Positions 1-64,000 of a stretch of DNA of 64,000 nt are shown piece by piece (the stretch's first letter is position 1; every line of letters begins with the position of its first letter). The notes below the pieces were generated by a model. The model ran no database searches. It was not told the DNA's origin and was given only the letters and a program-made list of their open reading frames with translations. The stretch comes from Rhodovulum sulfidophilum DSM 1374. Lineage in GTDB: Bacteria; Pseudomonadota; Alphaproteobacteria; Rhodobacterales; Rhodobacteraceae. The stretch spans positions 1,282,501 to 1,346,500 of the forward strand of contig NZ_CP015418.1 of assembly GCF_001633165.1 (NCBI RefSeq), in the 5' to 3' direction. A program made the position numbers and the translations under genes.

Positions 1-1
1 C

Positions 2-829
2 GGGGTCCGGGAAGGCGTGATGGTCGCGCTTGTCGAGCGGCTGATCGCGGCGGGGGTCCATGGGCTCGCGCCGCTGGGCAGCACCGGCGAATTCGCCTAT
101 CTCTCGAACGATCAGCGCCTGGCGGTTGCCCGGGCGGTGATCCGCGCGGCGAAGGGACGGGTGCCGGTGGTGCCGGGCGTCGCCTCCACCTCGACCGCCG
201 ATGCGGTGGCGCAGACGCGGGCCATGGTCGCGGCCGGGGCCGATGGCATTCTCGCCATCCTCGACGCCTATTTCCCGGTCGGTGAGGCCGGGGTCGCGGC
301 CTATTTCACCGCCATCGCCGAGGCCGCCGAGGGCCTGCCGGTGGTGCTTTACACCAACCCGAACTTCCAGCGTTCGGACCTGACGCTGCCGGTGATCGAC
401 CGGCTCAGCCGGGTGCCGAACATCCGCTACATCAAGGACGCCTCCTCGAATACCGGGCGGCTCCTGTCGATCCTGAACCGCTGCGGGGACCGGATCGAGG
501 TCTTTGCCGCCTCGGCCCATATCCCGGCCTGCGTGATGATGATCGGCGGCGTCGGCTGGATGGCGGGCCCGGCCTGCATCGTGCCCGAGCAGAGCATCGC
601 GCTTTACGAGGCCGCCCGGGCGGGCGACTGGGAACGGGCGATGGACCTGCAGCGCCCGCTCTGGCGCATCAACGAGCTTTTCGCGCGCTATTCGCTGGCG
701 GCCTGCATCAAGGCCGCACTCGAGGTGCAGGGCTTCGAGGTGGGCGATCCCGTGGCGCCGCAAACCCCGCTCGATGCGGTGGCGCGCGGCGAACTGGCCC
801 AGGTGCTGGGCGCCATCGGTGCGCTTTGA
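2..829 (+). CDS. Dihydrodipicolinate synthase (DapA/NanA) family lyase, 5' end cut by the window
   Basis: Class I aldolase-type (beta/alpha)8 barrel enzyme of the DHDPS/N-acetylneuraminate lyase family. The frame is open from the first base, so the N-terminus lies outside the window. Family marks seen are GSTGEF near nt 77, the tyrosine of LYTNP, and the Schiff-base lysine of YIKDAS at nt 434-436. It heads a nucleoside-uptake and hydrolysis operon, 34 bp before the first nucleoside hydrolase, so a role in lysine synthesis is unlikely. A retro-aldol step on a sugar or a ring-opened base product is an inference only. The family is certain and the substrate is unknown. Confidence 0.85.
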
Positions 830-863
830 CCGGCCGGGCGCGCCTCTTGTGAAGAACGGTTCC

Positions 864-1829
864 ATGACGACACCCATTCCCGTGATTTTCGACTGCGATC
901 CCGGCATTGACGACGCCATCGCGCTGCTTGGGGCCTTCGCGGCGCCCGAACTCGATATCCGCGCGATCCTTGCGGTCTGCGGCAACCAGCCGCTCGAGCG
1001 CACGCTGCGCAATGCGCTGCAGATCTGCGAGCTGGGCGGGCGCGAGGATATTCCCGTCCATGCCGGCGCGCATCGTCCGCTTTGCCGCGACCCGATCCAC
1101 GGCAAGTTCCATGGCGAGAACGGGCTGGGCGACACGCTTCTGCCCGACCCGCTGAAGCGGCCCGAGCCGGTCGGCGCGGTCGAGGCGCTGATCGACCATC
1201 TGGGGCAGGCGGCGCGGAGCGCGGGGCCGAAGATCACGCTGTGCTGTCTCGGGCCGCTGACCGATCTTGCGCTGGCCCTCAGGCTTGCGCCCGACATCGC
1301 CGCGGGCATCGAGCGGGTGGTGATGATGGGCGGCGCCTTCCGCGAGCCCGGCAACCGCTCGCTCACCTCCGAATTCAACATGCTGGCCGATCCCCATGCC
1401 GCCGCCATCGTGTTCGCGGCCGGGCTGCCGATGACCGTGCTCGGGCTCGACGCCACCCATCAGGTGATGCTGCGGCCCGAACATGTGGCAAGCTTCGCCG
1501 CGGTCAGCGGCCGGATCTCGCGCAGCGTGGCCGGGCTGATGGCGTTCTGGGACCGCAACGACCCGCAGCGCTACGGCTCGCGCGGGGGGCCGCTGCACGA
1601 CCCGCTGGTGACCGCCTTCCTGCTGGCGCCCGAGCTGTTCGAGACCCGTCCGGCCCGGGTCTTTGTCGAGACCGAGAGCCCGCTCTGCCTTGGCCAGACC
1701 GTGGCCGACTGGTTCGGCAAGACCGGTGCGCCCGCCAATGCCGATATCGCCATCGGGGTCGATGCCGGGGGCGTGATCGAGCTGTATCTCGAGCTGCTGG
1801 CACGTTATGGCACCGGCGCCGCGGCATGA
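864..1829 (+). CDS. Inosine-uridine preferring nucleoside hydrolase (first copy)
   Basis: Hydrolyses the N-glycosidic bond of ribonucleosides to free base plus ribose. The protein has 321 residues. The calcium-binding signature DCDPGIDD sits at residues 10-17, the conserved FNMLADPHAA segment is in the middle, and an LHDP motif lies towards the C-terminus. The ATG at 864 is chosen because the family always starts a few residues before this signature; longer in-frame starts would add unrelated sequence. Its stop codon overlaps the ATG of the second hydrolase (ATGA), so the two are translationally coupled. Together with the downstream ribokinase this implies nucleoside salvage or catabolism. 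Base preference cannot be read from the sequence. Confidence 0.93.
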   Translation: MTTPIPVIFDCDPGIDDAIALLGAFAAPELDIRAILAVCGNQPLERTLRNALQICELGGREDIPVHAGAHRPLCRDPIHGKFHGENGLGDTLLPDPLKRPEPVGAVEALIDHLGQAARSAGPKITLCCLGPLTDLALALRLAPDIAAGIERVVMMGGAFREPGNRSLTSEFNMLADPHAAAIVFAAGLPMTVLGLDATHQVMLRPEHVASFAAVSGRISRSVAGLMAFWDRNDPQRYGSRGGPLHDPLVTAFLLAPELFETRPARVFVETESPLCLGQTVADWFGKTGAPANADIAIGVDAGGVIELYLELLARYGTGAAA

Positions 1830-2797
1830 GGCGGATCCCGGTCATCATCGATACCGACCCCGGCGTCGATGACGCCGCCGCGATCCTGATGGCGCTGGGT
1901 TCGCCCGAACTCGACGTGCTGGGCATCACCACGGTTGCCGGCAATGTGGGGCTGTCGGCCACGCTGACCAATGCCTGCCGGATCGTGGGGCTGACCGGAC
2001 GAACCGATCTGCCGGTGATGGCGGGCGCGCGCGGACCGCTGATGCGCGATCAGGTCTTCGGCAAATATGCCGCGATCGGCGCCTTTCCGGTGCCGCTTCT
2101 GGGCGGCCCCGCGGTCGTGCCCAGCAGCGAGAACGCGGTGCGCTTCATCGCCCGCACCGCGCGCGCCGCCGCCGAGGCGGGCACGCCCCTGACGATCTGC
2201 GCCATCGGGCCCCTGACCAATATCGCGCTGGCCCTCGGCATGCATCCCGATGTCGGGCGCGGCATCCGGCGGATCGTCTGCATGGGCGGCGCCATCGCCA
2301 CCCAGGGCCACCGCACCCCCTGGGCCGAGTTCAACATCTATGCCGACCCCCATGCCGCCGAGATCGTCTTCGGCTCGGGCGTGCCGCTGGTGCTGTTCCC
2401 GCTCGACGTGACGACGCAGGCGCTGTTCACCGAGGCGCATGTCGCGGAGTTCCGCGCCCGCGGCGGGGCAGCCGGGCGGGCGCTGGCCAATCTGCTGACC
2501 GAATACGACCGCAGCGACCCCGAGCGCTATGGCCGCCCGGGCGGGCCGCTGCACGATCCGATGACCATTGCCTGGCTCCTGCGGCCGGAGCTGTTCACAG
2601 GGCGCGCGGCGCGGATCGGGGTTCAGGTCGGCGGCGCCACCAGCGGCAGCACATTTGCCGATTTCAAGGCGCCATCGCCGCGCAGCGCGGTCATTACCGG
2701 GGTCGACGAGGCCGCCTATGTCGCGCTGGTCCTCGATCGCATCGCGGCCCATGGTGCGGGCAGGGCGGCGGCTTCGCAGAAGATGGAGACGGAATGA
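1826..2797 (+). CDS. Inosine-uridine preferring nucleoside hydrolase (second copy)
   Basis: A second, diverged member of the same family (323 residues), with DTDPGVDD at residues 9-16, FNIYADPHAA and LHDP motifs. It overlaps the preceding hydrolase by 4 bp and the following permease gene by 4 bp (ATGA at both junctions), so the three genes are clearly one operon. Two paralogues side by side suggest a split of substrate range, for example purine versus pyrimidine nucleosides, or homodimers versus a heteromer; this is inference. The start at 1826 places the metal signature at the expected N-terminal position. Confidence 0.93.
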   Translation: MRRIPVIIDTDPGVDDAAAILMALGSPELDVLGITTVAGNVGLSATLTNACRIVGLTGRTDLPVMAGARGPLMRDQVFGKYAAIGAFPVPLLGGPAVVPSSENAVRFIARTARAAAEAGTPLTICAIGPLTNIALALGMHPDVGRGIRRIVCMGGAIATQGHRTPWAEFNIYADPHAAEIVFGSGVPLVLFPLDVTTQALFTEAHVAEFRARGGAAGRALANLLTEYDRSDPERYGRPGGPLHDPMTIAWLLRPELFTGRAARIGVQVGGATSGSTFADFKAPSPRSAVITGVDEAAYVALVLDRIAAHGAGRAAASQKMETE

Positions 2798-3765
2798 GCG
2801 GGTATCTCTTCAGCCGGTTGCTGCAGACGCTGGTGACGCTGTTCGTCATGTCGGTGCTGGTCTTTGGCGGGCTGCACATGGTCGGCAACCCGGTCGACGT
2901 GCTGCTGAGCCCGACCGCGACGCCGGCCGAGCGGCTGGAGGTGATCCGGTCCTTCGGGCTCGATCAGCCGGTCTGGGTGCAATACTGGATCTTCCTCAAG
3001 AACGCGCTTTCGGGCGATCTGGGCAATTCCTTCGTCTACAACCAGCCCGCGCTGCATCTGATCCTGCAGCGCATGCCCGCGACGCTGGAACTGGCCGCGG
3101 CGGCGCTGATCATGGCGCTGGCGATCGGGCTGCCGCTGGGGGTCTATGCCGGGCTGAGGCCGAACGGCGTTTTGGCGAAGTCGATCATGGCCTTCTCGAT
3201 CCTGGGCTTTTCGCTTCCGACCTTCTGGATCGGGCTGGTGATGATCATGGTCTTCGCGGTCCAGCTGGGCTGGCTGCCCTCCTCGGGGCGGGGCGACACG
3301 GTCGATGTGTTCGGCGTGCCGCTGAGCCTGTTCACTCTCGACGGGCTGGCCCATCTGGCGCTGCCGGCCTTCAACCTCGCGCTGTTCAAGATCTCGCTGG
3401 TGATCAGGATCACCCGGGCGGGCGTGCTCGAGACGATGCAGCTCGACTTCGTGCGCTTCGCCCGCGCCAAGGGCCTGCCCGAGCGCCGCATCGTCCGCGT
3501 CCATGTGCTGAAGAACACGCTGATCCCGCTGATCACCGTGATCGGGCTGGAGCTCGGCTCGCTGATCGCCTTCGCGGTGGTGACCGAGACGATCTTCGCC
3601 TGGCCCGGCATGGGCAAGCTCATCATCGATTCCATCGCCGTGCTCGACCGGCCGGTGATCCTTGCCTATCTGATGATCACGGTGGTCATGTTCAGCCTCA
3701 TCAACCTTACCGTCGACATCCTCTATTCGCTTGTCGATCCGCGCGTCCGGCTGGAGGGCAACTGA
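2794..3765 (+). CDS. ABC transporter permease, Opp/Dpp (peptide/nickel) family, DppB-like
   Basis: Inner-membrane permease of 323 residues with six predicted transmembrane segments. The first is near residues 8-28, followed by the periplasmic domain typical of DppB/OppB. The cytoplasmic EAA-type loop reads DFVRFARAKGLPERRI in the second half. It starts inside the stop of the second nucleoside hydrolase. The family is best known for peptides, nickel and some sugars; here the neighbours (two nucleoside hydrolases and a ribokinase) point to a nucleoside or related N-glycoside as cargo. No substrate-binding protein is visible, so it is expected just upstream of the window. Confidence 0.92.
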   Translation: MSGYLFSRLLQTLVTLFVMSVLVFGGLHMVGNPVDVLLSPTATPAERLEVIRSFGLDQPVWVQYWIFLKNALSGDLGNSFVYNQPALHLILQRMPATLELAAAALIMALAIGLPLGVYAGLRPNGVLAKSIMAFSILGFSLPTFWIGLVMIMVFAVQLGWLPSSGRGDTVDVFGVPLSLFTLDGLAHLALPAFNLALFKISLVIRITRAGVLETMQLDFVRFARAKGLPERRIVRVHVLKNTLIPLITVIGLELGSLIAFAVVTETIFAWPGMGKLIIDSIAVLDRPVILAYLMITVVMFSLINLTVDILYSLVDPRVRLEGN

Positions 3766-3766
3766 G

Positions 3767-4714
3767 ATGGCCGCCCCGTCCGAAACCGCCCGGTCCGAAA
3801 CCGCCCGTTCCGTCCATGCGGGTGCCGCCGCGGCGCCCGCTTCGGTCTCGCCGTTCCGCCAGACCATGGGCAAGCTCTTGCGCGACCCGCTGGCGCTGAC
3901 CGGGCTTGTCATCGTCACGCTGCTGATGATCGGCGCGGTCTTCGCGCCGCTGATCGCGCCGCAGGACCCCTATGATCTCGCCCAGCTCGACATCATGGAC
4001 GGGCGCCTCGGCCCGGGCTCGCAAAGCATGACCGGCATGGTCTATCTGCTTGGCACCGACGATCAGGGCCGCGATCTGTTCAGCGCGATCCTGTTCGGGC
4101 TCAGGACCAGCATTCTCGTCGGTCTGGCCAGTGCCGCCATCGCGCTGGTGATCGGCGCCTCGGTCGGGCTGTTCAGCGCCTATGCGGGCGGGCGGACCGA
4201 CGCCTTCCTGATGCGGATCGTCGATATCCAGCTCAGCTTTCCGGCGATCCTGATCGCGCTGATCTTCCTCGCGATCCTCGGACAGGGCGTCGACAAGATC
4301 ATCCTCGCCCTCGTCGTCACCCAATGGGCCTATTACGCGCGGACGATCCGCGGCTCGGCGCTGGTCGAACGCAAGCGCGCCTATGTCGATGCCGCGCGCT
4401 CGATGGCGCTGCCGGACCGGCGGATCCTGTTCCGCCACATCCTGCCGAACTGCCTTGCGCCGCTGATCGTCGTGGCCACCATGCGCGTCGCCTATGCGAT
4501 CATGCTGGAAGCCACGCTGAGCTTTCTCGGCATCGGGCTGCCGGTGACGGAACCCTCGCTGGGGCTGCTGGTCTCGAACGGGTTCGAATACCTGCTGTCG
4601 GGCGATTACTGGATCAGCTTCTTCCCCGGCCTCGCATTGCTGGTGCTGATCGTCTCGATCAACCTGATCGGCGATGCGCTGCGCGATATCCTGAACCCCC
4701 GAAGGGAGGGCTGA
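3767..4714 (+). CDS. ABC transporter permease, Opp/Dpp family, DppC-like
   Basis: Second inner-membrane permease (315 residues), partner of the DppB-like gene, which ends one base before this ATG. An N-terminal cytoplasmic tail rich in Ala, Ser and Thr is followed by the first membrane segment near residue 45. The sequence LLGTDDQGRDLFS matches the DppC/OppC hallmark (GTDxxGRD). The EAA loop lies around ARSMALPDRRILFRHILPN. The ATG at 3767 is preferred over the earlier ATG at 3731 because that one lies deep inside the previous gene. It forms the heterodimeric channel with the 2794-3765 product and is driven by the double ATPase that follows. Confidence 0.92.
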   Translation: MAAPSETARSETARSVHAGAAAAPASVSPFRQTMGKLLRDPLALTGLVIVTLLMIGAVFAPLIAPQDPYDLAQLDIMDGRLGPGSQSMTGMVYLLGTDDQGRDLFSAILFGLRTSILVGLASAAIALVIGASVGLFSAYAGGRTDAFLMRIVDIQLSFPAILIALIFLAILGQGVDKIILALVVTQWAYYARTIRGSALVERKRAYVDAARSMALPDRRILFRHILPNCLAPLIVVATMRVAYAIMLEATLSFLGIGLPVTEPSLGLLVSNGFEYLLSGDYWISFFPGLALLVLIVSINLIGDALRDILNPRREG

Positions 4715-4717
4715 GCG

Positions 4718-6541
4718 ATGGATACCCCGGTTCTTTCCGTCGAGGAGCTGAGCGCGGCCTTCCGTGTCGAGGGCCAGTGGCGCACCGTCGTCGAGGGCGT
4801 GAGCTTCGATATCGGCCCGCAGGAGACGGTGGCGGTGGTGGGCGAGTCGGGCTCGGGCAAGAGCGTGACCGCGATGTCGATCATGCGGCTGCTGTCGCCC
4901 GCCAATTCCCGCACCGAAGGCCGGATCGTCTTCGAGGGGCAGGATCTGCTGGCGATGCCTCTTGATGACATGCAGGCGATCCGGGGCAACCGGATCGGCA
5001 TGATCTTCCAGGAGCCGATGACCTCGCTGAACCCGGTCCTGAAGATCGGCGACCAGATCACCGAGGTGCTGCGGCGCCATCGCGGGATGGACGGCGCGGC
5101 GGCCGAGGCCGAGGCGGTGCGGCTTCTGGACCGGGTGCGCATCCCTTCGGCGGCGGCGCGGCTGGGTGAATATCCGATGAACTTCTCGGGCGGCATGCGT
5201 CAGCGCGTGGTGATCGCCATCGCGCTGGCCTGCGCGCCCCGGCTGCTGATCGCCGATGAGCCGACCACCGCGCTTGACGTCACGATCCAGGCCCAGATCC
5301 TCGAGCTGATCAAGACGTTGCAGGAGGAAGAGGGCATGTCGGTCCTCTTCATCACCCATGACATGGGGGTGGTGGCCGAGATCTCGGACCGGACCGTCGT
5401 CATGTATCGCGGCGAGGTGGTCGAGAAGGCCACGACCGCCGGGATCTTCCGCGCGGCGCGCCATCCCTATTCGCGGGCGCTCCTGTCGGCGGTGCCGCAG
5501 CTGGGCGCCATGGCGGGGCAGGACCGGCCGCTGCGCTTTCCGCGGGTCGACATGGCGACGGGCGAGATCGCGCCGCCGCCGCCCACCGCCGATACCGTGC
5601 GCGCCGACGAACCGCCGGTCCTGAAGGTCGACAATCTCGTGACCCGCTTTCCGGTCCGCAAGGGCCTGCTGCGCCGGGTCGTCGGCCGCATCCATGCCGT
5701 CGAGGACATCTCGTTCGAGCTGCGCCAGGGCGAGACCCTGTCGCTGGTGGGCGAAAGCGGCTGCGGCAAGTCGACCACGGGCCGGTCGCTGATCCGGCTG
5801 GAAGACCCCTCGGGCGGCAGCGTCGCGATGGACGGGCATGATGTGCGCGGCGCCGGGCATTCGGAACTGACGAAGATCCGCCGCGACGTGCAGATGATCT
5901 TTCAGGACCCGTTCGAAAGCCTCAACCCGCGCATCCGCATCGGCGAGGCCATCGCCGAACCGATGGTCGTGCACGGGCTGGTCTCGCGCCGCGAGGCGCC
6001 GGCGCGGGTTGCCGACCTGCTGGAACGGGTGGGGCTGTCGAGCGAGATGATGCAGCGCTTCCCGCATGAATTCTCGGGCGGCCAGCGTCAGCGGATCTGC
6101 ATCGCCCGGGCGCTGGCGCTGGAGCCGAAACTGATCGTCGCCGATGAATCCGTCTCGGCGCTGGATGTCTCGGTGAAGGCGCAGGTCATCAACCTGATGC
6201 TCGATCTGCAGGAACGCTACGGGCTGGGATACCTGTTCATCAGCCATGACATGGCCGTGGTCGAGCGCATCAGCCACCGGGTCGCGGTGATGTATCTGGG
6301 CGAGATCGTCGAGATCGGCCCGCGCGCGGCCGTGTTCGAGAACCCCCGGCACCCCTATACCCGCAAGCTGATCGCCGCGGTGCCGGTGGCCGACCCGTCG
6401 CGCCGCCGCCGCCGGGTGGTTTCGGGCGACGAGATCCGCAGCCCCTATCGGCCGGCCGATTATGTCGCTCCGAAACGGCTTTACCGCGAGATCGGCGAGG
6501 GCCATTTCATCCAGATCCCGGAAAGCGAGGCTGCCGCATGA
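4718..6541 (+). CDS. Double-domain ABC transporter ATPase (DppD-DppF fusion type)
   Basis: Cytoplasmic ATPase of 607 residues made of two fused nucleotide-binding domains, each with an Opp/Dpp-type C-terminal extension. Walker A GESGSGKS is at residues 42-49 and GESGCGKS at 345-352. Signature motifs FSGGMRQR and FSGGQRQR and Walker B sequences ending in DEPTTALD and DESVSALD are all present, so both sites look active. The fusion replaces the separate DppD and DppF subunits, as in GsiA-type ATPases. The gene begins 3 bp after the DppC-like stop and its last bases overlap the ribokinase start (ATGA). Confidence 0.94.
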
Positions 6542-7428
6542 TCGTCACCTTCGGTTCGCTGAATGCCGACCTGATCTTCTCGGTCGAGACGCTGCCCCGT
6601 CCGGGCCAGACCCTGATGGCGAAGGGGCTGGCCACCGAGGCGGGCGGCAAGGGCGCCAATCAGGCGCTGGCTGCGGCGCTTGACGGCGCCGAGGTGGCGA
6701 TGGCGGGCGCGGTCGGGCAGGACGCGCTGGCCGAGGTCGCGCTGGCCGGGCTGAAGGGCCGGGTCGATCTTTCGCGCGTGGCCCGGCTGGAGGCCTCCAC
6801 CGGCTGTGCCGCGATCCACCGCGATGCCGAGGGCCGGAACGAGATCGTGGTGGCGGGCGGCGCCAATCTGGCGGCCGCGTCGGGCGGCGTCGAGGATGCG
6901 CTGCTGGACCGCGCTTCGGTTCTTCTGTTGCAGATGGAGAACGACCCCGCCGAGATCGAGCGGCTCATCCGCCGCTGTCGGCCTGCCAAGGCGATGTCGA
7001 TCCTGAACCTCGCTCCGGCCTATCGGCTCGATCCCGAGGTGCTGGGGCTTTGCGATCTGATCGTGGTCAACGAGGACGAGGCGGCGGCGATGGCGGGTTG
7101 GCTGGGCTGCGCGCCCGAACCCCGCGCGCTGGCTCTGGCCTCGGGCGCGGGCATCCTGCGCACGCTGGGCGGCGAGGGGGCCGAACTCTGCTGGCAGGGG
7201 CAGGAGGTTTCTATCCCCGCGCTATCCTGCACGGTGAAGGACACGACCGCGGCCGGAGACTGCTTCGTCGGGGTCTTCGCGGCGGCTCTGGATCGCGGCG
7301 AGACGCCCGAGGCGGCGCTGCGCCGGGCGGCGGCGGCGGCGGCCATCGCCTGCACCCGGATCGGCAGCCAGTCGAGCCTGCCCGAAGCCCGCGACACCGA
7401 CGCCGTGCTGGCCGGCGCCGCAGTCTGA
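6538..7428 (+). CDS. rbsK: Ribokinase (PfkB family)
   Basis: Phosphorylates D-ribose to ribose 5-phosphate using ATP. The product (296 residues) shows the first PfkB signature GGKGANQA at 36-43 and the second signature DTTAAGDCFVG at 235-245, in which D241 is the catalytic base. It overlaps the ABC ATPase gene by 4 bp. Being last in an operon with two nucleoside hydrolases, its natural substrate is the ribose they release, which would feed the pentose phosphate pathway. Assignment as ribokinase rather than another sugar kinase rests on this context and on the overall RbsK-like pattern. Confidence 0.9.
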   Translation: MIVTFGSLNADLIFSVETLPRPGQTLMAKGLATEAGGKGANQALAAALDGAEVAMAGAVGQDALAEVALAGLKGRVDLSRVARLEASTGCAAIHRDAEGRNEIVVAGGANLAAASGGVEDALLDRASVLLLQMENDPAEIERLIRRCRPAKAMSILNLAPAYRLDPEVLGLCDLIVVNEDEAAAMAGWLGCAPEPRALALASGAGILRTLGGEGAELCWQGQEVSIPALSCTVKDTTAAGDCFVGVFAAALDRGETPEAALRRAAAAAAIACTRIGSQSSLPEARDTDAVLAGAAV

Positions 7429-7826
7429 CCCGCGGCGAAGACACCCCCCGTTTCAGCCCGCCAGCCTCGCCCTGATGGCCTTTGGGCGGCGGAGGAATGT
7501 GCCCGGCCGATGCCCCGCGCCTTGGCGGTCCCGATGACGGGCCGGGCGACGGATCGGGGCTCTGGCCGGGATCGGATGGCGGAAGGGGCAGGGCCGCTTC
7601 GGGTCGCGAGTGCAGCAAGCCCCCGATGAAGCGATCCTTGCGTCGTTGGGTTGTATTTGCGCAGGATTGTTTCGCCTGAGCTGTGTTTTCAGGCGATCCT
7701 GTTACCGACAACGGGCTTCTCGGCTTGTGCCGGGCGCCCGGTTCTGGTCTTGATATGGCCCGCGGGCCCGACCGGCCCGCCAAGGGACATCGCCCCGGAC
7801 GGGCGGGCGCAAGACGGAGGAAACGG
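7429..7826. other. Intergenic region between the nucleoside operon and the TRAP operon
   Basis: About 400 bp with no convincing gene; short open frames here lack family features and a plausible ribosome site. It should hold the end of the nucleoside operon transcript and the promoter of the TRAP operon. The one structured element is the inverted repeat listed separately at 7662-7701. Confidence 0.6.
7662..7701. promoter_or_regulatory. Inverted repeat upstream of the TRAP operon (candidate operator)
   Basis: The arms TCGCCTGA (7672-7679) and TCAGGCGA (7689-7696) are exact inverse complements. They are flanked by outer arms CAGGA (7662-7666) and TCCTG (7697-7701), with extra bases on the left side. 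It lies about 125 bp before dctP, has no T-run, and is therefore more likely a regulator-binding site than a terminator. The regulator is not in the window. Confidence 0.4.
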
Positions 7827-8831
7827 ATGAAGGCTGTTCGACTGGGAGGCGGCGCGCTGGCCGCGCTGATCGCGGGGGCGATGATGCTGGGGACGGCCTC
7901 GGCCGAGACCCTGCGACTGTCGCATAATGTCGGCGACACCACGACCTGGCACAAGGGCGCCGAGAAATTCGGCGAGCTGCTGGCCGAGGCGACCGATGGC
8001 GACCTGAAGGTCCGGGTCTTCCCCAATGCGCAGCTTGCGGGCGGCGACCAGATGAAGATGACCGAGATGGTGGGCCGCGGCGCGCTGGATCTTGTCGTCA
8101 CCTCGGCGATCAACGTCACGCCCCTGGTGCCCGAGATGGCGGTGTTCTCGCTGCCCTATCTTTACGGTTCCTATGACGAGGTCGACGCCACCACCCAGGG
8201 CGCGCCCGGCGAGATGATGGCCGAGATCCTTCTGGACAAGGGGATCGTCGTGCTGGCCTGGGGCGAGAACGGCTTCCGCGAGCTGACCAACAGCGTGCGC
8301 CCGGTGAAGACCCCCGAGGACATGCAGGGCCTCAACATGCGGGTGTCGGGGCCGATGTATATCGACGTGATGAATGCGCTCGGCGCCAACCCGACCCAGA
8401 TGCAATGGTCCGAGACGCTGACCGCGCTGCAGCAGGGCGTGGTCGACGGTCAGGAAAACCCGATCGGCGCGGTGATCATCCCGCAGCAGGTCTACGAGAT
8501 GCAGAAATACCTGACCGCCTGGCATTATTCCTACGATCCGGTCTTCCTCGGCGTCTCGCAGTCGAAATGGGACAGTCTCGACGCCGAGACCCAGGAGAAG
8601 ATGCGCAAGGCCGCAGTCGAGGCGATGGCCTGGCAACGCCAGATCTCGCGCGAGGCGACCGCCTCGGGCGTCGACTTCCTGCGCGAGAAGGGCATGGAGG
8701 TCTACGAGCCGACCCCCGAAGAGCTTGAAGCCTTCCGCGCCGCGACCAAGCCCGCCTTCGACAAATGGTCCGAAAAGGTCGGCCCCGAGATCGTCGAGGC
8801 GTTCCAGTCGGCCATCGCCGACTCCAACTGA
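7827..8831 (+). CDS. dctP: TRAP transporter solute-binding protein, DctP family
   Basis: Periplasmic binding protein of a tripartite ATP-independent transporter for carboxylates (334 residues). A signal peptide covers about residues 1-26 (ending TASA before ETLRLSHN). The mature protein has the DctP pattern, including the GQENP segment and the conserved ligand-contact region GLNMRVSG. The ATG at 7827 is chosen because it gives a perfect signal peptide and is preceded by GGAGG at 7816-7820; a longer in-frame start would add non-signal sequence. It is followed by the small and large TRAP permeases. The ligand (a C4-dicarboxylate, sugar acid or similar) cannot be told from sequence alone. Confidence 0.92.
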   Translation: MKAVRLGGGALAALIAGAMMLGTASAETLRLSHNVGDTTTWHKGAEKFGELLAEATDGDLKVRVFPNAQLAGGDQMKMTEMVGRGALDLVVTSAINVTPLVPEMAVFSLPYLYGSYDEVDATTQGAPGEMMAEILLDKGIVVLAWGENGFRELTNSVRPVKTPEDMQGLNMRVSGPMYIDVMNALGANPTQMQWSETLTALQQGVVDGQENPIGAVIIPQQVYEMQKYLTAWHYSYDPVFLGVSQSKWDSLDAETQEKMRKAAVEAMAWQRQISREATASGVDFLREKGMEVYEPTPEELEAFRAATKPAFDKWSEKVGPEIVEAFQSAIADSN

Positions 8832-8915
8832 CCCCTGGCGCGCCGGGCCGGTGCCGCCCGAGGGCAGGCTCCGGCCCGGCGCCTGCCCCTTGCGAAAGAC
8901 CCGGTAGGCCTGCCC

Positions 8916-9410
8916 ATGCGCTTCCTTCTTCGAGAGGCCGAGAAGATCGTCTGTGCCGTGCTGTTCCTCGGCATGACGGCGATAGGCTTTGCCAATGTCG
9001 TGGTGCGCTATGGCACCAATTACTCGCTGGCCGCGAGCGAAGAGCTACTGACCAACGGCTTTCTGCTGCTGACCGTGTTCGGGGCCGCCATCGCTGCGCG
9101 GCGGGGCGAGCATCTGGCGGTGACGCTGGTGCATGATCTGCTGCCGCGGCCGCTGCGCAAGCCGCTTTTCGTGCTGGCAGCAGGGCTTTCGGCGCTGCTG
9201 CTGGGGCTTTCGGCCTGGGTGTCCTGGGATGTGCTGGCCAATCTGCACGCCAACGGGATGCGGTCCTATGCGCTGGGCATCCCGGCCTGGTACTATCAGG
9301 CGGCGGTGCCCTTCGGCTTTGCGCTGATCCTGATCCGCTATCTGCAACATGTCCGCGAGGTGCTGGGCGGCGGCCCGGCCGAGCTGCCGCCGGAGACGCC
9401 CCATGTCTGA
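8916..9410 (+). CDS. dctQ: TRAP transporter small permease, DctQ family
   Basis: Small integral membrane subunit (164 residues) with four predicted transmembrane helices and the DctQ hallmark of a basic, hydrophilic region (ARRGEHLAV) after the second helix. It lies 84 bp behind dctP and overlaps the start of dctM by 8 bp. It joins the binding protein to the large permease. The ATG at 8916 gives the normal family length. Confidence 0.9.
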   Translation: MRFLLREAEKIVCAVLFLGMTAIGFANVVVRYGTNYSLAASEELLTNGFLLLTVFGAAIAARRGEHLAVTLVHDLLPRPLRKPLFVLAAGLSALLLGLSAWVSWDVLANLHANGMRSYALGIPAWYYQAAVPFGFALILIRYLQHVREVLGGGPAELPPETPHV

Positions 9411-10731
9411 TCTGATCCCCGGCCTCGGCGCGGGCAGCGAGATGGTGATCCTGTTCTTCGTGCTGATGGCGCTTCGGGTGCCGGTGGCCTTCTCGCTGGG
9501 GCTTTCGGCCTTCTATGCGATGGGACAGATCGGCTTCGGCTTCGATCTCGCGGGCGATCTGATCGCGGCGGGGGTGACCAAGTTCTCGCTGCTGGCGATC
9601 CCGTTCTTCATCCTGGCGGGCACGCTGATGGGCACCCTCGGCATCGCCGAGCGGATGATCCGCTTCTTCAGGGTGATGATCGGCTCGATGCCGGGCGGCA
9701 TGGGCGTGGTGGGCACCGTGGTCTGCCTGTTCTGGGGCGCGGTCAGCGGCTCGGGCCCGGCCTCGGTCGCGGCCATCGGGCCGATGATCGTCAAGGGCAT
9801 GGAGGAAGACGGCTATTCCCGCGCCTCTGCGGCGGGGCTGGTCTGTACCGGGGCCGCGCTGTCCATCGTGATTCCGCCCTCGATCGGGCTGGTGATCTAT
9901 GGCGTGATCGCCGAGACCTCGATCTCGCAGCTGTTTCTGGCGGCCGTGGTGCCGGGGCTCTTCATGGGGCTGGTGATGCTGGCGACGCTGCCCTTTGCCG
10001 CGCGACGCGGCGCCGGGCGGGAGGCGCTTGACGCGCTGAGCCCTGCACCGCATGCGGATCTGCCCTATGGGCGGCGGCTGGCGGCGTCGTTCCGCGAGGC
10101 GTTCTGGGGGCTGCTGACGCCTCTGGTCATTCTGGGCGGCATCTATTCGGGGATCTTCACCCCGACCGAGGCCGCGCTTGTCGCCACGGTCTATGCGCTG
10201 GGGGTGGGGGCGATCGTCTACCGGACCCTCACGATAAGGGGGCTTTACGAGGCGCTGGCCGATGCCGCCGCCTCCTCGGCGGTGGTGATGCTGGTCGTGG
10301 CCTATGCCGGGATCTTCGGCTGGGTGGTGACGGTCGAGGATCTGGTCGGGACCTATTCCGGCGCGCTGCTGGGGCTGAGCGACAATCAATGGGTGATCCT
10401 GCTTGCGATCATGGTGATCCTGCTGGTCGCGGGCATGTTCATGGATGCGATCACGGTGATGTTCATCTCGCTGCCGATCTTCCTGCCGGTGATGCGCGAG
10501 ATGGGCTGGGATCCGGTCTGGTTCGGCGTGGTGGTGATGGTCAACCTCGCCATCGGGCTGTTCACCCCGCCGGTCGGCATCAACCTCTATGTCGCGGCCA
10601 ATGTGACCAAGCTGTCGATCGAGCAGATCGCCCGCGGCGCGGCGCCCTTCCTGCTGACAAGCCTGCTGGGGCTCGCGGCGGTCGCGGCCTTCCCGGAGCT
10701 GTCGCTGAAGCTGGTCGAGCTGCTGCGCTGA
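9403..10731 (+). CDS. dctM: TRAP transporter large permease, DctM family
   Basis: Sodium-coupled transport subunit of 442 residues with about twelve hydrophobic segments. Typical DctM stretches include PVAFSLGLSA near the N-terminus, SGSGPASVAAIGPM, and FTPPVGINLYVA near the C-terminus. The ATG at 9403 lies inside the end of dctQ, the usual translational coupling. An earlier in-frame start at 9349 would lie well inside dctQ and is rejected. It completes the dctPQM operon. Confidence 0.93.
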   Translation: MSDLIPGLGAGSEMVILFFVLMALRVPVAFSLGLSAFYAMGQIGFGFDLAGDLIAAGVTKFSLLAIPFFILAGTLMGTLGIAERMIRFFRVMIGSMPGGMGVVGTVVCLFWGAVSGSGPASVAAIGPMIVKGMEEDGYSRASAAGLVCTGAALSIVIPPSIGLVIYGVIAETSISQLFLAAVVPGLFMGLVMLATLPFAARRGAGREALDALSPAPHADLPYGRRLAASFREAFWGLLTPLVILGGIYSGIFTPTEAALVATVYALGVGAIVYRTLTIRGLYEALADAAASSAVVMLVVAYAGIFGWVVTVEDLVGTYSGALLGLSDNQWVILLAIMVILLVAGMFMDAITVMFISLPIFLPVMREMGWDPVWFGVVVMVNLAIGLFTPPVGINLYVAANVTKLSIEQIARGAAPFLLTSLLGLAAVAAFPELSLKLVELLR

Positions 10732-11338
10732 AGCGTTTCGGCATGACGCCTGGGCCTCGGCCCTGAAAACCCCTAGCTGCGGGCGATATGCCGGGCGCGC
10801 CTTGCAGACAGACACCCTTCCGGTGCCTTGGGCCAAGTTCTGGCGAAAGACCGTTTCGAGCCTTCCTGGAGGATTATTTCTATCTTGTCATAAAGGGCGA
10901 CATGGTCGGCGCTCTCGATGTTCCTCCACGCCTTCGGCTTGGCGGCGGCTGGCGCAGTCTCGCTGGAATGGTGCGGGAAGCGCTTCTGCCCAAAGCGATC
11001 TTGAGCGGGTGTGGGGCGGCCTTCACCCTTCTGCTTGGGCCGCCGGTGACCTCGGCAGCGGAGAATGTTTCAGGCGCTCCTCGTTCGCGGGTCTTTTCGG
11101 CGTGCCAGACCTTTTCAGGAGCAGGCCGGGCCGAGAACAACCTCCGCTGGCGCAGTGGCCTGTTATCGTCCGACCAGTTCGTCCTGCGATCGCGGGTGGA
11201 AACGGCTTCGGCTGGGCCAGTATTACACACTTTTTCCGCGCAGTGGCTTCGCCTCAAAGCTCTGTGCGACAAGCCCCGATGGTCTTGCCTTCGGGGCGGC
11301 GTTGTCATGGAGCGCATTATCTCGTTGCAGGCGCGGAT
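10732..11338. other. Region without a recognisable gene between dctM and the IS remnants
   Basis: About 600 bp. Open frames exist on both strands, but none shows a protein family, a signal peptide or a good start, and their composition is poor in the usual codon pattern of neighbouring genes. It sits next to two broken insertion sequences and may be decayed accessory DNA. No terminator with a T-run was seen directly after dctM. Confidence 0.5.
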
Positions 11339-11814
11339 TGTATCGACCCACTGAAAACCTGCTCATGCTACAAGGGAGAACGTAGCCATCCCGAGGCGGA
11401 CGGTCTACTACAAGCCGGTGAAGGCTGCGCCTAAGGTCGAGGCCCGCTTTTCCGAGCCGATCAAGAAGCTGATCGAGGAAGAGCCGTCCTTTGGCTATCG
11501 GACCGTGGCTTGGCTCCTGGGGTTCAACAAGAACACCGTGCAGCGGATCTTCCAGATCAAGGGCTGGCAGGTGCGCAAGCGTGCCGTGGGCATGCGACCT
11601 CGCATCCAGGCCGTGCCGTCGGTTGCGGCTGCGCCGAACGAGCGCTGGTCGACGGATCTCGCCCGTATCTGGACGGGCAAGGACGGCTGGGATTCCTTGG
11701 CGTTGGTGATCGACTGCCACAACCGCCGCCCTCATCAGGCCCTTGCCATGCGCACGCCTGCCGAGGCATTCACATTAGCGGCTTAACCTGAGCAGATTCA
11801 GCTGGGTCGATACA
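11339..11814 (+). mobile_element. Internally deleted IS3-family element with both ends kept (MITE-like)
   Basis: The left end starts TGTATCGACCCACTGAA (from 11339) and the right end, read inward on the other strand from 11814, starts TGTATCGACCCAGCTGAA. After these, both ends share CTGCTCA. They are therefore imperfect terminal inverted repeats of about 25 bp, beginning with TG as in the IS3 family. Only about 476 bp separate the ends, against well over 1 kb for a complete element. Inside is a shortened orfB and no orfA. No clear target-site duplication is visible. Confidence 0.75.
11355..11786 (+). pseudogene. IS3-family transposase OrfB fragment with internal deletion
   Basis: The reading frame gives RRTVYYKPVKAAPK, then the helix-turn-helix-like segment SFGYRTVAWLLGFNKNTVQRI, then NERWSTDLARIW and the first catalytic aspartate in LVIDC. 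It then jumps directly to NRRPHQALAMRTPAEAF, the normal C-terminus of this OrfB group. The section between, which carries the second Asp and the catalytic Glu of the DDE triad, is missing. No orfA precedes it inside the element. It cannot encode an active transposase. Confidence 0.85.
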
Positions 11815-12038
11815 CGCATGTGTTCCGCCAGCATCTTCTTCAGCTTGGCGTTCTCAGTCTCCAGGGCCTTCAGCCTCTTGACCTCGGACACTTCCATGCC
11901 GCCATACTTCGAGCGCCATTTGTAGAAGGTGCCATCGCTGATGCCGTGCTTGCGGCACAGTTCCTTGGCACCTATCCCGGCCTGATGCTCCTTCAAGATG
12001 CCAATGATCTGCTCTTCGCTGAAACGGCTTTTCCGCAT
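11775..12038 (-). pseudogene. IS3-family (IS407-like) transposase OrfA, 3' end replaced
   Basis: The protein from the ATG at 12038 reads MRKSRFSEEQIIGILKEHQ, GAKELCRKHGISDGTFYKWRSKYGG and then a leucine-rich coiled region ending KLKKMLAE. This is the standard OrfA of the IS407 group. After about residue 74 the sequence leaves the family and runs into the right end of the neighbouring element at 11814. The matching orfB is absent. This second element was therefore cut by insertion or deletion at its junction with the first. It is on the opposite strand to the OrfB fragment. Confidence 0.85.
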
Positions 12039-12080
12039 CGTCTGTCTCCTCGTTTGGAGAACAGGCTAACCTCAAACCGC

Positions 12081-12103
12081 GGACTGCTCAGGGGAGCACG
12101 TCA
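12081..12103 (-). repeat. Probable terminal end of the IS407-like element
   Basis: Read on the minus strand from 12103 the sequence begins TGACGTGCTCCCCTGAGCAG, 65 bp ahead of the OrfA start, where an IS3-family inverted repeat is expected. A host-like coding fragment begins directly beyond it at 12104. The opposite end of this element is not found in the window. Confidence 0.55.
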
Positions 12104-12318
12104 CATGCGGAAGGCTTCTGGTCACGGACAAGGCGATTGTCTTTGAAGGCGTTGAGAAGAACGAACGTCTCACCTGGGCGCAGGTTGCGAATTTGGAGGT
12201 GTTTCTTGACGGATTCACCATCTCCAAGCGCAGCGGTCTGCCGCGCACCTACCAGATTGACAGGCCGGATGCGACATTCGCGGCGGTGGTGGAGCTCATG
12301 CTGGTGCGAACGGCCTGA
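12104..12318 (+). pseudogene. C-terminal fragment of an interrupted gene (PH-like domain tail)
   Basis: An open frame enters directly from the IS boundary and reads GRLLVTDKAIVFEGVEKNER, LTWAQVANLEVFLDGFTISK, RSGLPRTYQIDRP, and ends with TGA at 12316-12318. The pattern of beta strands with a final helix resembles bacterial PH/GRAM-type domains (GxLxLTxKxLVFxG). It has no start of its own and ends normally, so it looks like the 3' part of a gene broken by the IS. The 5' part was not found to the left of the IS remnants. Family assignment is tentative; the fragment status is well supported. Confidence 0.6.
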
Positions 12319-12413
12319 TGGGCCTGGGCCTCGCGATTACGTGCCGGTTCAGACCGCACTGCTGCGTGCTCGATCAGGTCAGGCAAGGCTTGGGAGGTTT
12401 TGGTATGTCACCA

Positions 12414-12439
12414 ATTTACCCTTTGGAAATGGGGTAAAT
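12414..12439 (-). terminator. Possible terminator of tRNA-Tyr
   Basis: The arms ATTTACCC (12414-12421) and GGGTAAAT (12432-12439) form a perfect 8-bp inverted repeat that begins at the last base of the tRNA on the minus strand. There is no long T-run, so it may instead be a processing or pausing structure. Confidence 0.4.
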
Positions 12440-12522
12440 GGTGGGCGACCCTGGAATCGAACCAGGCGTGGGTCTCCCCGGCGGATTTACAGTCCGCTGC
12501 CGCACCTTGCAGCGCGTCGCCC
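12439..12522 (-). tRNA. tRNA-Tyr (anticodon GTA)
   Basis: On the minus strand the acceptor stem GGGCGAC (from 12522) pairs with GTCGCCC, followed by discriminator A and an encoded CCA at 12441-12439. The anticodon arm contains GACTGTAAATC with anticodon GTA. A long variable arm and the T-loop GGTTCGATTCC are present, as expected for a class II tRNA-Tyr of 84 nt. A good promoter lies just upstream. Its 3' side faces the IS scar, the usual side for integration events. Confidence 0.96.
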
Positions 12523-12534
12523 TGAGTGAGGCGC

Positions 12535-12563
12535 TGGATACGCAAGGCGCGCGGGCGCGTCAA
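12535..12563 (-). promoter_or_regulatory. Sigma-70 type promoter of tRNA-Tyr
   Basis: On the minus strand TTGACG (12563-12558) is separated by 17 bp from TATCCA (12540-12535). This is 12 bp before the mature tRNA 5' end, the correct distance for a tRNA gene. Confidence 0.7.
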
Positions 12564-12631
12564 CAGGAAAATCCCTTGCGGCGGCGTCCTCGAGGCGCCA
12601 TGGTCGCCGCCTGTCGGAAAGGGGCGATGAC

Positions 12632-13426
12632 GTGGCCAAGAAACCTACCTGGGTGATCGAGAAGGAACGCGCGCGGCGGGCTGCTGCGGCCGAAACCGTC
12701 TGGTTGTTCGGGTTGCATGCCGTGCGCGATGCGCTGGAGAATCCGCTGCGCGAGAAGCTGCGGCTGGTGGCGACGCGGAATGCGGCCGACCGTCTTGCCT
12801 CGGCCATCGCCGCTGCCGGGATCGAGCCCGAGATCAGCGATCCGCGCCGCTTTGCCGCGCCGCTCGACCCGGACTCGGTGCATCAGGGCGCGGCGCTCGA
12901 GGTCAAGCCGCTGGACTGGGGCAAGCTCGGCGAGGTCTGCGACCCGGGGCAGGGACCGGCCCTGACGGTGCTGCTGGACCGGGTGACCGACCCGCATAAT
13001 GTCGGCGCGATCCTGCGCTCGGCCGAGGTGTTCGGAGCCCGGGCGGTGATCGCGCCGCACCGTCATTCCGCGCCCGAGACCGGGGCGCTGGCCAAGACGG
13101 CCTCGGGGGCGCTGGAACGCCAGCCCTATCTGCGGGTGCCGAACCTGGCCCGGACGATGGAAGAGCTGAAGGGCATGGGCTACACATTGCTCGGGCTGGA
13201 CGGCGAGGCCGGGCAGACGCTGGGCGAGGGGCTTGCCGGGCTGGGCGCCGCGCCGGTCGGGCTGGTGCTGGGGGCCGAGGGCCCGGGCTTGCGCGAGCTG
13301 ACGCGGAAGACCTGCGACGGGCTGGTGCGGATACCGGCGGCGGGCGGGTTCGGCTCGCTCAATGTCTCGAATGCTGCGGCGGTGGCGCTTTATGCGGCGG
13401 CACAGGAGCAGGCACAGAGCCGATAG
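12632..13426 (+). CDS. rlmB: 23S rRNA (guanosine-2'-O-)-methyltransferase RlmB / TrmH-family SPOUT methyltransferase
   Basis: SPOUT (alpha/beta-knot) RNA 2'-O-methyltransferase of 264 residues using S-adenosylmethionine. An N-terminal substrate-binding domain (WLFGLHAVRDALEN) is followed by the catalytic domain with VLLDRVTDPHNVGAILRSAE (motif 1), LVLGAEGPGLRELT (motif 2) and IPAAGGFGSLNVSNAAAVALY (motif 3, knot). The GTG at 12632 follows an AAAGGGG ribosome site. The order of domains fits RlmB (position Gm2251 in E. coli numbering); other TrmH-type paralogues are the alternative. Confidence 0.88.
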   Translation: MAKKPTWVIEKERARRAAAAETVWLFGLHAVRDALENPLREKLRLVATRNAADRLASAIAAAGIEPEISDPRRFAAPLDPDSVHQGAALEVKPLDWGKLGEVCDPGQGPALTVLLDRVTDPHNVGAILRSAEVFGARAVIAPHRHSAPETGALAKTASGALERQPYLRVPNLARTMEELKGMGYTLLGLDGEAGQTLGEGLAGLGAAPVGLVLGAEGPGLRELTRKTCDGLVRIPAAGGFGSLNVSNAAAVALYAAAQEQAQSR

Positions 13427-13479
13427 AGGGCCGAAGGTCCGGGTCGGGCCGCCCGGGGACTGGCGGGCGCCGTCCGATC

Positions 13480-13619
13480 ACACTTGCATGATCGAACTGG
13501 ACAAGCCGGGGCAGAGCCCCCATCTCACCGAAGAAGGACGGGGCCCCGGAACGGCTTCGTCCTGCTTCACTGTCCCTCGTTCCGCGACTTGCGCCCGGTT
13601 CTTCCGGGCGCTTTTTTTG
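13480..13619 (+). ncRNA. Candidate small RNA ending in a strong terminator
   Basis: Between rlmB and the convergent aminotransferase gene there is about 160 bp of structured sequence before a textbook terminator. It includes a GGGGCAGAGCCCC hairpin and a second stem in which GAAGAAGGACG pairs with CGTCCTGCTTC around a GGGGCCCC-containing loop. No open frame fits. It could also be only the long 3' end of the rlmB transcript. The 5' boundary is a guess. Confidence 0.35.
13592..13619 (+). terminator. Rho-independent terminator
   Basis: The stem GCGCCCGG / CCGGGCGC with a 5-base loop (TTCTT) is followed directly by seven T residues on the plus strand. It ends the rlmB transcript or the candidate small RNA. 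Confidence 0.88.
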
Positions 13620-13661
13620 ACTATCGCCTTGTCGCCGCAGGGCGGTTCGGTGTCAACCGGG

Positions 13662-14876
13662 TCAAGTGCCGTAGGCGCGTGCCTCCGCGCCCTTCACCGC
13701 CTCGGCAGCGGCCACCAGAATATCGGCGATGCGGTCGAGCTCGGCGCGCGGCAGATGTGCGGGCAGGCGCGCGTCGCAGGCACGCATCAGCATCGCCCGC
13801 GTCTTCGGAAGGTCGCGTCGCGGCCCGCCCGGCAGCTCGTCGAGAAACCCCCAGTTCCAGAACGCCCGCGCATTGTCGGCGGCAAGCCCGAAGACCTGCA
13901 CCTGCGCCCCCCGCTCGGCTGCGGCGGTCTGGAAGGCGCGGGCCTCGTCATCGCTGCCGAAGCCGACCAGGTTGAACTGGATCGAATCCGGGGCGCGCGT
14001 TTCGGGCGGCAACGGCGGCGGCACCGAGAGCCAGGGCGAGCGGTTCAGCCGCTCGGCCACGTGATCGTGCCCCGCCCGCCCGTCGCGGACCCGGCGCGGC
14101 ACCTCGGGCAGTTGCGGGCGGATCACCGCGGCCGAGAGGTTCTGCATGCGCATGTTGTAAAGCGGCAGCCGGTTCTGCCACCGGGCGAAGCTGGCCGACA
14201 GCCCGTCATGCTTTTTCCAGTTATGCTCGTAGGCGCCCGACATGATGACGGCGCGGGCGACGAGATCGGGATCGTCGGTGAGCAGCATCCCGCCCTCACC
14301 GCCATTGACCAGCTTGTAGGACTGGAAGGAAAAGCAGCCGATCCGGCCCAGCGTGCCGACCTTGCGGCCATGCCAGAGCGTGCCCAACGAATGCGCCGCA
14401 TCCTCGATCAGCGGCAGGCCGCGCGCCGCGCAGGCGGCGGCGATGACGTCCATGTCCGAGGTATGGCCGCGCATGTGGCTGATCAGGACGGCGGCGATGT
14501 CCTCGTCGATCCGGGCCGCGAAATCCTCGAGGTCGATCCGGAAATCCGACCCGACCTCGACCAGGACCGGCACGCAATCGGCATGGACGACCGCCGAGGG
14601 CACGGCGGCGAAGGTGAAGGCCGGGACCAGGACGCGCGCGCCGCGCGGCAGGTCCAGCGCCTTGAGCGCGAGGAAAAGCGCAGCCGAGCAGGACGAGACC
14701 GCCAGCGCATAGGGCAGGCCCATCATGGCGGCGAAGTCGCGTTCGAGCAGCGTCACCGGGGCGTCGGACGCGGCGGTATAGCGGAACAGGTCACCGCTTT
14801 GCAGCAGGCGTTCGATCTCGGCACCGGCGCCTTCGGGGATCGGCTCGGCGTCGTAGACATTGCGGGAACAGGTCAT
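13662..14876 (-). CDS. DegT/DnrJ/EryC1/StrS family PLP-dependent aminotransferase
   Basis: Fold-type I aminotransferase-like protein (404 residues). The PLP-binding aspartate is in EDAAHSLG (D159) and the internal aldimine lysine is K188 in FSFQSYKLVNGGEGG, so it should be catalytically competent. The family usually aminates keto-sugars. Here it follows the glutamine synthetase, amidotransferase and amine oxidase genes on the same strand, 87 bp after the oxidase, which suggests a role in the same nitrogen-compound pathway instead. No sugar-biosynthesis genes are near. The family is sure; the substrate is unknown. Confidence 0.85.
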   Translation of the reverse strand: MTCSRNVYDAEPIPEGAGAEIERLLQSGDLFRYTAASDAPVTLLERDFAAMMGLPYALAVSSCSAALFLALKALDLPRGARVLVPAFTFAAVPSAVVHADCVPVLVEVGSDFRIDLEDFAARIDEDIAAVLISHMRGHTSDMDVIAAACAARGLPLIEDAAHSLGTLWHGRKVGTLGRIGCFSFQSYKLVNGGEGGMLLTDDPDLVARAVIMSGAYEHNWKKHDGLSASFARWQNRLPLYNMRMQNLSAAVIRPQLPEVPRRVRDGRAGHDHVAERLNRSPWLSVPPPLPPETRAPDSIQFNLVGFGSDDEARAFQTAAAERGAQVQVFGLAADNARAFWNWGFLDELPGGPRRDLPKTRAMLMRACDARLPAHLPRAELDRIADILVAAAEAVKGAEARAYGT

Positions 14877-14963
14877 TCAGCGCCATCTCCTCATGTCGTT
14901 TCCTGCACGACGATATGCGACCGGACCTGCCCGACAGATGTGACAGGATGGCGACGGGGGCGA

Positions 14964-16262
14964 TCAGATGCCCGCTGTGTCCCTCAAAGCATACCATGCC
15001 ATCGCAAGCGCCAGAAGCGGTGCGCGGAAGGCGCTGCCGCCGGGGAAGGGGCGGCTGGGGATGCGGGCGAAGGTCTCGAAATCCGTGCTTTCGCCTTGCG
15101 CCGCTTCGGCCAGCACCCGGCCCGCCAGCGTCGCCATCGCCACGCCATGGCCCGAAAAGCCAGAGGCCGAGAAGATGCCCGGCGCCGGGGTGGCCAGGCA
15201 GGGCAGCCGCGAGCGGGTGATCGCAAGCGTGCCGCCCCAGGCATGGGTCAGCGCGACATCCGAAAGCTGCGGGAAGACCTTCAGCAGCGGCTTGCGCACC
15301 AGCGCGCGGATGTCTTCCGGGAAGCGGTAGCCATAGCTCTCGCCGCCGCCGAACAGAAGCCGCCCGTCGGGCGAAAGCCGGAAGTAGTTGACGACGAAGC
15401 GGCTGTCGGCCACGGCCACGTCGCGCGCCAGCACCGAGGCGGCGCGCTCGCCGAGCGGCTCGGTCGCGACCATGTAGTTGTTGATCGGCATCACCCGGGC
15501 CGCGACATGCCGTTCGAGCCCGCCGAGATAGCCGTTGGCCGCCAGGATCACCCGGTCGGCGATGATCCGGGCGCGATCCGTCACCACGACGGCGCCGGCA
15601 TCGACCCGCTCGACCAGCGTGGCCTCGTGGATCGTGGCGCCCGCCCGCTCGGCCGCCCGGGCCAGCCCCAGCGCATAGGCCAGCGGGTTCAGATGGCTGC
15701 CGCCCCAGTCGAGTACCCCGCCGCGATAGCAAGGCGCGCCGACGATGGCCTGCAGCTCGTCGCGGGTCAGCGGCTCGAGCAGGTCGTAATCGTAGTCGCT
15801 CCGCAGCTTTTCGGCATAGGCATGGGCCTCGCGGGTGCCGCGCGCGGTGCTTTCGGCATAGACGATGCCGGGGCGCAGGTCGCAGGCGATGTCGTGGCGG
15901 GCGATCAGGTCGGAAACCAGCGTCCGGGCGTCCTCGGCCAGATGCCAGAGCCGCGTCGCGGGCCCGTCGCCCAGCATCCGCTCCAGCGCGTCCTGGTGCA
16001 GCCGCTGCCCCGATCCGACCTGCCCGCCATTGCGGCCCGAGGCACCGAAGCCCACCCGATGCGCCTCGACCAGCACCACGTCGCGCCCGGCCTCGGCCAG
16101 ATGCAGCGCCGCCGACAGCCCGGTATAGCCGCCGCCGACGATGCAGATATCGGCGCGCCGGTCGCCGTCCAGCGGCGCGAAGGGCGGCAGCGGCGGCGTG
16201 GTCTCGGCATACCAGCTGGGCGGATAGGTTCCGCGGCGGTCGTTGGCGAAGAGAAGGTTCAT
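14964..16262 (-). CDS. FAD-dependent oxidoreductase, PuuB-like (gamma-glutamylputrescine oxidase family)
   Basis: DAO-family flavoenzyme of 432 residues with the dinucleotide-binding motif GGGYTG at 43-48 and the PuuB-like segment FGASGRNGGQVGSGQR shortly after. A C-terminal GFSGHGVAMATLAG completes the FAD site. In the Puu pathway such an enzyme oxidises gamma-glutamylputrescine to the aldehyde with release of ammonia and H2O2. Its start overlaps the stop of the PuuA-like gene (ATGA), a strong sign of joint function. The true amine may be putrescine or another amine. Confidence 0.85.
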   Translation of the reverse strand: MNLLFANDRRGTYPPSWYAETTPPLPPFAPLDGDRRADICIVGGGYTGLSAALHLAEAGRDVVLVEAHRVGFGASGRNGGQVGSGQRLHQDALERMLGDGPATRLWHLAEDARTLVSDLIARHDIACDLRPGIVYAESTARGTREAHAYAEKLRSDYDYDLLEPLTRDELQAIVGAPCYRGGVLDWGGSHLNPLAYALGLARAAERAGATIHEATLVERVDAGAVVVTDRARIIADRVILAANGYLGGLERHVAARVMPINNYMVATEPLGERAASVLARDVAVADSRFVVNYFRLSPDGRLLFGGGESYGYRFPEDIRALVRKPLLKVFPQLSDVALTHAWGGTLAITRSRLPCLATPAPGIFSASGFSGHGVAMATLAGRVLAEAAQGESTDFETFARIPSRPFPGGSAFRAPLLALAMAWYALRDTAGI

Positions 16263-17614
16263 ACGTTCAGCAGCAGATGTTCGCGTTCCCAGGGGCTGAT
16301 GACCTGCAGGAACTGCTTGTATTCCAGTTCCTTGACCGCCGAATAGACGGTGCAGAACTCTTCGCCGAGGATGTCGCGCATCGGCGAGGCCGCCTCGAAG
16401 AGATCGAGCGCCTCGGCCACGTTGCGGGGGATGTCCTCATCGCCGGAATAGGCGTCGCCGGTGAATTCGGGGCGCGGATCCTGGCCTTCGATCAGCCCGA
16501 GATAGCCGCAGGCAAGCGAGGCGGCGATGCCGAGATAGGGGTTGCAGTCCATCCCCGCCAGCCGGTTCTCGACCCGGCGCGCCTCGGGTTCCGAGACCGG
16601 AACCCTGAGCCCGGTGGTGCGGTTGTCGCGCCCCCAGAGCAGGTTGATGGGCGCCGCGAAATCGGGGACGTAGCGGCGGTAGCTGTTCACGTAAGGCGCC
16701 AGCAGCGCGACCACCGAGGGCATGTGGGTCTGGAGCCCGGCGATGAAATGCAGGAAGGCCGGGCTTTCGCTGCCATCGGCATTCGAGAAGATGTTCAGCC
16801 CGGTCGTCGCGTCCACCACCGAATGGTGGATATGCATCGCCGAGCCCGGCTCGTGCTCGATGGGCTTGGCCATGAAGGTGGCGTAGCATTCATGCCGCAT
16901 CGCCGCCTCGCGGATCAGCCGCTTGAAGTAGAAGATCTCGTCGGCCAGCTTGACCGGGTCGCCATGGCGCAGGTTCAGTTCCACCTGGCCCGCGCCGCCT
17001 TCCTGCAGGATGCCGTCGATCTCCAGCCCCTGCGCCTCGGCGAAATCGTAGATGTCGTCGATCACCGGGCCGTATTCGTCGACCGCGCTCAGCGAATAGG
17101 CCTGACGGGCGGCGGCGCGGCGGCCCGACCGGCCCATCGGCGGCTGCACCGGTTCCGAGGGGTTGGTATTGCGGGCGACGAGGAAGAATTCCATCTCGGG
17201 CGCCACGATCGGGATCCAGCCCCGGTCATTGTACAGCGCGACGATGCGCTTGAGCACATTGCGCGGCGCGGTCGGCACCATTTCTCCCTGCTGGTCGAAG
17301 ACGTCATGGATCACCTGCAGGGTATAGTCGGCGGTCCAGGGTGCGGCCGAGGCGGTGCTGAAATCGGGGGTCAGGATCATGTCGGGTTCGGTGAAGGGCC
17401 GGCCCTCGATATCGGCCCAGTCGCCGGTGATGGTCTGCTGGAAGATCGAGTTCGGCAGGTAGAACCGGGTCTGGGTGGCGAATTTACCCGCCGGCATCGC
17501 CTTGCCGCGGGCGACACCCGCGAGATCGGCCACGATGCACTCGACCTCGTCGAGGCGGCGGCCTTCGATATAGGTGAGGGCGGCCTCGGGAAGCTGGTCG
17601 CGCCAGTCTTGCAT
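16259..17614 (-). CDS. Glutamine synthetase family protein, PuuA-like gamma-glutamylamine ligase (first copy)
   Basis: GS-fold ligase (451 residues) joining glutamate to an amine at the expense of ATP. Catalytic-domain marks are EMEFFLVARN, QVELNLRHGDPVKLADE, SAMHIHHSV, NLLWGRDNRTTGLRVP and NRLAGMDCNPYLGIAASLA. It lacks the adenylylation-site region of GlnA and clusters with a PuuB-like oxidase and a glutamine amidotransferase, so it is better read as a gamma-glutamylpolyamine synthetase-type enzyme than as the ammonia-assimilating enzyme. It starts 3 bp after the amidotransferase stop and overlaps the oxidase gene. Confidence 0.88.
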   Translation of the reverse strand: MQDWRDQLPEAALTYIEGRRLDEVECIVADLAGVARGKAMPAGKFATQTRFYLPNSIFQQTITGDWADIEGRPFTEPDMILTPDFSTASAAPWTADYTLQVIHDVFDQQGEMVPTAPRNVLKRIVALYNDRGWIPIVAPEMEFFLVARNTNPSEPVQPPMGRSGRRAAARQAYSLSAVDEYGPVIDDIYDFAEAQGLEIDGILQEGGAGQVELNLRHGDPVKLADEIFYFKRLIREAAMRHECYATFMAKPIEHEPGSAMHIHHSVVDATTGLNIFSNADGSESPAFLHFIAGLQTHMPSVVALLAPYVNSYRRYVPDFAAPINLLWGRDNRTTGLRVPVSEPEARRVENRLAGMDCNPYLGIAASLACGYLGLIEGQDPRPEFTGDAYSGDEDIPRNVAEALDLFEAASPMRDILGEEFCTVYSAVKELEYKQFLQVISPWEREHLLLNV

Positions 17615-17617
17615 GGC

Positions 17618-18295
17618 TCAGCGCCTTTCGGTGAAGAAACGTGCGATCCGCCCGGCCATCGCGGCCGAGTCGGTGGGCAGATCGAGCCGGGCACGGGCCT
17701 CGGCCAGGGCATCCTCGGGCACCACGCCGGGGCCGCGCTCCTCGATCAGGCCCCGTTCGAAGGCGGGGGCGAATTCCGGATGCGGCTGCACCGTGAAGGC
17801 GCGGTCGCCATAGATCAGCGCGGCATGGGCGCAGCCGGGCGTGCTGCCGACGGTCTCGGCGCCGGCGGGCGGGACGACGACCTGATCCTGATGCCAGGCA
17901 TTCAGCCGGTAGTCGCGATCCTCGATGCGGTAGTCGCGCGGTCCGACCGACCAGCCGCCCGCGAATTTCTCGACCCGCCCGCCCAGGGCTTGGGCGATGA
18001 TCTGATGCCCGAAGCAGATGCCGACCAGCGGCACGCCTTCGGCATGGGCCTGGCGGATGAACTCTTCCAGCGGGTGGATGAAGGCGTGATCCTCATAGGC
18101 GCCGAAGCGCGATCCGGTGATCAGCCAGCCCTCGGCCGCATGGACCGAGGGCGGAAACGCCATGTCGAGCACGGGCCAGGTCCGGAACTCGAGGCCGTGG
18201 CCCTCGAGCAGCCGCACGAACATGTCGGGATAGTCGCCATGCGCCGCGCGAAGCGCGTCGGGCGCGTGACCTGTCTGCAGGATACCGATCTGCAT
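17618..18295 (-). CDS. Class I glutamine amidotransferase-like hydrolase
   Basis: Protein of 225 residues with a GMP synthase-like GATase fold. The nucleophile is C94 in GICFGHQ, with H172 and E174 in QPHPEFAP completing the triad. It is lodged between two GS-like genes, so it probably hydrolyses a gamma-glutamyl bond in the pathway, the role PuuD plays in E. coli, although PuuD belongs to a different amidotransferase subgroup. The start at 18295 is chosen because upstream sequence in the same frame encodes only a low-complexity repeat (see the tandem repeat at 18366-18425). Confidence 0.85.
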   Translation of the reverse strand: MQIGILQTGHAPDALRAAHGDYPDMFVRLLEGHGLEFRTWPVLDMAFPPSVHAAEGWLITGSRFGAYEDHAFIHPLEEFIRQAHAEGVPLVGICFGHQIIAQALGGRVEKFAGGWSVGPRDYRIEDRDYRLNAWHQDQVVVPPAGAETVGSTPGCAHAALIYGDRAFTVQPHPEFAPAFERGLIEERGPGVVPEDALAEARARLDLPTDSAAMAGRIARFFTERR

Positions 18296-18365
18296 GGGAG
18301 TCTCTTGATTATGTGCGCCCAACCTAGTCGTGGGGCGACAGGCGGGCAAGCCCCCGCGCACCAGC

Positions 18366-18425
18366 CTCTCCCGGACGGGCCTCTCCCGGACGGGCCACAT
18401 CCGGACGAGCAAAATCCGGACGGGT
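18366..18425. repeat. 15-bp tandem repeat, four copies
   Basis: Copies at 18366-18380 and 18381-18395 are identical (CTCTCCCGGACGGGC). Copies at 18396-18410 and 18411-18425 keep the CCGGACG core with changed flanks. The array fills most of the gap between the two GS-cluster genes and stops at the end of the upstream GS gene. Confidence 0.85.
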
Positions 18426-18426
18426 C

Positions 18427-19758
18427 TCAGACCGTGTCGAGATACAGCGCCATCTGCGCCTCCTCGTCGAGCTCCGCGATGCGGCGCGCTTCCTGTCGCT
18501 TGGTCATGGCGAGGTTGCGGATCAGGCCGCGCCGGAAGATCCGGGCCATGCGCGGGCTCTGCTCGAAGGAGTCGATGGCGCTCTGCCAGCAGGTCGGGAT
18601 CTGCGGCAGGTCGAGTTCATAGGCATTGCCGGTGATGGGCGGCGGCGGTTCGAGCTGTTCCTCGACGCCCTGCAACGCCGCGCCGAGGATCGCCGCGATC
18701 ATCAGATAGGGGTTGATGTCGCCGCCCGCGACGCGGTGCTCGATCCGGCGGGCGCGGGGGCTGCCGCCGGGAATGCGGATCGCGGCGGTGCGGTTCTCAT
18801 GCGCCCAGCAGATGCCGGTGGGGGCATGGTTGCCGGGCACCAGCCGGGTATAGCTGTTGGCATGGGGGGCAAGGATCAGCGTCATGTCGGGCAGCGCTGC
18901 CAGACAGCCCGCCACCGCCTGACGCAGAAAGCCCGACCCTTCCGGGCTGGCATCGTCGAAGATGTTGTGGCCATGCGCGTCCAGCACCGAGAAATGGGTG
19001 TGCATTCCGTTGCCGACATCGTCGGCATAGGGCTTGGCCATGAAGCTGGCGGCGAAGCCGTGCCGCCGCGCCATGCCGCGCACCAGAAGCTTGAACAGCC
19101 AGGCATCGTCGGCGGCCTTCATCGCCGGGCCGTGCATCATGTTGATCTCGAACTGGCCGGTCCCGGCCTCCGAGATCGCCGCATCGGCGGGAATGTCCAT
19201 CGCCTCGCAGGCGTCGTAGAGATCGGTGAAGAAGTTGTCGAAGGCGTCGAGCGTGCGCAGGCTGAGGATCTCGCCCGCCTCGCGGCGCTTGCCCGAGCGG
19301 GGCGAGCGCGGCGGGTGCAGCACCGCGGCGCTGTCGTCGATCAGGTAGAATTCGAGCTCGGTCGCGACCTGCGGCGCCCATCCGCGCTTTTCATATTGCT
19401 CCAGCACCACCGCCAGCGCATGGCGCGGGCAGCCCTCGAAGGGGCGGCCGCGTTCGTCGAACATCCACAAGGGCAGAAGCGCGGTCGGCGCATCGAGCCA
19501 GGGCATCGGCACGAAGCCGCGCCCGGTCGGGCGCAGCACCCCGTCGGCATCGCCGGTCTCGAAGACCAGCGGGCTGCCCTCGATATCCTCGCCCCAGATG
19601 TCGAGATTGAGCACCGAAAGCGGAAACCGGGTGCCTTCCTCCTCGATCTTGCCGGCAAATCGCGAGGGCACGCGCTTGCCGCGCGCCTGGCCGTTCAGGT
19701 CGCAGGCGGCCATCCGGATGGTGCGGATTTCGGGATTGTCGCGAAGCCAGGTGCTCAT
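18427..19758 (-). CDS. Glutamine synthetase family protein, PuuA-like (second copy)
   Basis: A second GS-fold ligase (443 residues), clearly diverged from the copy at 16259-17614. It shows ATELEFYLIDDS, GQFEINMMHGPAMKAADDAW, GNGMHTHFSVLD, GICWAHENRTAAIRIP and EHRVAGGDINPYLMIAAILGAAL. A central basic insert (RSPRSGKRREAGE) resembles that of other PuuA-type enzymes. It begins inside the stop of the ABC permease gene (ATGA), tying the ligase to the transporter. The two paralogues may glutamylate different amines or act as a hetero-oligomer. Confidence 0.88.
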   Translation of the reverse strand: MSTWLRDNPEIRTIRMAACDLNGQARGKRVPSRFAGKIEEEGTRFPLSVLNLDIWGEDIEGSPLVFETGDADGVLRPTGRGFVPMPWLDAPTALLPLWMFDERGRPFEGCPRHALAVVLEQYEKRGWAPQVATELEFYLIDDSAAVLHPPRSPRSGKRREAGEILSLRTLDAFDNFFTDLYDACEAMDIPADAAISEAGTGQFEINMMHGPAMKAADDAWLFKLLVRGMARRHGFAASFMAKPYADDVGNGMHTHFSVLDAHGHNIFDDASPEGSGFLRQAVAGCLAALPDMTLILAPHANSYTRLVPGNHAPTGICWAHENRTAAIRIPGGSPRARRIEHRVAGGDINPYLMIAAILGAALQGVEEQLEPPPPITGNAYELDLPQIPTCWQSAIDSFEQSPRMARIFRRGLIRNLAMTKRQEARRIAELDEEAQMALYLDTV

Positions 19759-20594
19759 CTTATGACCTGCGGGCGGACCCTCAGGCGCGGCCGGTTCTCG
19801 GCTGGCAGGTGGCGGTTCAAACGGCGGTTGATCAGCCCGAACAGGCCGACGATCGCCAGTGTCACGAGGATGAAATAGAAGGCCACGATGGGATAGGGGA
19901 TGAAGGGGTTGAAGGTCTTGTCTGCGAAGTAGTTCGCATAATAGAGCGCGTCGCCCTTCTGTTGCCAGGCCGGAAAGCCGGAAAAGAAGACCAGCGTCGT
20001 GGCGTGGAACAGGAAGATCGCCTCGTTGGTATAGGCGGGCCAGGCCAGCCTCAGCATGGTCGGCCAGACGATGCGGCGGAACCGGGTCCAGCCTGCCATG
20101 CCATAGGCGTCGGCGGCCTCGAGATCGCCCTTCGGCACCGATCGGAGCGCGCCGTAGAAGATCTCGCCGGAATAGGCGGCGGTGTTCAGGAACAGCACGA
20201 TCAGCGCCCCGGCCCAGGCGCGGGTCAGAAAATGGGTGTCGGCAGTGATCTGGGTGAAGACCAGGTTCAGCTCGATCCCGTTCCTGGGTAGCAGCACGAA
20301 GGCTTGGTAGGCCAGGAAGAACTGGATGAAGAGCGGCGAGCCGCGGAAGACGAAGATGAACCATTCGGCCGGTTTGCGGACCGCCAGCAAGCGGCTGTCG
20401 CGCGCCACCGCGACGGCGGTCGCGAGGAAGAAGCCGAAGAACAGCGCGAGCGCCCCGAAATAGATGTTCCAGACCAGCCCCGAGCCGATCAGGGTGAACT
20501 GCTCGCAAAGCGTGAAATCCGAACGCGGCAGCAGCCGCTCGCCATAGCCGAGCGAGCGGAAGGCATAGTCGTGGAAGGTCTGGGCGCAGCTCAT
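19755..20594 (-). CDS. Polar amino acid-type ABC transporter permease (HisM/ArtM-like)
   Basis: Inner-membrane permease of 279 residues with about five membrane segments. The EAA loop is at GALRSVPKGDLEAADAYGMAGWTRFRRIVWP, highly typical of the HisQ/HisM group. The ATG at 20594 overlaps the end of the partner permease. It forms the channel with the 20591-21472 product and imports the amine or amino acid later processed by the GS-like enzymes (inference from gene order). Confidence 0.9.
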   Translation of the reverse strand: MSCAQTFHDYAFRSLGYGERLLPRSDFTLCEQFTLIGSGLVWNIYFGALALFFGFFLATAVAVARDSRLLAVRKPAEWFIFVFRGSPLFIQFFLAYQAFVLLPRNGIELNLVFTQITADTHFLTRAWAGALIVLFLNTAAYSGEIFYGALRSVPKGDLEAADAYGMAGWTRFRRIVWPTMLRLAWPAYTNEAIFLFHATTLVFFSGFPAWQQKGDALYYANYFADKTFNPFIPYPIVAFYFILVTLAIVGLFGLINRRLNRHLPAENRPRLRVRPQVIR

Positions 20595-21472
20595 TGCGCG
20601 GCCTTTCGCTGGGCTTCGCCCGCAAGCGTCGCCTGGCCATGGGAAAGCCGCGCCGTCAGCCTGCTCAGCACCGCCTCGGAGACCCGCGTCAGCAGCAGGT
20701 AGAAGATCAGCAGGCCGAGGAAGTAGTAGATCCGCCAGTCGGGATGCGGATAGGCGAAGATCGAGGTCTTCGAGCCGCCCAGCTCGCGCGCCCAGTAGAC
20801 GATGTCCTGCACCCCCAGCAGGAACAGAAGCGGCGTGGCCTTGATCAGGATCATCCACAGGTTCGACAGGCCCGGCAGCGCGTAGATCCACATCTGCGGC
20901 ACCAGCACCCGCCAGAACGCCTGGCGGCGGGTCATGCCATAGGCCTCGGCGGTCTCGATCTGGGCGCGGGGCACGGCACGCATCGCGCCGTAAAGCACAT
21001 TGGCCGCGAAGGCGCCGAAGACCACCGCGAAGGCCAGCACCGCCAGCGCGAAGCCGTAGGTTTCATGCACCCATTGCGGGCTGGTCGACAGCGGCAGCTT
21101 GGCCGCCGGGCAGACCACGAAATCGCTGCCCTGCCGGACCGGCTCGGTCCAGTCGGGGCATTTGGTCTTGTGCCGGAGCCATTCGAAGCCCTGATCCATG
21201 GCGATGGGCACGAACAGGAAGAAGACGATGTCGGGGACGCCGCGGACCATCGCCGTATAGATGCGGCCCAGGATCCGCACCGGCCAGATCCGCGAGCGCG
21301 CGGCCATGGCGCCGCCGAAGCCGAACAGAAGCGCTGCCGGAGCGGTGACCGCCAGCAGGGCAAGCACGACCAGGAAGGACTGGTAGAACGCCATGTGCTT
21401 GCCGCTGGTGAGATAGCAGGCAAGCCAGTTCAGACCTTCGAGGGTGGAGGGATCGGCGCAGGATGCGAACAT
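20591..21472 (-). CDS. Polar amino acid-type ABC transporter permease (HisQ/ArtQ-like)
   Basis: Permease of 293 residues with an EAA loop at GAMRAVPRAQIETAEAYGMTRRQAFWRVLVPQ and membrane segments on both sides. A periplasmic insert of about 50 residues, containing two cysteines (KTKCPDWT and VVCPAAK), lies between the early membrane segments and is longer than in most HisQ proteins. It is paired with the HisM-like gene by a 4-bp overlap and lies 71 bp behind the binding-protein gene, separated by a G-tract and a stem-loop. Confidence 0.9.
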   Translation of the reverse strand: MFASCADPSTLEGLNWLACYLTSGKHMAFYQSFLVVLALLAVTAPAALLFGFGGAMAARSRIWPVRILGRIYTAMVRGVPDIVFFLFVPIAMDQGFEWLRHKTKCPDWTEPVRQGSDFVVCPAAKLPLSTSPQWVHETYGFALAVLAFAVVFGAFAANVLYGAMRAVPRAQIETAEAYGMTRRQAFWRVLVPQMWIYALPGLSNLWMILIKATPLLFLLGVQDIVYWARELGGSKTSIFAYPHPDWRIYYFLGLLIFYLLLTRVSEAVLSRLTARLSHGQATLAGEAQRKAAQ

Positions 21473-21484
21473 GGGGGCTCAGGC

Positions 21485-21495
21485 GGGGGGGGGGG
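21485..21495. repeat. Homopolymer run of eleven G
   Basis: Eleven consecutive G residues in the spacer between the binding-protein gene and the first permease gene. Such runs are prone to slippage. It is outside the coding frames, so any effect would be on transcript structure or translation of the permease. Confidence 0.8.
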
Positions 21496-21500
21496 CTCAG

Positions 21501-21532
21501 GCGGGGCGGGGCGAACCGGCCGCCCCGCCCGC
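21501..21532 (-). terminator. GC-rich stem-loop after the solute-binding protein gene (attenuator-like)
   Basis: The arms GCGGGGCGGGGCG (21501-21513) and CGCCCCGCCCGC (21521-21532) pair with one bulge and a short loop. On the minus strand it follows the binding-protein stop with no T-run. A hairpin in this position commonly gives more binding protein than permease by transcript protection or partial termination. Confidence 0.6.
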
Positions 21533-21543
21533 ATCAGTCTTTC

Positions 21544-22263
21544 TTACCAGCGGGGGGAGTCTTCGCCCATCCATTTGATGATGAGCTCATTCAGGGTGCC
21601 GTCATCCTTCATCGACTGGACCGCGGCGTCGAACTTGTCCTTCAGCTCGGGGTCGGACTTGCGGAAGGCCATGCCGATGCCGTTGCTCAGCGCGGTGTCC
21701 TCGCCGACGAAGACCAGGTCGCCCTCGTTCACGATCGGCACCAGGACGTCCTTGTCGGCCAGCACCGCCTCGGCCTCGCCATTGCGCACGGCGTCGACGC
21801 ATTCGTCGGAGGTCGGGTATTCCAGCAGCGTCGCGCCGGTATCGACCACATGATTGGCCTGGATCGTGCCGGTCTGGGCCGAGATCACGCTGTTTTCCAG
21901 GTCGACATCGTCGCTCAGCGCGGCATAGGCGGACAGCGAGGGGGGCGTGTAGGGCTGGGTGAAGGCGACGACTTCCTGGCGCTCGGGGCTGATGCTCATC
22001 CCGGCGAGGATGGCGTCGTAATTGCCCGAGACGAGGTTCGGGATGATCGAATCCCAGTCATTGGTGACCCAGGTGCAGTTCAGTTCGGCGCGCTTGCAGA
22101 GCTCGTCGCCGAGGTCGCGTTCGAAACCGTCGACATCGCCGGCATCGTTGATGAAGTTGTAGGGCGGGTAGGCGCCCTCGGTGGCCAGGCGCACGACGTC
22201 CTGTGCCAGCGCCATGCCCGCCGAAAGCGCGAGGGCGGCAGTGCCAAGGATCAGCTTTTTCAT
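21544..22263 (-). CDS. Polar amino acid-type ABC transporter substrate-binding protein
   Basis: Periplasmic binding protein (239 residues) of the family 3/HisJ-type fold. The signal peptide covers about residues 1-20 (MKKLILGTAALALSAGMALA). It is followed by the family opening VVRLATEGAYPPYNFIND and by DWDSIIPNLVSGNYDAILAGMSIS. The ATG at 22263 is chosen because the longer frame would put extra charged residues before the signal peptide. It precedes the permeases, GS-like ligases and amine oxidase, so an amine-bearing ligand such as a basic amino acid or polyamine is likely. Confidence 0.92.
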   Translation of the reverse strand: MKKLILGTAALALSAGMALAQDVVRLATEGAYPPYNFINDAGDVDGFERDLGDELCKRAELNCTWVTNDWDSIIPNLVSGNYDAILAGMSISPERQEVVAFTQPYTPPSLSAYAALSDDVDLENSVISAQTGTIQANHVVDTGATLLEYPTSDECVDAVRNGEAEAVLADKDVLVPIVNEGDLVFVGEDTALSNGIGMAFRKSDPELKDKFDAAVQSMKDDGTLNELIIKWMGEDSPRW

Positions 22264-22295
22264 CGGAATTCTCCCATGTTGTCTTTTATGGCCAG

Positions 22296-23072
22296 TCACG
22301 CGGCCGTTGCGCTGAGAAACTGCTTGAGGCGCTCGGAGGCGGGCGCGCCGAAGACCTGTCCGGGCGGGCCCTGTTCCTCGATCAGCCCCTGATGCAGGAA
22401 CACGACATGGTCCGAGACATCGGCCGCCAGCCGCATGTCATGGGTCACCAGCATCATCGTCCGGCCTTCCTCGGCCAGGACCTTGATGACCTTGACCACC
22501 TCCTGCTGCAATTCGGGGTCGAGCGCCGAGGTCGGCTCGTCGAACAGCAGCGCGCGCGGTTCCATCGCCAGCGCCCGCGCAATGGCGGCGCGCTGCTGCT
22601 GACCGCCCGAAAGCTGGGCCGGATAGGCGCCGCATTTATCGCCGATGCCGACCTTGTCGAGCAGCGCCCGCGCGCGGGCCTCGACCTCCTGGCGCGGCTC
22701 GCCCAGCACGGTGACGGGGGCCTCCATCACGTTCTGCAGGATCGTCATATGGGCCCAGAGGTTGAACTGCTGGAACACCATCGACAGGTTGGTCCGGATG
22801 CGGATCACCTGATGGCGGTCGGAGGGATGGCGCCCGGGACCCCGGCCGCGCCACTTGACCGGTTCGCCCTCGAACAGGATCTCGCCCTGCTGGCTGTCCT
22901 CCAGCAGGTTGGCGCAGCGCAGGAGGGTGGATTTGCCCGAGCCGGACGAACCGATCAGCGACACGACATGGCCTTTCGGCGCGGAAATCGAGACGCCCTT
23001 CAACACCTCAAGATCGCCATAGCTCTTGTGCAGATCGCGAATGTCGAGAACGGGCGGTGTTGTGTCAGTCAC
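22296..23072 (-). CDS. Polar amino acid-type ABC transporter ATP-binding protein (HisP-like)
   Basis: ATPase of 258 residues with Walker A GSSGSGKS at 41-48, signature LSGGQQQR, Walker B LLFDEPTSALD, and the HisP-type insertion between Walker A and the Q-loop (VKWRGRGPGRHPSDRHQ). A GTG at 23072 is taken as start because homologues begin a few residues before VLDIRDLHKSYG; the frame is open further upstream but that part is not family-like. It is the first gene of the transporter and gamma-glutamylation operon. Confidence 0.92.
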   Translation of the reverse strand: MTDTTPPVLDIRDLHKSYGDLEVLKGVSISAPKGHVVSLIGSSGSGKSTLLRCANLLEDSQQGEILFEGEPVKWRGRGPGRHPSDRHQVIRIRTNLSMVFQQFNLWAHMTILQNVMEAPVTVLGEPRQEVEARARALLDKVGIGDKCGAYPAQLSGGQQQRAAIARALAMEPRALLFDEPTSALDPELQQEVVKVIKVLAEEGRTMMLVTHDMRLAADVSDHVVFLHQGLIEEQGPPGQVFGAPASERLKQFLSATAA

Positions 23073-23334
23073 GCGAAAGCCGGGGCAAGTTGATGTTCGG
23101 GCTCGGAGTAGGACGCAATTCGGACCTGAATGCAACGGGGAACCGCTGTCCTGAAAGCCGGACGCACAGGATTTGGGCGCGGCCCGAGGTCGCGTGCCCC
23201 CAAGCGCGGCCGCCCGACCCGCCACGAGCAGAGTCGGCGGGCGCCGATCCGCGCATGCGGCGAGAACAGCGACTTGTTCTTATGAAAGATCCGGGGGCCA
23301 AGGCGGTCTGGGGTGCAGTCTCGGCGGCGTGGCC

Positions 23335-23781
23335 TCAGCCGGCCAGCCGTGCCTCGGCCCGCTGCCGCGCCAGCGCGCTGTCGCGGTCGTTCACGCCAAG
23401 CAGGTTTGCGACAAGGCGCAGCAGCCCGTCCTCTTCCTCGTCGCGGATGCCGTCGGCCAGCACCACCTCCCACAAGGCCTCGACCACACCCTCGCGATCC
23501 TCATAGGGCACGGCATCCTTGATCGCGCGGGTAAAGCGCACGGTATCGGGCGCCTGCGCCTCCAGCGTCTCGGCCCGGTCGCGCAGCTCGAGCGCCTGTT
23601 CCGGGCTCAGCCCGTAGCGGGTGGCGAGGATGCGCGAGATCCGCTCGGCCTCCTCGCTGGCATAGTCGCCATCGGTCCGGGCGATTCGCACCAGCAGCGC
23701 CGCAAGCGCCAGCCGCGCATCTGGATCGTCGAGCTGGGCGGGGTCGGGGCCGATCAGGCGATTGAGGAAATCTGCGAACAT
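23335..23781 (-). CDS. TerB-family (tellurite resistance-like) protein
   Basis: Small all-helical cytosolic protein of 148 residues with the TerB pattern: an acidic segment RIARTDGDYASEEAERISRIL in the first half and a second EVVLADGIRDEEEDGLLRLVANLLGV in the second half. These two acidic helix-turn-helix repeats bind divalent metal in the family. Single TerB proteins of this type are common in alphaproteobacteria without any other ter genes, as here. A role in metal or membrane stress is an inference. It lies 55 bp behind rlmJ on the same strand. Confidence 0.82.
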   Translation of the reverse strand: MFADFLNRLIGPDPAQLDDPDARLALAALLVRIARTDGDYASEEAERISRILATRYGLSPEQALELRDRAETLEAQAPDTVRFTRAIKDAVPYEDREGVVEALWEVVLADGIRDEEEDGLLRLVANLLGVNDRDSALARQRAEARLAG

Positions 23782-23836
23782 GGGCGCTGATATAGCCCGG
23801 CCCCGGCTGCCGGAAAAGACCGTTCGCGCAGCGTCC

Positions 23837-24628
23837 TTACCCAGCGTGACCGGGGACGGTGCCGAAAAGCCTCCCGAGGGCGGCCGCCTCGGCTTCGATC
23901 CCCCAGGGCGGGTTGACGACGAACAGCCCCGAGCCGATCAGCCCGTGGCCCTCGCGCGCGGGCGGGAACCGGACCTCGTGGCAAAGCGCCTCGGGAAAGG
24001 CCGCACGCAGTGCCGCGATCATCGGCCGGTGCGGTGCGGCGGGCAGAAGCGGATACCAAAGGACCAGCGTGCCCACGTTCCATTTGCGGTGCAGCGCCGC
24101 CATATGCCGGGGGATGGCGGCGTAATCGGCCTTCACCTCGTAGCTGGGATCGATCAGCATCAACCCGCGACGGGGCAGGGGCGGGGTCAGCGCCTGCGCC
24201 GCCTCAAACCCGTCCTGGGCCATCACATGGGCGCGGAAGGGCGCCATCGCGGTTTCCAGCGCGGCGCGTTCCTGCGGGTGCAGCTCGGCCAGATGGATCG
24301 CGTCGCCGGGCCTCAGCGACAGCGCGGCCAGCAGCGGCGAGCCGGGATAGGCGCTGTCGCCGAAGCGCGCGCGAACCTCGGCCAGCCGCCGCCGATAGGG
24401 ATGGTCCCCGGCCAGCCGCCCTTCCATCGTGCCTATGCCCGCCGCCGCCTCGCCGGTCCTGACGGCCTCGGGCGCGGCGAGGTCGTAAAGCCCCCGGCCC
24501 GCATGGGTCTCGATATAGCTCAGCGGCTTGTCCTTGCGGGTGAGATAGTCGAGCATCGCGCAAAGCAGCGCATGCTTGTGCACGTCGGCGAGATTTCCCG
24601 CATGGTAGATGTGCTGATAGGACAGCAT
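23837..24628 (-). CDS. rlmJ: 23S rRNA (adenine(2030)-N6)-methyltransferase RlmJ
   Basis: Rossmann-fold N6-adenine methyltransferase (263 residues) acting on 23S rRNA. The N-terminal MLSYQHIYHAGNLADVHKHA and YIETHAGRGLYDL are the RlmJ signatures. Motif IV reads DPSYEVKADY where DPPYE is usual; the proline-to-serine change keeps the catalytic Asp and Tyr. The start at 24628 matches the conserved N-terminus. It lies 25 bp after the pyrG stop on the same strand, so the two may share a transcript. Confidence 0.92.
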   Translation of the reverse strand: MLSYQHIYHAGNLADVHKHALLCAMLDYLTRKDKPLSYIETHAGRGLYDLAAPEAVRTGEAAAGIGTMEGRLAGDHPYRRRLAEVRARFGDSAYPGSPLLAALSLRPGDAIHLAELHPQERAALETAMAPFRAHVMAQDGFEAAQALTPPLPRRGLMLIDPSYEVKADYAAIPRHMAALHRKWNVGTLVLWYPLLPAAPHRPMIAALRAAFPEALCHEVRFPPAREGHGLIGSGLFVVNPPWGIEAEAAALGRLFGTVPGHAG

Positions 24629-24653
24629 GGCGTGATGGCCCCGCGCGCGGTCC

Positions 24654-26297
<1,644 letters not shown>

Positions 26298-26374
26298 GTG
26301 CTGGAGTCTCCCGTGACTAGTGCTCGATGCCTGCTGGATTCGGTGCGGCTTGTCCGCAGCATCACGGGACTTGG

Positions 26375-26403
26375 ACTATAGCGGATTCGCGACGGAACCG
26401 CAA
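26375..26403 (-). promoter_or_regulatory. Sigma-70 type promoter of pyrG
   Basis: On the minus strand TTGCGG (26403-26398) is followed after exactly 17 bp by TATAGT (26380-26375), about 78 bp before the pyrG start. It lies downstream of the secG terminator, so pyrG has its own promoter. Confidence 0.65.
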
Positions 26404-26466
26404 CCGGACCGCAAGATGCTGGGGGGTGTTTGGCACCCGAATCAATGTGTTGTGGTGGTCTTGTCA

Positions 26467-26503
26467 AAAGCCGCAGCAGCCCGACCAAGCGGGCCCTGCG
26501 GCG
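26467..26503 (-). terminator. Rho-independent terminator of secG
   Basis: On the minus strand GCCGCAGGGCCCGC pairs imperfectly with GGGCTGCTGCGGC around a short loop and is followed by TTTT. It sits just behind the secG stop. Confidence 0.7.
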
Positions 26504-26519
26504 GAAAGGGGGCGGCGGA

Positions 26520-26894
26520 TCAGTCGGCGCGCGGCGGGGCGGCCGGCGTGTCGCTGGGAACGACCGGTGCGGGCGGCAGGAGGCCGGGTTCGGTCGCGGG
26601 CGCTTCCTGCGCGGCGCCCTCCTGTTCGGCAGCGGGCGCCGGACCTCCCAGCCGGTCGACGACCGAGGAACCGGCGGCATTCTCGGCGGCGATGATCGTC
26701 AGCGCGATGGAACTGGCGATGAAGCAGATCGCGAAAAACCACGTCAGCTTGCCCAGCGGCGTGGTCGGAGCGCGTCCGGTGATGGTGCCGCCCCCACCCA
26801 TGCCGAGCCCGCCGCCTTCGTTGCGCTGCAGCAGGACGATCCCGATGAGGCAGACGGCGAGGATCAGGTGAACGATGAGGATGACGTTTTCCAT
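26520..26894 (-). CDS. secG: Preprotein translocase subunit SecG
   Basis: Small inner-membrane component of the SecYEG channel (124 residues). Two membrane segments are seen: residues 3-22 (VILIVHLILAVCLIGIVLL) and about 50-70. Between them lies the family motif QRNEGGGLGMGGGG. The C-terminal third is a Pro/Ala/Glu-rich tail, common in alphaproteobacterial SecG. It stands alone, with a terminator behind it. Confidence 0.93.
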   Translation of the reverse strand: MENVILIVHLILAVCLIGIVLLQRNEGGGLGMGGGGTITGRAPTTPLGKLTWFFAICFIASSIALTIIAAENAAGSSVVDRLGGPAPAAEQEGAAQEAPATEPGLLPPAPVVPSDTPAAPPRAD

Positions 26895-26957
26895 ATGGAG
26901 CGGCCCCGGCTTGAACTTGGCGCGTACCTATGCCGAACGGGCCGCTCCCGCAACCCC

Positions 26958-27377
26958 TCAGGCGTTGGCGGGCTTGGCGGTCGAACGGGCCTTCTGTGCC
27001 TTTTTGGCCTGCGCCCTGATCTTGCTGGGCGAGCGCCAGCTCATGGTCGCGCCGAGGATCAGCGACAGCAGGATCGCGCAGCCCCAGATGTTGAAGCTGT
27101 TCAGCTCCAGTTGCAGCGTTCCGTTGCCGACCAGGATGTAGCCCAGGAGCGCCATGATGACGACCAGAAGGAAGAGCCCGAGCAGGCCCAGGGTGCGCAC
27201 CGCGGCGACGACATAGATCAGCAGCGCGAGGGCCAGCATCACGCCAAGACCGATGACCAGCGGCTTGCTGGTGGCGAAATTGTCCTGGGCCCAGGCGATA
27301 TAATTATATTCGGTCGGATTGTAGGTGGCGGCGAGCAGCAGGAAGGCGACCAGCCAGCGAAGCAGGAATCCGGACAT
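26958..27377 (-). CDS. DUF6524 family membrane protein (copy 2)
   Basis: Small integral membrane protein (139 residues) with four predicted helices and a Lys/Ala-rich cytoplasmic tail (KIRAQAKKAQKAR). The N-terminus FLLRWLVAFLLLAATYNPTEYNYIAW is the DUF6524 hallmark. The function of the family is unknown. It is a clear paralogue of the gene at 27530-27928 on the same strand, about 150 bp apart. It lies ahead of secG, although no functional link is established. Confidence 0.8.
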   Translation of the reverse strand: MSGFLLRWLVAFLLLAATYNPTEYNYIAWAQDNFATSKPLVIGLGVMLALALLIYVVAAVRTLGLLGLFLLVVIMALLGYILVGNGTLQLELNSFNIWGCAILLSLILGATMSWRSPSKIRAQAKKAQKARSTAKPANA

Positions 27378-27529
27378 TCATGTTCCTCCGTGATTATTTG
27401 ATGTGCCGACTCGACGGGAGTGTAACGCGGCCACCGGCGCTTGGGACGACTTTCGGGCGGCCTCATCGTCGCAGGTCAAGGGCGTTCCGGCGCCCGTCGG
27501 GCCCGTGCGGCGCAGGGTCGCGACGCCGT

Positions 27530-27928
27530 CTATTCGTCGACATCGTCGATATCGGCCTGCCCCGACAACCGTCGCCGCAGGATGCTCCAGGCCAGTCCGA
27601 CGCCCAATATGAAGGACAGCGCCAGCAGTCCGATCCAGGTGTTCAGCCCGGGATTGTCGAGCCTCAGCACCTTCCAGTCGACCAGCACCCAGAGCAGCGC
27701 CCCGACCAGCGCCGTCACCAGCGCCATGCCGAATGGCCCGATCGAGCGCAGCGTGGCGCGCAGGTAGATCACGTAGCCGGTGAACAGCACCAGTCCCGCC
27801 AGGACCACCATCGGCGTCTGGCTGTCCCAGCCCGACATCGCCCAGCGGAGGTAATTCCAGGAGGTGGGGTTGTAGGTCAGGGCCAGCAGCAGGAAGGCGA
27901 CCAGCCAGCGAAGAAACAATGCGGCCAT
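27530..27928 (-). CDS. DUF6524 family membrane protein (copy 1)
   Basis: Paralogue of the preceding entry (132 residues), sharing FLRWLVAFLLLALTYNPTSWNYLRWAM at the N-terminus, the same four-helix layout and an equivalent loop, but ending in an acidic tail (QADIDDVDE) instead of a basic one. The ATG at 27928 is preferred because it puts FLRWLVAF at the same distance from the start as in the other copy. It is divergent from purA. Confidence 0.78.
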   Translation of the reverse strand: MAALFLRWLVAFLLLALTYNPTSWNYLRWAMSGWDSQTPMVVLAGLVLFTGYVIYLRATLRSIGPFGMALVTALVGALLWVLVDWKVLRLDNPGLNTWIGLLALSFILGVGLAWSILRRRLSGQADIDDVDE

Positions 27929-28021
27929 TTCGGGCTCTCCGTTCAATCTTGTTTCAGGCGTCCCGGGTTGATTCTAGCGGCTTGGGCGGCGCTGTCGTCT
28001 AGATTTTGCCCAGATTTCGCC

Positions 28022-28049
28022 TTGCCTCGTCGCCTGAGGGGTTTATACC
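28022..28049 (+). promoter_or_regulatory. Probable sigma-70 promoter of purA
   Basis: TTGCCT (28022-28027), a 16-bp spacer and TATACC (28044-28049), 40 bp before the purA start, in the divergent gap with the DUF6524 gene. Confidence 0.5.
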
Positions 28050-28089
28050 TGCGCGGGTTTGCATTGCAGCTTCTTGAAAGGAATTGGCC

Positions 28090-29382
28090 GTGGCCAATGT
28101 CGTTGTCGTTGGCGCCCAGTGGGGCGACGAGGGAAAAGGCAAGATCGTCGACTGGCTCTCGGAACGCGCCGATGTGGTCGCGCGCTTCCAGGGCGGGCAC
28201 AATGCGGGCCATACCCTGGTCATTGACGGCACCATCTACAAGCTGAACGCGCTGCCCTCGGGTGTGGTCCGGGGCGGCAAGCTCAGCGTGATCGGCAATG
28301 GCGTCGTGCTTGACCCGTGGCATCTGGTGAAGGAGATCGAGACGATCCGCGGCCAGGGTGTCGAGGTCACGCCCGAGACGCTGATGGTTGCCGAGAACAC
28401 CCCGCTGATCCTGCCCTTCCATGGCGAGCTCGACCGGGCCCGCGAGGGTCAGAACGCGATGGCCAAGATCGGCACTACCGGCCGCGGCATCGGCCCCTGC
28501 TACGAGGACAAGGTCGGGCGCCGGGTGATCCGGGTCGCCGATCTGGCCGACGACGCCACGCTCGAGCTTCGGGTCGACCGGGCGCTGGTGCATCACAACG
28601 CGCTGCGCGCGGGGCTCGGCCTGCCCGAGATCGACCGCGACGCGCTGCTGGCCAGCCTGCGCGAGATCGCGCCCGAGATCCTGAAATACGCGGCGCCGGT
28701 CTGGAAGGTGCTGAACGAGAAGCGCCGGGCCGGCAACCGGATCCTGTTCGAAGGCGCCCAGGGCGCGCTTCTGGACATCGATTTCGGCACCTATCCCTTC
28801 GTCACCTCGTCGAACACCATCGCCGGTCAGGCTGCGACCGGCACCGGTATCGGCCCGGGCTCGATCGATTTCGTGCTGGGCATCGTCAAGGCCTATACCA
28901 CCCGCGTCGGCGAGGGCCCGTTCCCGACCGAGCTGGACGATGCCGATGGCGAGCGTCTCGGCACCCGGGGCCGCGAATTCGGCACCGTCACCGGGCGCAA
29001 GCGCCGCTGCGGCTGGTTCGACGCGGTGCTGGTGCGCCAGACCTGCGCCACCTCGGGCATGAACGGCATCGCGCTGACCAAGCTTGACGTTCTGGACGGG
29101 TTCGAGACCCTCAAGGTCTGCGTCGGCTACGAGCTTGACGGCGAACGGCTCGACCACCTGCCCACCGCCGCCGATCAGCAGGCACGCTGCACGCCGGTCT
29201 ACGAGGAACTGCCGGGCTGGCAGGAATCGACCGAGGGCGCGCGCAGCTGGGCCGATCTTCCCGCCAACGCGATCAAGTATGTGCGCCGGGTCGAAGAGCT
29301 GATCGACTGCCCGGTGGCCTTGCTGTCGACCTCGCCCGAGCGGGACGACACGATCCTCGTCACCGACCCCTTCGCCGACTGA
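28090..29382 (+). CDS. purA: Adenylosuccinate synthetase
   Basis: GTP-dependent enzyme joining IMP and aspartate in AMP synthesis (430 residues). The P-loop GDEGKGK is at 12-18, with QGGHNAGHT carrying the catalytic histidine, and [14 protein letters not shown] further on. The GTG at 28090 is chosen because it gives the conserved opening [18 protein letters not shown] and has an AAAGGA ribosome site at the right distance; a TTG two codons earlier is less likely. The next gene overlaps its stop by one base. Confidence 0.97.
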
Positions 29383-29624
29383 TGGCGCTGTCCTGGAAAG
29401 CCCGCCGCCGCTGGTCGCTGGTGATCCTGCTGATCGGATTGCCGGCCTATATCGTGGTGGCCGTGAGCGTGATGAACGCGCTCGGCCGCCCGTCCTTCCT
29501 GGTCGAGCTTCTGGTCTATGTGGCGCTCGGCATCGTCTGGGCGCTGCCTTTCCGCTTTGTCTTCCGCGGCATAGGCCAGCCCGATCCCGAGGCGAAACAG
29601 GACGACCGGGACGGTCGCGACTGA
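29382..29624 (+). CDS. DUF2842 family small membrane protein
   Basis: Eighty-residue inner-membrane protein with a basic N-terminus (KARRRW), two hydrophobic helices separated by a short loop containing NALGRPSF, and a charged C-terminal tail. It matches the alphaproteobacterial DUF2842 family, which typically follows purA, as here (TGATG junction, one base shared). The function is unknown. Confidence 0.85.
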   Translation: MALSWKARRRWSLVILLIGLPAYIVVAVSVMNALGRPSFLVELLVYVALGIVWALPFRFVFRGIGQPDPEAKQDDRDGRD

Positions 29625-29643
29625 GCTTTCGGGTGGCGACCGC

Positions 29644-31161
29644 TCAGGCGGTGCGGTTGGCACCCGCCGCCTGTGGCGGGGCCGCGGCCTCGTCCAGCGC
29701 GAACTGGCCGCGCCCGACCCTCCGGAACCGCCCGTCGCGAAGATGCCGCCCGAAGGCGCGCAGCATCTCCTCGCGCTCGAACCCGTCACCGGCAACGCTC
29801 CGTGCCAGTTCGATAAGCTGCGGTCGCGTGAACCGGGACGCCCCTTCCTGCCCATCTGCCTGTCTTGTCAGATAGGCTGCGGCTGCGGCCAGCAGGCCCG
29901 TCAGGTCGGCGGGGTCGTGACCGGCGGTCGCGGCGGCAAAGCCCTTCAGCCGGGCCTCGGTCATCGGCAGGATCGGCGCGTCGAGCCGCAGCGCCTCCGG
30001 GCTTGCCTTGTCCTTGCCGCTGGGGGCGGTCGCCAGCCCGGTCTTGGCTCCGGTCTCCGGGGCGGGCCGGTCGATGCGCTGTTCGGTGACCAGAATGAGC
30101 GGCGCCAGTCGGTTGCCGTCGCCCGTCGGCGGCGTCTTGCGATCGCCGCGCACGACCTCGGCCAGAGCCTGGCGATAGGGGCGCATATGGCTGTCATCGT
30201 CGCGCCGGAGCCGCTTGTCGACCCGGCGTTCGGCGACGGTGGCGGCGACGGCCGCCTTCAGATGCGCGATCGAGGCCTGGCGGCGCCGTTGTTCGGCGCC
30301 GGCGAGCTTGGTGTTGGCCTCGTCGAGAAGCCGCTGCAATGCGAGCTCGTGATCGGCAAGATCGGCCGAGCGGCTGCGCGCCGGGGCCGGATCGGTCAGC
30401 CGGACCGTCGCGGCAGCGGCCGCCCCGGCTTCGTCAGTCTCGGCCGGTTGCAGACCGGGGGCGGACTGTTCCGCATCCTCGTCGGGGGGGCGGGTCGCGC
30501 TCAGATCGTCGCGCCGCAGCTTCAGCACCCGGGCGCGGGGCGGCGATGGCGGGGCCGTCCCGGCGCCGGGATGCGGGGGCATCTCGCTGTCGGCGGCGCG
30601 ATCCCGGTTTTCCCGGTCGTCCAAAGAAGGAGCTGCGGCCTCCTCAGAGGCAGTCATCTCCGTCTTCCGGGCCTCCGGTGGACCGTCCGGAGGGGATGGC
30701 TCGCGTGTCGCGCCGTGAGTATCGCTTTCGTCTGTCTCGTCCTCGAACCCGGCATCGGCAAGCTCGGCATTGGCGGCGCGGGCGGTTTCGACGGCGGCGC
30801 GGATGCGGGCCAGCTTGGCGGCGACAGAGTCCGGCTCGTCGATGCGGGGGGGCTGTACGCTCGGGGGCGGAGCTCCCGGAGCGGGAGAGGAGGCCCTCCC
30901 CTCCAGCGCGCCCGAGCGCAGCACCATCCCGTCAAGCTCGACGCGGGTTTCGACCCGGTGACGGACCTCGCGCTCGGCGATCCGCTGCAGCGTTTCGGCA
31001 TCGGGCGGGGGCGGCTCGGCGCCGAAATACCTGTCCTCCGCGGCGAGGTCGCGGAAATATTCGGTGATCTTCTTCATCATGCCGAAGGAATCCTCGAACC
31101 CCTCCAGCTTGCAGGAGAAAGCTCCATAGGACACCGTCAGGACCTTTGGCGGGCCAACCAT
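29644..31161 (-). CDS. Large uncharacterised protein with conserved N-terminal motif and disordered middle
   Basis: Predicted cytosolic protein of 505 residues without signal peptide or membrane segment. The N-terminal part ([20 protein letters not shown], then [18 protein letters not shown]) looks compact and resembles a conserved Rhodobacterales protein of unknown role. Residues of roughly 90-270 are Pro/Ala/Glu/Asp-rich and probably disordered. A helical, possibly coiled region containing [25 protein letters not shown] follows. The C-terminal about 90 residues ([37 protein letters not shown]) form a small helical domain resembling a winged or helical adaptor. It is divergent from thiN. I do not recognise a function. 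Confidence 0.7.
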
Positions 31162-31301
31162 CCGAAACTCGCTTTCTCCTCGAACAGCAGGTGCTTATGT
31201 TGACATAGTGCGGTTCCAGATGATGAACAGAAAGCGGAATTTTCAAGATTTTTCCGCTATTCACGGGACGGCCGCTAAATTTCCGCTGCAAGGTTGCCGC
31301 A

Positions 31302-31985
31302 ATGACAACACATATCGTCCATCATTCTGACAAGATCACCCTGCTCGGCGGGGCCACGGTCGATCCGGCGCATTTGAGACGGGCGCTGGAGATCGCCCCG
31401 GCGCTGGTGGCCGCCGATGGCGGGGCGGATGCGGCGCTGGCGGCGGGCTGCTTGCCCGAGGCGGTGATCGGCGATTTCGACTCGATCTCGGACGCGGCGA
31501 GGGCGGCAATCCCGGACGACCGCCAGTATCGGGTGACCGAACAGGACAGCACCGATTTCGAGAAATGCCTGCGCCATGTCGCGGCGCGGCTGGTCCTCGG
31601 GCTCGGTTTTCTCGGCGACCGGTTCGATCACGGCCTGGCGGCGCTGAATGCACTGGTCCGCAACCATGAGCGGCGCTGTCTGCTGATCGGCGATGACGAC
31701 ATCTGTTTTCACTGTCCGCCGGACCTGGCGCTCGAGCTGCCCGAGGGGATGCGCTTCTCGCTGTTTCCGATGAGGCCGGTGCGGGGCGTCAGCGAGGGGC
31801 TGCACTGGCCCATCGACGGGCTCGATTTCGCACCGGGCGGCCGGATCGGCACTTCGAACCGCGTATCGGGGCCGGTGCGTCTGAGGATGGAGGCGCCTGG
31901 CATGGCGGTGATCCTGCCGGTCGAGGCGCTCGACACGGCGGTCGCCGCGCTCATGCCGCCGATGGTAGTGGCCGCGTCGGGCTGA
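31302..31985 (+). CDS. thiN: Thiamine pyrophosphokinase
   Basis: Transfers pyrophosphate from ATP to thiamine (227 residues). The catalytic-domain marks are LVAADGGADAAL and AVIGDFDSISD, then EQDSTDFEKCL, all characteristic of TPK, and a beta-rich thiamine-binding C-terminal domain (SLFPMRPVRGVSEGLHWPI). It allows use of imported or salvaged thiamine. It is transcribed away from the 505-residue unknown gene; a decayed transporter gene converges on its end. Confidence 0.92.
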   Translation: MTTHIVHHSDKITLLGGATVDPAHLRRALEIAPALVAADGGADAALAAGCLPEAVIGDFDSISDAARAAIPDDRQYRVTEQDSTDFEKCLRHVAARLVLGLGFLGDRFDHGLAALNALVRNHERRCLLIGDDDICFHCPPDLALELPEGMRFSLFPMRPVRGVSEGLHWPIDGLDFAPGGRIGTSNRVSGPVRLRMEAPGMAVILPVEALDTAVAALMPPMVVAASG

Positions 31986-32018
31986 GCCGGGGCGCGCGCA
32001 GGAAAAGGTCGAGCCCCA

Positions 32019-32580
32019 TTGATGATGGCGATCCTGGCTTGCAGCACCACCGGCGGCGTCCGCTGCGCGATCTGTCGCGTCATGGCCATGTAGGGGGTAA
32101 GGCACAAGGCGGTCGCAAGCGATGGCAGCGCTACCGAGCCGAAGGCGTCGAAGCCGGAGCAGATCACCTGCATGGCACCGTAAATCCGATGGCCGAAGCA
32201 AGTATTCGGCGCCAGCCGACGGCTTCTTCGAGGGAAAACGCGCCGGGCATGATCAGGATCAAGGGCCCGATGAAGAAGGTCGCGGTGGCCTCGGCCAGCG
32301 GTATCTCGCGGAGGGCGGCGAAGAGGGTGCCGGTTGCGCAGAGGATCAGACCGGTCCGGGCCAGATGCGGCGCGGTCTCGCGCGGGGCGGGCCGGGTGGC
32401 CTGTCTGCGGATCTGCCTGACGAACTGGCCTACCGCCAGCAGGATCAGGACCTGCTGGCCGAAGCGGGCGGCGGCGATCTGGTTGACCGGGAGCTTGGCC
32501 GGGGCGCGCTTGGCGAAGCTGTCCATCCCCGGGGCGGTGACGGTGAAGCCGGTCGTCAGAAGGATGCCGGGCCGGATACG
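32019..32580 (-). pseudogene. Decayed EamA/DMT-family transporter gene
   Basis: The minus strand encodes a DMT permease half: RPGILLTTGFTVTAPGMDS, then KLPVNQIAAARFGQQVL, then LREIPLAEATATFFIGPLIL and AVGWRRILASAIGFT. Near 32180 one base is missing and the protein continues in another frame as ICSGFDAFGSVALPSL and YMAMTRQIAQRTPPVVLQ, the expected next section of an EamA protein. Homology ends near 32019, so the last third is lost as well. No good start codon exists at the 5' side. A frameshift plus truncation makes it a pseudogene. Confidence 0.82.
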
Positions 32581-32700
32581 GTCGACGTTTTGGCCGATCC
32601 GGCCGATCCGGGCGCAGCGACGGCCCGGCGTCCGGCGGTTTTGGGAAGGTTGCCTGTTTCCTGGGGGGGCCGTGCCGCAGCGCTTCGGGGTGGCGGCAGT

Positions 32701-33234
32701 TCAGGTGGCCCGGGCGAGAACGAGGCTTTCGGCGGTCGAGAGCCCGGTCGGGGCGGGATGCGCAGCGGCCTGGAAGGCCTCGAGCCTGGCAAGAAAGGCC
32801 TCGCGCCATTCGGTCGGGGTGCCTGCGCGCCGCGCATGGGCAAGCTGGTCGCGGTTGACCGAGATCAGGTCCATCGGCTGGGTATAGTCCGGGTGGCGGG
32901 CCTCGATCCCTGCGGATTGGATGGCCTCGACCAGATGCGACTGGAATTTCTCGCCATAGGTTTCGAGCCCCAGCAGAAAGTCGAAATCGTCGAAGCCGGC
33001 ATCGCGAAGCTGCTCTGCCATGGTGTCGATCTCACGCGGCGAGATGCTGGTCGTGTCGTGGCGGGCGAAGATATCGGCAATGGCCGCAGCGCCATGCGGG
33101 CGAGCCCTGGGGCCCATCTCCCCGGTTTCGGCGACCTCCTTCTCGAAGTCGGGCGAGCGGATACCGGCCATGTCCGCCTCGCGGGAATAGGTGGCGTTCC
33201 GTTGGGCGAAGGCAGTGTTGCCATGAATGTTCAT
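32701..33234 (-). CDS. Conserved hypothetical protein, mostly helical
   Basis: Soluble protein of 177 residues with no signal peptide. It opens MNIHGNTAFAQRNATYSREA, has an acidic central part (EIDTMAEQLRDAGFDDFDFLLGLETYGEKF) and ends in an amphipathic helix (EWREAFLARLEAFQAAAH). The ATG at 33234 is chosen because sequence upstream in frame lacks coding character. It lies at the left edge of a group of stress-type genes and may belong to it. I do not recognise the family. Confidence 0.6.
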   Translation of the reverse strand: MNIHGNTAFAQRNATYSREADMAGIRSPDFEKEVAETGEMGPRARPHGAAAIADIFARHDTTSISPREIDTMAEQLRDAGFDDFDFLLGLETYGEKFQSHLVEAIQSAGIEARHPDYTQPMDLISVNRDQLAHARRAGTPTEWREAFLARLEAFQAAAHPAPTGLSTAESLVLARAT

Positions 33235-33341
33235 CGCGCCTGTCTCCTCGGATATTATGGGCCCAATCATGACAGCGCCGGGTGAAGAGAAAGCTAACGC
33301 TCTCAGGCGGGGCCCGGGCTGGTAAGTCGGCCCATGGAAAA

Positions 33342-33364
33342 GGGGCCGCAAATTTGCGGCCCCC
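33342..33364 (-). terminator. Rho-independent terminator of the PRC-barrel gene
   Basis: The perfect inverted repeat GGGGCCGCAAATTTGCGGCCCC is followed on the minus strand by TTTT. It lies 27 bp behind the stop of the PRC-barrel gene. Confidence 0.85.
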
Positions 33365-33390
33365 GGTGGTTCAGTCTTTCCTTGTCGCTA

Positions 33391-34248
33391 TCAGCCCGTC
33401 CACTCGGGCAGGCTCTTCAGCGTGTCCTTGGTCTGGACGGTCGAGACCTTCAGCGCGCCATCCTCGTCATGCGAAAGCTCGAGCTCGCCATAGGCCAGCT
33501 GGACCTGCTTCGAACCGATGCCGAGGAAGCCGCCCACATCGACGATCACCTTGTCGATGCGCCCGTCATCGGTCAGCACCAGTTCGCCGATCTTGCCGAT
33601 CCGCTCGCCATTGGCGCCGATCAGGGTATGACCCTGCAGATCCTCGGCGGTCAGTTCGGCGCGTTCGGATTCGGTCAGCGGGGTGCCAAGGTTCATGCTG
33701 TCATCCGTGTCCCCGGCTGCGGCCATGTCGGAGCCTTCCGCGCCCGGTTCGATCCGGCTCTCGGACGAAGCATGCTGGTTGCCCGATCCGAGGAAGTCGC
33801 CCTCGGTATCCATCGCGGTGCGGTCATAGGCTTCCTTGCCCTCGAGGGTCGACGGATCGCCCTGGAACAGGACGAAGTACTCGCCCTGGTCATCGGAATC
33901 CGGCGCGAATTCGAGGCTGTCCATCTGCAGCGCGACTTCGCGTTCGCCCATGCCGAGGAAGCCGCCGATATCGGCGATCACGGCGTTTACCGTCCCGCTG
34001 TCGTCGATATAGACGTCGCCGATCTCGCCCACGTCTTCCCAGCTGTCGGGGGCGTCGGTCAGATCGGTCATCGACAGGCCGTCAGCTTCGCCGGTCGCGA
34101 CATAGATGCGCTTGCCGATCAGGGTGTCGGCGCTCATCGACTGGCCCGCTACCTCGACATCCGGGGCGGACGCGGCCCCCTGGCTCTGGGCGAGAACGGG
34201 CATGGCCACGAGAGTGGCAAGGGCGGTGGTCGCAAGAATACGTTTCAT
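33391..34248 (-). CDS. Exported protein with two PRC-barrel domains
   Basis: Protein of 285 residues with a signal peptide at about 1-20 (MKRILATTALATLVAMPVLA). Two PRC-barrel repeats follow: the first around residues 40-120 (IGKRIYVATGEADG to AVIADIGGFLGMGEREVAL), the second around 205-275 (LIGANGERIGKIGELVLTDDG to KVIVDVGGFLGIGSKQVQL). The linker is acidic and low in complexity. PRC-barrel proteins of this exported type are frequent members of alphaproteobacterial stress regulons. An EcfG-like promoter with one mismatch lies 55 bp upstream and a terminator follows. Confidence 0.88.
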   Translation of the reverse strand: MKRILATTALATLVAMPVLAQSQGAASAPDVEVAGQSMSADTLIGKRIYVATGEADGLSMTDLTDAPDSWEDVGEIGDVYIDDSGTVNAVIADIGGFLGMGEREVALQMDSLEFAPDSDDQGEYFVLFQGDPSTLEGKEAYDRTAMDTEGDFLGSGNQHASSESRIEPGAEGSDMAAAGDTDDSMNLGTPLTESERAELTAEDLQGHTLIGANGERIGKIGELVLTDDGRIDKVIVDVGGFLGIGSKQVQLAYGELELSHDEDGALKVSTVQTKDTLKSLPEWTG

Positions 34249-34302
34249 CTCTGAACCTCCTTGATGTGGCGGTGCCGGCCGGCTCCGCTTCCATGCTCCC
34301 CC

Positions 34303-34327
34303 AACGTGGATGGGGGCAGGAAGTTTC
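34303..34327 (-). promoter_or_regulatory. EcfG-like promoter (one mismatch) before the PRC-barrel gene
   Basis: On the minus strand GAAAC (34327-34323), 16 bp, then CGTT (34306-34303) continuing as CGTTGG. The EcfG consensus is GGAAC-N16/17-CGTT, so only the second base of the -35 differs. It is 55 bp from the start codon, a normal distance. Confidence 0.45.
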
Positions 34328-34360
34328 GTTATTTGACCTAAAAAACGTCACAGTTCGGCG

Positions 34361-34385
34361 GGAACCTGCCTGTTCTCTGTGCGTT
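34361..34385 (+). promoter_or_regulatory. EcfG-like promoter before the PLDc_N/phospholipase D genes
   Basis: GGAAC (34361-34365), 16 bp, CGTT (34382-34385), a full match to the alphaproteobacterial general-stress consensus. It would give a leader of about 260 nt before the PLDc_N gene, which includes the 16-bp repeats. Confidence 0.5.
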
Positions 34386-34575
34386 CCTGCGCGCCCGTTC
34401 CGATTTAGCGCAATTTCATGCGGCCTTCCTGCCGCCGCCCTGTATCGGCTTGGGGGATCGGCCGCAGCCATGCAGCTGCCGGGCCCGGCCTGCATCGGCG
34501 GCAAAGGGAGATCGCGGAACCGCGGCGACCCGCGGGGCGTTTACCGGAGACTGGGCATTTACCGAAGACATCGCC

Positions 34576-34632
34576 TCGGACCAATACGGCTTCGGACCAA
34601 CAGAGTTTCGTGCCAACTGGGCTTCGGGCCAA
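34576..34632. repeat. Four direct repeats with exact 16-bp period
   Basis: The core TCGGACCAA occurs at 34576 and 34592 and with one or two changes (TCGTGCCAA, TCGGGCCAA) at 34608 and 34624, always exactly 16 bp apart. The array ends 20 bp before the PLDc_N start, next to its ribosome site. The period is not a multiple of three, so it is not a coding repeat. Confidence 0.85.
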
Positions 34633-34652
34633 CGCAGAAAGGAACAACCGTC

Positions 34653-34838
34653 ATGGAAGTCACAGGGATCGGCGGTCTCATCGTCCTCGTCCTCGATATC
34701 TGGGCCATCGTGTCGGTCCTGAATTCGGGCACGGGGACCGGCAACAAGGTGCTCTGGATCCTGCTGGTCCTGCTCCTGCCGCTGGTCGGGTTCATCATCT
34801 GGCTGATCGCGGGGCCGCGCTCTGCCTCCGTGCGCTGA
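34653..34838 (+). CDS. PLDc_N-domain small membrane protein
   Basis: Sixty-one-residue inner-membrane protein with two hydrophobic helices: residues 7-24 (GGLIVLVLDIWAIVSVLN) and about 32-53 (KVLWILLVLLLPLVGFIIWLI). The ending WLIAGPR matches the PLD nuclease N-terminal (PLDc_N) family. An AGAAAGGA ribosome site precedes the ATG at 34653. It is followed 31 bp later by a phospholipase D-like gene, consistent with the family name, and both probably depend on the stress-type promoter upstream. Confidence 0.85.
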   Translation: MEVTGIGGLIVLVLDIWAIVSVLNSGTGTGNKVLWILLVLLLPLVGFIIWLIAGPRSASVR

Positions 34839-34869
34839 GCCCGGGACGAGGCCGCGCAAAGCCGACAGC

Positions 34870-36462
34870 ATGCATGGGTTCACCGAAAACAGCGCGGCGC
34901 TCGACGCCGCGACCGGCCCGGTCGAGGAGCTCGAGCTTCTGCTGACCGCGGCCGAGGCCTATCCGGCCCTCGAACGGGCGTTTCTCGGCGCGCGTCACAG
35001 CATTTCCGCAAGCTTCCGCATCTTCGACCTCGCGACCCGGCTGCGCTCGCCCGAGGCGTGCGAGATAGGGGAGGACTGGTTCGATCTGCTGGTCCATACG
35101 CTGGAGCGGGGGGTTTCTGTCCGCCTCGTGCTGACCGATTTCGATCCGATCGGCGCGGCCGACCTGCACCGGCTGAGCTGGAACGCACGCCGCAGGCTGA
35201 TCGCGGCCCGCGAGGTGGCGCGGGGCGGTCGGCTGGAGGTGCTCAGCGCGCTTCACAGCGCCCAGGCCGGTATCGGCGCAAGGCTCGCGCTCTGGCCCGG
35301 GGCGCATGCCAAGCTGCGCAGCGTGCTCGACGATCTCAATGCCCGATCCGAGTCCGACCGCCGACGGTTCCTCGAAGAGGCGCCGGGCATCGCGCGGATC
35401 ACCCGCGAGAGACCCGATGGCCGGATCGTGGCCGTGCCGGGCCTGCCCGACCTGACACCCGCGACCCATCACCAGAAGATGGCCGTGTTCGACGGGCGCC
35501 AGCTTTACGTCGGCGGGCTCGATCTGAACGAACGCCGCTATGACAGCCCCCGGCACTGCCGCGCGCCGGAACGCACCTGGCATGACGTGCATGCGATGGT
35601 GCGGGGGCCGGTGGTGACCGCCGCCGCGCAGCATCTCGACGGGTTTCTCGACATCGTGGCCGGACGGCGCCCGCCGGGACCGGCCGCACCGGGCTTTCTG
35701 CGCACCCTGTCGCGCCCGGCCCGGCGCGCGCCGTTCCGGTTCTCGCCGCGGCCTCTGGTGACCGAGATCGAGCGGGCCCATCTGTCGCGGATCGGCGCGG
35801 CCGAACGGCTGATCTATCTTGAAACCCAGTTCTTCCGGCATCTGCCGCTGGCCCGGGCCATGGCCCGCCGCGCCGAGGCAAGGCCCGATCTGCGCGCCAT
35901 TCTGGTGCTGCCCGCCGCGCCCGAGGACGTGGCCTTCGAGAACAGCAGCGGGCTTGACGTGCGCTACGGCGAGCATCTGCAAAGCCGGTGCCTGAGCCTG
36001 CTTTACGACGCCTTCGGTCCCGACCGGGTTCTGGTCCTTTCGCCGGTGCAGCCGCGGCAGCTGGCGGTCGAGGGCCGCGCCGAGCTTGAAGACGCGCCGA
36101 TCATCTATGTCCATTCCAAGGTGTCGATTTTCGACGGAGACGCGGCGATCCTGTCTTCGGCCAACCTCAACGGGCGGTCGATGCGCTGGGATACCGAGGC
36201 GGGGCTGGAACTGACCGCGCCCGCCCATGTCGATCTGATCCGCCGTCGGGTGATGGGGCATTGGCTGCCGCGCGAGGGCGACGGCGGGGTCGATCCGGCG
36301 GCGCTCGATCCCCGGACCGCCTTCGAGGCGTGGCGGGTGCTGGCCGATCTCAACAGCCGCCGCAGCCCGGAGCGGCGCGAGGGCTTTCTGGTGCATTACG
36401 ATTCGGACCCCGCCCGCAAGCTGGGCCTGCCGGTGCCGGGCGTCCCGCCCGAGATCGTCTGA
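34870..36462 (+). CDS. Phospholipase D-like / cardiolipin synthase-type enzyme
   Basis: Protein of 530 residues with two HKD catalytic motifs, HQKMAVFD (H201, K203, D208) and HSKVSIFD (H415, K417, D422), each followed by the usual G or S-rich turn (YVGG, LSSAN). Both half-sites are intact, so it should be an active phosphodiesterase or transphosphatidylase. There is no N-terminal membrane anchor, but the preceding gene encodes a PLDc_N membrane peptide that could supply one. It likely acts in phospholipid remodelling at the inner membrane under stress; this is inference from neighbours. Confidence 0.88.
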   Translation: MHGFTENSAALDAATGPVEELELLLTAAEAYPALERAFLGARHSISASFRIFDLATRLRSPEACEIGEDWFDLLVHTLERGVSVRLVLTDFDPIGAADLHRLSWNARRRLIAAREVARGGRLEVLSALHSAQAGIGARLALWPGAHAKLRSVLDDLNARSESDRRRFLEEAPGIARITRERPDGRIVAVPGLPDLTPATHHQKMAVFDGRQLYVGGLDLNERRYDSPRHCRAPERTWHDVHAMVRGPVVTAAAQHLDGFLDIVAGRRPPGPAAPGFLRTLSRPARRAPFRFSPRPLVTEIERAHLSRIGAAERLIYLETQFFRHLPLARAMARRAEARPDLRAILVLPAAPEDVAFENSSGLDVRYGEHLQSRCLSLLYDAFGPDRVLVLSPVQPRQLAVEGRAELEDAPIIYVHSKVSIFDGDAAILSSANLNGRSMRWDTEAGLELTAPAHVDLIRRRVMGHWLPREGDGGVDPAALDPRTAFEAWRVLADLNSRRSPERREGFLVHYDSDPARKLGLPVPGVPPEIV

Positions 36463-36473
36463 GGGGGGGGGGG
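36463..36473. repeat. Homopolymer run of eleven G
   Basis: Eleven G residues begin within the TGA stop of the phospholipase D-like gene, in the short convergent gap to the AI-2E-family gene. It is the second G11 run in the window. Confidence 0.8.
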
Positions 36474-36522
36474 CGATAGAAAGTCCCATCCCGCCGTGCC
36501 GCCGCTCGCGGATCTTACGACC

Positions 36523-37611
36523 TCAGGCGGTCTCGGCCGGTTTCGGGGCCGGGAGGGGTGGCTCCTCGGCCTGGGGGGCGGGGTCGTCGAAAACGTCGAG
36601 CATCGCCAGCACGATCACCAGGACCGGGATCGCAATCACCCCGCCGAGCGGTCCCCAGAACCACAGCCAGAACACCAGCGAGACGAAGATCGCAAGCGGG
36701 TTCACGGCGATCCTGCGGCCCACGAAGGTGGGGGTGACGACCTGGGATTCGATCCCGTTCAGCACCAGATAGATCACGGCGGGAAAGATCGAGGTCCAGC
36801 CGTCGAAGGCGATCAGCCCGCCGAGAAGCAGCCCTGCCACCATCGTGGCCGGCCCGACATAGAGCACGAAATTCAGCAATGCAGCCCCCGCCCCCCAGGC
36901 GATGGCGCCGGGCATGCCGAGCACCCCAAGGGCGATCGCAAGCGCGATGCCGAGCCCGGCATTGATCAGCGAAATGGTCATGAAGTAATGCGCGACCAGT
37001 CGTTCGGCGGTCCGGATACGGGTCAGGAGCGCCTCTCCTCCCAGCCGCTGACCGGCATGTCTGGCCATCCAGGCATAGATGTCGGCCCGGGTCAGAAGAA
37101 AGAAGAACAGGGCCGCGATGAAGATCAGGATCTGCGCGGCGACCCGGGGCGCCACGAAGAGCGCATCGGTCAGGCTCGGGACCGAGGGGGCGGCGGCCTC
37201 GGCGTCATTGCCATTGCCGGTGCCGCCCAGCGCGCGCTGAACCTCGTCGCCGACCTGTCCGACATTCTGCACGAATCCCCGGAAGTCGTTGACCACGCCG
37301 CGCAGTTCCCAGCGGATCGTGGGCCATTGGTCGACCATCCGCCCGACCAGCGGTTCGACCGCGAAGGCCAGCGCGCCGACCGCGATGATGCCAAGCATCG
37401 GCAGCGCCGCCGCGACCGACATCGGCGGCAGACGCAACCGCCGCTCGAGCGTGTCTGCCAGCGGCGACAGGATGATCCCCGCGACCAGCGCGAGGCAGAG
37501 CGGCGCGAAAATGTCTTCGGCAAGCTTGAGGGCGGTGAAACCGGCGACCCCGGCCAGAACCAGCAAGGCGACGCGCGACATCGGGTCGAGGCGGATTGTG
37601 GGGTCGGTCAT
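36523..37611 (-). CDS. AI-2E family (PerM/YdiK-like) membrane protein
   Basis: Polytopic inner-membrane protein of 362 residues with the family arrangement: two pairs of helices near the N-terminus, a soluble central region with a Gly/Asn/Ala-rich insert (GGTGNGNDAEAAAP), then LLNFVLYVGPATMVAGLLLGG and FWGPLGGVIAIPVLVIV near the C-terminus. The charged tail is Pro-rich. Family members have been linked to transport of signals, ions or stress protection; the substrate here is unknown. A perfect EcfG-like site lies directly before its start. Confidence 0.85.
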   Translation of the reverse strand: MTDPTIRLDPMSRVALLVLAGVAGFTALKLAEDIFAPLCLALVAGIILSPLADTLERRLRLPPMSVAAALPMLGIIAVGALAFAVEPLVGRMVDQWPTIRWELRGVVNDFRGFVQNVGQVGDEVQRALGGTGNGNDAEAAAPSVPSLTDALFVAPRVAAQILIFIAALFFFLLTRADIYAWMARHAGQRLGGEALLTRIRTAERLVAHYFMTISLINAGLGIALAIALGVLGMPGAIAWGAGAALLNFVLYVGPATMVAGLLLGGLIAFDGWTSIFPAVIYLVLNGIESQVVTPTFVGRRIAVNPLAIFVSLVFWLWFWGPLGGVIAIPVLVIVLAMLDVFDDPAPQAEEPPLPAPKPAETA

Positions 37612-37619
37612 TTGCTCTC

Positions 37620-37644
37620 AACGCGTCCGGAGGCGCCGGGTTCC
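37620..37644 (-). promoter_or_regulatory. EcfG-like promoter directly before the AI-2E-family gene
   Basis: On the minus strand GGAAC (37644-37640), 16 bp, CGTT (37623-37620). The ATG is only 9 bp further on, so the transcript would begin at or next to the start codon (leaderless) if this site is used. Confidence 0.45.
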
Positions 37645-37692
37645 GCCGGTTTGCCCCGGGTCCCGGTCTGCGGGACCGAAGGCTGCCGCGAG

Positions 37693-37718
37693 GGAACATA
37701 AACCACGGTCCGGACGTT
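37693..37718 (+). promoter_or_regulatory. EcfG-like promoter of the CsbD gene
   Basis: GGAAC (37693-37697), 17 bp, CGTT (37715-37718, continuing as CGTTGG), 33 bp before the CsbD start codon. This is a full match at an ideal distance. CsbD genes are regular members of the alphaproteobacterial general stress regulon. Confidence 0.65.
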
Positions 37719-37750
37719 GGTGGGCCGTGCAGAGAGGAAAGGAGATTTCA

Positions 37751-37951
37751 ATGAATACCGATATCTTTCAAGGTAAATGGAAACAGATCAAGGGCCGGGC
37801 CCGCGAAGCCTGGGGCGCGCTCACCGACGATGACCTGGACAAGGCCGAAGGGGACCGCGAACAGCTGGTGGGCCTGATTCAGGAGCGGTACGGCAAGGCC
37901 CGCGAAGACGCCGAGCGCGAAGTCGACGAGTTTCTGGCGAAGTTCCGCTGA
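37751..37951 (+). CDS. CsbD family stress-response protein
   Basis: Sixty-six-residue hydrophilic helical protein. The opening NTDIFQGKWKQIKGRAREAWGALTDDDLDKAEGDREQLVGLIQ is the CsbD pattern (GxWKQxKGxxKxxWGxLTDDDL). An AAAGGAGA ribosome site precedes the ATG at 37751; the longer open frame upstream runs antisense through another gene and is rejected. A strong terminator follows. The cellular role of CsbD is not known beyond its stress induction. Confidence 0.95.
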   Translation: MNTDIFQGKWKQIKGRAREAWGALTDDDLDKAEGDREQLVGLIQERYGKAREDAEREVDEFLAKFR

Positions 37952-37977
37952 TGCGGCGCGCGGACTGAGCAGATCAG

Positions 37978-38012
37978 GCGCCCCGCCCGGTTCCGGGCGG
38001 GGCGCATTTTTT
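37978..38012 (+). terminator. Strong rho-independent terminator after the CsbD gene
   Basis: The 13-bp GC stem GCGCCCCGCCCGG / CCGGGCGGGGCGC with a 2-base core loop is followed by ATTTTTT. It isolates the CsbD unit as a monocistronic transcript. Confidence 0.92.
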
Positions 38013-38211
38013 CGGCTGAATTTCTTCCCTCCCGGGGCTCTCACGGGATATTTTTCCTGATTTCAGAAGGTTGCTGATATTTTCCGCAAGACCAAGGGGC
38101 GACGGGCTGCGGGCACGGGCGTTGATGATGCTATCTTTAATGCACTTGCCGCTCTGTTCCTGTTATGATGAAGCTCCAGCGATGTTCTTGCGGAAAGGAG
38201 ACCCCCCCGAC

Positions 38212-38589
38212 ATGTCGCACGCGGCTATGCCTGTCGCGAAAGCGCACCCGACCTATGTGGTGCTCGAACGGGATGCTCTCATCTCGGCCGACCTGATCCA
38301 GGCGATCGAGTCTCTGGGGCCTTGCCGGGTGATGCACTTCTCTTCGGTCGATGAAATGGCCTCCGGCCTCGAAGGTGTCGGATCCGTCAATGCGGCCTTC
38401 CTCGAGCTCCGCCTTGACGAAGCCCTGGCAAGCGGTCTCGCTACCAATCTGGGCAAGCTCGGGGCACGTCTGGTGCTGACGCTCGGAGAGGATGTCGAAC
38501 GGGTGATGAGCGCGGGCTGCCGCCTGCTGCTGCGCCCGTTCACCGAACGCATGGTCCTTGATGCCCTGACAGAGACCGCCCCGGCCTGA
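38212..38589 (+). CDS. Response-regulator receiver-like protein with Glu at the phospho-acceptor position
   Basis: Protein of 125 residues with the layout of a stand-alone receiver domain. Beta-1 is YVVLERDALI with acidic residues E19 and D21; beta-3 is AAFLELRLDE, where E65 occupies the place of the phospho-acceptor Asp; beta-4 is RLVLTLGED with the usual Thr (T90); and RLLLRPF has R108 where Lys is expected. It may therefore be a phosphorylation-independent or permanently on receiver. The ATG at 38212 follows an AAAGGAG ribosome site; a longer start is possible. It lies behind the stress-gene group. Confidence 0.65.
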   Translation: MSHAAMPVAKAHPTYVVLERDALISADLIQAIESLGPCRVMHFSSVDEMASGLEGVGSVNAAFLELRLDEALASGLATNLGKLGARLVLTLGEDVERVMSAGCRLLLRPFTERMVLDALTETAPA

Positions 38590-38684
38590 ACGGCCCGATA
38601 CCGGGTTCGGAACCTGGCCCGAAAAATGAGAAGACCCCGGATGCGATGCGCAGCCGGGGTTGTTCCGTAAAAGCTCTTCTCGTT

Positions 38685-39821
38685 TCAGTTCTCTTCGACC
38701 GGCCGCAGATCCTCGGGCAGCAGTGCCGGAGGCGTCAGTCCGCCGACCGGATCCTGGAGCAGTTCTTCGGCCAGCCGCAGCCGGTCGGGGCTGTCGCCGA
38801 CCAGTGTCCAGAGGCGGCGCATGTCCTCCTCCAGCCGGTCGCCGTCGATCTCGCCCGCATCGCGCAGCCGCTCGAATTCCGCGATCACGTCAACCGCGTA
38901 ATCGGTCAGGCCCAGCGCCTGCAGTTGCTCGCCCGCGCGGGCATCCTCGGCCACCGCATGGGCGAAGGCGAACAGCACGACCTGCGACAGCGCCTCGCCG
39001 ATCGAGGAGCCCCGGCCCATGCGGTCGGCGATCAGCGCCTCTCCGGCAAAGGTCATCTCGATCCCGATCACGGCCAGCGCCTCGCGCAGGTTCTCCATCA
39101 TCGCCGGATCGACATCGTGGCGCAGCGGCACCGTCTTGGCCGCGACGGGGCTTCCGCCGAGTTCCTCGGTATAGCCCCGCACATTGCGCGGTTTGGCCCG
39201 GCGCGGCATCGGCAGCGGCGCCGCGTCGGCGTCCGCGACTGGCGCGACGGGAGCGGTCGGTTCGCGCCGGGGCGTCGGCGGCGCGGAGACAGGCGGTTCT
39301 GCCCGCGGTGCAGGCGCGACCGGCGCGGGGGCCGGTGACGGTGCAGGGGCGGGCGCTGGGGAAGGCACGGCGGTGGCAGGCGCGCGCGCGGCCGTTTCGC
39401 GGGTCGTTTCTTCGACCGTTTCGCGAGGCATTTCCGGGGTGAGTGCCGGGGCCTCGGTTTCGGTGCCGGTCTGGGGCGCTGTCCCAGCCTCAGGTCCGGT
39501 TCCAGCCTCGGTAACAGCCTCGGCCGTCGCTGTCGTTTCGGAAGCGGTCGCCTCGGAGCCAAGCGCAAGGCCGGCGGCGGTCGGGCGCAAGAGCGCCTCG
39601 GGCTTGGCGCCGAACAACCGGCGCAGCACGGAAGGCTTGCGCTCGATCTCTTCGACCAGTCCGAGGTCTTTCAGTCGGCCCAGCGGGCGCGAGACTTCCA
39701 GCCCGCGACCGCGGGCCCGCACCAGCAGCAGGTCGCGCCCGAACGGGCCCTCTTCGGCATGGATCTGGCGGATCACCGCCAACAGGTCCAGTTCGACGGA
39801 TTCGAGCGGTTTTTCTTGCAT
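38685..39821 (-). CDS. Uncharacterised protein: winged-helix-like N-terminus, Ala/Pro linker, conserved C-terminus
   Basis: Protein of 378 residues without signal or membrane segments. Residues 1-85 (ESVELDLLAVIRQIHAEEGPFGRDLLLVRAR to LGRLKDLGLVEEIERKPSVLRRLFG) resemble a winged-helix module. Residues of about 90-215 are Thr/Glu then Pro/Ala-rich and probably disordered. The remaining 150 residues form a helical domain (MMENLREALAVIGIEMTFAGEALIADRMG and so on). It lies between the receiver-like gene and tex. A DNA-binding or adaptor role is possible but unproven. Confidence 0.65.
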   Translation of the reverse strand: MQEKPLESVELDLLAVIRQIHAEEGPFGRDLLLVRARGRGLEVSRPLGRLKDLGLVEEIERKPSVLRRLFGAKPEALLRPTAAGLALGSEATASETTATAEAVTEAGTGPEAGTAPQTGTETEAPALTPEMPRETVEETTRETAARAPATAVPSPAPAPAPSPAPAPVAPAPRAEPPVSAPPTPRREPTAPVAPVADADAAPLPMPRRAKPRNVRGYTEELGGSPVAAKTVPLRHDVDPAMMENLREALAVIGIEMTFAGEALIADRMGRGSSIGEALSQVVLFAFAHAVAEDARAGEQLQALGLTDYAVDVIAEFERLRDAGEIDGDRLEEDMRRLWTLVGDSPDRLRLAEELLQDPVGGLTPPALLPEDLRPVEEN

Positions 39822-39934
39822 GTTGCCCTCTCAGCCAAGCGTTGGCGGCATGGCAGATCGGCCTTGCCGCGTCAATCGAACCGGCGTCGCGGCGGGCGGC
39901 GACCCGCCGGCTGCGTGCCGCCGGGCCGCGCCGC

Positions 39935-42361
39935 TCAGCGCCGCTTCATTGCCTCGAGCAGGGCCGCGCCCAGTGCGCCGGTCTCTGCCCCCGAGCCGCC
40001 GCCCTTGCCGCCCTTGTCGCCGCCCGGGCCCTGCCGTTCCGTCCCCTGTCCGGGCTTCCGGCCGGATTTCTGGCCCGACCCTTTACCCGTGCCTTTGCCT
40101 GACCCTTTACCCGGAGCTTTGCCTTGGGCGCCCTTGCCGCCCGCGCCGCGCCCCGGCCCCTTGCCGGCCGCACCGTCGCGCGAGGCCGCATCGGTTCCGC
40201 CATCTTTGCGCATCGACAGCCCGATCCGCTTGCGGGGCACATCCACCTCGACCACGCGAACCTTGACCACATCGCCCGCCTTCACGACCTCATGCGGGTC
40301 CTGCACGAAGCGGTCGGCCAGTTGCGAGACATGGACCAGCCCGTCCTGATGCACGCCGATATCGACGAAGGCGCCGAAGGCCGCGACATTGGTCACCGTG
40401 CCTTCCAGCAGCATTCCGGGGCGCAGGTCGGTGATCTCTTCGATACCGTCGGCAAAGCTGGCGGTGACGAATTCCGGACGCGGGTCGCGGCCCGGCTTGG
40501 CAAGTTCCGACAGGATATCTTTCACGGTCGGCAGCCCGAAGCGGTCATCGACGAAGTCCATCGGGTCGAGCGCGCCCAGCCGGGCCTCGTCGCCCATCAC
40601 CGTGCGCAGGTCGCGCCCGCAGGCGGCCACGATCCGGCGGGCCACATCATAGGCCTCGGGGTGGACGGCCGAGGCGTCGAGCGGCTCGTCGCCCGCGGTG
40701 ATCCTCAGGAAGCCCGCGCATTGCTCGAAGGCGCGGGGCCCAAGGCGCGAGACCTTCAGAAGATCCTTGCGCTTGGCGAAGGCGCCATTGGCGTCGCGAT
40801 GGGCGACGATGGCCTCGGCCAGAGAGCCTCCCAGCCCCGAGACCCGCGCCAGGAGCGAGGCCGAGGCCATGTTCAGATCGACGCCGACCGCGTTCACCGC
40901 ATCCTCGACCACGCCATCGAGCGCCCGCGCCAGCCGGTGCTGGTCGACATCGTGCTGGTACTGGCCGACGCCGATGGCCTTGGGCTCGATCTTGACGAGC
41001 TCCGCAAGCGGGTCCTGCAGCCGCCGCGCGATCGAGACCGCGCCGCGCAGCGACACGTCGAGCCCGGGGAATTCCTTCGCGGCGAGTTCGGAGGCCGAAT
41101 AGACCGAGGCGCCCGCCTCGCTGACCACCACCTTTGTGGGCTTCGGCGCGGGCAGGTCGCCCAGAAGCTCGGCCACCATGCGCTCGCTTTCGCGGCTGGC
41201 AGTGCCGTTGCCGATGGCAATGAGCCCCACGGCATGCTTGCGGATCAGCGCGGCGAGCGTGGCCTGCGCCCCCCTCAGGTCGTTTCTGGGCTGGAACGGA
41301 TAGATCGTGGCGGTGTCGAGAAGCTTGCCGGTGGCATCGACCACCGCCACCTTGCAGCCGGTGCGGATGCCCGGATCGATCCCCATCGTCACCTTGGCGC
41401 CCGCCGGGGCGGCCAGCAGCAGGTCCTTGAGGTTGCGGGCAAAGACCCGGATCGCCTCTTCCTGGGCGCGGGTTCTCAGATCGCCCATCAGGTCCAGCAT
41501 CATCGACAGGCTCAGCTTGGTCCGCCAGGTCCAGCCCGCGGCCTCGCGCAACCATCTGTCGCCGGGACCGTCGCCGCGCACATCGAGCGCGCCCGCCACC
41601 ATGGTCTGTACCCGGGCCACGCCCTCCTCGGGATCGGGGCCGATATCGACGGTCAGCACGCCCTCCTTCGAGCCGCGCATCATCGCCAGCGCCCGGTGGC
41701 TCGGCACCCTGGCCCAGGGTTCGCGATGGTCGAAATAGTCGGAAAACTTGGCCCCCGCCTGTTCCTGCCCCTCGACCACCTTCGCCGTCACCAGCGCATT
41801 GTCCTGCAGGAAGCTGCGCAGCCGCCCGATTAGGTCGGCATTTTCCGAAAGCCCCTCGGCGACGATGTCGCGCGCCCCGGTCAGGGCCGATTTCACGTCC
41901 GGCACCGCCTCTGACAGGTAGCCTTCGGCCAGCGTTTCGGGGGCGGCGGTGCGGTTGGCCATGATCGCCTCGGCCAGCGGCCCGAGCCCGTTCTCGCGGG
42001 CGATCATCGCCCGGGTCCGGCGCTTGGGCTTGTAGGGCAGGTAGAGGTCTTCCAGCGCGGCCTTGGTTGCGGCCTTCCGGATGTCGGCCTCGAGCGTCTC
42101 GGTCAGCTTGCCCTGCTCGCGCACCGTGTCGAGGATCGTCGCCCGCCGGGCTTCCAGCTCGCGGAGATAGGCCAGGCGCTCGGCCAGATCGCGCAGCTGG
42201 GTATCGTCGAGCCCGCCGGTCGCCTCCTTGCGGTAGCGGGCGACGAAGGGCACGGTCGCGCCCCCGTCGAGCAACTCGACCGCGGCGGTGACCTGCTGCG
42301 GCTGGGCGCCGATCTCGGTGGCGATGGTACGGGCGATGCGGGGGGCAAGATCGGCGGTCAT
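39935..42361 (-). CDS. tex: Tex family transcription accessory protein (S1 RNA-binding)
   Basis: Large nucleic-acid-binding protein (808 residues). The N-terminal Tex domain ([26 protein letters not shown]), a YqgF-like nuclease-fold domain ([18 protein letters not shown]), helix-hairpin-helix segments ([21 protein letters not shown]) and an S1 domain ([35 protein letters not shown]) come in the normal order. The last about 80 residues are an unusual Gly/Lys-rich basic tail ([20 protein letters not shown] and onward), likely disordered and able to contact RNA. Family members influence transcription and are needed for some virulence or stress traits. Confidence 0.94.
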
Positions 42362-42505
42362 GGCGGTCCGAAGTCAGGGTCAGGGGGCGACAGCCTAGCC
42401 TGACGGGCGGCCGCAGCCAAGCGGCGGAATCCCGCCGGTCCGGGGCCTTGCGCAGGAGGATGCCGATCGCGAGACTGCGGCCCGGGCGACGAAGGAAAGA
42501 GTATC

Positions 42506-45268
42506 GTGGAAACCATGTTGATCGTGTTCGGGAGCATCTACGGCCTGCTCGTGCTGGTCGGGCTGCCGGCGTTGATATTTGCCCATTTCGGGTTGCGCTC
42601 GGAAAATGCCCTGCTGCGGATCCGGGTGGAGGACCTGCTCAAGGATTTCGAGGCCCTGACCCGGGAGGTCGCGGCGCTGAGGCGGGGCGCCCCGCCTCAG
42701 ACGCCGTCGGAACCGGCGCCGGAGCAGGCCGCGGAGGCCCTTTCGTCCGAGCTTGTCCCGCCGGTCGCGTCGCCCGCCCCCGAGCCTTCGACGGCGCCCG
42801 TGGCCCGGCGCGGGGAGGATGGCGCAGAGGATGCCCCGCCGGTCGAGGCCGCGCCGAAGGCGCCGCCGCCCGAACCGAAGGGGCCCGCATTGACCGACCG
42901 CCTGGCGGCCTGGCTCCGCGAGAACTGGACGCTGGCCCTGGCGGCGCTCTCGCTGATCCTCGGCGGGCTTTTCATGGTGCAATACGGGGTCGAGCAGGGG
43001 CTTCTGACGCCGCCGCTCCGGGTGCTGGGCGCGCTGGTACTGGGGGCTGCGCTGATCGCGGGCGGCGAGGCGATCCGGCGGCGGCATGGCGACAGCGCCA
43101 CGCCCAATCTGCGCCATCTGCCCTCGACCTTCTCGGGCGCGGGCACGGTCGTTCTGTTCATCGCGATCCTGTCGGCCCACGCGCTTTACGGGCTGATCGG
43201 TTCGGTCCCGGCGCTGGCGGGCATGGCGGCGGTCTCGCTGGTGGCGGTGCTGCTGGGCTGGCTTTACGGGCCGGTGCTGTCGGCCATCGGCCTGCTGGGG
43301 GCCACGGCCGCGCCCTTCTTCGTCGGCGGGTCGTCGGACAAGGCGGTGCTGCTTTACCCCTATTTCGCCATGGTCGGGCTGGCCGGGCTGGGCATCGACA
43401 CCTTCCGGCGCTGGGCCTGGGTGTCGGGGCTGGCGCTGGGCCTGCCGGCCGGGGCGCTTGGCCTTCTGTGGCTTCATGAGCCCGATGCGCGCGGGCTGGC
43501 CCTGGCGGCGCTGGCGCTTGGCCTGGGCGCTGTGCTGATCCCGGCGCGGAGCCTCCGGCCGGTTCAGGGCGGGCCGATGACGGGGCAGGGGCTCGCGGGC
43601 TGGGCGGCTCCGGCCTTCCCGACCTGGATCGCCGCGGCGGGGGTTGCGCTTGCAAGCGGCGTGGGGCTCGTGCTGATGCTGGACGGGTCGAGCCCGGCGG
43701 CCGCGGCGCTTGGCTATGCGCTCTTGCTTCTGGTCTTCGCCGGGGTGGCGCTGGGGCTGGCCCGGGCGCCCGCCTTCGAGGATCTGGCCCTGCTTCCGGG
43801 TGTCGCCGCTCTGGTCGGGCTGGGGCTGCATGCGGCCCTTGACGGTCCGCTTTACAGTGCCTTCCGTGCCGGGCTCGACCGGATGCCCGAAAGCCCGGCG
43901 CCGACAACGGTCTGGTGGCTGGTCGCGGGCGGGGCCGCGCTGTCGGTCATCGCCTTCCTCCGGCTGGCCCGGCAGATCGGGACGGATCATCGCGGGCTCT
44001 GGGCGCTGGGTGCGGCGGTGCTGCTTCCGGCCGCGATCCTGGTGCTCGAATTCCTCTGGGTGCCGGGCGAGGTGACGGGCGCCTACCCCTGGGCGCTGGC
44101 GGTGATGGCGGGGGCGGGGCTGATGGTGGTCCTCGCCGAACGGCGGTCGGCGATGGGCGGCGAGGCCCGCGGCTTCGAGACCGGGCTCTTCGCCGCCTCG
44201 GCGCTGATCCTGATCGGGCTGGCACTGTTCCTCGTGCTGACCAAGACCGCGCTCACGCTGGCGCTGTCGGCGATGATGGTGGCGGCGGTGGCGCTGGACC
44301 GGCAGCGGCCGATGCGTCCGCTCGGCTGGCTGGCCCAGCTTGGCGCGGCGGTGATCGGCTACCGGCTTCTGGTCGATCCGGGGCTCGACTGGGCCATCCA
44401 CGGGGCCGGGACGCTCGACGTGCTGCTGGCCCATCTCGGCCCGCTTGCGGCTTTCGCGGCGATCCTGGTCCTGGCCCGGCCCGAGCGCGCGGCGCTGCGG
44501 GCGCTGGCCTCGTCCTCGCTGGTGACGGTGATGGCGCTGGCGGTGACGGTGGCGCTTCGGCGCTGGCTCGGGGCCGAGGGCTTCGAGACCCATTGGGCGC
44601 AGGGCCTGACGGCGACGGTCTGGATTCTGGCCGCCTTTGCCCAGATCTGGCGGCTGCCGCATGATCCCTCGCTGCTGCGCCCGCTTCGGATCGGCTTTGC
44701 CGTGGTGATGGCGCTGGCGGCCTGCGGCGCCGTGGCGGTGATGATCGACGATCTGTCCTGGTTGCTGGCGACCGGGCAGGGCCGGGTCGCGGGGCCGCCG
44801 GTTCTCGACAGCCTCGCGCTTGCCATCCTGCCGCTGGCGGCCGTGTTCGGGGCGGGGGCGGCGCTGCTCGGGCGCCCGGGACGGCCCGGCGCGCGGTGGC
44901 TGCGGCCCGGGCTTGGCGGGCTTTCGGTGCTGGCGCTGGGCGTCTGGGGCTGGCTCGAGATCCGGCGGATCTGGCGCGGTCCCGACCTGTCGCTGCCGGG
45001 GCCGAGCGATGGCGAGCTTTACAGCTATACGCTGGCGCTTCTGCTGGCCTCGGGGCTGGGGCTCTTGCTGGCGGTACTGACCCGCTCGCATGCGCTTCGG
45101 CGGCTGGCGATGGCCGGGGTCGCGCTCACCGTGGCCAAGGTCTTCCTGATCGACATGTCCGGGCTGTCCGGGCTGGTGCGGGTCGCCTCCTTCGTCGGGC
45201 TTGGCCTCGCACTGGCCGGGCTTGCCTGGCTCGATCGTGCGGTCAGCCGGATCTGGGAGCGCGGCTGA
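42506..45268 (+). CDS. DUF2339 family polytopic membrane protein
   Basis: Very hydrophobic protein of 920 residues. A first membrane helix (VFGSIYGLLVLVGLPALIFAHF) is followed by a short coiled stretch (LRIRVEDLLKDFEALTREVAALR) and a Pro/Ala-rich linker to about residue 125. After that come twenty or more hydrophobic segments, matching DUF2339. The GTG at 42506 is preceded by GAAGGAAAGA; an ATG three codons later is an alternative. The function of the family is unknown; a cell-envelope or transport role is a guess. Confidence 0.85.
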   Translation: METMLIVFGSIYGLLVLVGLPALIFAHFGLRSENALLRIRVEDLLKDFEALTREVAALRRGAPPQTPSEPAPEQAAEALSSELVPPVASPAPEPSTAPVARRGEDGAEDAPPVEAAPKAPPPEPKGPALTDRLAAWLRENWTLALAALSLILGGLFMVQYGVEQGLLTPPLRVLGALVLGAALIAGGEAIRRRHGDSATPNLRHLPSTFSGAGTVVLFIAILSAHALYGLIGSVPALAGMAAVSLVAVLLGWLYGPVLSAIGLLGATAAPFFVGGSSDKAVLLYPYFAMVGLAGLGIDTFRRWAWVSGLALGLPAGALGLLWLHEPDARGLALAALALGLGAVLIPARSLRPVQGGPMTGQGLAGWAAPAFPTWIAAAGVALASGVGLVLMLDGSSPAAAALGYALLLLVFAGVALGLARAPAFEDLALLPGVAALVGLGLHAALDGPLYSAFRAGLDRMPESPAPTTVWWLVAGGAALSVIAFLRLARQIGTDHRGLWALGAAVLLPAAILVLEFLWVPGEVTGAYPWALAVMAGAGLMVVLAERRSAMGGEARGFETGLFAASALILIGLALFLVLTKTALTLALSAMMVAAVALDRQRPMRPLGWLAQLGAAVIGYRLLVDPGLDWAIHGAGTLDVLLAHLGPLAAFAAILVLARPERAALRALASSSLVTVMALAVTVALRRWLGAEGFETHWAQGLTATVWILAAFAQIWRLPHDPSLLRPLRIGFAVVMALAACGAVAVMIDDLSWLLATGQGRVAGPPVLDSLALAILPLAAVFGAGAALLGRPGRPGARWLRPGLGGLSVLALGVWGWLEIRRIWRGPDLSLPGPSDGELYSYTLALLLASGLGLLLAVLTRSHALRRLAMAGVALTVAKVFLIDMSGLSGLVRVASFVGLGLALAGLAWLDRAVSRIWERG

Positions 45269-45361
45269 GCCAGATCCTAGGGCCGGAGCAGCCGGCGGCG
45301 CGCATGCGCGCCCGCCGGTCCCGCCGGGCGGAGGGACTACACTGGGAGCGTACAGCCCCTG

Positions 45362-46138
45362 TCACGGGTCGAAATTGCCAAGCCCCGCCTGCAGATGGCT
45401 GCGCATCCGGTACTGATAGGCCAGCCGGTCGCGGGCCCCGAGCGCGTCGAGAATGCCCAGATGGTCGGCATGGGTCGCGGTCGCATGGACAGGGCTGTCC
45501 TTGCCCTTCGACATGATCCGCAGGATCACCGGCTTCATGATCTTGTAGATATCGAGGATCGCCTTGTTGCCCATCACCGCGATCAGGCGGGTATGGAAGC
45601 CGAAATCGATCTCGGCGATCTCGTCGCTGCACTTGGCCCGACGCAGCCCGTCATTGATCTCGCGCATCTCGGCAATGTCGGCCCGGGCGATGCGGGCGAG
45701 GATCAGGTCGATCCCGGTCACTTCCAGAAGCCCGCGAAACCCTTGGATGTCCGAGAAGGTCTTGCGCGAGACTTCGAGCGTATTGAATGAAAAGAGCTCG
45801 AGCGCTCGCTCCATGCGGTCGTCGACGATGGTGGCGCCGACCTTGGGGCGGACGGTGACGACGCCATAGGCCTTGAGGATGCCCATCGCCTCGCGCACCG
45901 TGTTGCGGCTGGCCTGGAACCTGTCGCAAAGCTCGCGCTCGGTCGGCAGGCTGTCGCCGACCCGAAGCCCTTCGGAGGAAATCAGCGCCCGGAGCTTGGA
46001 GACCAGCTCGTCGACCGCCGAGAGCCGTGGCCCGCCCGCGCGGGGCGGGACCGCTCCGGAGTGGGCTGTGCCGCATTGGGGGGCCATGTCGGCCTCGCTG
46101 CCGATACCCGGTGGCGTTCCGTCCTCCTCCCGCATCAT
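45362..46138 (-). CDS. GntR family transcriptional regulator, FCD (FadR) subfamily
   Basis: DNA-binding repressor-type protein of 258 residues. The winged helix-turn-helix spans about residues 40-105 (VSKLRALISSEGLRVGDSLPTERELCDRFQASRNTVREAMGILKAYG). The FCD effector domain follows with the metal-binding type residues in the helices around FGFHTRLIAVMGNKAIL and HADHLGIL. The N-terminal 38 residues are an extra unstructured tail; starts at residue 2 or 18 are equally possible. It lies alone, convergent with the DUF2339 gene. Its target may be one of the transport operons nearby. Confidence 0.88.
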   Translation of the reverse strand: MMREEDGTPPGIGSEADMAPQCGTAHSGAVPPRAGGPRLSAVDELVSKLRALISSEGLRVGDSLPTERELCDRFQASRNTVREAMGILKAYGVVTVRPKVGATIVDDRMERALELFSFNTLEVSRKTFSDIQGFRGLLEVTGIDLILARIARADIAEMREINDGLRRAKCSDEIAEIDFGFHTRLIAVMGNKAILDIYKIMKPVILRIMSKGKDSPVHATATHADHLGILDALGARDRLAYQYRMRSHLQAGLGNFDP

Positions 46139-46704
46139 ACGCCTCCCCCCAGAGTTTATTTGTCGGGTAAACCTAGAGGCCGGAATTAACGTATGTCAAA
46201 TAATCATTTAAAATTAAAGGCTATGGGGTGTTTTGTAGATTGGGATTGTCGGGCGCGCCCGGTGCGAATGACATTCGTTCCGGAGATGGGGCAGATGCCT
46301 GTTCCTGTTTTTTGACGTGAATGAACTATTGCGCTGCGGGATGCGGCCGGCCTTGCGCTTCTGTCGGGGGGGGCGGAACGCGTTGGTATCGCCGCGTCAA
46401 ATGCGTGGCGAGGAAAAGGTGGCCAGAAGGAATGTTCCTGTCGATCTATTATAATTGGGGGTAGAAAAGCCATTTGAAATGAATGAGGTTTTGGCGGGGC
46501 GGACGATAGGCCGAGCCCACTTTCTGTCGCCGCTGACATGCGGGATTGCAGAGGTTTTTCTCATGAAAATCGGATGACACCTTGCCGGTTTTCGGGACCG
46601 GCAGATCGAAGATTTCGGGACCCTTGCCATCTGGCGTTGTGGAGGCGTCCGAAAGCGCGACGGTTTTCCTGTGACCCGGGGCCCCTGTGAAGGATGGCGG
46701 CGGC
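46139..46704. other. Intergenic region of lower G+C without a gene
   Basis: About 565 bp that is visibly more A+T-rich than its surroundings, especially 46180-46240 and 46430-46490. No open frame shows a family or a good ribosome site on either strand. The part next to the GntR gene should carry its promoter and operator. The low G+C suggests imported or decayed DNA. Confidence 0.5.
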
Positions 46705-47289
46705 TCAGTCCGCCCCGGGCCCGTCATCGAGCAGCGCGGTGCGGGGATAGTGCAGCGTGTTGTGGAAGCGCGCCGGGGCGTCGGTCGGGTTGCGGTAGCC
46801 ATGCGGCCGGTCGGCCGGAAACCGCAGCCCGTCGCCCGCGCGGCAGGTCTGCCACTCGCCGTCGAGCAGGACGCCGAGCGCGCCCTCGGTCACGAAGACA
46901 TCCTCGACCACGCCGGTATCGTGCGGGTTCGACAGATGGACCTGTCCCGGGGCGAGCGTGAGCAGGAAGGTCTCCGAGCCGAAGACCGGATCGAAGGGAA
47001 ACACCGTGCGCACGCCGATGCCGCCCTGGAACCGTACCGGATCGCGTTCGGCGGGCGCGAAGCTGCCGGTGGTCTGGACCAGATCCTCGATCAGGGCGGT
47101 CAGCGGCAGCCGGAACCCCTGGGCAAGCTTCCACATCGTCGCCAGCGTCGGGCTCGATTCGCCGCGTTCGATCTGGCCCAGCATGGCCTTGCTGACCCCG
47201 GTGAGTTCGGCGGCCTGGGCGAGGCTCAGCCCGGCGCGGGTGCGCGCGGCCCTGAGATTGATCCGGATCTTGCTGTCTGTCATCGGCAT
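46705..47289 (-). CDS. XRE family regulator with C-terminal cupin domain
   Basis: Protein of 194 residues. The helix-turn-helix covers about 8-62 (INLRAARTRAGLSLAQAAELTGVSKAMLGQIERGESSPTLATMWKLAQG). A cupin barrel covers about 100-185 (GSETFLLTLAPGQVHLSNPHD, VTEGALGVLLDGEWQTCRAGDGLRFPADRPHGYRNP). Such regulators sense small ligands through the cupin. It is divergent from a BenE-type permease gene, with 14-bp direct repeats between them, and so likely controls that permease and itself. Confidence 0.9.
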   Translation of the reverse strand: MPMTDSKIRINLRAARTRAGLSLAQAAELTGVSKAMLGQIERGESSPTLATMWKLAQGFRLPLTALIEDLVQTTGSFAPAERDPVRFQGGIGVRTVFPFDPVFGSETFLLTLAPGQVHLSNPHDTGVVEDVFVTEGALGVLLDGEWQTCRAGDGLRFPADRPHGYRNPTDAPARFHNTLHYPRTALLDDGPGAD

Positions 47290-47301
47290 ATGGGGCTTGT
47301 G

Positions 47302-47331
47302 CGTTATAGCGTCCGGACGTTATAGCGTCCG
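47302..47331. promoter_or_regulatory. Direct repeat CGTTATAGCGTCCG in the divergent regulator/permease gap (candidate operator)
   Basis: Two identical 14-bp copies at 47302-47315 and 47318-47331, 16 bp apart. The middle part GGACG-TTATAG-CGTCC (47315-47330) is also an inverted repeat. They lie 13 to 42 bp from the start of the XRE-cupin gene and about 60 bp before the permease gene, an ideal place for an autoregulatory operator. Confidence 0.65.
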
Positions 47332-47390
47332 TCATCGGGCGGGCGGTTCCTGCGTCCTAGCCCGGACTGGCAGGAAAGGCACGGATCGAA

Positions 47391-48578
47391 ATGGGCTCGG
47401 GGCTGAAACTCTCGCATCTCGTGGCGGGCTTCATCGCGGTTCTGCTGGGCTATACCAGCAGCGTCGCGATCATCTTCCAGGCGCTCGAGGTGCTGGGCGC
47501 AAGCCAGGCCGAGGCCAATAGCTGGATGCTGGCGCTGGGCGTCGGCATGGGGGCGAGCGGGCTGATCCTGTCGCTGCGCTACCGGATGCCGATCCTGACC
47601 GCCTGGTCGACGCCCGGCGCGGCGCTGCTGGTCGTCGGGCTGGACGGCGTCACCATGCCCGAAGCCATCGGTGCCTTCCTGTTCTGCGGCCTGCTGCTGA
47701 CCCTGACCGGGCTGAGCGGATGGTTCGAGAAGCTCTCGCATCTCATTCCCGATGCCATCGGCAATGCGCTGCTGGCGGGCATCCTGTTCAAGTTCGGCCT
47801 CGGCATCTTCGTCTCGACCGAAGAAAACCTGCCGCTGGTCGCGGTCATGTGCGCGGTCTATCTGGCCGGGCGGATCTGGTTCGCGCGCTTCGCCATTCCG
47901 GCGGTGCTGCTGGCAGGCTGTGTCTTCTGCGCCGCGACCGGCGCCTTCGAGCAGGGCGCGCTCGATCTGTCCCTGGCCCGGCCGGTGGCGGTGCTGCCGG
48001 AGTTCTCGCTGCCGGTGCTGATCGGGGTCGGCCTGCCGCTGTTCATCGTCACCATGGCCTCGCAGAACACGCCCGGCGTGGTGACGCTGAGGGCCGCGGG
48101 CTACGCGCCGCCGGTCTCGGCCTGCCTGACCGTGACCGGGCTGACGACGCTGGTGCTGGCCCCGTTCGGCGGCTACGCCTTCAACCTTGCTGCCATCACC
48201 GCCGCGATCTGCGCCGGGCCCGAGGCCGACGACAATCCCGATACGCGCTACAGGGCGGTGGTGGTCGCGGGCCTGCTTTACATGCTGGTGGGCATTCTCG
48301 GTGCCGCCGTGGTCGGGCTGTTCACCATCGCGCCGAAGGCCCTGGTCATGACCGTGGCGGGGCTGGCGCTGCTGGGCACCATCGGCACCAGCCTGCAGGC
48401 CGCGCTGGCCGCGCCCGAGCGCCGCGAGGCGGCCCTCGTCACCTTCATGACCACGGTTTCGGGCATCGGCTTTCTGGGCATCGGCGCGCCGCTCTGGGCG
48501 GTGCTGCTGGGCATGGGGACCGGCGCCGCGCTGTCGCTGTCCGCCCGCGTGCGCAGGCCCGCCGCCGCCCGCCCCTGA
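47391..48578 (+). CDS. BenE family (benzoate/H+ symporter-like) permease
   Basis: Inner-membrane transporter of 395 residues with about twelve helices. The family marks are the N-terminal GFIAVLLGYTSSVAIIFQA, PILTAWSTPGAALL, the central FIVTMASQNTPGVVTLRAAGY and FGGYAFNLAAITAAIC. BenE was named for benzoate uptake, but many members have other cargo, and no benzoate-degradation genes are nearby. It is divergent from the XRE-cupin regulator. Confidence 0.9.
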   Translation: MGSGLKLSHLVAGFIAVLLGYTSSVAIIFQALEVLGASQAEANSWMLALGVGMGASGLILSLRYRMPILTAWSTPGAALLVVGLDGVTMPEAIGAFLFCGLLLTLTGLSGWFEKLSHLIPDAIGNALLAGILFKFGLGIFVSTEENLPLVAVMCAVYLAGRIWFARFAIPAVLLAGCVFCAATGAFEQGALDLSLARPVAVLPEFSLPVLIGVGLPLFIVTMASQNTPGVVTLRAAGYAPPVSACLTVTGLTTLVLAPFGGYAFNLAAITAAICAGPEADDNPDTRYRAVVVAGLLYMLVGILGAAVVGLFTIAPKALVMTVAGLALLGTIGTSLQAALAAPERREAALVTFMTTVSGIGFLGIGAPLWAVLLGMGTGAALSLSARVRRPAAARP

Positions 48579-48977
48579 ACACCTGTTCCTGAGCATTCGC
48601 GCCCCGTCTGTTCCTGCCGGTTGCGCGGGGCTGGCGGAGCGCCCTCCCGTCGAGCCCGCTCTGGGCGGAAGCTGCCCGAGGCCGGGCAGGTCCGGATGTA
48701 TTTGCCCAATAATTCAGCAGATGCCCGCCTTGGTTGCATTTCCGGCCGGAGCGGGCATGGCGTGCCTGCGGGGCTCGGCTAGGACGGTTGTGCTGATCGT
48801 CCTCGATCGGGGGCCCGCGCGATCTCTTTGGAACGGGGAATGGCAGGGGCTTGTCGCGTTGTATTCAAGTTATGCGTTGCTCTTGCGGGTTCTGGTGATA
48901 CCTTTTTCTGCAGCGGCCGCAGAGCCGATAAAACGAGCGGTCCCAAAAAGGGAACGCCAGACAACAGGGGATACCGG
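48579..48977. other. Intergenic region between the BenE-type permease and the Pot-type operon
   Basis: About 400 bp without a convincing gene. It must hold the promoter of the polyamine-type ABC operon. An open frame continues upstream of the ATPase start at 48978, but its sequence has no family likeness. No clear -35/-10 pair or operator stands out. Confidence 0.5.
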
Positions 48978-50072
48978 TTGACCGGAACAAACGACGGTTT
49001 CGTGGTCTTCGACCGCGTGCAAAAAAGCTATGACGGGGAAATCCTCGTCGTCAAAGATCTCAATCTTTCCATCGGCAAGGGCGAATTCCTGACGATGCTC
49101 GGGCCTTCGGGATCGGGCAAGACGACCTGCCTGATGATGCTGGCCGGCTTCGAGACCGCCACCCATGGCGACATTCTTCTCGACGGCAATCCGATCAACA
49201 ACATTCCGCCGCACAAGCGGGGAATCGGCATGGTTTTTCAGAACTATGCGCTATTCCCCCATATGACCGTGGCGGAAAACCTCGCCTTCCCGCTCGAGGT
49301 GCGAAAGATCGGTCGCGCCGAGCGCGAGGAGAAGGTGCAGCGCGCGCTCGACATGGTGCAGATGGGCGCTTTCGGCGGCCGCCGCCCGGCCCAGCTTTCG
49401 GGCGGCCAGCAGCAGCGGATCGCGCTGGCCCGTGCGCTGGTCTTCGAGCCCGAGCTGGTCCTGATGGATGAACCGCTGGGCGCGCTCGACAAGCAGCTGC
49501 GCGAGCACATGCAGTTCGAGATCACCCGGCTGGCCCATAATCTGGGGATCACCACGGTCTATGTCACCCATGACCAGACCGAGGCGCTGACCATGTCCGA
49601 CCGGGTCGCGGTGTTCGACGACGGCCGGATCCAGCAACTGGCCCGGCCTGACGAGCTTTACGAGAAGCCCGTCAACAGCTTCGTCGCCCAGTTCATCGGC
49701 GAGAACAACACGCTGCTCGGACGGGTCAAGCAGATCGATGGCAATGCGTTGATCGAACTCGACGATGGCGAGGTGATCGACGCGGTCCCGGTCAACGTCT
49801 CGCAGCCCGGCGAACGGACGCTGGTCTCGATCCGGCCCGAGCGGGTCGAGATCGATCCGAAGCGGCTTACGCCCGGGGCGCATCTGATCCATGCCGAGGT
49901 GCTGGAATTCATCTACATGGGCGACATCTACCGCACCCGACTGCGGGTGGCGGGCAATGACGATTTCGTCATCAAGACCCGCAACGCCCCCGACCAGCGC
50001 CGCCTGAAGCCCGGCGAACATATCGAGATCGGCTGGTTGCCGGAGGACTGCCGCGCGCTTGATGCGCCCTGA
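48978..50072 (+). CDS. potA: Spermidine/putrescine-type ABC transporter ATP-binding protein
   Basis: ATPase of 364 residues with Walker A GPSGSGKT at 42-49, signature LSGGQQQR, Walker [14 protein letters not shown], and a C-terminal TOBE regulatory domain (about 280-355). A TTG at 48978 is taken as start because it gives the conserved opening [19 protein letters not shown] and is preceded by an AGGGGA ribosome site; family members begin at this point. It is the first gene of the operon with a binding protein, a DUF1330 gene and two permeases. Confidence 0.9.
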
Positions 50073-50149
50073 CGGTTTCCGGGCCCGCCTCGCCCGGGGG
50101 CGGTGGCCGGAGCAACACTGATCCGGGCCAAGTCAGCAGGGAGATCGCA

Positions 50150-51277
50150 ATGACGATCAGACATCTTCTTTCCGCAACCGCGCTGGCGGCGCTGCCCGCC
50201 GGATTTGCCTTTGCCGAGGACCTGCCGCCCTGCGAGGGCTGCGCCGACAGCTTGACTGTCGTGTCCTGGGGAGGGGCCTACCAGGCCAGTCAGCAGAAGG
50301 CCTATTCCGAACCCTATGCCGAGATGACCGGCACCGATTTCACCTGGGATGAAAGCTCGAACGAGGCGGTGGCCAAGCTGCGCGCCATGAACGAGGCGGG
50401 CAACATCACCTGGGATCTGGTCGATGTCGAAGGCCCCGACAGCCAGCGGCTCTGCGACGAGGGGCTGGCGATGGAGGTCGATCTCGACGAGATGCTGGCG
50501 CCCGCGCCCGACGGCACCCCGGCGACCAAGGATTTCGGCGACAGCGTCATCAATGACTGTTTCGTGCCGCAGATCGTGTTCTCGACCACCTTCGGCTACC
50601 GCAGCGATGTGGCGGCCTGGAACGGCAAGGAGCCCGAGGGGCTCTGCGCGCTGTTCGACACCGAGACCTTCCCGGGCAAGCGCAGCCTCGAGAAACGCCC
50701 GAAGAAGAACCTCGAATGGGCGCTGCTGTGCGACGGCGTCGAGAAGGACGATCTCTACGACGTGCTCGATACGCCCGAGGGCGTCGACCGCGCGCTGGCC
50801 AAGCTCGATACCATCAAGGATGACGTGATCTGGTGGTCGGCGGGCGCCGAGACGCCGCAGCGTCTGGCCGATGGCGAGGTGGTGATCGGCTCGACCTATA
50901 ACGGCCGGCTGTTCAGCCTGATCGTCGAGCAGAAGCAGCCTGTGAAGATGCTCTGGGACTGGCAGGTCTTCGACTATGACGGCTGGATCATTCCCGCCGA
51001 TCTGCCCGAGGACCGGCTGAAGCGGGTCGAGCATTTCCTGCATTTCGCGACCGACACCCAGCGCCTGGCCGATCAGGCCAGGTACATCTCCTACGGCCCG
51101 TCGCGCGCCTCGTCGCAGCCGCTGGTCTCGACCCATGCCGAGCTCGGTATCGAGATGGCGCCGTTCATGCCCACCAATCCCGCGAACCAGAAGAACTATC
51201 TGGTGAACAACATCGAATGGTGGGCCGACAACCAGGACGATGTCGAGGCCAAGTTCCAGGCCTGGCTCGCCAGGTAG
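50150..51277 (+). CDS. Spermidine/putrescine-type ABC transporter substrate-binding protein
   Basis: Periplasmic binding protein of 375 residues with a signal peptide of about 22 residues (ending FAFA before EDLPP). The mature start carries a Cys-x-x-Cys pair (CEGC), which is unusual and could form a disulfide. The family feature LTVVSWGGAYQASQQKAYSEPY and the ligand-region WDLVDVEGPD are present. It belongs to the PotD/PotF-type cluster; the ligand might be a polyamine or another amine or carboxylate. Confidence 0.9.
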   Translation: MTIRHLLSATALAALPAGFAFAEDLPPCEGCADSLTVVSWGGAYQASQQKAYSEPYAEMTGTDFTWDESSNEAVAKLRAMNEAGNITWDLVDVEGPDSQRLCDEGLAMEVDLDEMLAPAPDGTPATKDFGDSVINDCFVPQIVFSTTFGYRSDVAAWNGKEPEGLCALFDTETFPGKRSLEKRPKKNLEWALLCDGVEKDDLYDVLDTPEGVDRALAKLDTIKDDVIWWSAGAETPQRLADGEVVIGSTYNGRLFSLIVEQKQPVKMLWDWQVFDYDGWIIPADLPEDRLKRVEHFLHFATDTQRLADQARYISYGPSRASSQPLVSTHAELGIEMAPFMPTNPANQKNYLVNNIEWWADNQDDVEAKFQAWLAR

Positions 51278-51407
51278 ACGGCCGGGAAAGCGGCCCGGGT
51301 CGGCGGCCCCCGGCGGGGTGCGCCGTCCCGATCATCCGACCGAACGGCCCGGGCGGCGCCGCGCGCGTGCGCCCCGGTCCCAGCAAAAAAGCAGGGGGAC
51401 GTGCGAG

Positions 51408-51698
51408 ATGCCGAAAGGGTATATCATCGCCCATATCACCGTGACCGACCCGGAGGCCTACCGGGACTATGTCGACCGCGACACGCCGATCCTTGAAAGC
51501 TTCGGCGGCAGATTTCTGGTGCGGGGCGGCGCCTCGGAGGCGCCCGAAGGGCCGATGAAGGATCGCCATGTGGTGATCGAGTTCCCCGATTTCGAGGCCG
51601 CGAAACGCGCCTTCCATTCGCCGGAATATCAGGAGGTGGCCGCGATCCGTCACGCCACCGCGACAAGCGACATCGTTCTGGTCGAGGGCGTGGCATGA
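51408..51698 (+). CDS. DUF1330 family protein
   Basis: Small cytosolic ferredoxin-like alpha/beta barrel protein (96 residues). GYIIAHITVTDPEAYRDYVD, FGGRFLVRGG and the R-x-V-I-E-F-P stretch are standard DUF1330. It is embedded in the ABC operon between the binding protein and the first permease and its stop overlaps the permease start (ATGA), so it probably acts on the imported compound or on its first metabolite. Its catalytic role is unknown. Confidence 0.88.
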   Translation: MPKGYIIAHITVTDPEAYRDYVDRDTPILESFGGRFLVRGGASEAPEGPMKDRHVVIEFPDFEAAKRAFHSPEYQEVAAIRHATATSDIVLVEGVA

Positions 51699-53377
51699 CC
51701 GGGCCCGCCACGGATACCGCCGCATCCGGCCCCGTCCTTGCCGCCGATGGCGCGCCGCTGAAACGCAGCCTGCGCCGCGCGCTTAGGGCTCAGAAGCTGC
51801 GGGCGCTGATGCTGATCGCGCCGCTTCTGGTCTTCGTGCTGGTCACCTTCATCGCGCCGATTGCCGACATGCTGTTCCGCTCGGTCGAGAACCAGATCGT
51901 CTCGGACACGCTGCCGCGCACCGCCCGCGAGATCCGCGATTACGACCCCGACAGCGGGCAGATGCCCTCCGACAGGGTGCTGGCGGCCTTCACCTACGAT
52001 CTGGTCGCCGCCGCCGAGCGCAAGCAGCATACCCGGCTCGGCTCGCGGCTGAATTACGAATATTCCGGCATTTCCTCGCTGTTCCGCAAGACCGGCCGCC
52101 GGGTCGACGATTTCGGCGAGAGCTATCTCGACCAGTTCGTCGCGGTCGATCCCGCCTGGGAAGAGCCCGCGACCTGGGTCGCGCTGATGGCCGATCCGGA
52201 CTGGACCGCGAGCTACCGCGCCTGGAGCGCGGCGCGCGATGCCGCGAAGGCCGCGGGCGAGCCCTTCGCCCTGGCCCAGCCGCTGTTCGCGCTTCGCGAC
52301 GGGGTGGCGGAAGTGCTGCCCGAAACCGCCAGCGCCTATGCCGAATTCGCCCGCATCGTTCAGGTCGAGGACGATGACGATCCGGCCGCCGAAGAGCCCT
52401 GGGCGCCGGTCTATCTGGCGCTGTACCGCGACCTTCTGCATATCGGGCCGGGCGCCGTCGCCCGGCTTGGCCCCGAGGCCGAGGCAATGCTCGATGCCGC
52501 CCATGACGCGGTCGAGGATTTCGCACCGGTCGATCTGTCCGGGCTGTATCTGAAAGCCGACAGGGACTGGGCCGATCCCGGGGTCTGGGGCACGATCAGG
52601 GCCTTCTCGCCCGCCTATACGCCCGGCTATTTCCTGAACGCGGTCGATCTGCGACTGACCGCCGACGGGATTGCCGCCCAGCCCGAGGACCGGCAGATCT
52701 ACATCATGCTGTTCGAGCGGACGCTGTTCATGAGCCTCGCGATCATGGGCTCCTGCGTGCTGCTGGGCTATCCGATCGCCTATCTGCTGTCGAACCTGCC
52801 GCTCCGGACCTCGAACCTCCTGATGATCCTGGTGCTCCTGCCGTTCTGGACCTCGCTTCTGGTGAGGACCTCGGCCTGGAAGGTGCTTCTGCAGCAGCAG
52901 GGGGTGATCAACGACATCCTCGTCTGGCTGGGGATCGTGTCGAACAGCGGGCGGCTGATCCTGATCAACAACCAGACCGGCACCATCATCGCGATGACCC
53001 ATATCCTGCTGCCCTTCATGATCCTGCCGCTCTATTCGGTGATGAAGACCATTCCGCCCTCCTATGTGCGGGCCGCGAAAAGCCTCGGCGCCACCAACTG
53101 GACGGCGTTCTGGCGGGTCTATTTCCCGCAATCGGTGCCCGGCATCGGCGCGGGCTGCATCCTCGTCTTCATCCTGGCCATCGGCTATTACATCACGCCC
53201 GAACTGGTCGGCGGCACCTCGGGCACCTTCATCTCGAACCGGATCGCCTATCACATTTCCAGCTCGCTCAACTGGGGCCTCGCGGCCGCGCTGGGCGCGA
53301 TCCTGCTGGGTGTCGTGCTGATCCTTTACTGGGCCTATGACAAGCTCGTGGGCATCGACAACGTGAGCCTGGGGTAA
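51695..53377 (+). CDS. ABC transporter permease, PotB-like, with a large periplasmic insertion
   Basis: Inner-membrane permease of 560 residues, about twice the usual PotB length. The first membrane helix is at about 37-58 (LMLIAPLLVFVLVTFIAPIADML). The remaining helices and the EAA loop (MKTIPPSYVRAAKSLGATNWTAFWRVYFPQS) lie after residue 335. The roughly 270 residues between are hydrophilic and largely acidic and must lie in the periplasm. The rest is normal PotB. It overlaps the DUF1330 stop and is followed 5 bp later by the PotC-like gene. Confidence 0.9.
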   Translation: MTGPATDTAASGPVLAADGAPLKRSLRRALRAQKLRALMLIAPLLVFVLVTFIAPIADMLFRSVENQIVSDTLPRTAREIRDYDPDSGQMPSDRVLAAFTYDLVAAAERKQHTRLGSRLNYEYSGISSLFRKTGRRVDDFGESYLDQFVAVDPAWEEPATWVALMADPDWTASYRAWSAARDAAKAAGEPFALAQPLFALRDGVAEVLPETASAYAEFARIVQVEDDDDPAAEEPWAPVYLALYRDLLHIGPGAVARLGPEAEAMLDAAHDAVEDFAPVDLSGLYLKADRDWADPGVWGTIRAFSPAYTPGYFLNAVDLRLTADGIAAQPEDRQIYIMLFERTLFMSLAIMGSCVLLGYPIAYLLSNLPLRTSNLLMILVLLPFWTSLLVRTSAWKVLLQQQGVINDILVWLGIVSNSGRLILINNQTGTIIAMTHILLPFMILPLYSVMKTIPPSYVRAAKSLGATNWTAFWRVYFPQSVPGIGAGCILVFILAIGYYITPELVGGTSGTFISNRIAYHISSSLNWGLAAALGAILLGVVLILYWAYDKLVGIDNVSLG

Positions 53378-53382
53378 CGCAT

Positions 53383-54243
53383 ATGTCACAGATGGACCTT
53401 CCGCCCTATGCCACGCTCGGTCAGCGGATCTGGCATTATGCCTATTACGTGATCTGCGGGCTGATCTTCTTCTTCCTGATCGCGCCGATCCTGGTGATCA
53501 TCCCGCTCAGCTTCAACGCCGAGAATTTCTTCACCTTCACGCCGAAGATGCTGGCGCTCGACCCCGAGGGCTATTCGCTCAAGCATTATCAGGACTTCTT
53601 CACCAGCAATGCCTGGCAGCATGCGCTCTGGAATTCGGTCAAGATCGCGCCTGCCGCCACCTTCCTTGCGGTCTCGCTCGGGACGCTGGCCGCGGTCGGG
53701 CTCAGCCAGGAACATGTGCCCTTCCGGCGCACGATCATGGCGATCCTGATCTCGCCGATGATCGTACCGCTGATCATCTCGGCGGCGGGGATGTATTTCT
53801 TCTATTCCCGGATCGGGTTGCAGGGCACCTATGTCGGCGTCGTGCTGGCCCATGCGGCGCTGGGCATTCCCTTCGTCATCATCACGGTGACGGCGACGCT
53901 GGTGGGCTTCGACACCTCGCTGACCCGGGCCTCGGCCAGCCTCGGCGCGAACCCGGTCACGACCTTCTTCAAGGTGCAGATGCCGCTGATTTTGCCCGGC
54001 GTCGTCTCGGGCGGGCTGTTCGCCTTCATCACCTCCTTCGACGAGGTGGTGGTGGTGCTGTTCGTGGGCTCGGCCAACCAGCAGACGCTGCCCTGGCAGA
54101 TGTTCACGGGGCTGCGCGAACAGATCAGCCCGACCATCCTCGCGGTCGCGACGATCCTCGTGGTGATCTCGATCGGGCTTCTGACCACGGTCGAAATCCT
54201 GCGGCGGCGCTCGGAGAAGATGCGCGGGCTGAGCCCCGGCTGA
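53383..54243 (+). CDS. potC: ABC transporter permease, PotC-like
   Basis: Second permease of the polyamine-type system (286 residues) with six helices and the EAA loop at LTRASASLGANPVTTFFKVQMPLI. It is of normal length, unlike its partner. It is the last gene of the operon, followed by a perfect GC stem-loop. Confidence 0.92.
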   Translation: MSQMDLPPYATLGQRIWHYAYYVICGLIFFFLIAPILVIIPLSFNAENFFTFTPKMLALDPEGYSLKHYQDFFTSNAWQHALWNSVKIAPAATFLAVSLGTLAAVGLSQEHVPFRRTIMAILISPMIVPLIISAAGMYFFYSRIGLQGTYVGVVLAHAALGIPFVIITVTATLVGFDTSLTRASASLGANPVTTFFKVQMPLILPGVVSGGLFAFITSFDEVVVVLFVGSANQQTLPWQMFTGLREQISPTILAVATILVVISIGLLTTVEILRRRSEKMRGLSPG

Positions 54244-54259
54244 CCCGCCGCCAAGGCAT

Positions 54260-54292
54260 GGCCCGCCCGGAGGAACATCTGCCGGGCGGGCC
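54260..54292 (+). terminator. Stem-loop terminating the Pot-type operon
   Basis: The perfect 11-bp arms GGCCCGCCCGG (54260-54270) and CCGGGCGGGCC (54282-54292) around an 11-base loop lie 17 bp behind the PotC-like stop. There is no T-run, so termination would be weak or factor-assisted. Confidence 0.6.
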
Positions 54293-54328
54293 GTGTTGAG
54301 AGACTGTCAACGGACAGGAGGGGAGGCC

Positions 54329-54763
54329 ATGAAACCGTTCAAGACACTGGTTCTCGTCGCCAATGAGCGCGAGGCGCGTCTGCTGGTCAATCGCGGGACC
54401 GGCAAGGGGCTTGCCGAGGTGACCCGGTTTTCGAAGGCGCATGAGATCGAATATGCCGACGGGCGCGGCCGCGACCAGGGCGGCGCGACCGCCGGTCGCC
54501 ACGCGATGGAGCCGCCGACGAGCCTGCGGGTCCAGAACCGCGAGAGCTTCGCGGCGGATGTGCTGGGCCTCACCGCCGAGGTCTGGGCCAAGGGCGATTA
54601 CGACCGTTTCGTGATGGCGGCGCCGCCGAAGATGCTCGGCGAATTGCGCAACCGGATCGAGGGCTCGCTGGAACGGGCGCTGGCGGTCGATATCGACAAG
54701 GACATCGTGGGGGTTGCAGCGGCGGACCTGCCTCGCCATTTCGAGGATGTGATCGTGTTCTGA
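54329..54763 (+). CDS. Host attachment protein family (AtsE-like)
   Basis: Soluble protein of 144 residues. It opens KPFKTLVLVANEREARLLVN, has a conserved central part (VLGLTAEVWAKGDYDRFVMAAPPKMLGELR) and ends in a DLPRHFEDVIVF strand. The family was named from an Agrobacterium plant-attachment locus, but its fold resembles release-factor-like nucleases, and the true role is unclear. GGAGGGGAGG precedes the ATG. It is followed 52 bp later by a DUF4389 gene on the same strand. Confidence 0.82.
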   Translation: MKPFKTLVLVANEREARLLVNRGTGKGLAEVTRFSKAHEIEYADGRGRDQGGATAGRHAMEPPTSLRVQNRESFAADVLGLTAEVWAKGDYDRFVMAAPPKMLGELRNRIEGSLERALAVDIDKDIVGVAAADLPRHFEDVIVF

Positions 54764-54815
54764 GACGGGATGCGTGGGGTGTCCCGGGAATGCGGTCGCA
54801 GCGGAGGCTGGACCT

Positions 54816-55118
54816 ATGACCGATACCAACTCGACGCTGAACGAGGGCGCGCAGGCATCGGACGCCCAGGACAAGGGCTACCGTCCCGCGCTGATCCGGG
54901 GGGCCTGGATGCTCTTGATGCTGGCCCTCTTCTACGCCGCGCAGATGATCATGATCATCGCGGCGATACTGCAATTCGGCTGGCTTCTCTTCGCCAAGGA
55001 GGAGAACGAGCGGATTGCCGAGTTCGGCGACAAGCTCGCCAACTGGATGGCGATTGCCGCGCGCTACCTGACGGTGGCGGGCGACGCGAAACCTTTCCCC
55101 TGGACCGACTGGAAATAA
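54816..55118 (+). CDS. DUF4389 family small membrane protein
   Basis: Inner-membrane protein of 100 residues with one long hydrophobic stretch (residues 31-58, WMLLMLALFYAAQMIMIIAAILQFGWLL) followed by a conserved amphipathic part (ERIAEFGDKLANWMAIAARYLTVAGDAKPFPW). It matches DUF4389. GCGGAGG precedes the ATG at 54816. The function is unknown. It may form one unit with the preceding gene. Confidence 0.82.
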   Translation: MTDTNSTLNEGAQASDAQDKGYRPALIRGAWMLLMLALFYAAQMIMIIAAILQFGWLLFAKEENERIAEFGDKLANWMAIAARYLTVAGDAKPFPWTDWK

Positions 55119-55176
55119 GCCGGTCCAAGGCGCAATCGGGCCGGGTGGCGCAGGACGCGCCGCCCGGCTGCGTCGG

Positions 55177-57006
55177 TCAGTCTTCCATCGCTTCCAGTTC
55201 GTCGATCATGCCCGAGATCATCGACAGCCCCTTGTCCCAGAAGGCGGGGTCCGAGGCATCGAGCCCGAACGGCGCCAGCAGATCCTTGTGGTGCTTGGAC
55301 CCGCCCGCCTTCAGCATCTCGAAATACTTGTCCTGGAAGCCCGCGCCGCTTTCCTCATAGACCGCGTAAAGCGCGTTCACCAGCCCGTCGCCGAAGGCAT
55401 AGGCATAGACGTAGAAGGGCGAATGCACGAAATGCGGCACGTAGGACCAGAAGGTCTCGTAGCCCGGCATGAATTCGAAGACCGGCCCCAGGCTCTCGCC
55501 CTGCACGCTCATCCAGATATCGTTGATGTCCTCGGGCGTCAGCTCGCCGCCGCGCCGGGCCTCGTGCAGCTTGCACTCGAAATCGTAGAAGGCGATCTGG
55601 CGCACGACCGTGTTGATCATGTCCTCGACCTTGCCGGCCAGCAGCGTCTTCTTCTGGGCCTGCGTCGTGGCGCCTGCCAGCAGCTTGCGGAAGGTCAGCA
55701 TCTCGCCGAACACGCTGGCGGTCTCGGCCAGGGTCAGCGGCGTCGAGGCCAGCAGCTCGCCCTGACCGGCGGCCAGCACCTGATGGACGCCATGGCCCAG
55801 CTCATGGGCGAGCGTCATCACGTCGCGCGGCTTGCCCAGGTAGTTCAGCATCACATAGGGGTGCACGTCGGTCACGGTCGGATGGGCGAAGGCGCCGGGC
55901 GCCTTGCCGGGCTTGACGCCCGCATCGATCCAGCCCCTGTCGAAGAAGGGCTCGGCGATCTCGGCCATCTTCGGCGAGAATTCGGAATAGGCCTCCATAA
56001 CGGTGGCCTTCGCGGCCTCCCAGCCGACGGTTTTCTGCTCTTCGATCGGCAGCGGCGCGTTGCGGTCCCAGACCTGCAGCTTGTCGAGCCCCAGCCATTT
56101 CGCCTTCAGCGCGTAATAGCGATGCGAGAGCTTGGGATAGGCCGCGACCACGGCATTGCGAAGCGCCTCGACCACTTCGGGTTCGACATGGTTCGACAGG
56201 TGCCGCCCGGTCTGCGGCGTCGGCATCTTGCGCCAGCGGTCCTCGATCTCCTTCTCCTTGGCCAGCGTGTTGTGGACCCGGGCGAAGGTCTTGATATTGG
56301 CGCCGAAGACCTCGGCCAGCGCGCGCGCCCCGGCCTCGCGCCTGTCGCGCGCGGGATCGGTCAGCAGGTTCAGCGTGGCCTCGATGCCCAGCGGCGCGTC
56401 CTCGCCCTCGACCTCGAATTCCAGCCCGGCGATGGTCTCGTCGAACAGCTTGTTCCAGGCGCTCGCGCCCACCACCGACTGGTCATGCAGGAATTTCTCC
56501 AGCTCGTCCGACAGCTGATAGGGCCGCGTCGCCCGCATCCGGTCGAAGACCGGCTTGTAGCGCGTCAGCGCGGCATCGGCGGCAAAGAGCGCCTCATAGG
56601 CGTCATCCGCGATCCGGTTGAATTCCAGCGAGAAGAACACGAGCGGCGTGGTATAGTTGGTGATCCGGTCCTGACAGTCCGACAGGAACTTGGCGCGGCC
56701 GGCATCCATGGTGTTCTGGTAATAGCGCAGCCCGGCATAGGACATGATCCGCCCGGCCACGCGGTCGATGGCCTCGTAGCGGGTGATGCAGCTCAGCATC
56801 CCGGCGGCGTCGAGCCCGGCCAGCCTGCCCTCGTAATCGGCCGCGAAGGCCGCGCATTCCTGTTCCAGCCAGCCCATGTCGCGGGCGATTTCGGGCGCGT
56901 CGGGCGCGGCATAGAGATCGGACAGATCCCATTCCGGCAGGTCTCCCAGCGCGCCGCCGGCGCTGGCATTGGCGTCAAAGACGGGGCGGGGCGATGCGAT
57001 GCGCAT
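55177..57006 (-). CDS. pepF: Oligoendopeptidase F, M3 family metallopeptidase
   Basis: Zinc peptidase of 609 residues that cleaves short peptides in the cytoplasm. The zinc motif HELGH is at 401-405 (TLAHELGHGVHQ), and the downstream metal-ligand glutamate lies in LAETASVFGEMLTF. The N-terminal helical part (LSDLYAAPDAPEIARDM) is typical of PepF. It is convergent with the DUF4389 gene and begins 56 bp after the end of the ligase gene on the same strand. Confidence 0.94.
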   Translation of the reverse strand: MRIASPRPVFDANASAGGALGDLPEWDLSDLYAAPDAPEIARDMGWLEQECAAFAADYEGRLAGLDAAGMLSCITRYEAIDRVAGRIMSYAGLRYYQNTMDAGRAKFLSDCQDRITNYTTPLVFFSLEFNRIADDAYEALFAADAALTRYKPVFDRMRATRPYQLSDELEKFLHDQSVVGASAWNKLFDETIAGLEFEVEGEDAPLGIEATLNLLTDPARDRREAGARALAEVFGANIKTFARVHNTLAKEKEIEDRWRKMPTPQTGRHLSNHVEPEVVEALRNAVVAAYPKLSHRYYALKAKWLGLDKLQVWDRNAPLPIEEQKTVGWEAAKATVMEAYSEFSPKMAEIAEPFFDRGWIDAGVKPGKAPGAFAHPTVTDVHPYVMLNYLGKPRDVMTLAHELGHGVHQVLAAGQGELLASTPLTLAETASVFGEMLTFRKLLAGATTQAQKKTLLAGKVEDMINTVVRQIAFYDFECKLHEARRGGELTPEDINDIWMSVQGESLGPVFEFMPGYETFWSYVPHFVHSPFYVYAYAFGDGLVNALYAVYEESGAGFQDKYFEMLKAGGSKHHKDLLAPFGLDASDPAFWDKGLSMISGMIDELEAMED

Positions 57007-57061
57007 GGGCGATCCTCATTTGTTGTGTTGATCCAGAGATAGAGTGCCGGGGGGCGCCGGT

Positions 57062-58675
57062 TCAAGCGCCGGGCGTCGTCTCGCCGCCGGCAGCGCCCAG
57101 CAGCGCCTTCAGGGTGTCGAGCCTGTCGGCCTCGGCCGCGGGCTTGTCGCGGCGCCAGCGCAGCATCCGGGGAAAGCGCAGGGCAAGGCCGGATTTGTGG
57201 CGCGGACTGGCCCGGATGCCCTCGAAGGCGATCTCGAAGACCAGCTCGGGCGCGACCTGCCGCACCGGGCCGAAGCGCTGAAGCGTGTTCTTCCGGACCC
57301 AGGCGGTGATCTCGCGGAATTCGGCATCGGTGAGGCCGGAATAGGCCTTGGTCACCGGCACCAGCCTGTCGCTGTCCCAGACCGCGAAGGTGAAATCGGT
57401 GTAAAGCGTCGCGCGCCGCCCGTGGCCCGCCTGGGCATAGATCATCACCGCGTCGACGGTCAGCGGGTCGAGTTTCCATTTCCACCAGTCGCCTTTCCTG
57501 CGACCGGCCAGATAGGGCGCGTCGGCGCGTTTCAGCATCACGCCTTCGGCCTCGGCCGCGCGTGCCGCGCCCCGGGTCCGGGCCAGATCCTCCCAGTCGT
57601 CGAAGGGCAGGGCCTGCGAAAGGCGCAGCGGCCCGCCGGGCGGCATACCGGCGATGATCTGTTCCAGCCGCGCGCGGCGCTCGGCCAGCGGGCGGGGGCG
57701 GATGTCGGTGCCGCCGTCCTCCAGCAGATCATAGGCGAGAAACGCGGCCGGGGTTTCGGCCAGCAGCCGTTTCGACAGCGTCTTGCGACCGATCCGGGTC
57801 TGCAGCGCGGCAAAGGGCAGGGGGCGGCCGTCCTTCCAGGCCAGGATCTCGCCATCCAGTACGGTGCCTGCGGGCAGGAAATCGCGGGCGACGGCCAGTT
57901 CGGGGAACCGCCCGGTGATCAGGTCCTCGCCGCGCGACCAGAGGAAATGCACCCCGCCGCGCGCGATCAGCTGGCCGCGGATGCCGTCCCATTTGTATTC
58001 GGCGATCCAGTCGCCGGGTGCGCCCAACGTCTCGGGCGGGCCCTCGATCTGATAGGCCAGATAGAACGGATAGGGGCGCGACAGCGCCGCCGCCGGGTCG
58101 GGCGCCTCGATCAGGGCCTGCCAGCTTGTCGTCGCGGGCGTCCAGTCGCCCATCAGCCGGTGCGCCAGCTCGGCCTCGTCCTGCCCGGTGGCGCGGGCCA
58201 GCGCGCGGGTCATCAGGGTCTGGCTCACGCCGACACGGAACCCGCCGGTCAGAAGCTTGGTGAACAGGAACCGCTCGGGTCCGCCGAGGCTGTCCCAGGC
58301 CTTGAGGATCCCGGCCTTTCGGGCGGGCTCGTCCATCCGCGCCATGGCGAGGATGTCGGTCATGCGCGCCGACAGGCTCCGGTCGCTGTCCTGGACGGGC
58401 GGCGGCAGGACCAGCGCGATGGTCTCGGCCAGATCGCCCACCACCGGATAGCATTCCTCGAACAGCCAGAGCGGCAGGCCCGCCCGCTCGGCCGCCCATT
58501 CCCGCAGCCGCGTCGCCGTCACCGCCCGGCGCGGCCGCCGCCCCGACAGAAGCGCCACGGTCCAGAGCCGGTCGGGCTCGGGCGCCTCGGCCAGATAGGC
58601 GGCCAGCGCCTCGACCTTGGCGGTGGTGCGGGTGGTGCGGTCGAGCGCGGTGAAAAGGGCGGCGAAGCGTTTCAT
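57062..58675 (-). CDS. ATP-dependent DNA ligase, damage-response type
   Basis: NTP-dependent DNA ligase of 537 residues. An N-terminal DNA-binding domain (about 1-200) is followed by the adenylation domain with the active lysine K228 in EYKWDGIRGQ. An OB-fold domain follows with YAQAGHGRRATLYTDFTFAVWD and a C-terminal FPRMLRWRRDK. It belongs to the group known for cisplatin-type damage response. Its start overlaps the stop of the exonuclease gene (ATGA). The two usual further partners (DEXH helicase and PdeM-type endonuclease) are not next to it. Confidence 0.92.
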   Translation of the reverse strand: MKRFAALFTALDRTTRTTAKVEALAAYLAEAPEPDRLWTVALLSGRRPRRAVTATRLREWAAERAGLPLWLFEECYPVVGDLAETIALVLPPPVQDSDRSLSARMTDILAMARMDEPARKAGILKAWDSLGGPERFLFTKLLTGGFRVGVSQTLMTRALARATGQDEAELAHRLMGDWTPATTSWQALIEAPDPAAALSRPYPFYLAYQIEGPPETLGAPGDWIAEYKWDGIRGQLIARGGVHFLWSRGEDLITGRFPELAVARDFLPAGTVLDGEILAWKDGRPLPFAALQTRIGRKTLSKRLLAETPAAFLAYDLLEDGGTDIRPRPLAERRARLEQIIAGMPPGGPLRLSQALPFDDWEDLARTRGAARAAEAEGVMLKRADAPYLAGRRKGDWWKWKLDPLTVDAVMIYAQAGHGRRATLYTDFTFAVWDSDRLVPVTKAYSGLTDAEFREITAWVRKNTLQRFGPVRQVAPELVFEIAFEGIRASPRHKSGLALRFPRMLRWRRDKPAAEADRLDTLKALLGAAGGETTPGA

Positions 58676-59685
58676 TCCGCGTCGCCTTCAGTCGTTTCGC
58701 CCTCCCAGGCGGTGGCGACGATGCCCGCGTCATAGCCCTGCTCGGCCAGCCAGCGCCGGAACGGGGCGGTATAGCCATGGGTCACCAGAACCCGCTCGGC
58801 GCCGGTTTCGCGGATCGCGGTATTGAGCCCGTCCCAGTCGGCATGATCGGACAGCACGAAGCCACGCTCGGCGCCACGCCGCCTGCGCACACCGCGCAGC
58901 GCCATCCAGCCCGAGGCAAGCCCGGTCGAGGCCCGCCCGAAGCGCCGCGCCCAGGCGCTGCCAAGGGCCGAGGGCGGGGCCAGCACAAGCGCGCCGGGAT
59001 GGGCGCGCGGATCGGTCTCGGGCGTGACCGGCTCCGTGTCGGGCAGGTCCAGCCCCTGGTCGCGCATCACCCGGCAGGTGGCCTCGATGGCGCCATGGGT
59101 CAGGATCGGGCCCGGCCCCGGTTCGGCGCCGTTGCCAAGCCCCGCCAGAAGCCGCTGTGCCTTGCCAAGCGCATAGGCGCCCAGAAGGCTTGCCCGGCCG
59201 AGGGCCGCGTTCTCGGCCCACCAGTCGCGGATCTCGGCCATCACCTCGGCCTGCGGGCGCCAGCGGAAGATCGGCAGCCCGAAGGTGCATTCGCTGATGA
59301 AGGTATGGCAGCGGACCGGCTCGAACGGGTCCGACAGCCCGTCGGGCTCGGGCTTGTAATCGCCCGAGACGACCCAGACCTCGCCCTTGTGCTCGACCCG
59401 GATCTGGGCCGAACCCGGCACATGGCCCGCCGGGTGGAACGAGACCGTGGCTGCGCCGATCCGGCGGGGCTCGCCATAGCGGATGGTGTCAAGCGCGATG
59501 GCGCCCAGCCGGTGGCGGATCACCGGGGCGGCGATGTCGGTCGCCAGATAATGCCGGTGGCCGGGACGGGCATGGTCGGCATGGCCATGGGTGATCAGCG
59601 CCCGGTCGACCGGCGCCCAGGGGTCGATGTGGAAATCGCCCGCAGGGCAGTAAAGCCCTTGCCCGGTGACGGTCAGAACGCTCAT
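58672..59685 (-). CDS. Ligase-associated metallo-beta-lactamase-fold exonuclease
   Basis: MBL/beta-CASP nuclease-type protein of 337 residues. The metal motif HGHADHA is at 33-39, with further ligands in PAGHVPGSAQ and a C-terminal LSDHADW. It belongs to the group known as ligase-associated DNA damage response exonuclease and precedes the ligase gene with a 4-bp overlap, so both are made together. The start at 59685 matches the conserved opening. It is divergent from the dehydrogenase gene. Confidence 0.92.
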   Translation of the reverse strand: MSVLTVTGQGLYCPAGDFHIDPWAPVDRALITHGHADHARPGHRHYLATDIAAPVIRHRLGAIALDTIRYGEPRRIGAATVSFHPAGHVPGSAQIRVEHKGEVWVVSGDYKPEPDGLSDPFEPVRCHTFISECTFGLPIFRWRPQAEVMAEIRDWWAENAALGRASLLGAYALGKAQRLLAGLGNGAEPGPGPILTHGAIEATCRVMRDQGLDLPDTEPVTPETDPRAHPGALVLAPPSALGSAWARRFGRASTGLASGWMALRGVRRRRGAERGFVLSDHADWDGLNTAIRETGAERVLVTHGYTAPFRRWLAEQGYDAGIVATAWEGETTEGDAE

Positions 59686-59754
59686 GACCCGACTATAGCG
59701 CGGCCCGGGGGCGGGGCGATTGCATTCGGTGCGCGGGCGTCGCATAGGGCGATC

Positions 59755-60651
59755 ATGGCTGATGTGCATGTGACAGAACCGATCCATCCCGACGCGCTGG
59801 CGCTTCTGGCGTCGGCGGGGCTGAGTGTCTCCTGCGGCTGGAAGGATGACGACCCTGCGGCGGGGCTGGCCACGGCGCGGGCCTGGATCCTGCGCACCTT
59901 CGTGGTGAGCCCCGAGATGATCGCGGGCGCACCCGGGCTCGAGGCGATCTGCAAGCACGGGGTCGGTACCGACAACATTCCCCTCGCCGAGGCCGAGCGC
60001 CGGGGCATTCCGGTCTTCAACACGCCCGGCGCCAATGCCAATGCGGTGGCCGAGCATACGATGATGATGCTTTTGGCGCTGACCCGGCAGGCGGTGGCGA
60101 TGGACCGGGTCGCGCGGGCGGGGTTTGTCGGCTTCGAACAGCTGGCGCCGCTCGAGCTTTCGGGTATGCGGATGCTGATCCTGGGTTTCGGACCGATCGG
60201 CCAGCGTGTCGCGCAACTGGCGCGGGCCTTCGACATCGAGGTCACGCTCTGGCACCGGCGGCTGAGCGCCGAGGAGGCGGGCGTGCCGGTGGTGCGCGAT
60301 CTTGCGGCGGCACTGCCCGCGGCGCAGATCCTCACCCTGCATCTGCCGCTGAACGCGGGCACGCACGGGCTGATCGGCGCGGCCGAGCTGGCGGCCTTGC
60401 CCGAGGGCGCGATCCTTCTCAATACCGGACGGGGCGGCGTCGTCGACGAGGCGGCGCTGGTCGCGGCGGCGCCCCGGCTGGGCGGCATCGGGCTCGACGT
60501 GTTCGAAACCGAACCGCCGCCGCCCTCGGACCCGCTTCTCGCGCTGCCGAATGCGCTTCTGTCGCCCCATGCCGCGGCGCTGGGCGAGCGCAGCGTCCGG
60601 CGGATGGGGATGATGGCCGCCGAGGCCGCGATCCGGGCGCTCGGCGCTTGA
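59755..60651 (+). CDS. D-isomer specific 2-hydroxyacid dehydrogenase family protein
   Basis: NAD-dependent dehydrogenase of 298 residues, phosphoglycerate dehydrogenase-like. The cofactor motif GFGPIG precedes a Rossmann fold, and the catalytic triad is seen as Arg in NTGRGGVVDEAAL, Glu in FETEPP and His in SPHAAALGERS. It is shorter than SerA and has no C-terminal regulatory domain, so a different 2-hydroxyacid is likely. The substrate is unknown. The rpsD promoter overlaps its stop codon. Confidence 0.88.
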   Translation: MADVHVTEPIHPDALALLASAGLSVSCGWKDDDPAAGLATARAWILRTFVVSPEMIAGAPGLEAICKHGVGTDNIPLAEAERRGIPVFNTPGANANAVAEHTMMMLLALTRQAVAMDRVARAGFVGFEQLAPLELSGMRMLILGFGPIGQRVAQLARAFDIEVTLWHRRLSAEEAGVPVVRDLAAALPAAQILTLHLPLNAGTHGLIGAAELAALPEGAILLNTGRGGVVDEAALVAAAPRLGGIGLDVFETEPPPPSDPLLALPNALLSPHAAALGERSVRRMGMMAAEAAIRALGA

Positions 60652-60675
60652 CAGTGGGCGGTGCCCCTGTATAAG
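60648..60675 (+). promoter_or_regulatory. Consensus sigma-70 promoter of rpsD
   Basis: TTGACA (60648-60653), a 16-bp spacer and TATAAG (60670-60675). The -35 is a perfect match and the -10 nearly so, the strongest housekeeping promoter in the window. The -35 overlaps the end of the preceding gene. Confidence 0.85.
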
Positions 60676-60681
60676 CGCGCC

Positions 60682-60830
60682 ATTCCGGCCCTCGCGGCCG
60701 GGATTTTCATTGGTGTTGGTGGCCCCCGCAAGGGGATGCCTGTCAGGGTCCGGGCCGGTCCGGAACGGGTCCAGAGGACAACGCCCTTCATTGCTGCCTG
60801 CGGGCGGCGCCCTTTTGAAGGAGATCAGCC
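60682..60830 (+). promoter_or_regulatory. Structured 5' leader of rpsD
   Basis: About 150 nt of untranslated leader follow the promoter. It begins with the hairpin CCGGCC-CTCGC-GGCCGG (60685-60701), followed by GATTTTC, which resembles an early terminator, and continues with a CCCCGCAAGGGG hairpin and further GC-rich stems up to the ribosome site. S4 is an autoregulator of translation in other bacteria, so a similar role is plausible but not shown. Confidence 0.5.
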
Positions 60831-61451
60831 GTGACCAAACGCACGTCTGCCAAGTACAAGATCGACCGCCGCATGGGCGAAAACATCTGGGGCCGCGCCA
60901 AGTCCCCGGTGAACCGCCGCGAATACGGCCCCGGCCAGCACGGTCAGCGCCGCAAGGGCAAGCTGTCCGACTTCGGGATCCAGCTGCGCGCCAAGCAGAA
61001 GCTGAAAGGCTACTATGGCGACATGACCGAGAAACAGTTCCGCCGCATCTTCGCCGAGGCCGAGCGTCAGCGCGGCGATACCGGCGAGCTGCTTGTCGGC
61101 CTGCTGGAACGCCGCCTCGACACCGTGGTCTACCGCGCCAAGTTCGTGCCGACCATCTTCGCCGCCCGCCAGTTCGTGAACCACGGCCATGTCACCGTGA
61201 ACGGTCAGCGCGTCAACATCCCGTCCTACCGGGTCAAGGAAGGCGACGTCATCGAGGTCCGCGAGAAGTCCAAGCAGATGACCGCGCTGCTCGAAGCGGT
61301 GCAGCTCGCCGAGCGTGACGTTCCCGATTACATCGAGGCCGACCATTCCAAGATGACCGCCACCTTCGTGCGCATCCCGGGTCTCGGAGACGTGCCCTAC
61401 CCGGTCGTCATGGAACCCAACCTCGTCATCGAATTCTACGCGCAGAACTAA
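60831..61451 (+). CDS. rpsD: 30S ribosomal protein S4
   Basis: Primary 16S rRNA-binding protein of the small subunit (206 residues). It opens [21 protein letters not shown], followed by [22 protein letters not shown], and carries the S4 RNA-binding domain (about 95-155, [38 protein letters not shown]). The GTG at 60831 is preceded by GAAGGAGA. It is alone, with its own promoter, leader and terminator, as in many alphaproteobacteria. Confidence 0.98.
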
Positions 61452-61476
61452 GGTTCCGCGCCGCGACAACCGTATC

Positions 61477-61511
61477 GGACCCGTCCTGCCGCGTGCAGGG
61501 CGGGTCCTTTC
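61477..61511 (+). terminator. Rho-independent terminator of rpsD
   Basis: GGACCCGTCCTGC pairs with GCAGGGCGGGTCC around a CGCGT loop, with a small internal bulge, followed by TTT. It lies 26 bp behind the rpsD stop. Confidence 0.75.
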
Positions 61512-61634
61512 CGTTCAGGCCGGTCTCTCTGTCGCCTGCGGCACCGCGGCCGGGCGCCGGGCGCGGGGGCGGCTTGCCCGAATCCGGACCGCGCGCTATG
61601 GGCCGCGCGGGGCTGCTTTGCGGGAGGCGCGATC

Positions 61635-62171
61635 ATGGCCGACAAACCCACTGCCGAACTGGTCTTCGAGCGCGGGCTCTTCGCCTCGCGCTGGCTGATG
61701 GCGCCGATGTATCTGGGGCTCGTGGTGTCACTGGCGATGCTGGTCGTCGTGTTCCTGCGCGAGATCGCCTATTACGCGCCGCAGGTGCTGACGATGTCGA
61801 GCGAGACCGCTATCTTGGCGGTGCTGACCCTGATCGACCTCACGCTGGCGGCCAACCTGCTGTTGATCGTGCTGTTCTCGGGCTACGAGAACTTCGTCTC
61901 GAAGCTTGATATCGGCGATCACAGCGACCGCCCCGACTGGATGGGCACGGTCGACTTCTCGGGTCTCAAGATGAAGCTGATCGCCTCGATCGTGGCGATT
62001 TCGGGAATTCACCTGCTGAAACGCTTCATGGAGATCGGTCAGGCCAAGGCCGATGCGGTCTATGGCAATAACGAGCTGTTCTGGCTGGTGCTGATCCATA
62101 TGGTCTTCGTGCTGTCGGGCGTGCTGCTTGCGGCGATGGACTGGCTGTCGGCCCGCGCCAAGAGGACCTGA
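61635..62171 (+). CDS. UPF0114 (YqhA/TIGR00645) family membrane protein
   Basis: Inner-membrane protein of 178 residues with four helices. It opens [23 protein letters not shown], followed by [10 protein letters not shown] and [10 protein letters not shown], the family hallmarks. The ATG at 61635 follows GGGAGGCG. The function is unknown in all bacteria. It stands between rpsD and hisC without close linkage to either. Confidence 0.9.
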
Positions 62172-62274
62172 GCGCATACTGTTGCGCCGCCGCTTAGGGC
62201 GGCCGGGCGGAGGTATTTGGGACTGGCTTTGGGCTTTTCCGTCGGCTAGGGATGCGCGCCAAGGAGACACCGCC

Positions 62275-63360
62275 ATGACCAGGATCCCCCCCCAACCCGG
62301 AATTCTCGAGATCGCCCTCTATCAGGGCGGGCAGTCGAAGATCGAAGGGATGACAGATGTCGTCAAGCTGTCGTCGAACGAGAACCCGTTCGGCACCTCC
62401 GAGAAGGCGAAAGCGGCCTTCTCGCGCTGCGTGCACAGCCTGCATCGCTATCCCTCGACCGACCATGCCGAGCTGCGTGCCGCCATCGGCGAACAGCACG
62501 GGCTCGACCCCGAACGGGTGATCTGCGGCGTCGGTTCGGACGAGATCATCGCCTTTCTCTGCCAGGCCTATGCCGGTCCCGGCGACGAGGTGATCCATAC
62601 CCGGCACGGCTTCGCCATGTACCGGATCTCGGCGCTGGCGGCGGGCGCGACCCCTGTCGAGGTCGATGAGGTCGAGCGTACCGTCGATGTCGACGCGATC
62701 CTTGCCGGGGTCACCGACCGGACCCGGATCGTGTTCCTGGCCAATCCCGGCAACCCGACCGGCACCATGATCCCCGAGGCCGAGACCCGGCGGCTGGCCG
62801 AAAGCCTGCCCGAGAGCGTGGTCCTGGTGCTTGACGCGGCCTATGCCGAATATGTCGAGGGTTTCGATGGCGGCCGCGCGCTGGTCGATCGTCACCATAA
62901 CGTGGTGATGACCCGGACCTTCTCGAAGATCTACGGTCTGGGCGGGTTGCGGGTCGGCTGGGCCTATGCCGCGCCCGAGGTGATCGGCGTTCTGAACCGG
63001 GTCCGCAGCCCCTTCAACCTGGGTCAGGCCCAGCTCGAGACCGCCGAGGCGGCGGTGCGCGATCAGGCCTTCGTTACCCGCTGCCGGGCCGAGAACATCC
63101 GGCTCGCGGCCTGGCTGGTCGAGGCGCTGAACGAGGCCGGCGTGCCGACCGATCCGACCTTTTCCAACTTCGTGCTGCCGCGCTTTGCCGATGCCGCCGA
63201 GGCCGAGGCCTGCGATGCCTATCTCAAGTCTCAGGGGCTGATCGTGCGCCGGGTCGGCGGCTACAAGCTGCCCCATGCGCTGCGCATCACCGTGGGCGAC
63301 GAGGCCGCCTGCCGCCGGGTGGCCCATGCCGTGCGGGCCTTCAAGGAGGGGGCGCGGTGA
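62275..63360 (+). CDS. hisC: Histidinol-phosphate / aromatic aminotransferase
   Basis: PLP-dependent fold-type I aminotransferase of 361 residues. The Schiff-base lysine is K218 in [20 protein letters not shown] and a C-terminal [16 protein letters not shown] (phosphate/carboxylate-binding Arg) agree with HisC. The AAGGAG ribosome site precedes the ATG at 62275. Its stop overlaps the start of the prephenate/arogenate dehydrogenase gene, a hisC2-tyrA-type pairing that suggests tyrosine or phenylalanine synthesis rather than, or in addition to, histidine synthesis. Confidence 0.92.
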
Positions 63361-64000
63361 AAAGCCCGCTCTACGACCGGGTCGCGCTGATCGGGCTGGG
63401 CCTGATCGCGGGCTCGATGGCGCTGGCAATGCGCCGGGCGGGGCTGGCGGGCGAGATCGTCGGCACCGCCCGTTCGGCCGAGACCCGGGCCGTTGCCGCC
63501 GAGATCGGCCTTGTCGACCGGGTGGTCGAGACCGCGGCCGAGGCCGCTGAGGGCGCCGATCTGGTGGTGCTGGCGGTGCCGGTCGGGGCGATGGGCGCGG
63601 TCGCGGCCGAGATCGCGCCGCATCTGGCCCCGGGCGCGACCCTGACCGATGTCGGCTCGGTCAAGCGCGCGGTGATCGAGACGGTCGCGCCGCATGTGCC
63701 AGAGGGCGTCCATTTCATTCCCGCCCACCCGCTGGCGGGGACCGAGCATTCGGGCCCCCGCTCGGGCTTTGCCGAGCTGTTCGACAACCGCTGGAGCCTG
63801 ATCGTGCCGGTGCCGGGCACCGATCCGGCCGCGACCGCTCGGCTGAAACGGTTCTGGGAGGGGATGGGCGCCAATGTCGAGGAGATGGATCCCGACCACC
63901 ACGACCTGGTGCTGGCGGTGACCTCGCATGTGCCGCACCTCATCGCCTATACCATGGTCGGCGTCGCCGACGACCTGCGCCGGGTGACCGATGGCGAGGT
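63357..64000 (+). CDS. tyrC: Prephenate/arogenate dehydrogenase, 3' end cut by the window
   Basis: NAD(P)-dependent dehydrogenase of tyrosine synthesis. The GTG at 63357 overlaps the hisC stop. The first 214 residues are visible: the Rossmann motif [17 protein letters not shown] at the start, [13 protein letters not shown], and the catalytic-region [16 protein letters not shown] followed by [13 protein letters not shown]. All are typical of the TyrA dehydrogenase family without a chorismate mutase domain. The C-terminal helical dimer part is outside the window. Confidence 0.92.

What the first reader, a model, noticed from the sequence alone, without database searches (positions are those of the whole stretch)
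32701..38589. Stress-gene island with four EcfG-type promoter sites
Three exact GGAAC-N16/17-CGTT sites (34361-34385 plus strand, 37620-37644 minus, 37693-37718 plus) and one with a single mismatch (34303-34327 minus) lie before a PLDc_N/phospholipase D pair, an AI-2E-family gene, a CsbD gene and a double PRC-barrel gene. CsbD and PRC-barrel genes are known members of the PhyR-NepR-EcfG general stress regulon of alphaproteobacteria. Four such sites within 3.4 kb, three of them at fitting distances from stress-type genes, is more than casual matching. A receiver-like protein sits at the edge of the island. This suggests a compact envelope-protection module under one sigma factor.
Basis: partly seen in the sequence, partly recalled or inferred. 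Interest (0 to 1): 0.72.

Follow-up and report, generated by a model that had tools for sequence, protein, structure and literature searches.

The report
Stress genes under one master switch
A small cluster of membrane- and envelope-related genes in a purple bacterium is very probably switched on by the general stress response of its bacterial class, and its phospholipase D gene usually sits close to the genes of that switch in related bacteria, which hints that membrane-lipid cutting is a built-in part of their stress response.

Summary
In detail: three exact GGAAC-N16/17-CGTT sites and one mismatched site. All four exact sites of the window lie in 3.4 kb. The host is a Rhodovulum with a complete phyR/nepR-ecfG-kinase locus 146 kb away, carrying five exact sites itself. 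In relatives the sites recur at promoter distance: CsbD has one in 54 of 77 genomes with, and 1 of 11 without, a strong PhyR-domain hit; around PLD loci there are 386 sites against 11-39 for control patterns. New here: close relatives of the PLD (45 of 198 genomes) all occur with that hit, 35 within 10 kb of it, and in 50 of 59 loci a kinase gene lies just upstream. In Rhodovulum and Roseovarius the PLD lies downstream of PLDc_N instead, mostly with an EcfG site there. Its model is nearest human PLD1/2. EcfG control is well supported by comparison, not by transcripts. Caveats: genome-wide the bare motif does not exceed its reversed control (60 vs 63), and the two PLDc_N sites have weak flanks.

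The parts
33391..34248 (-). double PRC-barrel protein, 285 aa, signal-peptide-like N-terminus (by eye)
   Evidence: PF05239, 2 stretches; EcfG site upstream of relatives: 10/25 exact in 300 bp, 17/26 with GNAAC..SGTT in 150 bp
34303..34327 (-). degenerate EcfG-type site before the PRC gene, GAAAC-N16-CGTT
   Evidence: sequence; GAAAC in L077 and L078, GCAAC in L088
34361..34385 (+). distal EcfG-type site before PLDc_N/PLD
   Evidence: exact; aligned counterparts in R. visakhapatnamense and R. kholense; weak flank score, rank 28 of 60
   Evidence: exact; counterparts by position at L077:9700, L078:9700, L088:9696, matched by eye, since the alignment does not line them up; weak flank score, rank 29 of 60
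34653..34838 (+). PLDc_N small membrane protein, 61 aa
   Evidence: PF13396; exact EcfG site upstream in 21/35 relatives
34870..36462 (+). phospholipase D, 530 aa, two HxKx4D motifs, no signal peptide seen by eye
   Evidence: PF00614/PF13091; first motif invariant, second invariant in H and K and at least 90% in D, over 37 sequences; model nearest human PLD2/PLD1
36523..37611 (-). AI-2E family membrane transporter, 362 aa
   Evidence: PF01594; exact EcfG site upstream in 28/41 relatives
37620..37644 (-). EcfG-type promoter of the AI-2E gene; CGTT is 8 nt from ATG, so the transcript may be leaderless
   Evidence: exact; -10 element invariant and -35 partly so in 6 species; spacing
37693..37718 (+). 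EcfG-type promoter of csbD, 32 nt before ATG
   Evidence: exact; -35 and -10 invariant in 6 species; CsbD test
37751..37951 (+). CsbD stress protein, 66 aa, the only copy found in the genome
   Evidence: PF05532 73.7 bits; single hit
38212..38589 (+). pseudo-receiver protein, 125 aa, phospho-acceptor Asp apparently replaced by Glu, Lys by Arg; linked, no EcfG site of its own
   Evidence: alignment A3; receiver-like model; 0/12 upstream sites (3 of those 12 hits are 25-31% identical and may be other receivers)

Best explanation
The island is a detached block of the PhyR-NepR-EcfG general stress regulon of a Rhodovulum. Shown here: the genome holds one complete phyR / nepR-ecfG-HisKA_2-kinase locus; the island has exact EcfG-type sites before PLDc_N-PLD, the AI-2E gene and csbD; such sites recur at promoter distance in relatives; and in many relatives several of these genes lie beside phyR-nepR-ecfG. 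Inferred: under stress the kinase phosphorylates PhyR, PhyR~P captures NepR, and freed EcfG starts transcription from the sites. That raises a phospholipase D with its small membrane partner, an AI-2E-type transporter, CsbD and probably a periplasmic PRC-barrel protein, which adjust and protect the envelope. In most of the other genera sampled the PLD gene directly follows a kinase gene behind nepR-ecfG; in Rhodovulum and Roseovarius it lies downstream of PLDc_N with an EcfG site there, so stress control seems to have been kept through the rearrangement.
For: Complete GSR locus with five exact sites; two PF22029 hits in the genome, PhyR and the sigma factor. Exact sites in 300 bp upstream: phyR 42/61, nepR 27/49, AI2E 28/41, CsbD 18/28, PLDcN 21/35, DUF883 23/30, DUF1328 21/48, ecn 6/7, against kinase 1/60 and receiver 0/12; seven control patterns gave 0-3 per gene. 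386 sites in 1.494 Mb of PLD loci vs 11-39 for controls. Unconstrained flanks agree: C after GGAAC 0.70, G before CGTT 0.80, A 8 nt after CGTT 0.62. CsbD exact site in 54/77 genomes with, 1/11 without, a strong PF22029 hit, p=1.7e-4. CsbD and that hit co-occur: both 77, CsbD only 11, hit only 17, neither 93 of 198. Within the genus, GGAACC-N15/16-CGTT vs reversed control is 192:147 in 8 genomes with PhyR and 82:133 in 8 without. PLD >=330 bits: 45 genomes, all with PF22029 >=70 bits, 35 within 10 kb. In print: csbD and ecnAB depend on EcfG in Sphingopyxis (PMC7083833, passages); a PRC-barrel gene with a GGAAC site depends on EcfG in S. melonis (PMC6599016, passages).
Against: No transcript data. 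The bare motif is not enriched genome-wide (60 vs 63 reversed). By flank score the island sites rank 16, 19, 28 and 29 of 60, so the two PLDc_N sites look weak by themselves. 23 of 77 GSR+ genomes lack an exact CsbD site. 34 of 75 PLD loci show no exact EcfG site by the routes tested, and 3 were cut. Weaker PLD relatives (100-330 bits, 19 hits) are within 10 kb of PhyR in only 5, and 6 lie in genomes without it. The PRC site is mismatched in the four Rhodovulum aligned. Two of 8 PhyR+ congeners have fewer motif hits than control hits (15 vs 19, 19 vs 37). In R. sphaeroides the phyR mutant was not significantly impaired in oxidative, heat or osmotic stress (PMC5830050, abstract), so the trigger may be narrow.
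Confidence: 0.88

Rival explanations
1. The sites are chance matches in GC-rich DNA near unrelated housekeeping genes.
For: 60 exact hits vs 63 reversed genome-wide; the PLDc_N sites have poor flank scores.
Against: Clustering, recurrence across genera with controls near zero, invariant motif columns, rarity of the site without PhyR.
Confidence: 0.04
2. The promoters are real but served by another ECF sigma factor of the cell, since GGAAC -35 elements are not peculiar to EcfG.
For: The genome has 8 sigma-70-region-2 hits; E. coli RpoE also uses GGAACTT (PMC8103513, passage).
Against: The same motif sits at phyR and nepR themselves (42/61 and 27/49), goes with PhyR within the genus and at CsbD. 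GGAAC-N16-CGTT is the published EcfG motif (PMC7083833).
Confidence: 0.06
3. Only csbD and AI-2E are EcfG genes; PLDc_N-PLD and PRC are neighbours with decayed or no EcfG control in Rhodovulum.
For: Ranks 28 and 29 of 60 for the PLDc_N sites; mismatched PRC site.
Against: The PLDc_N sites have counterparts in R. visakhapatnamense, R. kholense and, for the proximal one, R. marinum; 11 of the 12 loci L077-L088 keep an exact site within 300 bp before PLDc_N or PLD.
Confidence: 0.15

Closest known systems
PhyR-NepR-EcfG general stress response regulon (ECF15)
   Same: Core regulators, promoter motif and spacing; csbD, PRC-barrel and entericidin targets as reported for Sphingopyxis and Sphingomonas
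   Different: Target block includes a phospholipase D and PLDc_N; here the block is 146 kb from the regulators although PLD is within 10 kb of them in most relatives
R. sphaeroides phyR locus RSP_1271-1274 (PMC5830050)
   Same: phyR divergent from a nepR-like gene, ecfG and kinase (section 14 read); acts in membrane stress
   Different: GGAAC does not occur in its main text, nor 'phospholipid'; PLD not mentioned in the passages seen
Two GSR loci of Rubellimicrobium thermophilum (PMC12148442)
   Same: Also Rhodobacteraceae (recalled); the paper predicts GGAAC-N16-17-C/GGTT promoters (passage); four Rubellimicrobium loci here carry kinase-PLD behind ecfG
   Different: The word phospholipase does not occur in the main text
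Eukaryote-type phospholipase D (human PLD1/PLD2, plant PLD alpha)
   Same: Both HKD motifs; nearest fold (E 1e-26, TM 0.65) and nearest PDB sequence profile
   Different: 15-18% identity; lacks the targeting domains of those enzymes (recalled); substrate unknown

Membership tests
EcfG general stress regulon | ecfG, nepR and phyR present in the genome | tested here: met
   ecfG is named from its place and resemblance (no model called EcfG was met), NepR by Pfam only
EcfG general stress regulon | GGAAC-N16/17-CGTT at promoter distance before PLDc_N, AI-2E, csbD | tested here: met
EcfG general stress regulon | same motif before the PRC gene | tested here: inconclusive
   GAAAC here; exact in 10/25 relatives
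EcfG general stress regulon | sites recur across species above controls | tested here: met
EcfG general stress regulon | motif enriched genome-wide over its control | tested here: not met
   60 vs 63; the form with a following C, chosen, gives 29 vs 18 here and 192 vs 147 in 8 PhyR+ genomes of the genus, own included
EcfG general stress regulon | transcription depends on ecfG; start about 8 nt after CGTT | not testable with these tools
   needs RNA
Phospholipase D superfamily | two HxKx4D motifs and PLD fold | tested here: met
Phospholipase D superfamily | phospholipid-hydrolysing activity | not testable with these tools
   needs enzyme assay
Bacterial cardiolipin synthase (TIGR04265) | curated score cut-off 290 bits | tested here: not met
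   28.3 bits
PhyK kinase (NF051872) | curated score cut-off 750 bits | tested here: not met
   193.9 bits, so PhyK-like only
Receiver domain, phosphorylatable | conserved phospho-acceptor Asp and Lys | tested here: not met
   Glu in 9 of 10 and Arg in 10 of 10 aligned sequences at the positions I read as Asp and Lys, though the fold matches

The most novel reading that the evidence does not exclude
In Rhodobacteraceae the general stress response has a dedicated lipid arm: a eukaryote-type phospholipase D, encoded next to and often overlapping the sensor kinase gene, turns membrane phospholipid into phosphatidic acid under stress, and that lipid acts as an envelope signal or feeds back on the kinase, much as plant PLD alpha does in drought stress (plant analogy recalled, not tested).
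Probability: 0.12. Interest if true: 0.85.

Novelty: new variant of a known kind. Interest (0 to 1): 0.5.

Why it matters
The EcfG regulon of Rhodobacteraceae is little studied: in 2018 PMC5830050 wrote that the role of PhyR had not been analysed before in any member of the Rhodobacterales (passage), and no EcfG target list for the group showed in the listings of my ten paper searches. The recurring promoters give such a list for testing, with predicted starts. The tie between PLD and the kinase gene across many genera offers a concrete candidate for the membrane-stress phenotype of PhyR seen in R. sphaeroides.

Tried and rejected
Bare-motif counting over the genome did not help (60 vs 63 reversed). 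A heuristic coding/intergenic label of the 60 sites was unreliable, because well-supported promoters were also flagged inside spurious ORFs, so no density ratio is claimed. One search contained a slicing error for genes near a locus edge; the per-gene counts were redone, and one search is cited only for pattern totals and controls. The looser pattern GNAAC..SGTT with a 21/22 spacer, meant as a control, fires in phyR 50/61 and nepR 41/49, which I put down to the overlapping, palindromic divergent promoters there; it is no control at that place, while at the other genes it gave 0-1. Cardiolipin synthase was considered and rejected for PLD. The Pfam PqqD hit on CsbD (24.6 bits, just over its cut-off 23.4) was set aside as secondary to CsbD. 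A wider search for PLD in the class gave 3 of 289 genomes at E<=1e-40, two of them of this family, so the family is mainly a Rhodobacteraceae trait; one Afifella MAG (L145) also has ecfG and phyR next to a 38% relative. Rows dropped: the second, below-cut-off CsbD hit of one genome (101 of 102 listed places used). The class 'with PhyR' is PF22029 E<=1e-17, which may admit a few sigma paralogues; at 1e-19 the CsbD co-occurrence is 76/12/11/99.
Full report
WHAT WAS CLAIMED.

OBSERVATION. The three exact sites and the one-mismatch site are present at the stated coordinates. A further exact site, 34516-34541(+), was missed. The four exact sites are the only ones in 64 kb; 1 of 100 shuffles reached four. 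With 60 exact sites in the 4.35-Mb genome, 0.05 are expected in this 3358-bp span, P(>=4) = 1.9e-7 at a fixed place, roughly 1e-3 for such a cluster anywhere. Genome-wide, however, the bare motif equals its reversed control (60 vs 63), so single hits mean little. Pfam confirms PRC-barrel, PLDc_N, PLD, AI-2E and CsbD; CsbD has a single hit in the genome.

HOST AND REGULATOR. PLD is 85% identical to those of Rhodovulum visakhapatnamense and R. kholense. The PhyR place of the R. kholense genome is the same as that of a same-genus genome, so the host is a Rhodovulum. At 1463030-1466494 of contig 1, 146 kb from the PLD gene, lies a full locus: phyR (NF006623, 342 bits, cut-off 240), nepR (PF18557, 56 bits, cut-off 25.7; NCBIfam's NepR model only 20 of 100 bits), an EcfG-like sigma factor (nearest solved chain 5uxx, E 2e-53) and a HisKA_2 kinase, flanked by DUF883-like, DUF1328 and entericidin genes. 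Five exact sites sit there, two of them overlapping head to head between phyR and nepR. PF22029 answers only at PhyR and this sigma factor in the genome.

COMPARATIVE TEST 1, LOCI. From 75 PLD-bearing loci of named genomes, 60 carry ecfG, 61 phyR, 49 DUF1328, 41 AI-2E, 37 PLDc_N, 28 CsbD and 27 a PRC protein within the fetched DNA of up to 21.7 kb. In the 1.494 Mb there are 386 exact sites against 11-39 for seven control patterns. Upstream 300 bp with an exact site (corrected): phyR 42/61, nepR 27/49, AI-2E 28/41, CsbD 18/28, PLDc_N 21/35, DUF883 23/30, DUF1328 21/48, entericidin 6/7, PRC 10/25, PLD 16/72, ecfG 21/60 (by their distance mostly nepR's), kinase 1/60, receiver 0/12. Among 188 sites the spacer is 16 (98) or 17 (90). 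Positions not fixed by the search are also biased: C after GGAAC 0.70, G before CGTT 0.80, and A at the 9th position after CGTT, that is with 8 nt between, 0.62, still 101 of 165 when AI-2E sites are left out. That A is a fitting transcription start.

COMPARATIVE TEST 2, GENOMES. In 198 genomes of the family, one per genus, CsbD occurs in 88 and a strong PF22029 hit (E<=1e-17, in the main PhyR) in 94; both 77, CsbD only 11, hit only 17, neither 93. Within 200 bp of CsbD an exact site is found in 54 of 77 genomes with that hit and 1 of 11 without (p=1.7e-4); control patterns of the exact kind 0-1 of 77. The one exception, G028, is an 86%-complete genome, so its PhyR may simply be missing from the assembly. 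The sites peak 57-63 bp before the start codon. The genomes are related, so these p values are optimistic. In 16 Rhodovulum genomes, 8 have PhyR (at least 88 bits) and 8 do not; GGAACC-N15/16-CGTT against its reversed control is 192:147 in the first group and 82:133 in the second. Two PhyR+ genomes (15 vs 19 and 19 vs 37) go against the trend.

THE ISLAND SITES. In the AI-2E/CsbD gap of six species (four Rhodovulum, two Roseovarius) the csbD site is invariant in both elements, and the AI-2E site in its -10 and partly in its -35, where one species has a spacer one base longer; 10 of 14 such divergent pairs have exact sites both ways. The proximal PLDc_N site has counterparts by position in three other Rhodovulum, the distal one aligned counterparts in two. 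The PRC site is GAAAC or GCAAC in four Rhodovulum; GGAAC and GCAAC are the two commonest -35 boxes in the EcfG promoters of Sphingopyxis (PMC7083833, passage). Against this, a flank score trained on relatives puts the window sites at ranks 16, 19, 28 and 29 of the genome's 60, while four of the five GSR-locus sites rank in the first five.

PLD AND THE STRESS LOCUS. PLD relatives of at least 330 bits occur in 45 of 198 genomes; all 45 have a PF22029 hit of at least 70 bits. PLD lies within 10 kb of it in 35, on another contig in 7, and farther on the same contig in 3, this genome included (p=1.8e-18 for co-occurrence). Weaker relatives (100-330 bits, 19 hits) are within 10 kb in 5 and in genomes without such a hit in 6. 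Of 59 named loci with ecfG, kinase and PLD all found, 50 have a kinase upstream of PLD on the same strand. Taking the candidate start nearest the kinase stop, 44 of these 50 overlap or lie within 60 nt, 16 of them by the usual 1 or 4 nt; 2 are farther and 4 gave no candidate start. In 48 of the 50 ecfG is on the same strand too. These kinases are mostly only 32-37% identical to that of Rhodovulum, so they are relatives, not necessarily the same kinase. In the 12 loci L077-L088 (Rhodovulum, Roseovarius, a Pseudohalocynthiibacter and an unplaced MAG) PLD is not behind the kinase; where PLDc_N was found it lies upstream, 31 nt away in the window and up to about 1.4 kb in Roseovarius, and 11 of 12 have an exact site before PLDc_N or PLD. 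R. marinum (L088) keeps island and regulators together in about 10 kb; R. robiginosum (L079) keeps PLDc_N, PLD and the receiver gene there, but CsbD, AI-2E and PRC were not found in its locus. The split seen here is thus probably derived; a second Rhodovulum shows it too (motif groups near 3.24 and 3.39 Mb, PhyR in the first). PF22029 was also sought in the genomes of the 15 loci without ecfG and of L079 and L088: 17 of 17 have a hit, of which 16 strong and 1 (L137, a MAG) weak. PLD has both HxKx4D motifs; its model (pLDDT 93.6) is nearest human PLD2/PLD1, then plant PLD alpha and Pseudomonas PldA, and sequence profiles agree. It is far below the cardiolipin synthase cut-off.

MECHANISM. Shown: genes, motifs, recurrence, linkage. 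Taken from the literature: PhyR~P releases EcfG from NepR (PMC5830050, passages). Inferred: stress raises PLD, PLDc_N, AI-2E transporter, CsbD and probably the PRC protein to protect the envelope. It fits that R. sphaeroides PhyR mattered for membrane stress and that only membrane stress raised its ecfG mRNA (PMC5830050, passages); the same paper found no significant role in heat, osmotic or oxidative survival.

NOVELTY. EcfG control of csbD, entericidin and PRC-barrel genes is known. Searches for EcfG with phospholipase D and general stress response and for phospholipase D with alphaproteobacteria and general stress response found no paper in the held library, and PhyR with phospholipase D and sigma factor two that look unrelated from their listing. 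The library lacks most subscription journals, so this is not proof that the PLD link is unreported.

Wording of several counts was mended against the calls (kinase-PLD gaps, the R. robiginosum locus, the genomes, invariance of the AI-2E site, weaker PLD relatives).

Noticed in passing
37611-37644 (-): CGTT lies exactly 8 nt before the AI-2E ATG here and in several Rhodovulum, Roseovarius and Roseicyclus loci, so the predicted start is the A of ATG and the mRNA may be leaderless; some other genera have a leader with a GGAG-like ribosome site.
   Followed up: partly
38212-38589: Pseudo-receiver (Asp to Glu, Lys to Arg) kept beside the island or the stress locus in Rhodovulum, Roseovarius and a Pseudohalocynthiibacter; possible fixed-state partner of the GSR phosphorelay.
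   Followed up: partly
L030 (contig 1, 1806558- and 1806638+): Divergent exact motif pair between a diacylglycerol-kinase-like gene and a BrkB-type membrane gene; a second lipid enzyme with a possible EcfG site.
   Followed up: partly
L029:1587-2144 and L006:1181-1711: Exact motif sites before a DJ-1/PfpI gene and a DUF308 membrane gene, further candidate targets.
   Followed up: partly
L045:6872-6903: phyR and nepR sites overlap head to head and form a near-palindrome; a similar +/- pair about 31 bp apart is seen in many PLD loci.
   Followed up: partly
genus Rhodovulum, 16 genomes: No PhyR-strength hit in 8 of 16 genomes, a natural experiment for what the system buys.
   Followed up: partly
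32701-33264 (-): 187-aa ORF without Pfam hit; relatives of about 50% identity found only beside the island of two sister species among the 75 loci.
   Followed up: no
contig 1, near 2479300 and 3110887: Two ECF-like sigma genes with the same first 90 residues and equal scores, apparently duplicated.
   Followed up: no
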